From: a virus
IMG/VR virus record: IMGVR_UViG_3300049218_000292
Location: 1 to 42,011 of that record
Reading direction: 5' to 3' (one strand)
Length of the DNA: 42,011 nt
In this document: positions 1-42,011 of the stretch, one piece after another
Layout of the letters: the number at the start of each line of letters is the position of its first letter
Numbering within the stretch: position 1 is the first letter of the stretch
Position numbers and translations under genes: made by a program
The notes under the pieces: model-generated
What the model was told of the DNA's origin: nothing
The model's database searches: none
The model's input: the letters and a program-made list of their open reading frames with translations, nothing else

Positions 1-3000
1 TCGACCGGTTGCGGCTTGGCGATCGTGCGCTCGGAGAAGATAGCGGCTTTAGTGGCCGTCTTCCCGGCACTGTCGTAATGCTCCAGCGCCGACAGCATCG
101 GCAAATCCGGATCGTCGGCAAAGGCCACGCGGTTTGCCGTGAGGCTGATCGGCCCGTACTTCTTTACGAAGTCGTCATAGACTTGGTTGAGCTTGGTGCG
201 CGCGGCCTTGATCCGGGCATCCGATGCTTCCTCTATCTGGGTCTTGAAAACCTCGTGCACCGCGTCGCGAATCGGGATCATGCCCTTGACGCGCTCGGCG
301 GCCTTGCCACTCAGCGCCGCCGGACGGTACAGCGAGCCTTCCCGCCGGACAATGACGCCATTCCTGATGGCGTAGCCGCCTTCCTTCACCGGATCGCCCA
401 GCGCCGCGATTTCATTGCCTTCGAAGGCCGGCGTTTCCGCTTTCCAGGGCTGCCAGATATGGCGCGGCAGTTTTTGAATCGCCGAGGAAAGAGCTTCCTC
501 TGTGAGGTTTCCCTTGACCGCCAATTCCTTGCCGTCTCCGCCATACATCGTGCCGGCCGCCGTGAGCTGGCCCAGCACCATCTGGGGATGCTCTTGGAAA
601 TATTCGTTGACCGGGACGGAACCGTCCTTCAATTGCACCTTGCTGGCTTTCGTCCACGGTTCGCCCGAGGGAGGTTCACCCGGCGCGCGCTTGCGCAGGA
701 AGACCAAGTCCGTCGTCACTTCCGTTCCGGCATTCGCTTTAAAAGCGGTGTCCGGCAAACGGATGGCTCCCAAAAGGTCGGCGTGTTCGGCGAGATATTC
801 GCGGACTGCCGGATCGAGCTTGTCCAGCGTATAGTGGCTCGTGATGAACGCGACGATGCCGCCCGGCCTCACCAGGTCAAGCGATTTGGCGAAGTAGTAA
901 TCGTGAATCGCGCGCGTCAGTTCCGGGTGCTTCCGGTATTTGGGATCCGCCACACCGAAGTTGCCGAAGGGCACGTTCGAGATGGCGACGTCGAAGAAAT
1001 TATGGGGCAGCGCCACCTTCTGATACGGCGCGTTCTGGATGTTCGAATCGGGATAAAGCGCTTTGGCGATCGCCGCCGTCACCGGGTCCATTTCGATGCC
1101 GGTCCGCCGGCTGGGCAGCAGCGAATCCGGCTGCAGTCCTAGAAAGTTGCCGGTGCCCACTGCCGGCTCGATCATCGTGAAGCCCGGCTCCAGACCCATG
1201 TGTTCGAGCGCCGCCCACATCGCGCGCACCACTTCGGGCGAAGTGTAGTGCGCGTTCATGGTCGAAGCACGCGCGGCGGCAAACTCTTCCGGCGTCAGCA
1301 GCGCTTCGAGATCGGCGCGCGGCCCGGCCCACTCGCGCTTGCCGTAATCAAAGATCTGCGGCATCCCGCCCCAGCCGACATAGCGCACCAGTTGCCGGCG
1401 CTCGTCTTCTGTGGCAAGACGGTCTTCCTTTTGGAGCTGTTTGACGATGCGGATCGCGGCCAGGTTCAGATGCAGGCGCTCGCGCGCCGTGCCTTCGCCT
1501 ACATGGTCTCCGGCGGTGATTCGCCAGTCCCGGCTGCTAACGTCTCGGGTAAGGTCGCCGGGTCGAACGAGAGGCTCGGCTGGCTCTCTTCGTCCGGCAG
1601 GAGCGCCCACTCTTCCCGGATCATTTCCCAGGCCTGGTTGTACGGTATCTTCTGGCTGAGCAACTCGCCCATGGCGTCCCCTGTCAGTTGCGCCGCCGCT
1701 TCCACGCTCGCCAGCAGCAGGCCCTTCTTCTTGAGGCCCGCGCACATCTTGGGACGGAACTCCAGCCAGTGCTTGAGTATTAGGCTGGCCATCGGGTTGC
1801 TGGGCTGTTGGCTTTCCGGATCCATGCGCCTCTATTGTCGGCCCGCTGGCCGGTTCGGCGCCAGTACCCGTGGTTGCGGCGGGCGTAGGCTCCGCCGTGG
1901 TCTTCGCCGCTGGCGTGGCTGCCGCCTGCCCGGCAGAGGCGTGATACGCATCAAGCGCCGCCTGCGCTTCTGCCCGCGTATCGAAAACTCTGGGCTTCAG
2001 TCCTACGAATCCCGGCCCGGAGATCTTCGCCTTGGCGATGTCTTCGTCCGTGGCCGGGCTTCCATCCTTGCGGACCAAATGGAGATGCGCCGGGATCTGC
2101 AGCGCTCCGCCGATATGCCACTTGCCGTTAGTGCCTTGTTCCGGCCTCAGCGAAGGAGTATCGGCAGCCGGTTCGAGCGCTTGCACGTCGGCGGAAGTCT
2201 TGATGTCCTGGCGCGTGAGAATCCGCTGGAAACCCGTTCCGCCATCCTTCATCGTGATGCGCTTCACGCCGCCCGCCTTTATCAGCCGCACCAGGGCATC
2301 GTTCAGTTCTTTGTAGGTGTGCGCTTCAGAGGTCGCGAAGAGTTCCGGCAGAGTGAACTCGCTGACCGGCCGCCGTCCGAGTATCTTTTTTACTTCGGCT
2401 TCAGCTGCTTCTGCTGGCTTCGCATTCGGTGGGTGTTCGGCAGATTTACTTTGCGGTTTTCTTTCCGGTTTCGGCTCCGGCCTCGCTTCCTCGGCCGTTT
2501 GCGTTGCCGTGTTTGCGACGGCGCGAACGCGCGTCTTGTCGAGCGGGAAACCGTCCCACACCTCCGCGCCGGGCTGGTAGCCGACGTCCACCTTTGTGCC
2601 GCCCTCGTCGCGGATGACAAAGCCGCGGCGCGCTTCGCCGTGGGCCGTGGTCCACTCGACCGGTTCGCCGGGCTGGAACCGGGGCAAGCGTTTGCCGGCC
2701 GCCTGTTCGTTCTTGCGGTGCTGGACGCGCGCGAGTTCTTCTTGGATGAGTTCCGGCGTGGTCGGCACGGTTTCGCCCAGATCGAGGAGCTTCAGCGCGC
2801 CGTGCGCGTCCCGGCCGAGGTTCTCGCCGCTGGTGTCCACAAACAGGCCCGTGTCGCGCGCGATCCGGGCGTAGTGCTCGTGGATCTGATCCTCGGTCAG
2901 ATCGCTCGCAACCGGAAGCTTGCGCGCAATCTCCATCCCGACCGGCCCCACCGACTCGCGGTGCAGCGCCGGGTTGGCGTATTTTCCCAGTTGCCGTTCC

Positions 3001-6000
3001 ACGGCCTTGAGCGCCGGGGTGTCGTCTTCGCCGCCCACAAACGGCCGGATCTTCAGAACGTTGCCGTGACCGATGTCCCAGACTTCCTGCTCGATCCCGC
3101 TTCCCAGGAACCGCGCATCCTGGCCATCGCCATAGGCGCGCGACAAGCGCTTCACCGCCGAGGCGATCAAGGCCACGTCGCGATCGGTGGGCTGTGAAAA
3201 GCCGGGCACTCTCTTCGCGAAGCGCTGGATGCTCCGGGCGATCCCGACCGGCGACACCGGACTGTTTTCCCTGTTGCCCTTTCCGGTTTCGTCCGTCTGT
3301 TGCGATTGAGTTGGTAGCGGGGCAGCGGCCTGATTGGGCTCGTCGACCATGGCGACGGGCAGCGTCTTACGCCCGGCCAGTTGCGCGGCCAGCAGGCGCC
3401 GGCTCCCCGCGCTGATGACGATGTGGCCGTCGTCGTCCCGCTGTCCGGCGAGCGGCGGCGGTTCGCTGCCGGCCCGCAGCATCTGGGCGTAGCGCTCGGC
3501 GTCCGCTACCTTGTCGGGCATTCCGCCGATGTCTTCCATCGGACGGATCTCGGAAACCGGCACTTCCCGGATCACCATCCCGGGACCGACGCCGCCTATT
3601 TTGTCGGCGGCGGTGGTGACCCCGATTTGCGGAAAATCGCTAGCGCCGCTTTCCGCTTTCGGCTCCGGCGTGCGATTAAGAGATTGAGCCGCTGCCGGCG
3701 CTTCGGACGGTTTGGCTTCCGCCTGGAGCTTCCCCAGCATGTCCAGAACGCTTAAGTCGTGATTGCCTTTTTTGTCCAGATACGCCGCATAGGCTTGCCG
3801 GAGCTTGTCAAACGACGGAACGGTGGCCGGATCGAGGTCCTGGTTCCGGACCAGGAGGTCATAGTCGCCCTGCCGGAATTGCTGCTTCCATTTCTCGCCT
3901 TCGGTCATGGCGGGAGTTTCGACCGGTTCTTCCGGCCGTCCGGTTTCCGGCATCCGGTCGTCCTGCTTGACGGGAACGCGCTTCTCGCCCAGGTCTTCGC
4001 GGTTGTTCTGCTTGTCCAGCCAGTTCGTCAGGTTCGGCAGATTCTTATCCGGCGCGAAAGCCAGATAGGTGCCATCGACCGTGGACGCGCCCAGACCGTA
4101 CTCAGCGATGTGCAGCCGTTCGAGGCTGTTCACGCGGCCCATGTGAATCGGGAAGCCGCGCTTGTTCGCTTCCTTGAAAATCCTGATCCAGGCCATCTCC
4201 TCCGGAGAGCCCGCTTTGGCGTGGGTGCCAATCTTCCATTCGGTTGACCCACCGATGAAGAGGACATCCATCTTGTGCCAGGGAATCGAATCGGCCATAT
4301 TCTCCAGGCCGTCCTGCGTGGCGAAGGCGACCGGCAGGCCGAGCGCATGAATCTTGTCGGCCCACTCGTCGAACAACTTGATGGTGCCTGCGGCATCGCC
4401 CAGCACGTCGGGAGCCACGACAAAACGGACCTTGTTGGCGAGTTCCGGACGCTCGGCCACGGCTTTGACCAGCGCCAGGAACTTATCGGGATCGAAGGGC
4501 GTGGACTTCGAGAAGACTCCGTTATCAATGGCGATGACGGGATAGTGCTCCGCATGGTGCAGGAAGTGCGTCACCAGCGGCGTCACCATCAGGCCGATGT
4601 CGCCGCGCTTTTCAGCCGCCGCCAGAACCTTTGGGTTGTGAACGCCGGTTAAATAAGCGACCGGCCATCTCCTCCCCGTGCGCGGATCGCGGGCAACTGC
4701 GGGCGCGACGTGATCCGGTATGGCTGCTTCTGCCTCTTTCGCAGCCTTGCGATCAGCGGTCCGCTGTTCGGGAGCCTTGCGCTCCGGCTTATCGCCTAGA
4801 ACTTCTTTTTCGGTTTTCGCATCATCGGCACGGGCGGCGGAGCCTGCATCAGTTGCGTGTGCAGATTCCCCATCATTTTCGGCGGCCCTGCCGGCCTTGT
4901 CGGCTTCGGCGCTTTCGGGGCTCTCAGCGGTGGCGCCGCTTTCGGTGCCCGGCTTTTCCTGCCCTTGTCGCCCGGTAGTCCCGAGCCCATCCACGGAAAC
5001 TGTGTTCCTGTTGTCATTGCTGCTTTCCTCTTTTCTTGCGTGTTGTGGCTTTGTCTGTTCTGACTCCGGTAAACCGAACGCCGCGGCAAACGCTTCCGGC
5101 TGCGTCGGCGGCTCGAAAAACTTGACTTGCGCGCCCTCGCGCGAGCTGTCCGCATCCCGCGCGTAGCCGCGAAAGGCCTTGGCCGCGGCGTTCTGCGATT
5201 TCTGCAGCGTCCTGGCGATCGCCAGCACTTCGGGCGAATAGCCTCTGCTCAGACCGTGGATATCGCGCTGGCTGGCCAGATCGTCCAGATTGGCTAGACC
5301 GTGCGCCTGGGCGTCGGCCAGCGCCGCCACCGCTTCGCGCGTGGGCTGAACCAGATCCCAGTCCGGCCGGTCTTCGACGCGCAGCAGATGCGGCGCGATG
5401 CGCTCCAGCTTGTTTCGCATCTCGGGCGGCGTTTCGCGCATTTCCGCGGATGAATTGTAGAGGCGGCCGACCAGCGCCTTAGCGATGCGGTCCTTGGCGG
5501 TGCCGGTCAGTTCGCCCTTGTCGTTGAGGTAGCCGTTGCGCTGGCCCAGCGTGATCACCCCATCGCTCACCAGGCCGTCCACGATCCGGGTGCCGTTCTC
5601 GCCCTTGAGTGATTCCGCGAGCGTCGCATCGGGGCCGACCTCTCCGAGGTTCGCCGCAATGTGGCCGACGGTTTTGGCCGAGATCCGGCGCCCGTCCGCG
5701 ACCGCCTGTTCTTCGGGCGAAAGATTCGCGCTCGAACTCTTGTTGAAATCGGTGATGGCCTTCTGCGCCATCGCTTTGGTAGGCGTGCCGGTCAGCTCGC
5801 GCACCAGCACCGGATTCCGGAAGCGGTCCAGTTCGGCCGGGTCGATGCCATGGGTCAGCGCCTGCTCCTTGAGCCCGGCGCGGTAGGCGGCGGCCGCTTT
5901 CGCGTTGCCCGCATAGACGCGCTGGATCGACATGGTGCGGTTATTGCCGCCGAGCACGTTGCCGCGCTGGTCGATGATGGGCGCGCCCTGTTCGGCCGTC

Positions 6001-7868
6001 GGGGAAGCGGTCAGCGCCAGGCGCGGCTTGAAGTTGCCGGCGTGCTCGACGACGCGGCCGCGATTCTCCTTGGTCGAATAGTCCCGGTCGTTTTCGTAAT
6101 CGTAGTGGCCGTTGCTTTGAAAGGTCTGCGGATCGTGCGAAGGCTGAATGTCTGAGCTTTCGCGCACCGCATAGCGGGCCGGGTAGGTGGTGCCTTCGTC
6201 CGGCACTTCTATGTCCACCGGCTTGCCGTAAGCGGGTGGAACGGCGGGCGCGCGTTCCGGCAGTTCCGTGTTCATCTCGGCGTCGGTCGGCCGGGGCGGC
6301 GGCGGAGGCTTTAATTCGGGCGCTTCGGCCTGGAGTTCGGCGAGCTTGCTTTTGACCGCCTCCAGCTGCTGTTTCGCGGTCGCCAGGTAGTTGCGCAGAT
6401 CGGCGATTTTGCTTTTAGGCGCGTTGTATTCCCGCGCCTTTTTCAGATCCGTCTGCAGCTTGTCTACTTGCGCGTCCAGATTGTCCGCGATTTTCTGATG
6501 GCCCTGCCGGAATTCGTCGGCCGAAGCGGGCCGCAGCGTGCTCGTGGGCACCACGCGCTCGGAACCGTCGAACCCGGCGATGCGCGTATATTCGTTGCCT
6601 TGCAGTTTCGTGACTATGCCGGGCGTGCCGATCTCCGCCGGTACGTCGGGAAGCGGTTTGCCTTCGAAGTCCACACGCCCCAGCACGGCATCCTTCGCGT
6701 CGGCCATGACGCGATCGCCCACCTTCAGCGCATTCCCGCCTGCCGGTTGCGCGGCCTGATTGCTGTTTGTATCGGCGCTTGCCTCGGGCGCGCTTTCCGG
6801 AGGCGGCGTTGCGCTTTCCTGCTGCCGGACCTGAGCGGTCGAAGGATTCAATTCTTCGGCTGTCGGCGTCTGCGCCTGAGTGCGCTGGACGCCCTTGCTT
6901 TCAAGCCAGGTCTGTACATCCCGGCCGTTGCCGGTGAAAAGCGTCTTGCCGTCGGCGTCCAGCACCGTATAGCCAGGCCGTCCGGCGCGCGTGCCCGTAG
7001 TGGCCGCTACTTTCCAGCCTTGTGTGCCCGGCAGATCGATGCCATCGTCGGCCCCCAGAATGGTCTGCCCAGTTTGCTTGGCGTTTGCCGCCTTGACGTC
7101 TTCGTTGATCAGCTTCTCGGCGGTCGCGTTGTGCGCGTCGATGGCGTCAGCGAGCTTGCCCTCGGCGATCTTGTAGCCGCCGTACAGAATCGGCAGGGAG
7201 CCCGCCACTTCGCCGGTTTCCCGGGCGTCCTCGTCGTTCATGCCGGAGGCCTTGGCGCCCGCTTCCCCGAGTCCGCTCAAGCCCTTCGACATCGCGTACC
7301 AGGCGGCCGCGTCGACGGGAGCCGTCACGCCGAGGCCTGCGAATACAGGCGAAGCGGCTTGCATTCCACCTAGTAAGACTTTCCCCGCGCCGCGCAGCTT
7401 TTCCGCGCCATCCGGCTGGGCCATCTGTTCCACGCCGTGCCCGATTTGCGTAACGCCGGCCGTGGGTGAGTCCAGGATCGGAACCTGGGCGAGATCGCCG
7501 CCCACGGTGGACCGCTGTCCGGTGCGCGGGTTGATGAAGCCGCCCGGTTGCTGCAATTCCTGCGGAGTGTAGCCGCGCAGCTCATGCGGGATCTTGGCGA
7601 GCGCGTCCTGCTGCATCCGCTGACGGCCGATTTCCGTTACGCGGTCGATGACCTGTTGGGCGCTCAGAGTGGCGTCGTTAACCGCATCTTGCGGACTGGG
7701 CAGGCCAGCCAGCGCCGGATGGATGGGCGGAGTGGCCGGGGCTGCTGGGACTTGTGTAGCCGGAGATGCAGTTTCGGGTTCGGTTTTCGCGACGGCCCAC
7801 GGGTCAGCTTCGGCTGACGCGGCGGCCGGCTCGGTCTTGACGACATCCCAGGGGTTGACCGCCGTCAT
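1..7868 (-). CDS. Giant polyvalent phage protein: ParB, DpdA/TGT-like, kinase and N6-MTase domains (3' end outside window)
   Basis: One frame stays open from ATG 7868 to the window edge, 2,622 codons without a stop. Approximate residues: 160-235 Gly-rich hydrophobic stretch; 375-445 SH3/KOW-like; 450-520 coiled coil; 550-655 DdrB-type ParB domain (SHDP, IIDxxGNVLGGNNRTM near 640) with helical tail to about 925; 1053-1287 DpdA/TGT-like domain (IDNG D1115, APDV D1154, GGSTEWK 1206-1212, VDGT D1265); 1428-1508 second ParB-like domain; 1538-1714 polyvalent-type kinase (FLGSG loop, K1606, DLG D1696); 2112-end N6-adenine methyltransferase (EPAVGTGNF near 2234, NVPFG at 2298 as NPPY variant). P1 DarB-like proteins continue into a SNF2-type helicase, expected beyond position 1. 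ATG directly follows the upstream stop (TAAATG). Likely role, inferred: an injected protein that protects or modifies phage DNA. Linkers are Ala/Pro/Glu-rich and two hold ORFs in other frames. Confidence 0.88.
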   Translation of the reverse strand, partial: MTAVNPWDVVKTEPAAASAEADPWAVAKTEPETASPATQVPAAPATPPIHPALAGLPSPQDAVNDATLSAQQVIDRVTEIGRQRMQQDALAKIPHELRGYTPQELQQPGGFINPRTGQRSTVGGDLAQVPILDSPTAGVTQIGHGVEQMAQPDGAEKLRGAGKVLLGGMQAASPVFAGLGVTAPVDAAAWYAMSKGLSGLGEAGAKASGMNDEDARETGEVAGSLPILYGGYKIAEGKLADAIDAHNATAEKLINEDVKAANAKQTGQTILGADDGIDLPGTQGWKVAATTGTRAGRPGYTVLDADGKTLFTGNGRDVQTWLESKGVQRTQAQTPTAEELNPSTAQVRQQESATPPPESAPEASADTNSNQAAQPAGGNALKVGDRVMADAKDAVLGRVDFEGKPLPDVPAEIGTPGIVTKLQGNEYTRIAGFDGSERVVPTSTLRPASADEFRQGHQKIADNLDAQVDKLQTDLKKAREYNAPKSKIADLRNYLATAKQQLEAVKSKLAELQAEAPELKPPPPPRPTDAEMNTELPERAPAVPPAYGKPVDIEVPDEGTTYPARYAVRESSDIQPSHDPQTFQSNGHYDYENDRDYSTKENRGRVVEHAGNFKPRLALTASPTAEQGAPIIDQRGNVLGGNNRTMSIQRVYAGNAKAAAAYRAGLKEQALTHGIDPAELDRFRNPVLVRELTGTPTKAMAQKAITDFNKSSSANLSPEEQAVADGRRISAKTVGHIAANLGEVGPDATLAESLKGENGTRIVDGLVSDGVITLGQRNGYLNDKGELTGTAKDRIAKALVGRLYNSSAEMRETPPEMRNKLERIAPHLLRVEDRPDWDLVQPTREAVAALADAQAHGLANLDDLASQRDIHGLSRGYSPEVLAIARTLQKSQNAAAKAFRGYARDADSSREGAQVKFFEPPTQPEAFAAAFGLPESEQTKPQHARKEESSNDNRNTVSVDGLGTTGRQGQEKPGTESGATAESPESAEADKAGRAAENDGESAHATDAGSAARADDAKTEKEVLGDKPERKAPEQRTADRKAAKEAEAAIPDHVAPAVARDPRTGRRWPVAYLTGVHNPKVLAAAEKRGDIGLMVTPLVTHFLHHAEHYPVIAIDNGVFSKSTPFDPDKFLALVKAVAERPELANKVRFVVAPDVLGDAAGTIKLFDEWADKIHALGLPVAFATQDGLENMADSIPWHKMDVLFIGGSTEWKIGTHAKAGSPEEMAWIRIFKEANKRGFPIHMGRVNSLERLHIAEYGLGASTVDGTYLAFAPDKNLPNLTNWLDKQNNREDLGEKRVPVKQDDRMPETGRPEEPVETPAMTEGEKWKQQFRQGDYDLLVRNQDLDPATVPSFDKLRQAYAAYLDKKGNHDLSVLDMLGKLQAEAKPSEAPAAAQSLNRTPEPKAESGASDFPQIGVTTAADKIGGVGPGMVIREVPVSEIRPMEDIGGMPDKVADAERYAQMLRAGSEPPPLAGQRDDDGHIVISAGSRRLLAAQLAGRKTLPVAMVDEPNQAAAPLPTQSQQTDETGKGNRENSPVSPVGIARSIQRFAKRVPGFSQPTDRDVALIASAVKRLSRAYGDGQDARFLGSGIEQEVWDIGHGNVLKIRPFVGGEDDTPALKAVERQLGKYANPALHRESVGPVGMEIARKLPVASDLTEDQIHEHYARIARDTGLFVDTSGENLGRDAHGALKLLDLGETVPTTPELIQEELARVQHRKNEQAAGKRLPRFQPGEPVEWTTAHGEARRGFVIRDEGGTKVDVGYQPGAEVWDGFPLDKTRVRAVANTATQTAEEARPEPKPERKPQSKSAEHPPNAKPAEAAEAEVKKILGRRPVSEFTLPELFATSEAHTYKELNDALVRLIKAGGVKRITMKDGGTGFQRILTRQDIKTSADVQALEPAADTPSLRPEQGTNGKWHIGGALQIPAHLHLVRKDGSPATDEDIAKAKISGPGFVGLKPRVFDTRAEAQAALDAYHASAGQAAATPAAKTTAEPTPAATTGTGAEPASGPTIEAHGSGKPTAQQPDGQPNTQALAGVPSQDVRGPQEEGPAAGERGSGGATDRGRHGRVAQPEDTVQPGLGNDPGRVGAPAGRREPAEPLVRPGDLTRDVSSRDWRITAGDHVGEGTARERLHLNLAAIRIVKQLQKEDRLATEDERRQLVRYVGWGGMPQIFDYGKREWAGPRADLEALLTPEEFAAARASTMNAHYTSPEVVRAMWAALEHMGLEPGFTMIEPAVGTGNFLGLQPDSLLPSRRTGIEMDPVTAAIAKALYPDSNIQNAPYQKVALPHNFFDVAISNVPFGNFGVADPKYRKHPELTRAIHDYYFAKSLDLVRPGGIVAFITSHYTLDKLDPAVREYLAEHADLLGAIRLPDTAFKANAGTEVTTDLVFLRKRAPGEPPSGEPWTKASKVQLKDGSVPVNEYFQEHPQMVLGQLTAAGTMYGGDGKELAVKGNLTEEALSSAIQKLPRHIWQPWKAETPAFEGNEIAALGDPVKEGGYAIRNGVIVRREGSLYRPAALSGKAAERVKGMIPIRDAVHEVFKTQIEEASDARIKAARTKLNQVYDDFVKKYGPISLTANRVAFADDPDLPMLSALEHYDSAGKTATKAAIFSERTIAKPQPV
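1499..1825 (-). CDS. Small protein nested in another frame inside the polyvalent gene
   Basis: A 108-residue frame starting at ATG 1825, preceded by AGAGG three to four bases upstream, lies inside the giant ORF on the same strand. Its residues look like a genuine protein: a helical body with WLEFRPKM, then AWEMIREEWALLP, a pattern I associate with short conserved proteins of mobile elements. Third codon positions are strongly G/C here, while the giant frame over the same bases reads as Gly/Pro/Arg-rich sequence without domain character. It ends at TAG 1501-1499, just inside the start of the methyltransferase domain. The function is unknown. It could be an independently translated gene within an interdomain linker, or a sign that the polyvalent ORF is really expressed in pieces. 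Confidence 0.65.
   Translation of the reverse strand: MDPESQQPSNPMASLILKHWLEFRPKMCAGLKKKGLLLASVEAAAQLTGDAMGELLSQKIPYNQAWEMIREEWALLPDEESQPSLSFDPATLPETLAAGTGESPPETM
4796..5017 (-). CDS. Possible 73-aa Pro/Lys-rich protein nested in the polyvalent gene
   Basis: ATG 5017 follows a good ribosome-binding site (AAGAGGAAAGCAGCA before the ATG) in a frame different from the giant ORF. The 73-residue product is rich in Pro, Lys and Met, with PKAP-type repeats and a basic end (RKPKKKF). It has no domain I recognise. The overlapped part of the giant ORF, between the DdrB-ParB and DpdA-like domains, is low-complexity Ala/Glu/Ser linker. Both frames have G/C-rich third positions, so codon use does not decide between them. 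The start signal is the main argument. Basic proline-rich composition would suit nucleic-acid binding, but that is a guess. Confidence 0.45.
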   Translation of the reverse strand: MTTGTQFPWMGSGLPGDKGRKSRAPKAAPPLRAPKAPKPTRPAGPPKMMGNLHTQLMQAPPPVPMMRKPKKKF

Positions 7869-9467
7869 TTACTGGCCGACCTGAACGGGTTTGCCTTGGG
7901 CGTCCAGCTTCCAGCGCTGACCGTTCGCGAAAGTCGTGATTTTGCCGGGTTGCAGCAGCTTGGCGGCGGCAGGCGGGAGACCGCCCGCTGCTTTCGGAGT
8001 AGTGGCAGCAGCCGCTGTCGGGGCGGTGGGCGCCGCGGCCTTCGGCGTGGCCCCCCCTCCGCCCAGACGGGCTTCGAGGTCCTGCTGGGCCTGCGCTTTC
8101 GAAGTGCCCCATGTCGCCGGCTTGCCGTTGGTGATGACGCTGTAGTGATCGCCGGCGTCGTACTTATTGTTGAGGGCGCTCCGCAAGGCATTACCCGTCG
8201 ATGTGCGTGTGGTTCGCAGATCGTCGAGGATCGTGGCCGGATCAGGCGCAGTTCCGTCTTTGTCTTTTGCGACCTTGACCAGGGTCGAATTGCCCTTGTC
8301 ATCCACCTTCACGGTGTAGGCACCACCCAGCTTCAAAGCCTGGTCGGTGCGGTCGAGCGTCTGCCGCAACTGCTGTTCCTGGGCCTCGAACTTGTGATAC
8401 GTGTCGAGCGCCTTGTTGCCGGCCGTCATCTGCGCGTCCGGCGTGAGCGTCTTTTCCGCGCCGCCTTCGCCAGCGGCACGCCCGCCGCCCAGTTTTCCAA
8501 GACTGATGATTTTGGTGGGATTCCCGTGCGAGTCGGAAAACACGCGGTTGAACTCTCCTGTTTCCTTGTTCTCCACGTCTTTCCAAGTCTTCCCGTCGCC
8601 TGGCTGGCCCTCCGGAGGATTCAACCAATGCGCCAGCGCGCCGACACCCGCCAGGTGCTCCGGACTGAGTTTCGTTCCGTGCGGCAGACCGATGGCATCA
8701 GCCAGCTTGTCTGAAATGGAGACACGGTCCGCATCCTCCAGCCCTTTCTTCTGCGCGATGGTGCGGTCGAGCTGTTCCTGAATCGTCGGCGCCTCGAGCT
8801 GCACGCCCGCGACCGTGAAGGTGCGCGAAGGATCGGCCTTGCGGCGCGCCGGAGCGCTGGGCGCGGAGCTGGACGGTGTGTTCTGCGGACTGCTCGCGGC
8901 CGGGCTGCTTTGCGGAGCGTTGCTGGCCGGAGCGGGCGTGCCGTTCAGAACCGGCGCTTTCGAAAAGTCTCCGCTTGTCGCTTGGAACGCATTGGCGGCA
9001 TCGGGCGAAGGCGAATAGGGAAGACTGGACGCGCCGCCGCCGGCCTGCTGGAGCGCGCCGGTGAGATCGTAATACGCGCCTTTCGGGCTGGCGTCGCTCG
9101 ACCAAGGGCCAAGCGTTGACGCCGGGCCGGAGGGCGGAGTCGTACTCGCCGGAGGCGGAGCCTGCCTCGGTGCAGGCTGAGACGGTTGGGGTGCAGGCGG
9201 TTGGGAAGCAGGCGGCTGGGACGCAGTTGCGCCGTCTACCGTGCCGTCGGGGCCCACCGGCCGGGCTCCCTTCGCCAACTGCTCGCTCAACGCCGCCTGC
9301 TGCTGTGCGTCGAATTCCTGCTGGGCGAGTTTCTGCCGCTGCTGCTGCGCCTCCCGCTCCTGTTGCAGATACTGCTGCTGCAGCGCCGCTTGGCGCAGAC
9401 TCTGCGCAACCTGGACTCCCTGACTCAACGCGTCGAAGAACGGCTGCATGTACTGGTTTGCTGGCAT
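7869..9467 (-). CDS. Gln/Pro/Ala-rich virion protein, possible internal (ejection) protein
   Basis: A 532-aa protein with no enzyme motif seen. Residues 1-70 form a Gln-rich coiled coil (QQQYLQQEREAQQQ), followed by a long Pro/Ala/Ser linker to about 200. Next comes a helical region (LDRTIAQKKGLEDADRVSISDKLADAI) and a second coiled coil near 350 (KALDTYHKFEAQEQQLRQTL). The end contains a small motif ITTFANGQRWKLDAQGKP, of the kind found at the ends of phage internal proteins. Its stop touches the start of the polyvalent gene (TAAATG), so the two are probably coupled. Position after the tail genes and before a polyvalent protein fits an internal or ejection protein of a short-tailed phage. That role is inferred from context. 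ATG 9467 has GGGAAA eight bases upstream. Confidence 0.7.
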   Translation of the reverse strand: MPANQYMQPFFDALSQGVQVAQSLRQAALQQQYLQQEREAQQQRQKLAQQEFDAQQQAALSEQLAKGARPVGPDGTVDGATASQPPASQPPAPQPSQPAPRQAPPPASTTPPSGPASTLGPWSSDASPKGAYYDLTGALQQAGGGASSLPYSPSPDAANAFQATSGDFSKAPVLNGTPAPASNAPQSSPAASSPQNTPSSSAPSAPARRKADPSRTFTVAGVQLEAPTIQEQLDRTIAQKKGLEDADRVSISDKLADAIGLPHGTKLSPEHLAGVGALAHWLNPPEGQPGDGKTWKDVENKETGEFNRVFSDSHGNPTKIISLGKLGGGRAAGEGGAEKTLTPDAQMTAGNKALDTYHKFEAQEQQLRQTLDRTDQALKLGGAYTVKVDDKGNSTLVKVAKDKDGTAPDPATILDDLRTTRTSTGNALRSALNNKYDAGDHYSVITNGKPATWGTSKAQAQQDLEARLGGGGATPKAAAPTAPTAAAATTPKAAGGLPPAAAKLLQPGKITTFANGQRWKLDAQGKPVQVGQ

Positions 9468-9493
9468 CTATTGATTTCCCGTCTGGTTTGCCG

Positions 9494-10075
9494 TCATCCC
9501 ATGAGCGCGGCCAGCATCAGGGAGTCCATGAGCCCGGAGGCGGCGCCCGCCGCCTCGCTGCCCGGCTCCACATAGGTGCCGTTGCTTGAACTGTTGCCGC
9601 TGGTCGAGCCCATGCTGGTGCTGCCCGGAGCCGCGAAGCCGAAGGCCGTCGCCTGCGCGATGGCATTCTGCTGCTGCTGCAGCGCGTAGCTCTGCAGGCT
9701 GCTTTGCAGGTCGCCTACCGCGCTGGTCCGCCCCAGTTCAGTTTGCAGCGCGGCTGTTCCGCTTGCCCCCGAGTTTCCGAACCCTCTTTCGCCCAGGCTT
9801 TGCTGGAGACTGGTTCCCTCGCCCGCCGCTGTCTTGTTGATCGCGTCCGTTCCCGAGATGGCCATCGGAGTCGTGTCGATTCCGTTCGTCATCTCGTTCT
9901 GCAGGGCCGCTCCCGCCGACGACTGCAGCCCGGTCTGAATGGGGTTGAAGGTCGGCGTGGTCGTCCCCGATTGGGACTGGGAGTTCGTCGAATTGGATGA
10001 TTGGGTTCCGGTCCGCGCGGCCGTTGTGTTCGAGAGCGCGCCCAGCAGGCCGCCGAGCCCTGTCATGACTGCCAT
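9494..10075 (-). CDS. Gly/Ser/Gln-rich virion protein, gp14-like internal protein candidate
   Basis: A 193-aa protein starting with a hydrophobic glycine motif (GLGGLLGALS), then Ser/Thr/Gln-rich sequence, a helical Gln-rich centre (LQSSLQSYALQQQQNAIAQATAFGF) and a hydrophobic C-terminus (GLMDSLMLAALMG). Hydrophobic, small-residue-rich ends of this kind are common in DNA-transfer or internal virion proteins that enter the host envelope, but no family-defining motif is visible. ATG 10075 has AGAGGA nine bases upstream. The neighbouring acetyltransferase frame reads right through the first 340 bases of this gene without stopping. Confidence 0.7.
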   Translation of the reverse strand: MAVMTGLGGLLGALSNTTAARTGTQSSNSTNSQSQSGTTTPTFNPIQTGLQSSAGAALQNEMTNGIDTTPMAISGTDAINKTAAGEGTSLQQSLGERGFGNSGASGTAALQTELGRTSAVGDLQSSLQSYALQQQQNAIAQATAFGFAAPGSTSMGSTSGNSSSNGTYVEPGSEAAGAASGLMDSLMLAALMG

Positions 10076-10607
10076 GTAGAAAATCCTCTTTCGTGATTCC
10101 GGCCATGACGAGATCCGTCAGGCGGCCGGCGCATCGGGTAAAGCTCTTGAGCGTTCCCTCTTCGGGAATGCCCACGCGCCGCAGCAGAGCGCGTATCCGC
10201 CAGTTCGTCGCCAGCACCGGACAGCTCACGCGTTCGAAGCCCGCCGCGAAGATCTGTTCGAGGCAGAGTCTGATTGCGCGGTCCGTCGTCTGGCGTCCCG
10301 TGGCCCACTTGGCAAAGAAGCAGTGGCCGATGCCCGAGATCTCGTTGACCGGCTCGAAACTCAGCCAGCCGCACAGAATGCCTGCGCGCCGCACGCCCCA
10401 CGTTTTGCCGCCGTTCAAGTCAATCCGGGAAGCGTGTTGAATCAGTGCATCGGTTGAGCGCAAGGCGAAGTCATCCGCCAGTTGCGGCAGGACGGGCAGC
10501 ACCCATTCCCACGCGACTGGCAGCGCGTAGGCGGGGAACGGCGTCACTAGCTCGATCGCCGGCGTGCGCAGGGCATGCGGCAACCGGGCGGAGACGATGG
10601 AGGACAT
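9738..10607 (-). CDS. GNAT-family acetyltransferase with an overlong C-terminus
   Basis: ATG 10607 is chosen because the repeated CAGGGGTAG element sits just before it and the protein character begins there. Residues 1-178 look like a GNAT acetyl-CoA-dependent acyltransferase: GVRRAGILCGWLSFEP strand pair, central helix TTDRAIRLCLEQIFAAGF, then the typical end (NWRIRALLRRVGIPEEGTLKS, RLTDLVMAGITKEDF). After that the frame continues for about 110 codons over the next gene in a sequence that looks like its shadow, giving 289 aa in all. Family members normally stop near the KEDF point. Either the overlap is real or a stop has been lost by a small indel. GNATs next to tail genes may modify virion or host components; the substrate cannot be read here. 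Confidence 0.7.
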   Translation of the reverse strand: MSSIVSARLPHALRTPAIELVTPFPAYALPVAWEWVLPVLPQLADDFALRSTDALIQHASRIDLNGGKTWGVRRAGILCGWLSFEPVNEISGIGHCFFAKWATGRQTTDRAIRLCLEQIFAAGFERVSCPVLATNWRIRALLRRVGIPEEGTLKSFTRCAGRLTDLVMAGITKEDFLHGSHDRARRPAGRALEHNGRADRNPIIQFDELPVPIGDDHADLQPHSDRAAVVGGSGPAERDDERNRHDSDGHLGNGRDQQDSGGRGNQSPAKPGRKRVRKLGGKRNSRAAN

Positions 10608-10609
10608 GG

Positions 10610-10625
10610 CTACCCCTGAAGTCGC
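10610..10625 (-). promoter_or_regulatory. GCGA-hairpin element, copy D (before GNAT gene)
   Basis: Reads GCGACTTCAGGGGTAG on the minus strand, two bases before ATG 10607. The AGGGG can serve as ribosome-binding site. The CT-x-C/G-x-AG fold is imperfect in this copy (T-T mismatch). It belongs to a set of five. Confidence 0.5.
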
Positions 10626-10714
10626 AGCCGTTGGGCGTCCTGTTGAGGACGCGCGCCGCTGGAATGAGGGAATTGTCTGGACGCGACGCTTCGGATCGGT
10701 TACCGTTTCTGTAT

Positions 10715-10954
10715 ATGGCTGCCGCCACCACCACCAAAAAATCGCAATCGAAGAAGAATCCGAAAACCGCCGCCCAGACCGGCCCGGCGAAAAGAGCTGT
10801 CGCGGCGAAGGGCGCCCTGTCGAAGGCGAAGAAGACCGTCGCCAAGGCGACAAAGCCCGCCGCCGCACGCGCCAAAACCACTACCGCCAAAACCGCTACC
10901 GCCGCCAGCGCCGGTAAGAAGGCAGCGACCGGAGCGGCCGCGGCCGCGAGCTAA
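10715..10954 (+). CDS. Histone H1-like Lys/Ala-rich DNA-binding protein
   Basis: A 79-aa protein made almost only of Lys, Ala and Thr, with repeats such as KKTVAKATKPAAARAKTT, very like the tails of bacterial histone H1 homologues (HctB/AlgP type). It would bind and compact DNA non-specifically. It is encoded rightward, opposite all its neighbours, in the gap between two leftward tail-region genes. This suggests a separately acquired and separately transcribed unit. ATG 10715 was taken because the Lys/Ala-rich sequence starts there; the upstream part of the same frame covers the GNAT gene in antisense. No clear ribosome-binding site is visible. The opposite strand gives a hydrophobic frame, which is the expected mirror of Lys/Ala codons. 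Confidence 0.6.
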   Translation: MAAATTTKKSQSKKNPKTAAQTGPAKRAVAAKGALSKAKKTVAKATKPAAARAKTTTAKTATAASAGKKAATGAAAAAS

Positions 10955-10993
10955 AGCGAGAGCCTGAATGCGGGGAGATCCTGCCGCCGCGCC

Positions 10994-12697
10994 TTATTGC
11001 GGGATGCCGAGCATGGTGGGAGCCGCCGAGTACGCTACCACCAGGATGTCGGTGGGCTGCAGCGTGACACTCAAATTCGGACCTGCGAAACTGGCGCTTC
11101 CCGTTCCGTTGCGGTTCACTTGCAGTCCGCTCACGGTGCCGCCCGCCACGATCACCTCGACCGCATAGGGTTTGGTGTTCGTCCAGGCGTAGGGGCTGCC
11201 CGTCGGGGTGATCGCGAAGGAATTCGGGTAACCGCTGGCGCCGGGAAGTTGTGAGTCGGCAAACTTTACCAGTCCGCCGCTGGTCGTCGCGTACAGCGTG
11301 CCGCAGCAACTGGCGTAGCTGCCAAACACAAAGCTCAGACCGGCGTTATTGTTGGCCGTGATCGCCGTGGCTCCGGAAGGCGTCGCGAGCGCGGTTCCAT
11401 AAAAATTGTTCAGGTATCCGCCCGCGCTGTCGCCGGCATAATTCAGGACGACATCGCTGTATCCGCTCGGCGCGGCGATGAAGCCGCCGTAAAACATGTT
11501 GTCGTCGCTCTGGCCATTGATCACCACTGCATTAAAAGTCGAAGAGGTCAGATTGCAGCCAACGAAGGTATTGATCGTGCCGCCGCTGATGAGGAGGCCG
11601 ACCCCCTGCATGTTGAGCGTTTTCACGTTCTCGAACAGATTTCCAGAGGGCGGCGCCGATGCCGGATCGCTTGTGTCATAGACCATGTCGATGCCGGCAC
11701 CGCCGGCGGCCGTGTCGATGAGGGTCAGATCGCTGAAGGTCGCGCCCTCCGGGTTATTCGTCAGCGCCAGGATGATCGAAGCCTGATAGTTCGCGTTCAG
11801 GGTGAAATTTTGGATCAGGTTACTCCAGTGCAGCGCCGGCGTAATCATGGGTGAGGCGCAGTTGGAAATCAGGGTGCTCGCATAGACCTCGCCGGCAATG
11901 GGGTTGGTGGCGAACCGGCCGCCGCCTGAACTGCCTAAAAGGGAAACGCCCTGCGGCAGACTCAAGTTGCAAACCGCATACGTGCCGCGCGGAAAATAGA
12001 CGGTTTGTCCACCTTCGATGGAGGCCGCCGTGATCGCATTGCCGATGGCGGTGGAGGAATCGGTAGTCCCGGTTGGATCCGCACCGAAATCCAGGACACT
12101 GAGCCAATCGCCTTCCTTGGCGGCCTCGGTCCGCGCCACCGAGCCCGTGGGATAACCCGTGACCCGGTAGCCGATCTGGCTGGCGCCGCTCGGACCCGCG
12201 AGCGAGGCGGCCTCCGTGGCCACCGCCGCGGCGGCTGCGGCACTGGCTTCCGCCGTGCTCATCTCATACCAGGCGCTGGCTGCGGTGCAGCCATACAGGT
12301 GCAGCACGGTTCCGGTCAGGAGAAATAATTGTCCGCTGGTGCAGCTGCCCGGCAGGGTTGAGCCCACCGTCATGAGGGAAGCAACCGCAGCGGCGGCCTC
12401 GGCCGTACTCATCTGGTACCAAGCGTTGGCTGAGTTACAGCCGTAGAAGTGCAGCACCGTGCCGGTCATCAGAAACGTCTGCCCGCTCGTGCAGCTCCCC
12501 GGAAGTGCCGTGCCGACCGTCATCGGCTTCGTCATCGGGAAGGCCGAGAAATCGGGGTTATGCGACTGGGTGGCGAGATTGGTTGTGGTGCGGGTCTGGC
12601 CCCAAAGCGTGGATCCGAAGAGCGCGGCACAGCAGAAGAGCGCCAAGACGGCTTGGCGCGTGTTTTCCAGGAAGAGGACTTGCCGAATCGTAGGCAT
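10994..12697 (-). CDS. Exported tailspike-like protein with pectate-lyase-type beta-helix
   Basis: A 567-aa protein from ATG 12697. Residues 1-33 form a Sec-type signal peptide: basic start (MPTIRQ), hydrophobic core AVLALFCCAALFGSTLWG, cleavage before QT. Two copies of a 45-residue module follow (LPGSCxSGQxFLxTGxVLHxYGCxxxxAWYxMSTAEA), each with two cysteines. At about 200 comes the phage tailspike beta-helix opening (WLSVLDFGADPTGTTDSSTAIGNAI) and a right-handed beta-helix-like region to about 500, then a small C-terminal beta domain. Tailspikes of this kind bind or cut host surface polysaccharide. The first 130 residues are closely similar to the next upstream gene. A signal peptide on a phage tail protein is unusual. 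Catalytic residues could not be assigned. Confidence 0.82.
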   Translation of the reverse strand: MPTIRQVLFLENTRQAVLALFCCAALFGSTLWGQTRTTTNLATQSHNPDFSAFPMTKPMTVGTALPGSCTSGQTFLMTGTVLHFYGCNSANAWYQMSTAEAAAAVASLMTVGSTLPGSCTSGQLFLLTGTVLHLYGCTAASAWYEMSTAEASAAAAAAVATEAASLAGPSGASQIGYRVTGYPTGSVARTEAAKEGDWLSVLDFGADPTGTTDSSTAIGNAITAASIEGGQTVYFPRGTYAVCNLSLPQGVSLLGSSGGGRFATNPIAGEVYASTLISNCASPMITPALHWSNLIQNFTLNANYQASIILALTNNPEGATFSDLTLIDTAAGGAGIDMVYDTSDPASAPPSGNLFENVKTLNMQGVGLLISGGTINTFVGCNLTSSTFNAVVINGQSDDNMFYGGFIAAPSGYSDVVLNYAGDSAGGYLNNFYGTALATPSGATAITANNNAGLSFVFGSYASCCGTLYATTSGGLVKFADSQLPGASGYPNSFAITPTGSPYAWTNTKPYAVEVIVAGGTVSGLQVNRNGTGSASFAGPNLSVTLQPTDILVVAYSAAPTMLGIPQ

Positions 12698-12699
12698 GG

Positions 12700-12715
12700 C
12701 TACCCCTGCAGTCGC
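12700..12715 (-). promoter_or_regulatory. GCGA-hairpin element, copy C (before tailspike gene)
   Basis: Reads GCGACTGCAGGGGTAG on the minus strand, two bases before ATG 12697. CTGC can pair with GTAG through one G-T wobble. AGGGG doubles as ribosome-binding site. Confidence 0.5.
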
Positions 12716-12740
12716 TTGCCGGCGAGGCAGTGTTGACGGC

Positions 12741-15176
12741 TTAGAAAATTCCGCTGAAGTCCGCGTTTTCCACCCGTACAATCGCGTCTTGGATGAAAAG
12801 GTAAAAATTGCTGGAGACCGCGCTGAACGAGCCGCCCACGTTAATTCCGAGGCCAGTTGAAATATCGCGGCTGGACACCACGGCGCTTGAGCTGAAGGGC
12901 AGCAGCGCATGGATATCGGCGAGCGAACTGGTATTCAAGTAATCTATTGGTCCGTAAGCCGTGTACGAGGCGGCATACGGATTGGTCGCGGTCGCGTAGG
13001 AAATTTTGATCAGGAAGTCGAAGGAAACTTCCTCGCTGCTGTTATTGGCAATCGTCACGCCAGTCGGGTCGGTGTAAGTGGTCGTTCCCGTGTTGTCGGT
13101 CAGCGCGAGGGAGGCATGGAAGGTGCCGCTCGCCCCCGACGTGTTACTCACCAGCATGAGGCCGCGCACCTGCACGGTGGCGCCTTGTCCCTGGTTGTTG
13201 TAAGCGGCGCCGATTTGCGTGGTCGAGACGGTCTGCTGCCAGCCGGAGGGATAGACCGGGACATTCACGGTCACCCCGCTCGCGGTCGCGCTATAGCCGA
13301 TCTGCGAAGCCACCAGCGGGTTGTAGGCAATCGACCGGCCGCCGGGTGAATTAAACCGGATGCCCGCCACCGTGGTCCCGAACACGCCGCACACGTTCGG
13401 TGAAAGCTGAGACGCATAATAAGCGAGCGGCGATGCGCCATTGTTCGATGCCAACCCGTCGATGTACAACCGGCCCGGGTAGAAACCGGGCGAGCAGATG
13501 CCCGCCGTGCCGTCGATCATATAGCCGACCGGGCCCGAAATGGCCGTGCCGGAAGCATGCGCTTGCGCCACCGATCCCGCGACGCTCCGGTTCAAGGTCA
13601 GGCTGTAACCGCCGCTGATCGTCGAAACCGAACCAATCGAGAAAATCTCGGTGCCAATCTGGACGAAGCCGCCGGCGAGCGGCGTGCTGCTGCCGGTGCC
13701 CGCAGTTGTCGTGACGGTCACCGAATAGCCGGTGGACGCGATGCTCGCCGAGGTCAGCCAGTTGTTCATGTACAGCGGCACGGCGGTGATCGACGCCATG
13801 TGAAAGGTCTTGTTGCCCGGGTCGATCAAGCCCCCCAACAGCCAGTAAATGGGCGTGTAACTGACGGCAGTGATGTTGTAGAACACGTTGCCGTCTTCGT
13901 AGCCGAGGATCACGCCGTAGCCGCCGCCCGAAAAGTCGGTGGCAATCGTGTGCCGGAAGGTGTTGCTCGAGACATCCAGGCCGCTGGCCGTGGTGCCCGA
14001 ACAGGCCGAGCCGCCGGTATCGGGGCAGCCAATCGCGATCAGGCTGGCGCCGGGCGCATTCACCATCTCGGCTTCCGCTCCCCATTGATCGAAGACGTTA
14101 TTCTGCATCCCGGAATAACCGGAGGGTCCGCTGGCCAGCGCCGATATCCACCAGCCCGCGTTCCAGATGTTGGTGCCGGCCAGATTGTTTAACGCCATCA
14201 CATCGGTCACCCGTGAATTGGCCAGGCTGCTGGTCGAAATGCAGGTCTGCGCCAGGTAGCGGCAATCGACGGAAAATCCCTGCAAAGTGATATTACGGAT
14301 CGGTCCCTGCACGGTGAGCACCGGCGTGGTTCCGAGCGGCGATCCGGTGTAGACAATGCCGCTGCCGGCCGACGGATAGAAATAAGTGGCGTAGCCGCTG
14401 CCGATCGTGACGCTGCCGCCGGCTTTGTAGGCCTGCGTGCCGCCGCTGCCCACAATCGAGAAGCCCTGCTGGGTGCTCCAGGCGCTCTGGCTGCCGTTGC
14501 CGATCGTCAGCGCGGAATGCGTCAGGCACAGGCCGCTGATCGTCGTGCCGTTATTCGTGACCGGCGGCAGAATCAGTTTCGGAATGCCGGAGGTCAGCGC
14601 GCCGAGCGCGTTGAAGGCCGACTGGAGCGCGGCGGAATCGTCGGTTCCGGTCACCGCCCCGGTCGAGATGGTGAGCACGCCATTGCAGACCGCGCCGTAA
14701 CTGTTGACGGGCACCCCGAGGCTGGTCTCGTAGGCGCTGAGCGAAGCGCTCACATCCGCCGCTCCCAGTTCGTACCAAACATTGGACGAATTGCAGCCAT
14801 AGAATCTCGGCACGCTGCCGGTGAGCAGAAACATCGTCCCGCCGGTGCAACTGCCCGGCAGGGTGGCGCCCACTGTCATGAGCGAAGCGACCGCTGCGGT
14901 CGCCTCCGCCGTGCTCATCTGGTACCAGGCGCTCGAAGAGTTGCACCCATACAGGTGCAGCACGCTGCCGCTGAGCAGAAACATCTGTCCACTCACGCAA
15001 CTGCCCGGCAGGGTCGAGCCCACCGTCATCGGCTTGGTGACGGACAGGGCCGAAAAGTCGGCGTTATGCGACTGCGTGCCGACGTTGATTGTGGTTCGGG
15101 TGCCGCCCTGGCCGAAGAGCGCGGCGGCGCAGCAGAGATGGACGAGGAGGAAGAGGATTTGCCGGATGCGAGGCAT
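12741..15176 (-). CDS. Exported tailspike-like protein, paralogue at the N-terminus
   Basis: An 811-aa protein from ATG 15176. The signal peptide (MPRIRQILFLLVHLCCAAALFG, cleaved before Q) and the two paired-cysteine modules match those of the next gene almost residue for residue. The remainder is different: a beta-helix region starting near 165 (VPVNSYGAVCNGVLTISTGA, DDSAALQSAFNALG), a long serine- and glycine-rich beta region, and a C-terminal beta-sandwich-like domain near 680-800 (SGASGTFHASLALTDNTG). This is the usual modular plan of tailspikes, a conserved attachment part with a variable receptor-binding part. Export by Sec is predicted from sequence only. The start is supported by the repeated CAGGGG element just upstream and the paralogue's start. 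Confidence 0.82.
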   Translation of the reverse strand: MPRIRQILFLLVHLCCAAALFGQGGTRTTINVGTQSHNADFSALSVTKPMTVGSTLPGSCVSGQMFLLSGSVLHLYGCNSSSAWYQMSTAEATAAVASLMTVGATLPGSCTGGTMFLLTGSVPRFYGCNSSNVWYELGAADVSASLSAYETSLGVPVNSYGAVCNGVLTISTGAVTGTDDSAALQSAFNALGALTSGIPKLILPPVTNNGTTISGLCLTHSALTIGNGSQSAWSTQQGFSIVGSGGTQAYKAGGSVTIGSGYATYFYPSAGSGIVYTGSPLGTTPVLTVQGPIRNITLQGFSVDCRYLAQTCISTSSLANSRVTDVMALNNLAGTNIWNAGWWISALASGPSGYSGMQNNVFDQWGAEAEMVNAPGASLIAIGCPDTGGSACSGTTASGLDVSSNTFRHTIATDFSGGGYGVILGYEDGNVFYNITAVSYTPIYWLLGGLIDPGNKTFHMASITAVPLYMNNWLTSASIASTGYSVTVTTTAGTGSSTPLAGGFVQIGTEIFSIGSVSTISGGYSLTLNRSVAGSVAQAHASGTAISGPVGYMIDGTAGICSPGFYPGRLYIDGLASNNGASPLAYYASQLSPNVCGVFGTTVAGIRFNSPGGRSIAYNPLVASQIGYSATASGVTVNVPVYPSGWQQTVSTTQIGAAYNNQGQGATVQVRGLMLVSNTSGASGTFHASLALTDNTGTTTYTDPTGVTIANNSSEEVSFDFLIKISYATATNPYAASYTAYGPIDYLNTSSLADIHALLPFSSSAVVSSRDISTGLGINVGGSFSAVSSNFYLFIQDAIVRVENADFSGIF

Positions 15177-15178
15177 TG

Positions 15179-15193
15179 CTCCCCTGGAGTCGC
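15179..15193 (-). promoter_or_regulatory. GCGA-hairpin element, copy E (before tailspike gene)
   Basis: Reads GCGACTCCAGGGGAG on the minus strand, two bases before ATG 15176. CTCC pairs with GGAG, a shortened stem with compensating bases relative to the CTACC/GGTAG copies. Confidence 0.5.
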
Positions 15194-15231
15194 CGCGCGG
15201 TGAGTCGGTGTTGACGCCCGCTATCGAGCCG

Positions 15232-15750
15232 TCAGGCGCACTGGTAGCTGCCCGCGAAGCTGAGGTACTGGGCTCCGGCGGCGTAGTTGGCATTTCCTTG
15301 CGGGACCAGCAGGATCTGAGCGGTCGAAGGCCAGCCGGTGTTGAGCGGTGTCGCCGAGGATTCGTTCCAGGCCGCAAACTGATTGCCCGCGCCTACCGCC
15401 GGCACCGGCACAGTGAAATAGATCCCGTTTGATAGCGTGCCGCCCAGCGTCAGGCCGACCGTACACATGATGTTGATGGTTGGGCCGGAGCGCAGGTAGC
15501 GGGCCTGGACGACGGTCAGGGCCGAAACCGTCATCGAGCCCGACGCCGTGACCGTGGGCGTGAAGTTATTCCAGAGGCCCGAAGCGTTGCTGGCGCTCGA
15601 ACTCGCCGAACCTGTCGTACTCCCGCTGCTGCTGGAGCCCGTTTCGAGAGAAGTCAGCGCGGAGGCAATGCGCCGCAGCCGGTCGTTGAGCTGGGACAGC
15701 GAGAGCGAGGAGATTTCGAGCGATCCGATGGAATCCGAGCTAGCGGGCAC
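15232..15750 (-). CDS. Tail fibre-type protein
   Basis: A 172-aa protein starting at GTG 15750, close behind the previous stop. Residues 10-40 form a short coiled coil (LSLSQLNDRLRRIASALTSLE), suggesting a trimer, followed by a Ser/Gly linker. The C-terminal domain, about 60-172, has the pattern of phage fibre tips (LWNNFTPTVTASGSMTVSALTV, RSGPTINIMC, GTLSNGIYFTVPVPA), an all-beta fold that recurs in tail fibre and neck fibre proteins. It probably decorates the tail and contacts the host. No signal peptide is seen, unlike its two downstream neighbours. Confidence 0.75.
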   Translation of the reverse strand: MPASSDSIGSLEISSLSLSQLNDRLRRIASALTSLETGSSSSGSTTGSASSSASNASGLWNNFTPTVTASGSMTVSALTVVQARYLRSGPTINIMCTVGLTLGGTLSNGIYFTVPVPAVGAGNQFAAWNESSATPLNTGWPSTAQILLVPQGNANYAAGAQYLSFAGSYQCA

Positions 15751-15752
15751 GC

Positions 15753-18536
15753 TTACTCCGCATCAGGCGTCTCCGCCTGGCTTCCCAGGATAAAGTCGCG
15801 CCAGGCCCAGTCGCCTTCGCCCGCCAGGCCGATTTCGCGCATCCAGCCGCGCACACCATAAACCCGCGCCGTCGTGCTGTTCGGCACCACGTCCACCCGC
15901 CACAGGCGGCCGCGCAGGTTCGGCGGCAGCGTGAATTCCTGTATGGCCCGTTGCCCTGAGTTCGACCCCGCGAATTGAAAGCGCTGCGTCAGCGTGCCGC
16001 CCGGCAGATCGCTGTACACCGTGAGGTTCACCTGTTCGACCGCGTCGATCTCCATCTTTTTGCACAGGCAGATGCGTTCGGAGTGGAAATCCAGAACTTC
16101 AGTGCCGCGGATCGCCGCATCGCGTTCTTCAAGCGAGTAATAGATATAGAGACCGTGGACGGCGGGCGCAAGGCCGGTGGCCGCACAAGCGATTTCGAGG
16201 CGCACGCTGATATGCGGCCAGCTGGAATCGCCCGTCGTGCCATCTGTATCGTCCTCGTCCGGAGCGAGCGCCAGACGGAACTTCTGCCGGTTGGTGCCCG
16301 TGAATGTCTGCCGGTAGGGCCACGGGACGCTGGCGCGATTGCTCTCGCTGTTGCCCGAGTTGTCGAAGAAGCAGTAGACCGTGGCCGTGGCACCGTTCAG
16401 TTCCAGGTCGAGCACGACTTCCTGATAGCTCTTGGGTGTGTCGCCCAGTCCCTGATCGAGAAAGCCCGTCTGCCAGACCAGTAGCTGCCCGGACTGCGCC
16501 CGCGCGCTCGATTCGAGCAGGTTGCCCGCCTCGTCGCCGGCATACCACTGATACTGGCTGCCGTAGGCGAGAACAGCCGTGACTGGCAATTGCAGATTCG
16601 AAGCGAACCCCGCGATGCGCAGCGGATCGGAACCCCAGGTCGCCTGCGGCGTGCTCGCCCCATGCGCGCCGGAGTTCAGCAGAAACTGCGAGGTGATACC
16701 GCCGGCACCGCCGCCGCCGCAGTTGCCGATAAAGGCCGTGCCGTTCAAATAGGCCACGATGCAGCGTCCCAGAAGCGGGTAGAACTGATCCTGTGCGATG
16801 TCGGAAGCGCCAAACTGAACCCACTGCTGACCGAGAAAGATGGGCGCAATCGGGGCCGACTGCAGCGTCATCGTCGAACTCAGATCGAAGGAATAGAGCC
16901 CGTCTTCCGACAGCACCAGATCGAACGAGCCGCAGTTGGCGACGGCGGTTTTCGCGCTGGCGCCGCAAGTGGCACCCGTTTGTCCGAGCGTGCCGGTGAA
17001 GGCATCGCCGTCGAGCCGCCAGACGGTGCGCTCTTTGTAGATCACGGCCGAGCGCGAGTGCAGCGTGACGGTCTGCACCTTTTCATCCGGGTCGCCCACG
17101 TTCACCCAGTTGCCCTCGGCCACGTCATCCTGGGAGCCGGGGAACAGCGGGACACCTTCCTGCGACCAGTAAAGTTTGCCGTTTTTCCAAGCCAGCAGCG
17201 TGTTGAAGTAGACACCCGTGAGCCCCATGTTGTCGGTGGCGAGGCCGGTCGGCGGCGGATCGTTGGTGGTGGGCATGATAATGCCCAGTTCGGTGAGCGC
17301 CAGATCGGTTTGCGTGTCCTGGTAAGTCGTGGTCGTGTTGTCTTCGATTTCGGTGACCTGGTAGGCCGCGCCCAGCTGGCCGCCGGTGCGGTAGAGCCGG
17401 CGCTTGACGGTATCGGGATCCGGGCTGATCGGGATCGCCGTCAGCAGGACCGTCCCATCGGTCGGCGTCACGGGCTGGCTGGCCGGGCCCGGATTGGTTT
17501 CGAGGCCGGCCGAATTCACGAAAGTCGCGTAGTAATAGTAGGTCCCGATCATCGCGGTCGCGTCCGTGAGGTCGTAGCCGGCCGTCACCGCCGGTGCCGC
17601 CGTGGGGGGATTGTTGGCGCCGCTCATGGACGTGGTCGGCATGATGACGCCCACCGCCGTGATGGCCGCATCGCTCTGAGTATCGATCCAGGGACTTCCG
17701 GGGAGGGGAAGCGGGTAGGCGGCGTCGAACTTGTGAACCAGATACGCATGGGCCAGCGAACCGCCCGACCGGTAGAGCCGGATTTCGTTGACGATACCGT
17801 CCGGCTGACCCGCCACCGGCGTCCCGTAGATGGGCTGGGGCAGGCCGACGATCGAGACCGCGCCCGCCACCGCCGTCACCGTGGCGCCGGGTCCGGGGGC
17901 CGATTCGACATTGGGGTACGGGTAGATGTCAGGGAAAATCAGGCCGTCATAGGTGAAATACGTGCAGTAGTACGTATACGTGCCCGTCAGCGCGCCGTAA
18001 CCGGACGTGTCGGCCGCGGCCGTGATCGCGGTCGCGGGAACCGCCGGCAGCCAGGACGTGACGGCCCACCCGGGCCAGGTACCTTCGCCAGCGGCAGTAA
18101 GGAGAAGCAGCGGATTCAGCTTGATCTGCTGCAGGCTGTCGAACACCCAGATGAAACCGTTCCAGAGCGTGATACTCAGCGGGTTGCCGCTGAAGCCGCT
18201 GGCGAGGGCCGTGGGCCCGGCCAGGAGGCCGCCGTTGGGCCAATAGAAAAACAGTTGCGTCCCGGCCCCGAGCAGCCACGCGCCAAGCGCGCCGAACGTC
18301 ACTTGCTGCAATCCACTAATACCCGGCTGGGTCACCGAATAATCGGTCAGCTTCACAATCGTGTGCACCGGGTAGCCCACGTTGCAGACCACGCTCAGCG
18401 TGTCGCCGCCGCGCAGCACCCCCGCCTGGTCCACGCGCCAGTTGCGGAAATCAATCGCATCGGATGAGGAGATCTTGTCCGAGGGCGGCAGCAGGTTCAG
18501 GCTGCCGGCGAAGACGCGCTCTTGTTCGATCTTCAT
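15753..18536 (-). CDS. Large tail protein, nozzle/tail-tube B or stabilisation type
   Basis: A 927-aa, mostly beta protein. The start (ERVFAGSLNLLPPSDKISSSDAIDFRNWRVDQAGVLRGGDT) resembles podovirus tail nozzle or stabilisation proteins. The middle holds two copies of a Fn3-like strand pattern (YYCTYFTYDGLIFP and YYYATFVNSAGLETNPGPAS), each followed by VKRRLYRTGG- or EIRLYRSGG-like segments. A propeller-like region comes next (WRLDGDAFTGTLG, EDGLYSFDLSSTMTLQSAPI). It lies directly after the adaptor genes, where the nozzle gene of short-tailed phages is usually found. Start ATG 18536 abuts the upstream stop (TAAATG). Family placement is by overall pattern and gene order; I cannot name the exact family. 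Confidence 0.72.
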   Translation of the reverse strand: MKIEQERVFAGSLNLLPPSDKISSSDAIDFRNWRVDQAGVLRGGDTLSVVCNVGYPVHTIVKLTDYSVTQPGISGLQQVTFGALGAWLLGAGTQLFFYWPNGGLLAGPTALASGFSGNPLSITLWNGFIWVFDSLQQIKLNPLLLLTAAGEGTWPGWAVTSWLPAVPATAITAAADTSGYGALTGTYTYYCTYFTYDGLIFPDIYPYPNVESAPGPGATVTAVAGAVSIVGLPQPIYGTPVAGQPDGIVNEIRLYRSGGSLAHAYLVHKFDAAYPLPLPGSPWIDTQSDAAITAVGVIMPTTSMSGANNPPTAAPAVTAGYDLTDATAMIGTYYYYATFVNSAGLETNPGPASQPVTPTDGTVLLTAIPISPDPDTVKRRLYRTGGQLGAAYQVTEIEDNTTTTYQDTQTDLALTELGIIMPTTNDPPPTGLATDNMGLTGVYFNTLLAWKNGKLYWSQEGVPLFPGSQDDVAEGNWVNVGDPDEKVQTVTLHSRSAVIYKERTVWRLDGDAFTGTLGQTGATCGASAKTAVANCGSFDLVLSEDGLYSFDLSSTMTLQSAPIAPIFLGQQWVQFGASDIAQDQFYPLLGRCIVAYLNGTAFIGNCGGGGAGGITSQFLLNSGAHGASTPQATWGSDPLRIAGFASNLQLPVTAVLAYGSQYQWYAGDEAGNLLESSARAQSGQLLVWQTGFLDQGLGDTPKSYQEVVLDLELNGATATVYCFFDNSGNSESNRASVPWPYRQTFTGTNRQKFRLALAPDEDDTDGTTGDSSWPHISVRLEIACAATGLAPAVHGLYIYYSLEERDAAIRGTEVLDFHSERICLCKKMEIDAVEQVNLTVYSDLPGGTLTQRFQFAGSNSGQRAIQEFTLPPNLRGRLWRVDVVPNSTTARVYGVRGWMREIGLAGEGDWAWRDFILGSQAETPDAE

Positions 18537-19151
18537 TTACTGGCCGCCCCACAGCGTCTGAAACGCTTGTTCGAGCAGCGCTACCATCTGAGCCGCGGCG
18601 GCCGCTACCTCCGGCATGGCGTTCGGCGATTCTTTGCCGCGCGCCCGCTGCAACGCGAAATACAGGAAGTAATCGGAAACCACGGAAGGAATCGGCGCGC
18701 TGGTCTGGGTCGCGGTGATATCGGGCGGCGTGATCTGGTCGATGAGTTCGAGCGTGTTGACTGCGCCCGGTTGCGGGTAGAGCGTTAGCGTGCCCAGCGA
18801 TCCGGCATCGAGCGCATAGCGCGACGGCAATTCCCCGGCGGCGCACACCGCTCCGGCCCAGCCGGAGTCGAGCGCCTGCAGCTCGGCCACGCTGGCCGGC
18901 CGCACCTGGCTGGCGTTGACCGCGGCGAAAATCGTGCGCAGCCAGTCGGCCGGCAAAGCGTAGGCGCTCACGGCCGCCTCCGTCGCCAGCGTTTCCAGGG
19001 CGACGAACAAGCCCAGTTCCGCCAGGCGGCTTTGCGCTTCGTCAAACCAACCGTAGACTTCGCTTTGCGAACACCAGTCGAGGTCCGTCCAACTGGCCGC
19101 GCCCAGGCGTTCGAGGAGCACGTTCGCGGTGGCCGACAAATCAAAGCTCAT
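18537..19151 (-). CDS. Phage adaptor (head-tail connector) protein, paralogue 1
   Basis: A 204-aa protein; ATG 19151 chosen because conserved sequence begins at MSFDLSATANVLLERLG. The core RPASVAELQALDSGW...LPSRYALDAGSLGTLTLYPQPG closely parallels the gene two places upstream. The pattern of a helical N-terminal half, a beta hairpin with LYPQP, then a helical end (VVSDYFLYFALQRARGKES) is that of adaptor proteins that sit below the portal and gate the short tail. Its first bases overlap the end of the 89-aa gene. The residue pattern SDYFLYFALQRARGKESPN suggests the same fold as tail-tube A type proteins, but this is by analogy. Confidence 0.72.
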   Translation of the reverse strand: MSFDLSATANVLLERLGAASWTDLDWCSQSEVYGWFDEAQSRLAELGLFVALETLATEAAVSAYALPADWLRTIFAAVNASQVRPASVAELQALDSGWAGAVCAAGELPSRYALDAGSLGTLTLYPQPGAVNTLELIDQITPPDITATQTSAPIPSVVSDYFLYFALQRARGKESPNAMPEVAAAAAQMVALLEQAFQTLWGGQ

Positions 19152-19410
19152 GCTTCCGTCCTCTCCCGGTTCCGGCCGCGTTTTCTGGTATGCTTTGAAA
19201 GTTCGCCTCTGGCCGCCCACCTCTGGCCGGAGCGGATGGGCCCTCCATTTTGTACAAACTGCGCCCCGCTTGTTCCTTCGCTCTGCGCCGGTAGTCGGAA
19301 TGCGTCCGGCAATATTCGAAGAAACGGCGAAACCGATTTCCCGGTGATTTAGACAGCTGCCAGATTGTCCAGATCATCTGAAGCTGGGCCGCCAGTTGCG
19401 CTACATTCAT
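19141..19410 (-). CDS. Small basic protein between the two adaptor genes
   Basis: An 89-aa protein whose ATG overlaps the stop of the upstream adaptor gene (ATGA) and whose end overlaps the next adaptor gene by 11 bases, so it fills the gap exactly. An amphipathic helix (MNVAQLAAQLQMIWTIWQLS) is followed by a basic helix (NRFRRFFEYCRTHSDYRRRAKEQ). The last 35 residues are Pro/Gly/Arg-rich without clear structure. I do not recognise the family. The coupling to both adaptors suggests a tail or connector role. Confidence 0.55.
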   Translation of the reverse strand: MNVAQLAAQLQMIWTIWQLSKSPGNRFRRFFEYCRTHSDYRRRAKEQAGRSLYKMEGPSAPARGGRPEANFQSIPENAAGTGRGRKHEL

Positions 19411-20051
19411 CGTTTCGTCCTCGCCAGTTCGAACGGAATGCTTTCGGCCCGGGTATCCGGCGTGCGGTGCTTCACCAGTTCCGCCACGGTCTGCGCCTCG
19501 TCCATGAATTCGTTGAAATAGGTCTGAAACTTGGCGAACTCCTGGCCGCCTTCCGGCTGGCGTAGCGCCCAGGACGCATAGTTCACGAGCGCAAAGTGGG
19601 AGGCCGTGCGAATCTCCGGAACGTCCGTGGGTTCCGCCATCGGCACGGGGCTCCGGGCGTAGGCGAAAGTGAGCGTGTCCGCGGCCGCCGGCTGCGGATA
19701 GACCCCCAGAAAATCGAGCCCCCGCACCACGTACCTGGTTGGCAATCCGGGTGTCGCCATCCAGTTGGAATCGAGCGCCTGCAGTTGCGCGATGGTGGCC
19801 GGGCGCAGCTGGCCGCCGGCCGAATTGTAAATGCGCCGCGGCAGCAGGAAATTGGCGTTGGTGAGCAGGCAGTTGTAGCAGAGCGTGGCGGCGGCCAGCG
19901 GAAACGTGACCGTCGTTTCGAGGCTCAGCGTCAGGAGGCAGAAGAGACGCTGCCCTTCGTTGAGAGCATCGAGGACGCTGTTCTGATAGTAGGTCCCTAC
20001 CGGGTCCCCCAGGCGTGTCAGCACCTGCGTCTGCATCTCAGCCACAGTCAC
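19407..20051 (-). CDS. Phage adaptor (head-tail connector) protein, paralogue 2
   Basis: A 214-aa protein from GTG 20051, with GGGAAA just upstream. It has the classic adaptor layout: N-terminal helices (MQTQVLTRLGDPVGTYYQNSVLDALNEGQRLF), a beta part (RPATIAQLQALDSNWMATPG, LPTRYVVRGLDFLGVYPQP, DTLTFAYARSPVPM), and a helical end (DVPEIRTASHFALVNYASWALRQPEGG). In related phages this protein bridges portal and tail nozzle. It is clearly homologous to the 204-aa protein downstream, so the tail may use two adaptor rings, or one copy may have taken on another task. Confidence 0.75.
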   Translation of the reverse strand: MTVAEMQTQVLTRLGDPVGTYYQNSVLDALNEGQRLFCLLTLSLETTVTFPLAAATLCYNCLLTNANFLLPRRIYNSAGGQLRPATIAQLQALDSNWMATPGLPTRYVVRGLDFLGVYPQPAAADTLTFAYARSPVPMAEPTDVPEIRTASHFALVNYASWALRQPEGGQEFAKFQTYFNEFMDEAQTVAELVKHRTPDTRAESIPFELARTKR

Positions 20052-20081
20052 TCTTTCCCGCCTTCGAGTTGGAGATTGCTT

Positions 20082-20993
20082 TCAGCAATCACGGAAGCAT
20101 CCTCCCAGCTGGCGCAGCACACGCAGTACTCGGTGGCGTGTGTAGCGCCCCGCCATGCGCGGCGCCGGATAGGGCTTGCTGCTCGACTCCACATGCACCA
20201 TGCCCGCGAAATGCTTGTCGAACGTCCCGTTGAACGAAATCGCCTGGTCGAGTTTCCCGGCGTCGGCCGCCAGATCCGCCTTGCAGCCGGCGATCAGAAT
20301 GTGCGGCGAAACGAACGGGAGCGGGCCATCGGTGGTCGACACGCCGTCGAACCCTTCGGCTACCTGTTCGTAGACCAGCGGATAGCCTTGCGCGCGCCAG
20401 GGCAGCGGCCACAGCATGATCTGCTTCACGATGGCCCCGGTCTGCGCGTTCACGCCGTCCGGCTGCGGCACATAGCGGGTCGAAGGGCCGCCCCAGGTGA
20501 TGGGCGCTCCCTCGAGTTGCGCAAACTCGATCTCATCCATCGGCGGAATCTCGCGCAGCAGTTCGGGGCTCGTGATGGTGCTCAGATGGCGGCAGTTGTC
20601 GGGTAGCTGGTAGACCACCTGGCCGAGCCAGTAGCCGAGCGTGGCATTCGTCGCGCCTTCAAACGGCCGGTCGAGCGTCAGCGCCGTGTTGCTCAGGATG
20701 GTGACGTTGTAGGGCAGCCCGAAGCAGGTGAGCAGTTGCAGCCCGTTCATGGCCGAGACCCAGTTGGTGCCGGTGCCGGTCACGGCAGTCGATCCCTGCG
20801 TGACGCTGATCGTGCCGGTGTTGTAGGCGGCCAGCGTCTGCAGCATCCCGTTGACTTCCAGGCCATGCCAGTCCATCAGCGAGAGGATCAGCGCATAGCG
20901 CGAGTTGATCTTCTCGTCAATGGTGTCGAGCGAGACGCCGGGCCCGGCGAACTGCTGCAACAGAAGTCTGATTTGTCCCCAGGAGTAGGTCAT
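20082..20993 (-). CDS. Phage tail/adaptor-type structural protein
   Basis: A 303-aa protein; ATG 20993 has GGAGAG upstream. The start (SWGQIRLLLQQFAGPGVSLDTIDEKINSRYALILSLMDW) is helical and matches the N-terminus of podovirus connector proteins. An inserted beta domain near 55-125 (GTISVTQGSTAVTGTGTNW, ALTLDRPFEG) has the pattern of a phage appendage. Later parts (CRHLSTITSPELLREIPPMDEIEFAQLEG, TRYVPQPDG, QIMLWPLP) again resemble adaptor folds. It is the first of three adaptor-like genes in a row. Function is inferred from order and pattern. Confidence 0.68.
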   Translation of the reverse strand: MTYSWGQIRLLLQQFAGPGVSLDTIDEKINSRYALILSLMDWHGLEVNGMLQTLAAYNTGTISVTQGSTAVTGTGTNWVSAMNGLQLLTCFGLPYNVTILSNTALTLDRPFEGATNATLGYWLGQVVYQLPDNCRHLSTITSPELLREIPPMDEIEFAQLEGAPITWGGPSTRYVPQPDGVNAQTGAIVKQIMLWPLPWRAQGYPLVYEQVAEGFDGVSTTDGPLPFVSPHILIAGCKADLAADAGKLDQAISFNGTFDKHFAGMVHVESSSKPYPAPRMAGRYTRHRVLRVLRQLGGCFRDC

Positions 20994-21005
20994 TCGGCTC
21001 TCCGG

Positions 21006-21806
21006 TCAGTAGCGATACCAGCACTCGATGAGGTCTCCGCTTTGCGGGACCGATCCACTCAGGAATGTGATGAGAGACCCGGTAAGCGTGTAATCGGAGC
21101 CCAGCGCCTGAATGCTGCCGTTCTTGACCAGTTGCAGTGAATTGCCGACCGGCGGATGGTTGAGCGTGAACGCGAGGTTGGTGCCGTTGATCGCGCCCTG
21201 CGGCACTTCGTCATCCGAGTAGCTGTAGGCCGCGCCGCTGCCCGCATAGCGGTAGAAGGCGAGCAGCGTATCGCCCGGCGACGGCAGCGCGCCGTTGATG
21301 AAGGTGATCGTGTTCCCGACCAATTCGTAATCGTCGCCCGCCTGGAGAATGTCGCCATTCTTGGCCAATTGCAGGCTCAGCTGCGGGAACGGCGGCTGGG
21401 CAACGCGGAAGGTAACATTGCTTCCGTCGATCGTTCCGGCCGGCACTTCGCCATCCGAGTAGTTGAGGGTGCTGGTATTCGCCGGCGTGCCCGGGCTCAC
21501 GATCAACGAGAAGCCCATGGGCCAGCTGCCGCCCGCTTTCGGTCCATAGATCAGGTAGGCCATGGCGTCGATGTAGAAATCGCCATCGGTGCCAAGGCTG
21601 GAAGCCGGTGCGCCCACCCCGTGCCAGAGTGTGTTGACTGAGTGCGGCTTCACCGGGATCTGGGTTGTCTGCGCCCAAAGGCGCGCGGGGACCGCGATGA
21701 GCGTGCCGAGAAGCAGCGGTAGGAACCAGGAGAGGCGGCACGCCCAGATGTGTGGGCGGCCGCCGCAACCGCGAAGAGAAAGAGGACTGTGAGGAGTGTG
21801 CCGCAC
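21006..21806 (-). CDS. Exported fibre-type protein with two repeated beta domains
   Basis: A 266-aa protein from GTG 21806. A long N-terminal signal peptide (hydrophobic SWFLPLLLGTLIAVPARLWA, cleavage before QTTQ near residue 46) is followed by a short domain (LWHGVGAPASSLGTDGDFYIDAM) common in phage fibres. Two copies of a 70-residue beta domain follow (DGEVPAGTIDGSNVTF...LQLAKNGDILQAGDDYELVGNTITF and DDEVPQGAINGTNLAF...LQLVKNGSIQALGSDYTLTGSLITF), each ending in FYRY or WYRY. This repeat is typical of phage neck and tail fibres. The 20-base GCGA-hairpin element overlaps the start codon. No alternative ATG lies near. Confidence 0.75.
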   Translation of the reverse strand: MRHTPHSPLSLRGCGGRPHIWACRLSWFLPLLLGTLIAVPARLWAQTTQIPVKPHSVNTLWHGVGAPASSLGTDGDFYIDAMAYLIYGPKAGGSWPMGFSLIVSPGTPANTSTLNYSDGEVPAGTIDGSNVTFRVAQPPFPQLSLQLAKNGDILQAGDDYELVGNTITFINGALPSPGDTLLAFYRYAGSGAAYSYSDDEVPQGAINGTNLAFTLNHPPVGNSLQLVKNGSIQALGSDYTLTGSLITFLSGSVPQSGDLIECWYRY

Positions 21807-21825
21807 CTACCCGTGGTAGTCGCGC
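21806..21825 (-). promoter_or_regulatory. GCGA-hairpin element, copy B
   Basis: Reads GCGCGACTACCACGGGTAGG on the minus strand, identical over 20 bases to copy A, and its last G is the first base of start codon GTG 21806. CTACC-ACG-GGTAG forms a five-pair stem with a three-base loop. Confidence 0.55.
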
Positions 21826-21890
21826 GGCCGCGCAGCCGGATTCACCCCGCTTGGCTCTGGGCGCGGTGCGCGCCGGAACGCGCGGCAAGG

Positions 21891-24785
21891 TTACCGGTTC
21901 AGGCCGAGGACCAGAAAGTTGAAGTATTCCAGGCTCGCGTTTATTTGCGTCGTGGAGTTCGTCACAACGATCGCCTCGGGAGCCAGCGCGGCGGTGGGCG
22001 GGGTTGCCGCGTCCGTACAGGTCGAGCAGATCGTGAGCAGCGAAGAACCACCTACCCAGAACGAGACGGAGCCAGCCGTGCTGGATGCAAGGGAAAACTT
22101 GAAGTAGCTGGTGGTCACCGTTACGCCGGTATTGAAGCAGGTCTCCGTGCTCGACGAGTCCACGCAGGCCGCCCAGGTGGTGGCTGAGGAAGAGAGCGAC
22201 CCGCAGCCCGACACGGTGTCGTAGCAGAAGTAGATCCCGTTGGTCGGAACCGCCGAGGTGCTGCCGCCATTGGCGAATCCAACGCGATACCTGACGTTCG
22301 TTGTGGCGGAGATCGCGGTATTCCAGGTGGATATCCACCCGGCATTCGCTCCAATCGGACCAAGGCTGCTGGCGCCAGAGTTGGCGTTGCCCAGATACAA
22401 GCTCCCGCCCTCTCCAGATACCGCTGCGGTCTGCAGATTTACATATCCAGGACGCCCCCAGGAATTTCCGCTGCCTGCATTGACCGCTGGAGCTGCGCCG
22501 ATGCTTGACGTCGCCCAGCCTAGCGCTCCTATAGCGCCGCTGGTGGTGTTTCCGCCAACGAACTCCTCCACCAGGCAGGCGGCGGTGGGTTGAAAGCACG
22601 CGGACAAGCCGTAGTTACCCTTGCTGTCGACCACTACGTTTTGGTATTGATAACTGACGGGCAACACCACACTGGCGTACTGCCGCATGTTGAACACGTT
22701 CGCTTTCGCTGCGGTTCGCACCGTGATCGTCTCGCCGTAAGACTGCTGGCCAAGGGTGTCCCAGGTGCTGTTGGTGAGGGTATCGACGCTGCTTACGTTA
22801 TTGGTGGAGTTTGATCCCTCCGATATCAATCCGGTGATCGTCGCGGCGTTCAGCGTGAGGCCGGTATCGCCATAAATGGCGTAGGTTCCGGTTGTTGGGT
22901 CCCAAGTAAGATTCGATATCGAGACGTTACTGATGGATGTCTGGCTATTGAGCACAAAATGCACACCAATCGGACTCTGCTCAATCCTCACGTCCTGGAT
23001 GTCCAGATGGTCGTTGGGGCCTCCCTCGCTAGAGTTGCCGCTCAGAATATGAAACCCCTCAGAGCCCGCATAAGTTGACGCATCGCAATAGATGTTTTTA
23101 AAGAAGTGCGACCCGGTACCACCCCCCAGCTCATCCCCTATGCAGTAGGTTGCATAAGTGTTTGTTCCGCTAAAGCCAAAGGTCATGTCGGTCATATTGA
23201 TCGAGAGGTTGGAAGATCCAGAGCCGCAAGTGTTATTGCAAACTGCCAAATCGTCGTAGCCACTCGTATAAAAACCATACTGTGCGCCGCCACCCCGGTT
23301 CACTATATTCGAGTAGGCATAGGAAGAGGTTTCCTGCGAAATCGAATACAGGATAGCTTGAGTGGCGTATCCGTCCACCCCTGTACTGAGAAGCAAAGAT
23401 GCTCCACCACTGCCGGAGTTATTCCTGGCGAGCACCATGACGGCGTTAGGAGGGTAGGCAGGGCCAGTTTCCCATCGCACGCCTTCGGTCTGAAAAGAAG
23501 ACACCCCGATTCCGTTATAGGCGGCTACCACAGTTCCTGGGTTAGTGGCCGGATTGTAATAAATCGAGCAGATATTCTGCCCCCTTGGATCACCACCCCT
23601 GACCATTGTGTAGCTCGGAAGATAAACAACTCCGCGAACCAGGTACTCTGTATTCGGCCCGTTGCAGGGAACATCAATCTCCGATCCAGAGTTCGAGTTA
23701 GCCCACGAGAATGCCGCATTGATCGCCGTCGTGTTATCTGTCGAGCCATCCTGCACCGCGCCGAAGTCCGCGATCGAGCGACGCTGCTGAGCATAAGCGG
23801 TCAGCGTGCTTGCATACGTGCTCCCCGACTGTGTAAAGGGAAGGTTCGCGGCACCGCCGGTGCCGAACTTATAGACGAACGAAACGACGGGCGTGCCCGA
23901 GATGGTTCCGGTAACGACCGCCTCGACGGAGAGGATGTCGCTCACGTTCGCCTGAAAACTGTGCGTAAAGTCGGTGGCGCAGGTGGCCGAGCCGCTGATG
24001 GTCGCCGTCACGCTTTGCGCCGTCGCGCCGTCCAGAAAGGTAAACGTGACCGAATTGCCGCTGCCCGGGGCGGCACTCAGGCAGACCGAAAAGTTAGACA
24101 CGCTGCCCGCGCTTGCTCCCGCCGGGGACGTGGCCGCCGTGGCCACGGTCGTGCGCGTGGTCGAGCCGATCTGATTGCCGGAGGCCGGGAAGTAAGTGGT
24201 ATTCGCGGATGAAAGCGCCAGCGCCTGCCCGTAGTAGTTGAGCACGCCGTTGCCCAGTCCCGTCGGCGCGTAGCCGGAATCGACCATCTTCCCGTTTGCG
24301 TAGGCGAGCAGATCGCCCGAGTTGGCTGAACCGAGGAAGGGAAGCTGGACGGTGCCCGATCCCGACGTTCCGTATGCCACGCTGCTGTAGAGCGTCACCG
24401 AGGCGAGCGAACCGGCGCTGACGGAACTGCCCAGCACGCCGTAAATCGCTGTGCTAGAGCTGATGCCCGCGGCCGAGGCCGTGCCCGCGTCCCGGCACTC
24501 ATTGGGATTGCTCGTCCCTTGAATGACCAGGTCACCGGCCGCCGTCGCATTCTCAAACAGGCAGTTGAGCGTGCCCGCATTGGCAACCGGCACGCTCGCG
24601 CCCGAGGAAACCGCGGACTGCGCGATGCCGCTAAAGGCCGCGCCCGCGGTCAGTGGAACGGCTTGCCCGGAGGACGTCAGCATCCAGAGCGTTCCGGCCG
24701 GCAGATTCGCGCCGGCCGTGTAGGTCTGCGCGCTGGCCGTGAGCGTCAGCAGCAGCAAAGAGAAGGCCGTGAAGAGTTTGCGCAT
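21891..24785 (-). CDS. Exported tailspike / receptor-binding protein
   Basis: A 964-aa protein from ATG 24785. A clear signal peptide (MRKLFTAFSLLLLTLTASAQ, cleavage at ASA/Q or SAQ/T) starts it. Residues 20-330 are beta-rich attachment-type repeats (GTLWMLTSSGQAVPL, LLAYANGKMVDSGYAP). The beta-helix opens near 336 (RRSIADFGAVQDGSTDNTTAINAAF) and runs to about 700, followed by a C-terminal jelly-roll-like domain with paired cysteines. The central part, roughly bases 22600-23780, is visibly poorer in G+C than its flanks, suggesting a swapped receptor-binding module. It probably recognises or digests host surface glycans; no catalytic residues could be fixed. Confidence 0.8.
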   Translation of the reverse strand: MRKLFTAFSLLLLTLTASAQTYTAGANLPAGTLWMLTSSGQAVPLTAGAAFSGIAQSAVSSGASVPVANAGTLNCLFENATAAGDLVIQGTSNPNECRDAGTASAAGISSSTAIYGVLGSSVSAGSLASVTLYSSVAYGTSGSGTVQLPFLGSANSGDLLAYANGKMVDSGYAPTGLGNGVLNYYGQALALSSANTTYFPASGNQIGSTTRTTVATAATSPAGASAGSVSNFSVCLSAAPGSGNSVTFTFLDGATAQSVTATISGSATCATDFTHSFQANVSDILSVEAVVTGTISGTPVVSFVYKFGTGGAANLPFTQSGSTYASTLTAYAQQRRSIADFGAVQDGSTDNTTAINAAFSWANSNSGSEIDVPCNGPNTEYLVRGVVYLPSYTMVRGGDPRGQNICSIYYNPATNPGTVVAAYNGIGVSSFQTEGVRWETGPAYPPNAVMVLARNNSGSGGASLLLSTGVDGYATQAILYSISQETSSYAYSNIVNRGGGAQYGFYTSGYDDLAVCNNTCGSGSSNLSINMTDMTFGFSGTNTYATYCIGDELGGGTGSHFFKNIYCDASTYAGSEGFHILSGNSSEGGPNDHLDIQDVRIEQSPIGVHFVLNSQTSISNVSISNLTWDPTTGTYAIYGDTGLTLNAATITGLISEGSNSTNNVSSVDTLTNSTWDTLGQQSYGETITVRTAAKANVFNMRQYASVVLPVSYQYQNVVVDSKGNYGLSACFQPTAACLVEEFVGGNTTSGAIGALGWATSSIGAAPAVNAGSGNSWGRPGYVNLQTAAVSGEGGSLYLGNANSGASSLGPIGANAGWISTWNTAISATTNVRYRVGFANGGSTSAVPTNGIYFCYDTVSGCGSLSSSATTWAACVDSSSTETCFNTGVTVTTSYFKFSLASSTAGSVSFWVGGSSLLTICSTCTDAATPPTAALAPEAIVVTNSTTQINASLEYFNFLVLGLNR

Positions 24786-24790
24786 TTGAA

Positions 24791-25186
24791 CTAGTCGAGA
24801 TCGACAGAGACCGAATAGGTATAGCTCGACCCGTCCCCCGCCTGCACCTGGATATCCCAGTAAGTCGGCAGAATGCGTGCGACCGTGAGCTGCACGTTGC
24901 CTGCCGCCGCTTGCGGATAGGGGCCGAGTTCGTAGACGAAGACGCCGGTGCCGGTGATGGCCGCGGGCGCGGTCAGCAGCGTCGCCGGATCGCCCATCGC
25001 TTCCCCGTTAGTCGCGGTCACGCCATTCCAGGAGTAACCGCGCACCACGAGCGTGAGGCCGCCGGTGCCGGAAGCCCCTTGCACGTCGAGGTAAGCCCGC
25101 AGATAGCGGTGCTGGGTGTTGCGCACCAGCGGACACGAGACCGTGGCCGTGCGTGCCGCGTTGCTCAGGACAATTCGCCGGCTCAT
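24791..25186 (-). CDS. Small beta-type virion protein
   Basis: A 131-aa protein, predicted all-beta, starting MSRRIVLSNAARTATVSCPLV and ending SSYTYSVSVDLD. A jelly-roll-like pattern is suggested by alternating strands (LRAYLDVQGASGTGGLTLVVRGYSW, GVFVYELGPYP). It lies between the capsid genes and the tailspike, so a head decoration or neck protein is the natural guess. No family is recognised. Confidence 0.6.
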   Translation of the reverse strand: MSRRIVLSNAARTATVSCPLVRNTQHRYLRAYLDVQGASGTGGLTLVVRGYSWNGVTATNGEAMGDPATLLTAPAAITGTGVFVYELGPYPQAAAGNVQLTVARILPTYWDIQVQAGDGSSYTYSVSVDLD

Positions 25187-25201
25187 GGTTTCGGTTGACC
25201 T

Positions 25202-26245
25202 CTAGCTCAAGACCACCGCGCCGTTGCCCGGATTGACGACAATGCCCGCGCCCAGGCAATTCACATAGACGGTCTGCACGCCCGAGCCGGTGTTGCCGAT
25301 CACCAACTGCAGATTGAGCTGCGGCGTGGCCGATTCGGGATCGTTGTAGGTCGCCGAACGGATAATCTGCGTGCCCGAGGGCGTAATCGCCGGAGCGGAG
25401 CCCAGGCTGGTTCCCTGGTCAGCCGAGGCGAAGGCCAGGCCGCTCGGAAGAAACAGCAGGTTGTGGGACGTCTGGGTCGTGGTGCCCGTCATGGTCACCT
25501 GATCGGAGGCCAGCAGCCGGAACAACTTCACCGCCGTACCGGCCTGGAACAGGACCGCGTTATCGTTTTGGACCGATTGCGTACCCGCCATGCACAGCGC
25601 GAGCAGATTCTGCAGGACCGAAGCGGACTGCGGCGTGGAAGAGGTCAAAGCCAGGCGCGAGTTGAAGGCTCCCAGGATCGGTTCGCCGGTGTTCGGCAGC
25701 GCGGCGATCTGGGTGGCCAGGTTCGCGGTGGTCGGCGTGGTCCCTTGCGCGCCCACGGCCGCAATCGAAGTGAAGCCGGCATACAGCGCCAGCAGTTGCG
25801 AGTCGATTTGCGCGGCCGCTTTCACCGCCAGCCGCAACGCCAGGTCGTAGGCGAGCGCCGGGTTCTTGTTCACCACATCGACGGCGACCGCTTCCTTGAC
25901 GTTGATCGACTGATCGAACCAGCTGGTCGTGGCCGCCGAAGCCACGTTATTCACCGTGAATGTTCCGCCCGCCACAATCCCGGCTTGCACGGTGCGGTAG
26001 CAGTTGGCCAGCACGACGCTTTGCTGGATGGTCAGCAAGGCAATGACCTTGGCCAGATTGTCAAGCAGCGTGGCGCAATCGCTATTGCCCGGCGTCCCCG
26101 CCGTGGCGGCCGGCAGATTCACCGGATACCAGTTCGTCGGCACGCGCGAAGGCAGTACCGGCTGGCCGCCTTTGCCGCCCGCCAGGCCGCCGATCCGCAG
26201 CTCCTGCGTGACGGTCTCAAAAGTTAAATGAGTCGATTTAGACAT
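25202..26245 (-). CDS. Second capsid-like protein
   Basis: A 347-aa protein; ATG 26245 has a good GAGGAAA site. The segment SINVKEAVAVDVVNKNPALAYDLALRLAVKAAAQIDSQLLALYAGF strongly resembles the spine-helix region of HK97-fold coat proteins of the P22-like and related groups, where a DSQLLALY-type helix follows a KEVA strand. It also has a typical ending with small beta strands (QLNLQLVIGNTGSGVQTVYVN). It directly follows a clear major capsid gene, so it could be a second coat subunit, a minor capsid protein or a decoration derived from a coat protein. The family is inferred from pattern only. Confidence 0.62.
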   Translation of the reverse strand: MSKSTHLTFETVTQELRIGGLAGGKGGQPVLPSRVPTNWYPVNLPAATAGTPGNSDCATLLDNLAKVIALLTIQQSVVLANCYRTVQAGIVAGGTFTVNNVASAATTSWFDQSINVKEAVAVDVVNKNPALAYDLALRLAVKAAAQIDSQLLALYAGFTSIAAVGAQGTTPTTANLATQIAALPNTGEPILGAFNSRLALTSSTPQSASVLQNLLALCMAGTQSVQNDNAVLFQAGTAVKLFRLLASDQVTMTGTTTQTSHNLLFLPSGLAFASADQGTSLGSAPAITPSGTQIIRSATYNDPESATPQLNLQLVIGNTGSGVQTVYVNCLGAGIVVNPGNGAVVLS

Positions 26246-26310
26246 GATTTCCTCAGCGTCGTGATTGTCTGGAAGGCCGCGCCTTTCGAAAGCGATAGGC
26301 CTTCCGGGAA

Positions 26311-27234
26311 CTAAGCGCTCGGGGCCGCCGCCACGCCAAAGAACCCGTTCCACCCGCAGCTGAAACGCATCCAGCCCGCGGTCTTCAATGACCGGGATTC
26401 GAAGTCCACGCCATGCACGGTGTTGAACGCCTCGCGCTCGTACCAGCGCAGTTCGGTTTCTTCCGGCTCCGCTTCCACCATCCAGGCATGCGGGTCGTTC
26501 AAGTAGTCCCAGATCATCCAGTTTTCGAAGCTGGGCATCCCGGAGCGCTTCTTGAGCGCGTTGATGGCGCGGTTGGCCGTGTCGGGACGGTCGACACCGC
26601 CCAGTTGTTCGGCACCCACGAATTCGAGCTCGGGCGGCAGGATTAACGTCTTGGGGACAATGCGCTGCCGCAGCCCGCGATGGTTCACGGTGCGCCGCAT
26701 CAGCGTCAGGATCTGCCGGATCGAGTCCACGTCGGGATCGGCCGCGATCGCCAGGCAGTTGGACTGCACGCCTCCGCCCACCAGCGGATGCGCGGTCGAA
26801 AATAACGGCACGCCGTCCGGACCCGGAAAAGTCGGATCGAACCCGCGATTGAAATTGTAGGCGGCCGTGATCTCGCGCGTCTCATGCGCGGAGCGGCCCA
26901 GCTCGACGGCCAGCTTCTTGATGACGCCGAACTGGTCGTCATCCATCGCCACCTTGGTCACCTTGAAGCCCAGTCCGTATTGCAGGTGCAGATACGTCTT
27001 GCGGAAGCCGGGCAGGGGAGTGTCGTAGCGGACGCCCACGCCTTCGCCGACGACCGGTACGGTGCCGAAGCCGGTTACTTCGGTGGTCTGCTCGATCGAA
27101 CGAGTAGACTTCTTCATCCGGTAGATCTGCTGAAACTGGCTCGGGAACTGGTTGTACTTGGTCATGATGACCTCGTCCAGCGCCGGCAGCATCGAGGTCA
27201 GGTTTAAGTCGGGGAGTAACTGTCTGACTATCAT
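26311..27234 (-). CDS. Major capsid protein, HK97 fold
   Basis: A 307-aa protein. Recognisable coat features are the FPSQFQQIYRMKKSTRSIEQTTEVTGFG N-arm, the strand GVRYDTPLPGFRKTYLHLQYGLGFKVTKVAMDDDQFGVIKKLAVELGRSAHETREITAAYNFNRGF with the DDxxG and E-loop/spine pattern, and DGVPLFSTAHPLVGGG, a hallmark of this coat group shared with Mu gpT-like capsids. Near the end comes ENWMIWDYLNDPHAWMVEAEPEETELRWYEREAFNTVHGVDFESRSLKTAGWMRFSCGW. It builds the icosahedral head. The gene lies after scaffold and small head protein genes. The ribosome-binding site is weak (AGGA eleven bases from ATG), which is odd for so abundant a protein. Confidence 0.88.
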   Translation of the reverse strand: MIVRQLLPDLNLTSMLPALDEVIMTKYNQFPSQFQQIYRMKKSTRSIEQTTEVTGFGTVPVVGEGVGVRYDTPLPGFRKTYLHLQYGLGFKVTKVAMDDDQFGVIKKLAVELGRSAHETREITAAYNFNRGFDPTFPGPDGVPLFSTAHPLVGGGVQSNCLAIAADPDVDSIRQILTLMRRTVNHRGLRQRIVPKTLILPPELEFVGAEQLGGVDRPDTANRAINALKKRSGMPSFENWMIWDYLNDPHAWMVEAEPEETELRWYEREAFNTVHGVDFESRSLKTAGWMRFSCGWNGFFGVAAAPSA

Positions 27235-27269
27235 GTTTTTCTAAGTCCTGTTTCTCTTTCTGCCGCGCC

Positions 27270-27845
27270 CTAGACGCCGGCGCTTCCTTGCGCAAACTGA
27301 TGCTTGAGGATGATGACCTCGACGATGGCGTTGGCGCCTTCGGCGTTGTTCACATTGCGCGCCAGGTCCTGGATGCGCAGGTCGAGCCCGGCGGTTGTGG
27401 CAATCGACGAGGAGCTCACCTGCATGGCGCTCAAGGTGCTGCCATTGGTCTGCGCGGTGTTATTGATGTTGGCGTTCTTGCCGACCATGGAGGCGACCGT
27501 AATGGATGTCGTGCCGTCGCACTGCGCGGAAAACACCGCGTTCGGATCGTCCACAACCGTGTGATAGGTTGCGGTCGAAGCCAGGCCCGCATTCAGCGCG
27601 GAGCCGAGAATCAGCGTGTTGCCGGGCGTGCCGGTGGCAAACGTCTGGCAGCCGGGCGTGGGAATGAATTGACCTTCGACCGTTTGCGACACGGCTACCT
27701 TGCGCAGCATGTCGAAGGTGTAGATGGCGTTGGTGTCCGAAGCCGGTTTGGCATACTCCCGAATGCCGACCGGCGCGCCCGCCGTGTCGATCATCAGAGG
27801 TCGAAACCCGCTCGGCCAGTTATTGTTAATGACTGAGTAACTCAT
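27270..27845 (-). CDS. Head protein upstream of the capsid gene
   Basis: A 191-aa protein with beta-rich, Thr/Ala/Asn-rich sequence (TPGCQTFATGTPGNTLILGSALNAGLASTATYHTVVDDP) and a helical end (LDLRIQDLARNVNNAEGANAIVEVIILKHQF). Such proteins often precede the capsid gene and act as head decoration or structural proteins; I do not recognise a precise family. A short inverted repeat (CTCCTTAGGAG) carrying AGGAG lies about 13 bases before ATG 27845, and the GCGA-hairpin element about 50 bases upstream, so this gene may have its own control. Confidence 0.65.
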   Translation of the reverse strand: MSYSVINNNWPSGFRPLMIDTAGAPVGIREYAKPASDTNAIYTFDMLRKVAVSQTVEGQFIPTPGCQTFATGTPGNTLILGSALNAGLASTATYHTVVDDPNAVFSAQCDGTTSITVASMVGKNANINNTAQTNGSTLSAMQVSSSSIATTAGLDLRIQDLARNVNNAEGANAIVEVIILKHQFAQGSAGV

Positions 27846-27896
27846 TGTGTGAATGGCTCCTAAGGAGGCACCCGCGCAATGAGGCGGCAGGACGCT

Positions 27897-27916
27897 CCTA
27901 CCCGTGGTAGTCGCGC
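27897..27916 (-). promoter_or_regulatory. GCGA-hairpin element, copy A
   Basis: Reads GCGCGACTACCACGGGTAGG on the minus strand in the 103-base gap before the 191-aa head gene, about 50 bases from its ATG. CTACC and GGTAG pair with loop ACG. It is identical over 20 bases to copy B, 6 kb away. Confidence 0.55.
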
Positions 27917-27948
27917 CCCCGCAAACGCAAATTCAAAAAGCTACTTTT

Positions 27949-28566
27949 TTACTTGGCGCCGTCTTCGCCGCGGTCGACGGTCATGCCCATCTGGTAATCC
28001 TGGGCATTGCCGACGTTGGTGACGACATCGCCCGGTTCGAGCACCTGCAGGCCCATGCCCTTGGCTTCGTCCTTCATCTTTTCGACGGCCAGCCGCTGAT
28101 TGTCCTTGATGGAGCGCAATTCGTCGTTGGAGCGCTCGATGGGAGCGCGCCGCCGCTTGGCCGCGACCGCTTCCGGGATCTCGCCGACGACCATCTTGCC
28201 GCAGCGCACCGGATCGCCGTTGGCGTCGCGCACGATCTGGTAGCCGCGCCGTCCCAGCCGGTCGTTCACTGAATCGCTCAACAGCTTCAGCGCCATGCCG
28301 GGCCGCTGATAGTCCTTCTTGATCTGGGCCAGCGGATCGGTCAGCCCGAGCGGATCGTAATCGAGATCGCCCCACGCTTCGTTCTTCTTGTCTTCGGCGT
28401 CGGCGGTCAGCTCGACTTTTGGATAGCCGAGTTCGCTGCGCAACTGATCCAGTTGCGCCTGTTTTTGGATCAGCTCTTCGTTCGACAAGCCGACCGCCAC
28501 ATGCGCAAAGTTTGCGTCCGGCGTCGCCGCCTTGGGTGACGCCGGTTGATTCTTTCTGGTTGACAT
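27949..28566 (-). CDS. Hypothetical phage head-region protein
   Basis: A 205-aa, highly charged protein with helices near 30-60 (LSNEELIQKQAQLDQLRSELGYP) and 125-170 (RSNDELRSIKDNQRLAVEKMKDEAKG). A middle segment (GYQIVRDANGDPVRCGKMVVGEIP) occurs in conserved phage proteins encoded near scaffold genes. No catalytic motif is seen. Its position between scaffold-like and capsid genes suggests a head assembly role. Confidence 0.6.
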   Translation of the reverse strand: MSTRKNQPASPKAATPDANFAHVAVGLSNEELIQKQAQLDQLRSELGYPKVELTADAEDKKNEAWGDLDYDPLGLTDPLAQIKKDYQRPGMALKLLSDSVNDRLGRRGYQIVRDANGDPVRCGKMVVGEIPEAVAAKRRRAPIERSNDELRSIKDNQRLAVEKMKDEAKGMGLQVLEPGDVVTNVGNAQDYQMGMTVDRGEDGAK

Positions 28567-28569
28567 TGG

Positions 28570-29328
28570 TTACTTACTTCCCCCGGTCACAACCACGCCG
28601 TCCTTGGCGCGTTTCTTATAGCTCTCGGGCGTGATTTCGAGCTGTTCGCAGATGTACTTCTGAAAGGGATCGAGTTCGCTCGATTCTTCCGCCGCCGCCG
28701 CTTCGCGGGTGGTCTTGTCGCCGCCCTGGGCGCGCGCCCGCGCCTCGCGCTCCGCCTTCTCGCCCGGCGTGCGCTTGCCCGATTTGTAGCCTTCGAGATC
28801 GGCTTTGTCGGCGGCGAACTTCATGGCGAGATTCGGAGCCACGCCCAACTCGATCATGGCCCGGTAATGCACCGCCGTGGCCTTGAAGAAGTCGCTCGTC
28901 TTGTCCTGCAGGTCTGGGTATTCGGCGGCCAGGGCGTTCTCGGCGGCGATCGTTTTCGCCTTGCTCTCGATGCGCGCGTCGACGTCGGTGGCGCGCACGA
29001 AACCGCGCTTGGCCAGCAGTTCATCGAGCCCCTTGGTGCCCTTCTTCGACAGCAGCTCAATCGGATCTTCTTCTTCGTCCGGTTCAGCGGCGGGCGTCGC
29101 CGCGGCAGCCGGCGCGGGCTGGCCCGCTTTCTTGGCCTGCTCGTGCCAGTAGCGCATACCCGAATCCTTCTCGGCATTCTCGGCGCGCAGGCGCAGGATT
29201 TCTTCGTTCAGCGCTTTGGTTTCGGCCAGCGCGGCCGCGACCTCGGGATTGCCGCTGCCTTCGCCGCCATCGGGATCGTCCGCTTCGGCGCGCAGCACGC
29301 CCCGCCGCAGTAAGTGTTCAAGAATCAT
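28570..29328 (-). CDS. Scaffold-like protein
   Basis: A 252-aa acidic, helix-rich protein. It has a coiled coil at 30-75 (VAAALAETKALNEEILRLRAENAEKDSGMRYWHEQAKKA), a Pro/Ala/Glu linker, a helical core (IESKAKTIAAENALAAEYPDLQDKTSDFFKAT) and a charged C-terminus. This architecture and its position just upstream of the capsid genes are typical of capsid scaffolding proteins, which direct shell assembly and then leave. No protease domain is visible. Identification is by architecture and order. Confidence 0.7.
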   Translation of the reverse strand: MILEHLLRRGVLRAEADDPDGGEGSGNPEVAAALAETKALNEEILRLRAENAEKDSGMRYWHEQAKKAGQPAPAAAATPAAEPDEEEDPIELLSKKGTKGLDELLAKRGFVRATDVDARIESKAKTIAAENALAAEYPDLQDKTSDFFKATAVHYRAMIELGVAPNLAMKFAADKADLEGYKSGKRTPGEKAEREARARAQGGDKTTREAAAAEESSELDPFQKYICEQLEITPESYKKRAKDGVVVTGGSK

Positions 29329-29368
29329 TGGTTTCCGTTCCTGCCGGTTTGAGTTTGCTTCGCAAACA

Positions 29369-29710
29369 TTAGAGTTTCAACCTCTGTCCGAATTGCGTGT
29401 CTTTGTAGAGATCGGCCCGCTTGCGGCAGTAGGTGTCTTTGCAAACGGCGCAGAGGACGCCATATACCCCGTCAATCGGCACCACATACATCCGCACCGT
29501 CGCGCCCGTTGCCAAAGCGTTCAGATCGCGCATGGTTGTGCCGCACTGCTGGCAGCCGCGCGGAACCGCGCCCGACAGGATCGCGAGCGCATGGTTGTGC
29601 CACTCGAAGCACTGCCGGCACATGGATTGACCGGTCGACAGCGGGAGAAGTTCGGACGGCGCCCGCTGGCGGGAACACCAGTTGCAGCGCCCCGCCATAA
29701 TAACGCTCAC
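29369..29710 (-). CDS. Zinc-binding protein with four CxxC pairs
   Basis: A 113-aa protein with CNWC, CRQC, CQQC and CAVC pairs plus a further Cys, enough for two zinc knuckles or ribbons. The start is GTG 29710; an ATG at 29698 would give a protein four residues shorter, still with all pairs. It may bind DNA, RNA or partner proteins. No known family is recognised. It is part of the cluster of small genes between sigma factor and scaffold. Confidence 0.6.
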   Translation of the reverse strand: MSVIMAGRCNWCSRQRAPSELLPLSTGQSMCRQCFEWHNHALAILSGAVPRGCQQCGTTMRDLNALATGATVRMYVVPIDGVYGVLCAVCKDTYCRKRADLYKDTQFGQRLKL

Positions 29711-29711
29711 G

Positions 29712-29975
29712 TTAGTGTTGAAACTTCTCGGCGTTGTCGGCGAACTGCGCGCGTTTGCGGATCGCCGGATTGGCTGAATGCTCGGCGGCCTTCAGCTTGC
29801 CTTCGGGGATGGGCTGGCCTTCCGGCACATCCAGATCCCGGTGCAGTTCGCCGCGATGCGACGGCTTAATATGGATCGCGCCGTTCTCGCGCGCCAGGCT
29901 TTTCTCGAAGCCCGGATGCTGCTTGCCGTGGTTGACGCTCTCGTCGAACCCCGGATGACTGCTTGGTTTCCTCAT
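29712..29975 (-). CDS. Small charged hypothetical protein
   Basis: An 87-aa protein from ATG 29975, which overlaps the previous stop (ATGA) and has GGAAGGAG upstream. It is rich in His, Lys and Glu (RKPSSHPGFDESVNHGKQHPGFEKSLARENGAIH). A repeat of HPGFDES/HPGFEKS is visible. The end is helical. A longer upstream extension in this frame is only a shadow of the preceding gene. Function unknown. Confidence 0.6.
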   Translation of the reverse strand: MRKPSSHPGFDESVNHGKQHPGFEKSLARENGAIHIKPSHRGELHRDLDVPEGQPIPEGKLKAAEHSANPAIRKRAQFADNAEKFQH

Positions 29976-30181
29976 GGTCTTGGTAACTCCTTCCGTTTCT
30001 CGATCTGCAACTGAAACTCCGGCACCAGGCGCCGGAACTCGGCCGCCGTCAGGTTCACTTCCTCCAGTAGCTTCTTGCGCTCGCTCAGATCCTGAATGTT
30101 CGGCTCGGCCAGAATGCGGGCCATCACCGCCTGGTGCTGCAGCGTGCGCGACAGAATCTGTAAAATGCAAGGCTTCTTCAT
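29972..30181 (-). CDS. Small helical hypothetical protein
   Basis: A 69-aa, wholly helical protein (MKKPCILQILSRTLQHQAVMARILAEPNIQ, ERKKLLEEVNLTAAEFRRLVPEFQLQIEKRKE). ATGA overlaps on both sides show it is part of the operon. No family recognised. Confidence 0.6.
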   Translation of the reverse strand: MKKPCILQILSRTLQHQAVMARILAEPNIQDLSERKKLLEEVNLTAAEFRRLVPEFQLQIEKRKELPRP

Positions 30182-30435
30182 GCGCCACTTCCTTCGGCAC
30201 AGGCAAGTTCGTACTTGCCTTCGAATACGTCCTTCGGATTGAGGTATTCGTAGCCGTCCGCTTGCCTTACCCAGTAATCACCCGGCTCCGGAATGTAGCG
30301 CGCCAGCATTCCCTTGTCGGCCACTTTCATCTCGCCGCTGGCCAAGTGGCAAACCATGCTGCCGTCCCGTTCGATCAAACCCGCGGCGATGATGATGAAC
30401 GCCTCCACCAACACCGGCTTCGCCCGATACCTCAT
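30178..30435 (-). CDS. Conserved small phage protein (PGDYWV type)
   Basis: An 85-aa protein starting MRYRAKPVLVEAF with the segment IPEPGDYWVRQADGYEYLNPKDVFEGKYE. This matches a widespread small phage protein that begins with a KxRKKPVxVEA-like strand and carries PGDW/Y plus PxxF motifs. Its biochemical role is unknown. Coupled by ATGA overlaps to both neighbours. Confidence 0.65.
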   Translation of the reverse strand: MRYRAKPVLVEAFIIIAAGLIERDGSMVCHLASGEMKVADKGMLARYIPEPGDYWVRQADGYEYLNPKDVFEGKYELACAEGSGA

Positions 30436-30707
30436 GCCTTTCCCGCCCCCTTGCGGTCGCCCAGCAACTCCCCCTCGATAATCTGCGGCAGGCCGCGCAC
30501 CACGCGCAGCCGCTCCAGAGCCCCCTGCGCCTTACGCCAGGCGTCGAGATCCGGCGCTTTCTCGCAGGCCGTGCGCTCCGCCTCGATCATGCCGTCCAGC
30601 CTGCGCAGAAACACGCCAAAGGCCCGCGACTCGCACATCTCGCGCCACTCGCGCCGCGTGAACGGGTCGCCGCGCTCGACAATGCGGAGGCTGCCGGCGA
30701 TGTTCAT
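30432..30707 (-). CDS. Small helical hypothetical protein
   Basis: A 91-aa helical protein (RREWREMCESRAFGVFLRRLDGMIEAERTACEKAPDLDAWRKAQGALERLRVVRGLPQIIEGELLG). Similar small proteins occur in phage head regions. ATG 30707 has GGGAAA upstream. Function unknown. Confidence 0.6.
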   Translation of the reverse strand: MNIAGSLRIVERGDPFTRREWREMCESRAFGVFLRRLDGMIEAERTACEKAPDLDAWRKAQGALERLRVVRGLPQIIEGELLGDRKGAGKA

Positions 30708-30719
30708 AGCTTTCCCATC

Positions 30720-30971
30720 TCAGTGAGACAGCCCCAGAAACGGGCTTGCTCCGCAAACCGGGCAAACGGCGCCCGCTTCAGCCAGCAGGCCGGAGCGCAG
30801 TCCCAGCAGCAGCAGCGCCACCGTGCCCTCGCATTGTTCGCGCCTGCGGATATTCAGCAGATAGGTGTGAACGGTCTTCGGCGACAAGCCGAGTCGGCAC
30901 GCGATCTCCTTTTGCCGATGGCCCGCCAGAAACAGCAGGAACACTTCGCGCTCGCGTGGACTAAGCCGCAT
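30720..30971 (-). CDS. Stand-alone LuxR/GerE-type HTH protein
   Basis: An 83-aa protein almost entirely made of a GerE helix-turn-helix (LSPREREVFLLFLAGHRQKEIACRLGLSPKTVHTYLLNIRRR, residues 3-45) with a short tail containing CPVCG. There is no receiver or autoinducer domain. Its ATG overlaps the end of the sigma factor gene by 11 bases, so the two are translated together. Such small HTH proteins can act as transcription regulators on their own. The CPVC pair alone is too little for a complete zinc site, unless the protein dimerises. Confidence 0.8.
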   Translation of the reverse strand: MRLSPREREVFLLFLAGHRQKEIACRLGLSPKTVHTYLLNIRRREQCEGTVALLLLGLRSGLLAEAGAVCPVCGASPFLGLSH

Positions 30972-31521
30972 CGTTCACCCCGGGACACAGCGCGAGCAAC
31001 GCCGCGCGCCGCTGCCGGACACGCGGCGGCTGGGCGAGTTTCTCGACATGCCGGCGCAGCCGTCCGATGGCCCGCGATTTGTAGTTGCGCAGCTGATCAT
31101 AGGTCAAGCCCAGCGCCTCTTCGATCTCCTCGCGCGTCCTCTCTTCGAAATAAAACAGGATCAGGATCCGGGCATCTAGCGGTGCGAGCAGCGCCAGTCC
31201 TTTCCTAAGCAAGAGCTGCCGCTGCCTCCGTTCGAGCGGCGACGTTTCAGCCGGGGGGGCCAGGAGCGGGTAAGCGTCGAGCGGCAGCATGCGGCGCGCT
31301 CTCACGATGGCCCGTATCTGGTCGCCGGCCAAGTGCCGCGCCACTACCTGCGCGAAGGCGGCAACGCTTCTGATCGACCGCCGCTTGCGCGTTTCCTGCA
31401 GCATCGTCAAGTACAGCTCGTGGCTCAGATCTTCGACGTCCGGGTGATGGCGGCCGAAAGCCCCGGCAAAGCGGCTCTTGCCGATCGCGCAGGTGAGTTC
31501 GTAGAGAGCTTCGTCCGTCAT
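30961..31521 (-). CDS. ECF-type sigma factor
   Basis: A 186-aa protein from ATG 31521. Region 2 is seen at about 15-75 (DVEDLSHELYLTMLQETRKRRSIRSVAAFAQVVARHLAGDQIRA) and region 4 at 125-165 (LDARILILFYFEERTREEIEEALGLTYDQLRNYKSRAIGRLRRHVE). This two-domain layout without regions 1 and 3 is that of ECF (group IV) sigma factors. A phage-coded ECF sigma among structural genes suggests redirection of host RNA polymerase to late promoters. No anti-sigma gene is visible next to it. Confidence 0.82.
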   Translation of the reverse strand: MTDEALYELTCAIGKSRFAGAFGRHHPDVEDLSHELYLTMLQETRKRRSIRSVAAFAQVVARHLAGDQIRAIVRARRMLPLDAYPLLAPPAETSPLERRQRQLLLRKGLALLAPLDARILILFYFEERTREEIEEALGLTYDQLRNYKSRAIGRLRRHVEKLAQPPRVRQRRAALLALCPGVNDAA

Positions 31522-31531
31522 GGTTGATCCG

Positions 31532-31723
31532 TCACAGGCTCTTGCGCAGCAGCACGAATTGCGCGGCGATAAACTCGCGCAAGTCCGTATCGCGCTGCCG
31601 GACCTCGCGGCAGAAGTCCTGCTGCTCTTCCCGGACTTTTTCAATCAGTACATTCAGCTCCACGAGCGCGATGACAACTTTCTTGTGCTTCGTGTCGCGG
31701 TCTTGTTCGGCGGTCGGGCGCAT
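31532..31723 (-). CDS. Small coiled-coil protein
   Basis: A 63-aa protein, mostly one coiled coil (HKKVVIALVELNVLIEKVREEQQDFCREVRQRDTDLREFIAAQFVLL), with AAAGGA before ATG 31723. It could be a phage anti-sigma-like or assembly chaperone, but nothing proves it. It lies just ahead of the sigma factor gene. Confidence 0.55.
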   Translation of the reverse strand: MRPTAEQDRDTKHKKVVIALVELNVLIEKVREEQQDFCREVRQRDTDLREFIAAQFVLLRKSL

Positions 31724-31729
31724 CGTCGT

Positions 31730-31906
31730 TTATCCTTTGTTCCTGTGTTCCCGCCGGAACCACTCCGCGCGCGCGCGGATCGTGACGCCGCTTTGGGCCA
31801 GCACGTCGGCATACAGATCCGGATTCCTCCAGATCAGCGCCAGGAAGATCGGAATGGCCACCAGAAAATCAATGGTCAGGAGCGTGCGGACGACAAACTC
31901 TTTCAT
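31730..31906 (-). CDS. Small single-membrane-span protein
   Basis: A 58-aa protein from ATG 31906, overlapping the portal stop (ATGA). One hydrophobic span (VVRTLLTIDFLVAIPIFLALIW, residues 5-26) is followed by a charged tail. It might be a holin-like or lysis accessory protein, or a membrane anchor. No endolysin gene is near, so lysis function is unproven. Confidence 0.6.
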   Translation of the reverse strand: MKEFVVRTLLTIDFLVAIPIFLALIWRNPDLYADVLAQSGVTIRARAEWFRREHRNKG

Positions 31907-34104
31907 GGCTTCGCTCCTGGTGGCGGTGGTCCCTTGAACGGCTGCGGGTTAATCGGTGGAGCCTGGCTGCCCGCCATCGGCATCGGAGATGGGGGAAGCG
32001 GCCCCGCGCCGGGCGGCATCATCACACCCGGCGGAAGGCCCGAAGGCATACCCAGCCCGGCGGCCGGATTGATGCCGAGGGCGCGCGCCTGCTCGACGGC
32101 CTTTTCGGCCAGCGCCTGCACCAGCTTCTTTTCCTGCAGCTGATGAATGTGCTCGATGTAATGAGCCTTCAGCGACTGGATTGCGTCCTTGTCGCCGTAC
32201 TTGTCCTCGACCGCCAGTTTCAGATCCCGCATGTGCCGGATCATATGCAGTTCGTCGTTGTCCATCGGGTTGACTTGCACGGTCTCCCCCTGCTGGATCA
32301 GCGACCACTCTTCCTTCGGGTTCTTGGGCAGGTCGTTTTGCGGCGGCTCGGGCACCAGATCGGCGAAGTTAGGATCGCCCAGCGCCTCATGTGCGTCGCG
32401 CGTGATCTGCCAGAGCGCGGCCGGATTGTTCACCACCAGCGGATTCTGCAGATCGAGCTGGTAACGGGCGAGCGTGTCCTGCTTCTGCTGCTGCCGGTCC
32501 CACAGCGAGGTGGCCAACTGCAGATGGAAGTCGTAGCGGCCGTTGCGGTCGCGCTGGGTCAGGATCGCTCCGCCTTTCGAAACCGGAAACAACCCGTTGG
32601 CGTCCTCTTCGGTCACGCGGAAGAACGTCTCGTCGTCGCCGAACTGCCATTCGAGCAGCCAGAAGTGCTGGAACACCGCGGCATAGTCTTCGCGCAGCGC
32701 CGTCGTATCGAGCGTCATGCGCAGGTTGCCCTGCTGAATGATCGCCATCGTTCCGCCCACCGTCTTCGGCGCGTTCGGGCGGTCCATCTGACGGCCCATC
32801 TGCACGTCGCTGATGCCGAACAACCGTTCGAGATACGCAAGCAGGGCCTGCTCGCGCGCCGCCAGCGCTTCGATATTGACGCTGATCTGCAGTTGCTTGA
32901 AGTCGGACTCCGGATTGTCCATCGGAATCCACAAGCCCGGCTTCAACTGAATCTCATCCGGTTCGAAGCCGGAGGCCGGCCGGTAGGCGCCGGGCGGCGA
33001 AACCGCCAGTTCCTGCCCGTCCGTTCCCAGATTGTGATTGCCGCGGATTTCGTCTTCGAGGTTGATCGCCTGCGCCGGCAATCCATCGCACCAGTAGCTG
33101 CCGTCCTTTTCAAACGACGCTTCGACAAACGGCCGCGGCTTCGGATCCGCCGGATACAACTGGCGTAAGTCCTGAATGCCCACGACCAGGTAAAGATCGG
33201 GCAGGAAGCGCACCACGATTTCGCTCTCGTAAAGCTCGCGCTTGACGACATCCAGTTCGTCGGCGTCTTTCTCGCCCGGTTTGAGCTTGCGCCACTTGCC
33301 GTACCATTCGAGCACCTGGAGCGAGCTGCCCGCGGACATCGGATTTTCCATCGTCACGCCCTCGGCATCGTCCTTCTCGCGCTTGATCTCGTCGCCTTCG
33401 GCATCGCGCTGAGAGTGCTGATTGGCCATCGCCAGAATCTTCGAAAAGTTTTTCTTGATGCCCTGATAGCGGCCTTCCGCCTCGCCCCGCAGCAGCTGGT
33501 TCGGCGTGATGCGGAACTTGCGCACGATCCACGAGAAGTCGTGCAGCGACTTCACTTCCTCAGCCGGGCACACGATGTCGTCGGGTTCCATCACCTCGAA
33601 CGCCGGGCCTTTGTAGTAGGTGACAGTCTTCGGCTCCTTGCCGCTCAGGTCCTCGAACTCGGAGACCTTCCAGGGCGAATAGGCGAACACGCGGCCATAC
33701 AAAATCTTGTATAACTCGAACTGCAGAAGATCGTTGGTGATCTTCATGTCGTTGAAGCAGCGCCAGGTCATGTAGAGCCCGATCTTCTTGTCGTTGCGAT
33801 AGTCGGAGGGTCCCACCGGCTTGGCCACGATTTCGGCGTCGTCGCCGAAGATGGCGTCGGCGTTCGCGGCCCACTTCTGCTTGGCGCACCACTTGATGAC
33901 CGGCACCGGGAAGTTCGAGGCGTCTTCGTCTCCGGCCGCCGGCGGATCCACCATCGCGCGCCAGCGCCGGAAGTATTCGCGCCAGCGGTTAATGCGCCGG
34001 CTGTGATCTCCCAGCGCGTTGCGGTAATCCTGCCAGACGCGCGCTCCCAGCCGGCTGCGTTCGGCGGCGGATACGTTCATCTGATAGTTCTGCTGATCGG
34101 GCAT
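31903..34104 (-). CDS. Portal protein, P22-like size
   Basis: A 733-aa protein; ATG 34104 overlaps the upstream stop as TGATG. The N-terminal part (DHSRRINRWREYFRRWRAM, SNFPVPVIKWCAKQKWAANADAIFGDDAEIVAKPVG) and the central wing and stem region (GYTWIPMD-like LWIPMDNPESDFKQLQISVNIEALAAREQALLAYLERLFGISDVQMGR) match large podovirus portals. The C-terminal third is helical, ending in a Pro/Gly-rich tail. It would form the twelve-subunit ring for DNA passage, next to the terminase. Family length of about 725 residues agrees with P22 gp1-type portals. Confidence 0.85.
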   Translation of the reverse strand: MPDQQNYQMNVSAAERSRLGARVWQDYRNALGDHSRRINRWREYFRRWRAMVDPPAAGDEDASNFPVPVIKWCAKQKWAANADAIFGDDAEIVAKPVGPSDYRNDKKIGLYMTWRCFNDMKITNDLLQFELYKILYGRVFAYSPWKVSEFEDLSGKEPKTVTYYKGPAFEVMEPDDIVCPAEEVKSLHDFSWIVRKFRITPNQLLRGEAEGRYQGIKKNFSKILAMANQHSQRDAEGDEIKREKDDAEGVTMENPMSAGSSLQVLEWYGKWRKLKPGEKDADELDVVKRELYESEIVVRFLPDLYLVVGIQDLRQLYPADPKPRPFVEASFEKDGSYWCDGLPAQAINLEDEIRGNHNLGTDGQELAVSPPGAYRPASGFEPDEIQLKPGLWIPMDNPESDFKQLQISVNIEALAAREQALLAYLERLFGISDVQMGRQMDRPNAPKTVGGTMAIIQQGNLRMTLDTTALREDYAAVFQHFWLLEWQFGDDETFFRVTEEDANGLFPVSKGGAILTQRDRNGRYDFHLQLATSLWDRQQQKQDTLARYQLDLQNPLVVNNPAALWQITRDAHEALGDPNFADLVPEPPQNDLPKNPKEEWSLIQQGETVQVNPMDNDELHMIRHMRDLKLAVEDKYGDKDAIQSLKAHYIEHIHQLQEKKLVQALAEKAVEQARALGINPAAGLGMPSGLPPGVMMPPGAGPLPPSPMPMAGSQAPPINPQPFKGPPPPGAKP

Positions 34105-34967
34105 CAGGCCGCCATGGTCTTCGGCGCGGGATGGCGGCCCCGGGCCCACCCGGCTCCGGTCTGTCCGCCCACCGGGTTGCGGCGCGAGCCGGCACTGAAG
34201 TATTCGTCGATGGGAAAAAGCGCAAACGGAGCCACTTCGCGGAAAGCGTTGCCGAGCGTTTCTTCCACGCGGTACACCGCATGGAAGAACTGGCCACGGC
34301 CGAGGCCGAGATGCAGGCACGACGTGCGCCAGTCCGCGCCCAGCAGGAAATGGACGGTGAACAGGCGCCAGTCCGCCGATGGTGTCAGGCTTTCGGCCGT
34401 CAGTTGGCTCCGGGTCTTGCCGTCGTTGAGGACGCGGAAGGAGGTCAGCACAAAGTCGGCCATGAACTCCTCGTTCTTCATCGAGTAGCCCGACACTGCT
34501 TTAATGCCCCGGTTGCCGTGGTTGCCACAGCGTTCATAGGTCACCTGGCCCCGGTTCACCTCGCCGGCGCAGCGCCGGAAGCGCCGGAAACAGGCGCCGA
34601 ATATGCCGCGCAGGACGCAGCCGCAGACGTTTTCCGTGCCAGCCCGGCTTGGGCGCCGCCCCAAACCCCAGCAGTGGACGCACGATTGCCTGGCCAGCGC
34701 CAGCGTTTCCCTGCGGGTCCAGCCTTTCACGGCCCAGCTGGTCATGGGAACGGGCCCGCTTGCCGGCTCCCGCGCTTCCGGCGCGCGCGGTCCGAAGGCC
34801 GCTCCGGGGGTGAACGGGTCGCGCTTCCGCATCTCTTCCTGGCGGATCCGCATCTCTTCCTGGCGGAGGCGCGTCCTTGGCAGGCGCGGCCGTGCTTCGC
34901 CGATGCTGATTACTTTCGGCTGGTCAGTGAGGGCGGTGGTGTCGATTGTGGTGGTGTCGTCAGTCAA
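34104..34967 (-). CDS. Conserved phage protein with CxxCxGxG zinc motif
   Basis: A 287-aa protein from TTG 34967. Residues 1-70 are Arg/Pro-rich with a short direct repeat (RQEEMRI, RQEEMRK). A DnaJ-like zinc motif, CVHCWGLG with CGC and further cysteines, lies near 95-130. The C-terminal domain (DFVLTSFRVLND, FTVHFLLGADWRTSCLHLGLGRGQFFHAVYRVEETLGNAFREV, FPIDEYF) resembles a phage protein family I have met next to terminase genes, with a possible HTH (LGLGRGQFFHAVYRVEE). Function is not known. The start is uncertain since no strong ribosome-binding site is present. Confidence 0.65.
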   Translation of the reverse strand: MTDDTTTIDTTALTDQPKVISIGEARPRLPRTRLRQEEMRIRQEEMRKRDPFTPGAAFGPRAPEAREPASGPVPMTSWAVKGWTRRETLALARQSCVHCWGLGRRPSRAGTENVCGCVLRGIFGACFRRFRRCAGEVNRGQVTYERCGNHGNRGIKAVSGYSMKNEEFMADFVLTSFRVLNDGKTRSQLTAESLTPSADWRLFTVHFLLGADWRTSCLHLGLGRGQFFHAVYRVEETLGNAFREVAPFALFPIDEYFSAGSRRNPVGGQTGAGWARGRHPAPKTMAA

Positions 34968-35006
34968 TCCGGTCTCTCGATATAAATGGGGTTGCGGGCC
35001 AGAGCG

Positions 35007-36722
35007 TCACATCAATTTGAGGCGGTCTCCCCGCTCATCCCGCTTGTCGCGCCGGGCCCGGATACTGTTTAGCTGCTGACCGGCTGGCAAGTGCTTTTTC
35101 CGGCGCGGCATTTCGCCGATCCCGACACAGCCGAGCGCCGCCGCGATCACGCAATCGTCGTGCTGGCCGTACTGATGTTCGGCCCGCCCGGTCGGCTTGA
35201 CGACGAAAGTGTGCAACTCGGCGATGGTGATGGGATCGTGGATCAGGATCGCCATCGTGCGCAGCGCTTCGTCGAGGAGGGAAATCATCTGCGGGCGCGT
35301 CACCACCGTCGTCTTGAAGCCCAGCAGGTCCGAGCGCACCGCCGGGTCCTGATCGGGCGTCACATCGCGGTGATAGAGCAGCGTGGGCGGATAGCCGTGG
35401 CGCAGCAGGGCGTCAATCGCCGCCAGACCCGGCCCGTTCGCTTCCGGAATGATCCCGGCCCAGAAGTAATAGATGCCCAGCAGATAGAGCTGCCAGCCGA
35501 ATTCGGCGGGCGTCGAGCGCGCCCGGTAGCGCGCCACCTGTTCGCCGGTGTCCCGGTCGAAGACATGCGCCACCGACCAGTCCGGGTTGCTCTTGCCGCG
35601 CCCGGCGTTCACGTCGATGCCTTCGGCCGCGTCGGCGGCCACGATGTACTCGCGGTTCTCCTGCGGCTTGCGGTAGAGCGCCAGCTCGCCCTTTTCGCGC
35701 GGCGTGAAGACCAGCTTCTTGTGTCCGCCCAGCTCGATCATTTCGAGCGCGCCCTCGACCGCGTCGCGAATGACCGGCATACGCGCCACCGCTTTCGGGT
35801 CGAAGCGCGGCCGGCCGCTCGCGATGAAGGCTTCTTCCGGGTTGCCCGGATACTCCTGCCGGAACAGATCTTCGTCGCCGTTCAGGTCGGTGGCTATTTT
35901 GCGGCGCCGCCACTGAAGCTGTTCGAGCGTTAGGTTGTAGCGCTGCCGGATATCGCGCTCGGCCGAAGTCAGCGTGGCCGCAAAGACGGCCGGATCCACA
36001 TCGAGCGGGGCCGTGTATTCGGGGTGTTCCCACCAGGCGAAGAAGTAGCAGACCCAATCGGATTCGCCGGCGGCCGCGCGCTGCCACATGGTGTGGAATT
36101 CATTGCCGAGGCCGTTGGCCGTCGATTCGACGATCACCTCGGTGTCGGCATCGCCGGGCACCGCGGCCATGACGGAGGCCATCAGCTGGCGCGCATTGTC
36201 GCCGTAGAAGGCGAATTCGGAAAAATGCACCCGGCGCAGGCTGAAGGATCGGCCGATGGTCGCCGTATGGGCGGTGTGGAACTTGATCCAACTGCCGTTG
36301 GCGTAATCCAGCTGGTCGGTGCGGTCCGTCGTCCGCTCCGGGATGCCAATCACCCCATGGAAGGGTTTGTAGTGCTCGTGGAAGATCTGGTAGTAACCGA
36401 AGACGTTGGCCGCCGTCTTGTCGTCCTGCGCCAGCACCAGCGCGTGCTGGCCGCTGCGGTGCGCGGTATCCCGCCCGAAACGCGCCGCGATATAGGTCGA
36501 GACCCAGACCTGGCGCGCCTTGAGGGCGATGATCCGCACGGGCCGCTTACGTTCGCGCTGCCGGCGGATCAACTGCGCCAGGCGCAATTGCGCCGGGCCC
36601 ATCTCCATCGGCACCAGCTCTCCGGCTTTATTGCGCAGCGTCAGCGACTCGCGGCAGTAGGTCTCGTCGTCCTGAAATCCCTCGTGGATCCGTTCCAGGT
36701 CTTCGGGCGTGATGCCAGCCAT
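35007..36722 (-). CDS. terL: Terminase large subunit
   Basis: A 571-aa packaging motor. The ATPase part has a Walker A-like loop KARQVWVST (68-76), where the usual Gly is Trp, and a Walker B region RVHFSEFAFY (164-173). The nuclease part shows D364 (VAADAAEG), E428-N429 (IIPEANGPG) and HDD (521-523), the acidic cluster of RNase H-like headful or cos nucleases. Length fits TerL. It translocates DNA into the head through the portal encoded downstream. ATG 36722 is 30 bases from the oppositely oriented gene at 36752. Confidence 0.9.
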   Translation of the reverse strand: MAGITPEDLERIHEGFQDDETYCRESLTLRNKAGELVPMEMGPAQLRLAQLIRRQRERKRPVRIIALKARQVWVSTYIAARFGRDTAHRSGQHALVLAQDDKTAANVFGYYQIFHEHYKPFHGVIGIPERTTDRTDQLDYANGSWIKFHTAHTATIGRSFSLRRVHFSEFAFYGDNARQLMASVMAAVPGDADTEVIVESTANGLGNEFHTMWQRAAAGESDWVCYFFAWWEHPEYTAPLDVDPAVFAATLTSAERDIRQRYNLTLEQLQWRRRKIATDLNGDEDLFRQEYPGNPEEAFIASGRPRFDPKAVARMPVIRDAVEGALEMIELGGHKKLVFTPREKGELALYRKPQENREYIVAADAAEGIDVNAGRGKSNPDWSVAHVFDRDTGEQVARYRARSTPAEFGWQLYLLGIYYFWAGIIPEANGPGLAAIDALLRHGYPPTLLYHRDVTPDQDPAVRSDLLGFKTTVVTRPQMISLLDEALRTMAILIHDPITIAELHTFVVKPTGRAEHQYGQHDDCVIAAALGCVGIGEMPRRKKHLPAGQQLNSIRARRDKRDERGDRLKLM

Positions 36723-36751
36723 TCATCCGGTTAGTCGGACGAGGCGGTCCA

Positions 36752-37063
36752 GTGGCAAATCTTTCGCGCCATACTTGGCAGATGATGCGAACCGCCAGAG
36801 AAGTCTACCGCGCGCACGACGTGCTGAAGGCGATCGTTTTGAACGAGGTGCCCAATCCGTTTGAAGGCGCGCTCGAGATCGCCTCGATGGTCTCCGCGCT
36901 CGACGTGCTGTGCTGGGTGCTGCGCCACGATCACAACAACTCCTTTGAGACCAATCTGGCGAAGGCCACGCACTTCCTTGACAATCTCGGCTACAGCCTT
37001 GTGGCGGTAGACGCGCCCGAAGACGATTTGCCCGGAGACGGCCCGAAAGAGCGCAGCCATTGA
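36752..37063 (+). CDS. Small conserved hypothetical protein, first of the rightward island
   Basis: A 103-aa protein from GTG 36752, preceded by GAGG at seven bases. A helical segment (MMRTAREVYRAHDVLKAIVLNEVPNPFEGALEIASMVSALDVLCWVLRHDHNNSFETNLAKATHFLDNLGY) makes up most of it. A later in-frame ATG at 36782 is possible. It starts the rightward genes and is divergent to terL. Function unknown. Confidence 0.6.
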   Translation: MANLSRHTWQMMRTAREVYRAHDVLKAIVLNEVPNPFEGALEIASMVSALDVLCWVLRHDHNNSFETNLAKATHFLDNLGYSLVAVDAPEDDLPGDGPKERSH

Positions 37064-37299
37064 GCGCCGCTTGCGAGTTCGATTGCCTCGACTGCCGCGT
37101 CCGCGTTTTCCGCCTGGCTGCGGAGGGGTACGCCGAGCCCACGCCCGATCCGGCGCTCTGCGCCACTTGCCGCTTCGCGCGCACCTTGTCCGAACCGGAG
37201 CGCAGCCAGTTTCTCGGCCTGCTGGCCGATATCCGCACCGTCCGCGGCGAGCGTAAGCGGGCGCGCCGGCGGCGCATGGAGGCGGCCGCCGGTGTCTGA
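37060..37299 (+). CDS. Small zinc-binding protein
   Basis: A 79-aa protein from TTG 37060, overlapping the previous stop (TTGA). Cysteines in CEFDCLDC and CATC form a likely zinc site near both sides of a short strand region; the C-terminus is very basic (RGERKRARRRRMEAA). DNA or RNA binding is plausible. The end overlaps no other gene. No family recognised. Confidence 0.55.
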   Translation: MSAACEFDCLDCRVRVFRLAAEGYAEPTPDPALCATCRFARTLSEPERSQFLGLLADIRTVRGERKRARRRRMEAAAGV

Positions 37300-37377
37300 A
37301 CCGCTCCCACTAGCGCCGGCCCTGATGCGGGGCGGCCAGGACGGCGGAGAAAAAGCAGGGCTATACTGGCAGCTAAA

Positions 37378-37596
37378 GTGAACGCAGTCATCACGCCGTC
37401 CCTCACTGCCGAGATCAAAAAGGCACGCGAGAAGAAGACGCTCCGTCTGGAGATGTCGATCGAGTGGTACGCAGACGATCCGCTGGGCGTTGCGCGCAGC
37501 AAACATGCGGTCGAAAAGCTGTTCCGCGCGCTTATGCCCCCCGAGGCGGCGCGAGCCCAGATCCAGGACGCCTGCGCCCTCATCGACGGGCATTGA
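37378..37596 (+). CDS. Small hypothetical protein
   Basis: A 72-aa protein from GTG 37378, with an amphipathic start (VITPSLTAEIKKAREKKTLRLEMSIEWYADDPLGVARSKHAVEKLFRALMPPEAARAQIQDACALIDGH). The residue pattern suggests a real helical protein. The ribosome-binding site is weak. A TATACT hexamer lies eleven bases upstream, but no matching -35 is seen. Confidence 0.5.
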   Translation: MNAVITPSLTAEIKKAREKKTLRLEMSIEWYADDPLGVARSKHAVEKLFRALMPPEAARAQIQDACALIDGH

Positions 37597-37612
37597 TAAT
37601 GCGAGGCCTGGA

Positions 37613-37906
37613 ATGCCATATACTGGTGCGCAACCATTTCATCTGGCAGGGAAATATCTTTTGAAGGGCGCCGACCGTTTGGCCGGAAAGCGCCCTTCCC
37701 TCACCGCCCTGGCCCTGGTGGTGCTATTAGGCTTGAATCTGGTGGTATTGCTCCAGAACCGGCAAAGAGATGAGAAGCGCCTGGCATGGATGCGCGACAT
37801 CAACGCGCGCATCGCCAAGACGCAGACCGAACTGAAGCGTACCCATGCTGTGGCGGCCCTGGCGATAGAAGCGTGCGACAACCCCGTTCAGGATCGCTTG
37901 AGGTGA
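37613..37906 (+). CDS. Single-span membrane protein with coiled coil
   Basis: A 97-aa protein from ATG 37613 (or 81 aa from TTG 37661, which has GGGA upstream). One strong membrane span (LTALALVVLLGLNLVVLL) is followed by a charged coiled coil (NRQRDEKRLAWMRDINARIAKTQTELKRTH). The layout is like an Rz-type inner-membrane spanin or a holin accessory, but no endolysin or Rz1-like lipoprotein lies nearby. Its end overlaps the predicted promoter. Confidence 0.55.
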   Translation: MPYTGAQPFHLAGKYLLKGADRLAGKRPSLTALALVVLLGLNLVVLLQNRQRDEKRLAWMRDINARIAKTQTELKRTHAVAALAIEACDNPVQDRLR

Positions 37907-37926
37907 TTCTGTCGACCTGCGATAAT
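37898..37926 (+). promoter_or_regulatory. Predicted sigma70-type promoter
   Basis: TTGAGG (37898-37903) and GATAAT (37921-37926) separated by 17 bases, four and five matches to the consensus. It lies upstream of the 38060 gene in a region with no gene after 37906. Confidence 0.45.
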
Positions 37927-37970
37927 CGGGCCATCAGCGCGTAGTAACCTCAGCGGTAATTCCCAGCAGG

Positions 37971-38008
37971 GCGCGGCCAGCCATGACAGATGGCTCCTCT
38001 GGCCGCGC
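37971..38008. other. Strong nested inverted repeat in the gap 37907-38059
   Basis: GCGCGGCCAG (37971-37980) pairs perfectly with CTGGCCGCGC (37999-38008), and an inner AGCCAT/ATGGCT stem (37979-37984 with 37990-37995) fits within. It sits between the predicted promoter and ATG 38060, so a leader hairpin or attenuator is possible; only a weak T run (TCTTTC) follows, so it is not a convincing terminator. The rest of the 150-base gap holds nothing else I recognise. Confidence 0.5.
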
Positions 38009-38059
38009 TCTTTCGACTCTCTCACCCTCTCAGCCGCGTCCGCAGGATACGATGACGTG

Positions 38060-38695
38060 ATGAGCGAACTGACGCAAGCCGAGCTGAAGGAGTTCAAGGT
38101 CGACAAAACGGGGTGGGGCGAAGGACCGTGGCAAACGGAGCCCGACCGCGAACAATGGACGCACGCCGGTTACGCCTGCCTGATCCTGCGCCATCCCCAT
38201 GGCGGCTACTTGTGCGGCTACGTGGGCGTGGATCGCGCGCACCCCGCGTATGGGAAGCACCCTTTACGCGAGGACGTCGACGCGACGGCGCACCAGGACT
38301 TGAATTACGGTTCGGCGTGCGAGGGCCTGATTTGCCACGTGCCGGAACCGGGAATGCCGGATGACGTGTGGTGGTTGGGCTTCGATTGCGGCCATGCCTT
38401 TGACGTGGCGCCGGGGCTGGAAGCACGCGAACGCGCGAGGGGCTGGCCTCCGATACTCACGCCGCTGATGCCGGTGTATCGCACGTTCCCCTACGTGAAG
38501 CGCGAAACGGAGAAGCTGGCCGACCAGCTGCGCGCCCTCGCTCCAGACCGGCGCATCATCCAGGCATCCGTCCTGCATACGCGCGACCAGGACTTTGACC
38601 GCAGTGATTTCCCTTTCCACGTAGCAAAGCGTGCGAGCGCGCCGCTCAACGAGTTTGATCCCGAGGTCGAGTCCGCCGTAGCCGGAACAGAGTGA
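38060..38695 (+). CDS. Conserved phage protein with a chimeric C-terminus
   Basis: A 211-aa protein from ATG 38060. The core matches a conserved phage family: WTHAGYACLILRHPHGGYLCGYVGVDRAHPAYGK, a CEGLICHVPEPGMPDDVWWLGFDCGHAFDVAPG motif and a YVKRETEKLADQLRAL end, where homologues normally stop. It continues about 45 more residues that are the exact antisense of the cytosine methyltransferase fragment on the other strand. The extension therefore comes from lost sequence between two converging genes. Function of the family is unknown; CGHAFD and CHVPEPG suggest a metal site. Confidence 0.7.
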   Translation: MSELTQAELKEFKVDKTGWGEGPWQTEPDREQWTHAGYACLILRHPHGGYLCGYVGVDRAHPAYGKHPLREDVDATAHQDLNYGSACEGLICHVPEPGMPDDVWWLGFDCGHAFDVAPGLEARERARGWPPILTPLMPVYRTFPYVKRETEKLADQLRALAPDRRIIQASVLHTRDQDFDRSDFPFHVAKRASAPLNEFDPEVESAVAGTE

Positions 38696-38728
38696 CAAGA
38701 GAGAGATTGGCCAGGTAGATAGAGCCAC
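38555..38728 (-). pseudogene. N-terminal fragment of a C5-cytosine DNA methyltransferase
   Basis: From GTG 38728 the frame reads PISLLSLCSGYGGLDLGIKL...CYVEREITAVKVLVARMQDGCLDDAPVWS, which is motif I (SxCSGxGGLDLG) and the following cofactor-binding part of phage-type Dcm enzymes. After residue 58 homology ends where the antisense gene's conserved core begins, and the PCQ catalytic loop is missing. It is a remnant of a 3' deletion, unable to methylate. Confidence 0.75.
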
Positions 38729-38733
38729 ACGAA

Positions 38734-39072
38734 TCAGGTCTCCTTCCGCTCGTGCCGGACCGCGCCCGCGACGACCCGCTCAAACACATCGCGCGGGATC
38801 ATTTCGTGGCTGTAGCCAAAGCGCGGCAGCACCAGGTCCGCCACGCCGAGCGACGGCAGCGGCGTCCAGAAGGCATAGCGTCCCTGCCACCAGAGCGCAT
38901 CGCCCGGCCGCATCGGCCGGCGGACGGCGTCCTCGTTGGCGATCAACACCGGCGTCGGCCCGTATATGCGGGTCGCGCACACCTGGCCGTCCGCTTGGCT
39001 CTCGCACTGTAGCCAGGTGTGATCCTCCAGCTCGACGATGTTGATGACCTTGAGCACCCTGTTTTCTTTCAC
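38734..39072 (-). CDS. Conserved small phage protein (PGDALWWQG type)
   Basis: A 112-aa protein from GTG 39072, mostly beta at first (MKENRVLKVINIVELEDHTWLQCESQ) with the motif RPGDALWWQGRYAFWTPL, which recurs in small phage proteins beside packaging genes. The C-terminus is helical. Function unknown. A 40-base sequence found again near 41851 covers its start codon. Confidence 0.65.
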   Translation of the reverse strand: MKENRVLKVINIVELEDHTWLQCESQADGQVCATRIYGPTPVLIANEDAVRRPMRPGDALWWQGRYAFWTPLPSLGVADLVLPRFGYSHEMIPRDVFERVVAGAVRHERKET

Positions 39073-39100
39073 GACGCCGCCGGCGATTCCGAATCGAAGC
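39061..39100. repeat. 40-base dispersed repeat, copy 1, with palindrome CGATTCCGAATCG
   Basis: 37 of 40 bases match positions 41851-41890 in the same orientation. A 13-base palindrome with 6-base arms lies at 39084-39096, just upstream of the gene start at 39072, so it could be an operator. Confidence 0.6.
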
Positions 39101-39103
39101 CGT

Positions 39104-39472
39104 TCAGGCCCATGCCGCCGCTTCGCCCCGCTTGAGTTTGACGAGCGCCAGCGCCGTCAGCTCCACCAGCCGCTCCATTTCGTCGTAATAGCGGTCGTTC
39201 TGTTTCTCGGCCAGAAAGTGGGTGAGGTGTCCAGCCTGCACATGCAGCAATTCGTGGACGAGCGTCACCTCCAAATCTTTATTCCCCAGTTCGTCAGGAT
39301 CGATGAAGGCAGGTTCCCGGATGATGATCTCGGCGCTTTTGTACTTGGCGCACATCCGCACGTTGCCGAGGCCCTCGCTGTACTTCTCGAATTTGAGCGA
39401 TACGTCCCAGTCCTGGAGGCGCAGCCGCTGCTGCCACTCCGGCAGCAGCGCTTTCAGTTCGTGGTCAGTCAC
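39104..39472 (-). CDS. HELLH metalloprotease-like protein
   Basis: A 122-aa protein from GTG 39472. The sequence TLVHELLHVQAGHL (HELLH at 73-77) is a zinc-binding HExxH helix, preceded by the strand-rich part EIIIREPAFIDPDELGNKDLEV. A later E (DEMERLVE) may be the third ligand. It resembles small phage and mobile-element zincins (SprT-like or DUF955-like). These may process a capsid or repressor protein, but the substrate is unknown. GTGA overlap joins it to the sigma gene. Confidence 0.72.
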   Translation of the reverse strand: MTDHELKALLPEWQQRLRLQDWDVSLKFEKYSEGLGNVRMCAKYKSAEIIIREPAFIDPDELGNKDLEVTLVHELLHVQAGHLTHFLAEKQNDRYYDEMERLVELTALALVKLKRGEAAAWA

Positions 39473-40077
39473 GCCGCCTTCTTGCCGTTGCCGCCTTCGA
39501 TGACGCCGAGCGCCGCGCGCATTTTGGCGCGCGCCCGGTGGACCACATAATGGCTCCAGGCGCCCGACTTGCCCTCCCGCTTGCCGATATCGCGCAGGCT
39601 TTCGCCGTTGACGTGGCGGTCGAAGGCGCGGCCCTCGACCTCGTTGAGTTCGCGCCGCGCCCGCACCGCGTCAATGCACACCACCACCGATTGCTCGCGC
39701 TCGATCAGGGCGTCGAGCGGCGATTGGCGGTCCACCAGACATTCCGGCGTGCGCACCGCTGTTTCGCCGCCGCCGTGAAGATCCTGTTCGCGGCTGCCCT
39801 GCAGCCAGCAATCGGGCACGCCTTCCATGAGCCGCGGATAGTTGCGTCCGCGATAAGCGTCAATCATCGCGCCGCGGATGCGGAACATGGCGAAGACCGC
39901 AAAGTTGGCATGCAGATCCGGATCGAAGCGGTTGGCCGCTTCGCACAGGCCGACATTGCCCAGGCTGATCAGTTCGTCCATGTCGATCCAGGCCGGCAAT
40001 CGCCGCGCCACGCGGGACGCTACTTTCCCGACCAGATCCAGATGCGCGACGACCAGCGCCTCGGCTTGCGCCGTCAA
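39469..40077 (-). CDS. Sigma-70-family factor (FliA/WhiG-like region 2)
   Basis: A 202-aa protein from TTG 40077, which overlaps the previous stop (TTGA) and has AAGGGGG upstream. The region 2 signature is clear (HLDLVGKVASRVARRLPAWIDMDELISLGNVGLCEAANRFDPDLHANFAVFAMFRIRGAMIDAYRGRNYP, about 15-85), as in FliA/WhiG-type group 3 sigmas. The C-terminal part has a region 4-like HTH (VEGRAFDRHVNGESLRDIGKREGKSGAWSHYVVHRARAKMR). It is the second phage sigma factor in the window and may switch on middle or late genes. A longer upstream extension in this frame is only the antisense of the zinc gene. Confidence 0.78.
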   Translation of the reverse strand: MTAQAEALVVAHLDLVGKVASRVARRLPAWIDMDELISLGNVGLCEAANRFDPDLHANFAVFAMFRIRGAMIDAYRGRNYPRLMEGVPDCWLQGSREQDLHGGGETAVRTPECLVDRQSPLDALIEREQSVVVCIDAVRARRELNEVEGRAFDRHVNGESLRDIGKREGKSGAWSHYVVHRARAKMRAALGVIEGGNGKKAA

Positions 40078-40292
40078 AAGCCCGTTCCCCCTTGCACCTG
40101 CTTGGCACAGGGCAACGGATCTACGATCTCCGCTAGCTCGACAGTTGGCAGTTGGTAGCGCTTGCCGGCATCGCTGCAGGGCGCGTGGGACGGGTGCCGC
40201 AGGAAGAGCTCTCCCGTCTCCGGGACAAGCATCACCAGCGCGAATCCGCATTCCCGGCAGATGAACGGTCCGTAGAGAAAACAGATCTTCAC
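40074..40292 (-). CDS. Small zinc-type protein, left copy
   Basis: A 72-aa protein from GTG 40292, overlapping the upstream stop (GTGA). One CREC pair and two further Cys (PCSDAG, LPCAK) could form one zinc site. Identical to the copy at 40595-40813. It is directly coupled to the sigma factor. Function unknown. Confidence 0.6.
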   Translation of the reverse strand: MKICFLYGPFICRECGFALVMLVPETGELFLRHPSHAPCSDAGKRYQLPTVELAEIVDPLPCAKQVQGGTGF

Positions 40293-40546
40293 TCTTGCCC
40301 CCCCTGGCGGACGCGCTTGTAGAGCATCTCAAAACTTTCGAAGGTAATCAGTGACGTCTCCTTTTTTTTCTGGTCGGGTTCGAGCGTGCCCGTCAGCCGT
40401 CCAATCAATTCGAGGTTGCGGCGGCATTGGGCCACGGCTTTCAGCGCGACCTCGTAGCTGGGGTGTACTTGCGTCACCACGCCATCGGCATCCACGCGTT
40501 CCCCGCCCAGACAGCCTACAAGTATCTGGTCGCTGAGTTGCTGCAG
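40289..40546 (-). pseudogene. 3' fragment of the zinc/HTH (small terminase-like) gene
   Basis: Left-unit copy of the last 85 codons of the 186-aa gene at 40810-41370. No proper start: the N-terminal zinc and HTH part is absent because the duplicated unit begins inside the gene. A GTG inside could give a 68-residue product. Confidence 0.75.
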
Positions 40547-40598
40547 TCCCGACCAGATCCAGATGCGCGACGACCAGCGCCTCGGCTTGCGCCGTCAA
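40547..40598 (-). pseudogene. 5' stub of the sigma factor gene
   Basis: The right unit repeats the start signal and first 17 codons (LTAQAEALVVAHLDLVG) of the sigma factor, then runs out of frame into the other unit. It has its ribosome-binding site, so a short non-functional product could be made. Confidence 0.7.
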
Positions 40599-40813
40599 AA
40601 GCCCGTTCCCCCTTGCACCTGCTTGGCACAGGGCAACGGATCTACGATCTCCGCTAGCTCGACAGTTGGCAGTTGGTAGCGCTTGCCGGCATCGCTGCAG
40701 GGCGCGTGGGACGGGTGCCGCAGGAAGAGCTCTCCCGTCTCCGGGACAAGCATCACCAGCGCGAATCCGCATTCCCGGCAGATGAACGGTCCGTAGAGAA
40801 AACAGATCTTCAC
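40595..40813 (-). CDS. Small zinc-type protein, right copy
   Basis: Identical in sequence to the gene at 40074-40292 and in its original place just after the zinc/HTH gene, whose stop overlaps its GTG. Copy number two may double expression. Confidence 0.6.
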   Translation of the reverse strand: MKICFLYGPFICRECGFALVMLVPETGELFLRHPSHAPCSDAGKRYQLPTVELAEIVDPLPCAKQVQGGTGF

Positions 40814-41370
40814 TCTTGCCCCCCCTGGCGGACGCGCTTGTAGAGCATCTCAAAACTTTCGAAGGTAATCAGTGACGTCTCCTTTTTTTTCTGGTCGGGT
40901 TCGAGCGTGCCCGTCAGCCGTCCAATCAATTCGAGGTTGCGGCGGCATTGGGCCACGGCTTTCAGCGCGACCTCGTAGCTGGGGTGTACTTGCGTCACCA
41001 CGCCATCGGCATCCACGCGTTCCCCGCCCAGACAGCCTACAAGTATCTGGTCGCTGAGTTGCTGCAGACGTTCGACCCGCTCCAGCAGAGCGGAGCTAAG
41101 CTTGGTCTCGCGTTCGGCCACTTGCTCGGCTACCTTGGCGAGCGCGGCGCCATGCTTGTGTTCCGTCTTCTGCCGTGCCTTGGCGATAGCGCGCTGCGCG
41201 CAATTCCGAATGTGACGATCCAGTGATGAGGCGCTCAATCCGAGCGTCTTGGCGGCCGCCCGGATGCTCTGTCCGTTGGCCACAGCCAGCTCCGCGGCGC
41301 CCCGTTGCGGGCTCTTGCATATGGTGCATTTGTTGCTTGCTTGGCCCTTCGGCCGGCCTTTGAGTGGCAT
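40810..41370 (-). CDS. Zinc-finger/HTH protein, possible small terminase subunit
   Basis: A 186-aa protein from ATG 41370 (TTG 41376 also possible). Residues 12-35 carry a CTICK pair and the pattern of a zinc knuckle (NKCTICKSPQRGAAELAVANG), followed by an HTH (SIRAAAKTLGLSASSLDRHIRNC), a coiled coil (ALLERVERLQQLSDQILV) and an end (VAQCRRNLELIGRLTGTL) seen in small phage packaging and DNA-binding proteins. A small terminase binds phage DNA at the packaging site. terL lies 4 kb away, which weakens the case. It starts the leftward cluster. Confidence 0.6.
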   Translation of the reverse strand: MPLKGRPKGQASNKCTICKSPQRGAAELAVANGQSIRAAAKTLGLSASSLDRHIRNCAQRAIAKARQKTEHKHGAALAKVAEQVAERETKLSSALLERVERLQQLSDQILVGCLGGERVDADGVVTQVHPSYEVALKAVAQCRRNLELIGRLTGTLEPDQKKKETSLITFESFEMLYKRVRQGGQE

Positions 41371-41473
41371 CTGCAAACAACAGTAAGCGCGAGCCGGAAA
41401 TTATTACAGGGTCGAGGCGCTTACGTGACGGCGGCTGACGCTGACTGCCCGCGATAATGGGAATGGCTAGTCC
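41371..41473. other. Divergent intergenic region
   Basis: 103 bases between the leftward zinc/HTH gene and the rightward HTH gene. It contains an A/T-rich patch (AAATTATTAC), three TGAC words (TGACGGCGGCTGACGCTGAC) and GATAAT at 41453-41458, but no matching -35 at a normal distance. Promoters for both directions are expected here; I cannot place them firmly. Confidence 0.4.
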
Positions 41474-42007
41474 ATGCAGTTGCTTGACCCGACCGCCGTG
41501 GCCGCGCTGCTGGGTCTGCATCCGCGCACCATCGTCCTGTACTTTCGTGCCGGCAAGATTCCGGGAGCTTTCCGTCTCGGGGGCAGGCACTGGCGCATTT
41601 CACGCGCCGATCTGGAGACCTATCTCGCGGCGCGCGCCCGGAACGATAATAAGGCGATGACCCATCTCGACCCGAGTGTCGTTTACTACGGTCCGCACGC
41701 CTGCCCGCAGTGCGGCCAGATGATCGTCAAGGTTGCCGAGGAGACCGGCGGCGCTGCCTTCAGCGTGCCGGACGGCCCGATCTACCCGAACAGCGCCTGG
41801 CAACCACATGTGTGCGATCCGGCGGCGCGCGCGACCTGGCCTGGCGCCGTGTTTTCTTTCACGGCGCCGGTGGCGATTCCGAATCGAAGCGCGCCAGACG
41901 GGTGCAACACCGAAGCGCCAGCCAAACCACCGGACCCGCTGCCCGCGCCCTACGAAATCCGTCTGCCGGCCGGGCTCCGCAGCTTCACGATTATCATCGG
42001 CCAGTGA
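41474..42007 (+). CDS. HTH protein with C-terminal zinc ribbon
   Basis: A 177-aa protein from ATG 41474. Residues 1-55 (LLDPTAVAALLGLHPRTIVLYFRAGKIPGAFRLGGRHWRISRADLETYLA) form a MerR/excisionase-type HTH, as in phage Xis or Cox regulators. Residues 75-115 hold CPQCG with HVC, a possible zinc ribbon (ACPQCGQMIVKV). The last 40 residues include the 40-base repeat shared with 39061-39100 and then Pro-rich sequence. It could regulate the divergent leftward genes. An internal ATG at 41657 precedes the zinc part, so two genes may have fused. Confidence 0.65.
   Translation: MQLLDPTAVAALLGLHPRTIVLYFRAGKIPGAFRLGGRHWRISRADLETYLAARARNDNKAMTHLDPSVVYYGPHACPQCGQMIVKVAEETGGAAFSVPDGPIYPNSAWQPHVCDPAARATWPGAVFSFTAPVAIPNRSAPDGCNTEAPAKPPDPLPAPYEIRLPAGLRSFTIIIGQ
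41851..41890. repeat. 40-base dispersed repeat, copy 2, with palindrome CGATTCCGAATCG
   Basis: Matches 39061-39100 at 37 of 40 bases, including the palindrome (41874-41886). Here it lies inside the coding frame of the HTH/zinc gene. Confidence 0.6.
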
Positions 42008-42011
42008 CCGA

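Follow-up and report, generated by a model that had tools for sequence, protein, structure and literature searches.

The window analysed here is the whole 42,011-nucleotide stretch of the viral record IMGVR_UViG_3300049218_000292, one end of which is occupied by a giant open reading frame (ORF) on the minus strand. This ORF is the final gene of a late block that also holds terminase, major head, internal virion and tail-spike-like genes, the position behind virion genes that is expected for a packaged polyvalent protein, and it combines several unrelated enzymatic domains typical of that class. Its features, with conservation counted over 170 homologues of the barrel domain, are as follows.

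3..7868, minus strand: polyvalent protein ORF, with its ATG at 7868; at least 2622 aa, the C-terminus lying off the record end
5793..6197, minus strand: ddrB-like ParB domain, residues 558-692 (Pfam PF18763, E 9e-23)
3996..4664, minus strand: DpdA/TGT-like (beta/alpha)8 barrel domain, residues ~1069-1291 (PHROG, AlphaFold2, Foldseek and hhalign)
4524..4526, minus strand: codon of D1115, after strand 3, in the IDNG motif (1114-1117); kept in 169/170 homologues, with DSG as the counterpart in DpdA/TGT
4407..4409, minus strand: codon of D1154, after strand 4, in APDV (1152-1155) of the PDVxGD motif; 170/170, aligning with LDVIGD of phage DpdA
4314..4316, minus strand: codon of Q1185, after strand 5, in QDG (1185-1187); 170/170
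4233..4253, minus strand: GGSTEWK loop (1206-1212) at the end of strand 6, aligned with the LGG loop of DpdA; G1207 in 169/170
4125..4145, minus strand: HMGRVNS (1242-1248), strand 7; H1242 in 167/170
4074..4076, minus strand: codon of D1265, the proposed nucleophile, at the end of strand 8 in VDGT (1264-1267); 166/170
3216..3506, minus strand: second ParB/sulfiredoxin-type domain, residues 1455-1551 (weak phrog_1033 and TIGR00180 matches)
9..1880, minus strand: DarB-like N6-methyltransferase region, residues 1997-2620 (phrog_10089, E 1.3e-162), interrupted by the record end

The presence of the ddrB-ParB domain and the DarB-like methyltransferase is clear, and the two stand together in one giant late phage protein just as they do in DarB/DdrB-type polyvalent proteins (PMC5512222). 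A second ParB fold is also supported, by PDB sequence matches that are all to ParB (E 0.025-0.13) and by a model (pLDDT 69) whose best Foldseek matches are ParB structures. The ParB and N6-methyltransferase partners foreseen in the original prediction are therefore present, whereas the kinase domain named beside them was found by neither Pfam nor PDB sequence search. We also asked whether the second ParB domain is specially related to ParB proteins of the DpdB type; no such relation was found, and we accordingly do not claim a built-in DpdA-DpdB pair. IMG/VR yielded no relatives of the window's ParB/kinase stretch or of its terminase.

Residues 1083-1292 match PHROG 15826 (E 1.5e-48), a large compact family of unknown function and about 210 aa. 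The motifs IDNG, APDV, GGSTEWK and VDGT, with D1115 and D1265, lie where they had been predicted, the one correction being that VHMGRVNS reads IHMGRVNS. The D1115/D1265 pair, on whose retention in relatives the prediction had been staked, is kept, and departures from the key residues among the 170 homologues occur in loci that are seemingly truncated or frame-broken. The window domain has zero cysteines, so that the zinc cysteines of the tRNA enzymes are absent, as had been noted, and the structural Cys3His zinc site of tRNA TGT is missing.

Structure prediction returned the TIM barrel that had been anticipated, with many TGT structures among the nearest solved matches. The AlphaFold2 model, built from an alignment of 61 sequences (window plus IMG/VR), is a confident one; it has a mean pLDDT of 90 and a pTM of 0.86, and its eight strands alternate with helices. 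The invariant residues gather at the C-terminal ends of strands 3-8, that is, at the barrel mouth, with P1153-D1154 after strand 4, GG 1206-1207 after strand 6 and H1242-N1247 at strand 7. Two catalytic-type Asp residues, a second base-binding Asp, a Gln and the GG loop follow one another in fixed order at these strand ends, as in the TGT superfamily; this is an order that we take to be that of the TGT active site. TGT structures make up most of the top 50 Foldseek matches in the PDB, at a TM-score of only ~0.5, but PdxJ and a handful of further barrels are mixed in among them with comparable scores, so that the fold alone is not decisive. Among viral models, the matches include phage DpdA and queuine tRNA-ribosyltransferases.

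The proposed lineup with the TGT fold holds for the order of residues; sequence similarity to tRNA TGT is undetectable, and the link runs via DpdA. The Pfam TGT model matches none of the 61 family members, and searches with Pfam, NCBIfam, PADLOC and PDB sequences gave no TGT match for the domain; the profile matches obtained are those to PHROG 15826 and, by hhalign, to DpdA. Against eight phage DpdA proteins, hhalign gave an E of 2.3e-6, pairing DNG with DSG, PDVVGDA with LDVIGDP and the GG loops with each other (E 7e-6 when E. coli Tgt was added to the set); the pairing of VDGT with VDSS is a manual match, the hhalign alignment there being offset by a few residues. Compared as a control with 370 ORFs from 16 loci, the family profile placed nine of its own members first, and DpdA proteins filled six of the eight positions behind them, the chance of which is ~3e-10; E. 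coli Tgt was not among the 40 best. Since E. coli Tgt does not stand out, we regard the relation to tRNA TGT as indirect, by way of DpdA. The phage DpdA profile itself finds 7ui4, a solved DNA-guanine transglycosylase from bacteria, only weakly (E 0.16), though at matching motifs. At the level of profiles, the similarity of the family to phage DpdA is specific but remote.

The domain shares with phage DpdA (Enterobacteria phage 9g, Mycobacterium phage Quesadilla gp2, Sonali gp87) the order of conserved residues (DSG, LDVIGD, LGG, HGFG and SxDSS in DpdA), in its standalone relatives the linkage to preQ0 genes and, in the aligned phage set, the lack of a zinc cysteine cluster, and a barrel fold is expected for both. 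It differs in size (~210 against 300-350 aa), in lying below tblastn detection, in its letters (DNG, PDVVGD, QDG, GGSTEWK, HMGRVN, VDGT) and in its fusion within polyvalent proteins. With Tgt (PF01702) it has in common the predicted fold and the order of catalytic residues, and it lacks both detectable sequence similarity and the zinc site. We consider the family and fold assignment very probable: inside a phage polyvalent protein sits a compact representative of the DpdA/TGT superfamily that lacks zinc, and from the TGT/DpdA pattern D1265 is the proposed nucleophile.

The family is widespread. Annotated phages carry standalone relatives of ~210 aa with 30-39% identity to the window domain, which several actinophage submitters name DpdA-like tRNA-guanine transglycosylase, and further relatives occur on plasmids. 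At least 567 members were found in IMG/VR, where a single-protein query gave nothing and an alignment of annotated relatives retrieved the family, and 83 in the genome collection. Standalone PHROG 15826 proteins such as GreaseLightnin gp55, Sonali gp81 and Aoka gp40 have every key residue at 35-39% identity and, unlike the window domain, are unfused single-domain genes beside preQ0 genes or a gene of the VUT family (PF02592), the YhhQ queuosine-precursor transporter family. The VUT gene adjoins the relative in two Streptomyces plasmids, GreaseLightnin, ReqiPine5 and Aoka; at 18/80 viral and 4/80 genome loci it precedes the relative on the same strand by no more than 400 bp. Across the phage collection, 15 of the 22 domain-bearing records also have VUT against 0.02 expected, a figure that overstates independence, the phages being related and falling into three lineages. 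Phage YhhQ homologues were reported earlier with no clear pattern by Hutinet et al. 2019 (PMC6884629), who also describe DpdA, DpdA2 and singleton DpdA proteins of unclear function.

Linkage to synthesis of the base is seen in viral contigs L066 (8186-10687) and L069 (8229-10633), where a QueC-QueE-QueD operon is followed by the compact DpdA-like gene and no classical DpdA or TGT was found elsewhere in the record; in L069, a thymidylate kinase gene lies immediately ahead of QueC. In Sonali and Vibrio phage R29Z, preQ0 genes and a classical DpdA accompany the small enzyme, which may therefore do something else there. GreaseLightnin, ReqiPine5, Aoka, Ssp-JY42 and R6L, whose genomes are complete, showed no further DpdA-type protein. 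Among relatives of GreaseLightnin, Mycobacterium phages Techage, Arib1, Brusacoram, Atcoo and LOCV1-5 are without the DpdA-like gene and have a transporter match of only 60-99 aa, which suggests that the two were lost jointly. A homologue followed by a PAPS-reductase-like gene is found both on a Paraburkholderia plasmid (L014:5848-8551) and in Rhodococcus phage ReqiPine5 (L008:6697-7614).

The window is not alone in bearing the fusion. Giant ORFs with the barrel domain occur in viral contigs L018/L019 (>4608 aa), L020 (>4763 aa), L021 (3407 aa), L023 (>5862 aa) and L025 (3549 aa), and a smaller fused form of 723 aa occurs in L024. The partners vary: L018 combines the domain with Kinase-PolyVal and inorganic pyrophosphatase, L025 with LPD1, and L023 with a helicase and a methyltransferase. 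Together with the window domain, these fused forms fall into one clade with support of 99/99, joined by a standalone ORF of 262 aa (L026). Although identity within the fused clade is only ~50%, none of its pocket residues varies, which argues for function. A separate fusion in L070 joins the domain to a PD-(D/E)XK-like stretch, with a VUT gene directly upstream (L070:9454-12592). The novelty lies in a well-supported clade of the domain that forms part of several giant phage proteins of differing assembly; the architecture is real, new and recurrent, and the kind of enzyme is known. The expectation that the fusion was undescribed is borne out in the open-access papers searched, in which we found no account of it, and in the survey of polyvalent proteins (Iyer et al. 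2017, PMC5512222), whose text mentions neither a TGT nor a queuine or deazaguanine domain; the domain family itself is not new, being known as PHROG 15826 and from the 'DpdA-like' actinophage annotations.

The preQ0 synthesis and transport linkage of the standalone relatives is absent from the window and the other giant-fusion records. As predicted, no preQ0 synthesis gene was found in the 42-kb window record, nor was a transporter or DpdA gene, and the five other giant-fusion records searched showed no TGT, DpdA, QueC or transporter gene; all of these records may be incomplete. Either the base comes from the host, or our reading is wrong.

Overall, we believe that the barrel domain most likely replaces guanine in DNA with a 7-deazaguanine, either preQ0 itself or a compound derived from it, and we put the probability of this reading, in which activity, DNA target and base identity are inferred, at roughly 0.6. 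During the exchange D1265 would form a covalent intermediate while D1115 and D1154 hold the base, and the domain would work alongside the ParB domains and the DarB-like adenine methyltransferase region of one polypeptide. Late synthesis of the polyvalent protein, its packaging in the head and its injection are probable, and phage DNA may be modified either ahead of packaging or soon after it enters the cell, using a base supplied by the host, which would protect it from restriction. The full picture, of a virion-carried giant protein in widespread tailed phages that combines the conversion of guanine to host-derived 7-deazaguanine with adenine methylation, is considerably more speculative, and we hold it as a tentative and rather doubtful proposal, its packaging step being drawn from gene position.

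The most serious competitor, though an unlikely one, is a base exchanger of the same superfamily whose substrate would be RNA (tRNA) of the host or the phage. The fold and the queuosine-precursor transporter linkage would fit tRNA modification equally well. Against this stand the sequence similarity to phage DpdA, with E. coli Tgt ranked outside the 40 best, the missing zinc site, and the fusion to DNA-directed domains, be it ParB and methyltransferase in the window or the PD-(D/E)XK nuclease-like stretch in L070. Mycobacterial hosts are without queuosine genes (PMC6884629). A salvage or glycosylase enzyme is also rather improbable. Here the same pocket would free or remove deazaguanine or guanine with no insertion, for example to feed DpdA or to make abasic sites in host DNA, which would suit both the adjoining transporter and the separate DpdA nearby in Sonali, R29Z and locus L063; yet in several complete phages and two preQ0 operons no other inserting enzyme was found.

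Modest TM-scores, with PdxJ equal to TGT, and the silence of the TGT profile could also mean that this is a different TIM-barrel enzyme merely resembling TGT, its motif order and neighbours being misleading. We consider this very unlikely, given the DpdA-specific profile match, the six conserved motifs in order at the strand ends, the recurring linkage to preQ0 and transporter genes, and the truncated transporter genes of sister phages that are without the enzyme. Finally, the fusion-bearing records without preQ0, transporter or DpdA genes might suggest that the domain has become a decayed passenger, or a mere binding module for modified DNA, in polyvalent proteins; that every pocket residue is kept in the fused clade makes this the least credible of the alternatives, and a most improbable one.

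If DNA base exchange is indeed the activity of the barrel, it joins the repertoire of polyvalent proteins, and two anti-restriction strategies are united in one molecule. Should the protein also be carried in the virion, base exchange would become an injected function, available at the moment of entry and independent of base synthesis encoded by the phage. The compact DpdA-like family, with several hundred viral members now identified, includes a two-gene module of transporter and small exchanger in cultivable mycobacteriophages, where its function is directly testable. Two other ORFs of the window deserve mention: a GNAT acetyltransferase-like ORF amid the virion genes (9741-10868, minus strand; Pfam Acetyltransf_3, E 6e-4, under the curated cut-off) and an ORF resembling an RNA polymerase sigma factor (39472-40332, minus strand; PHROG 351, E 4.5e-14).
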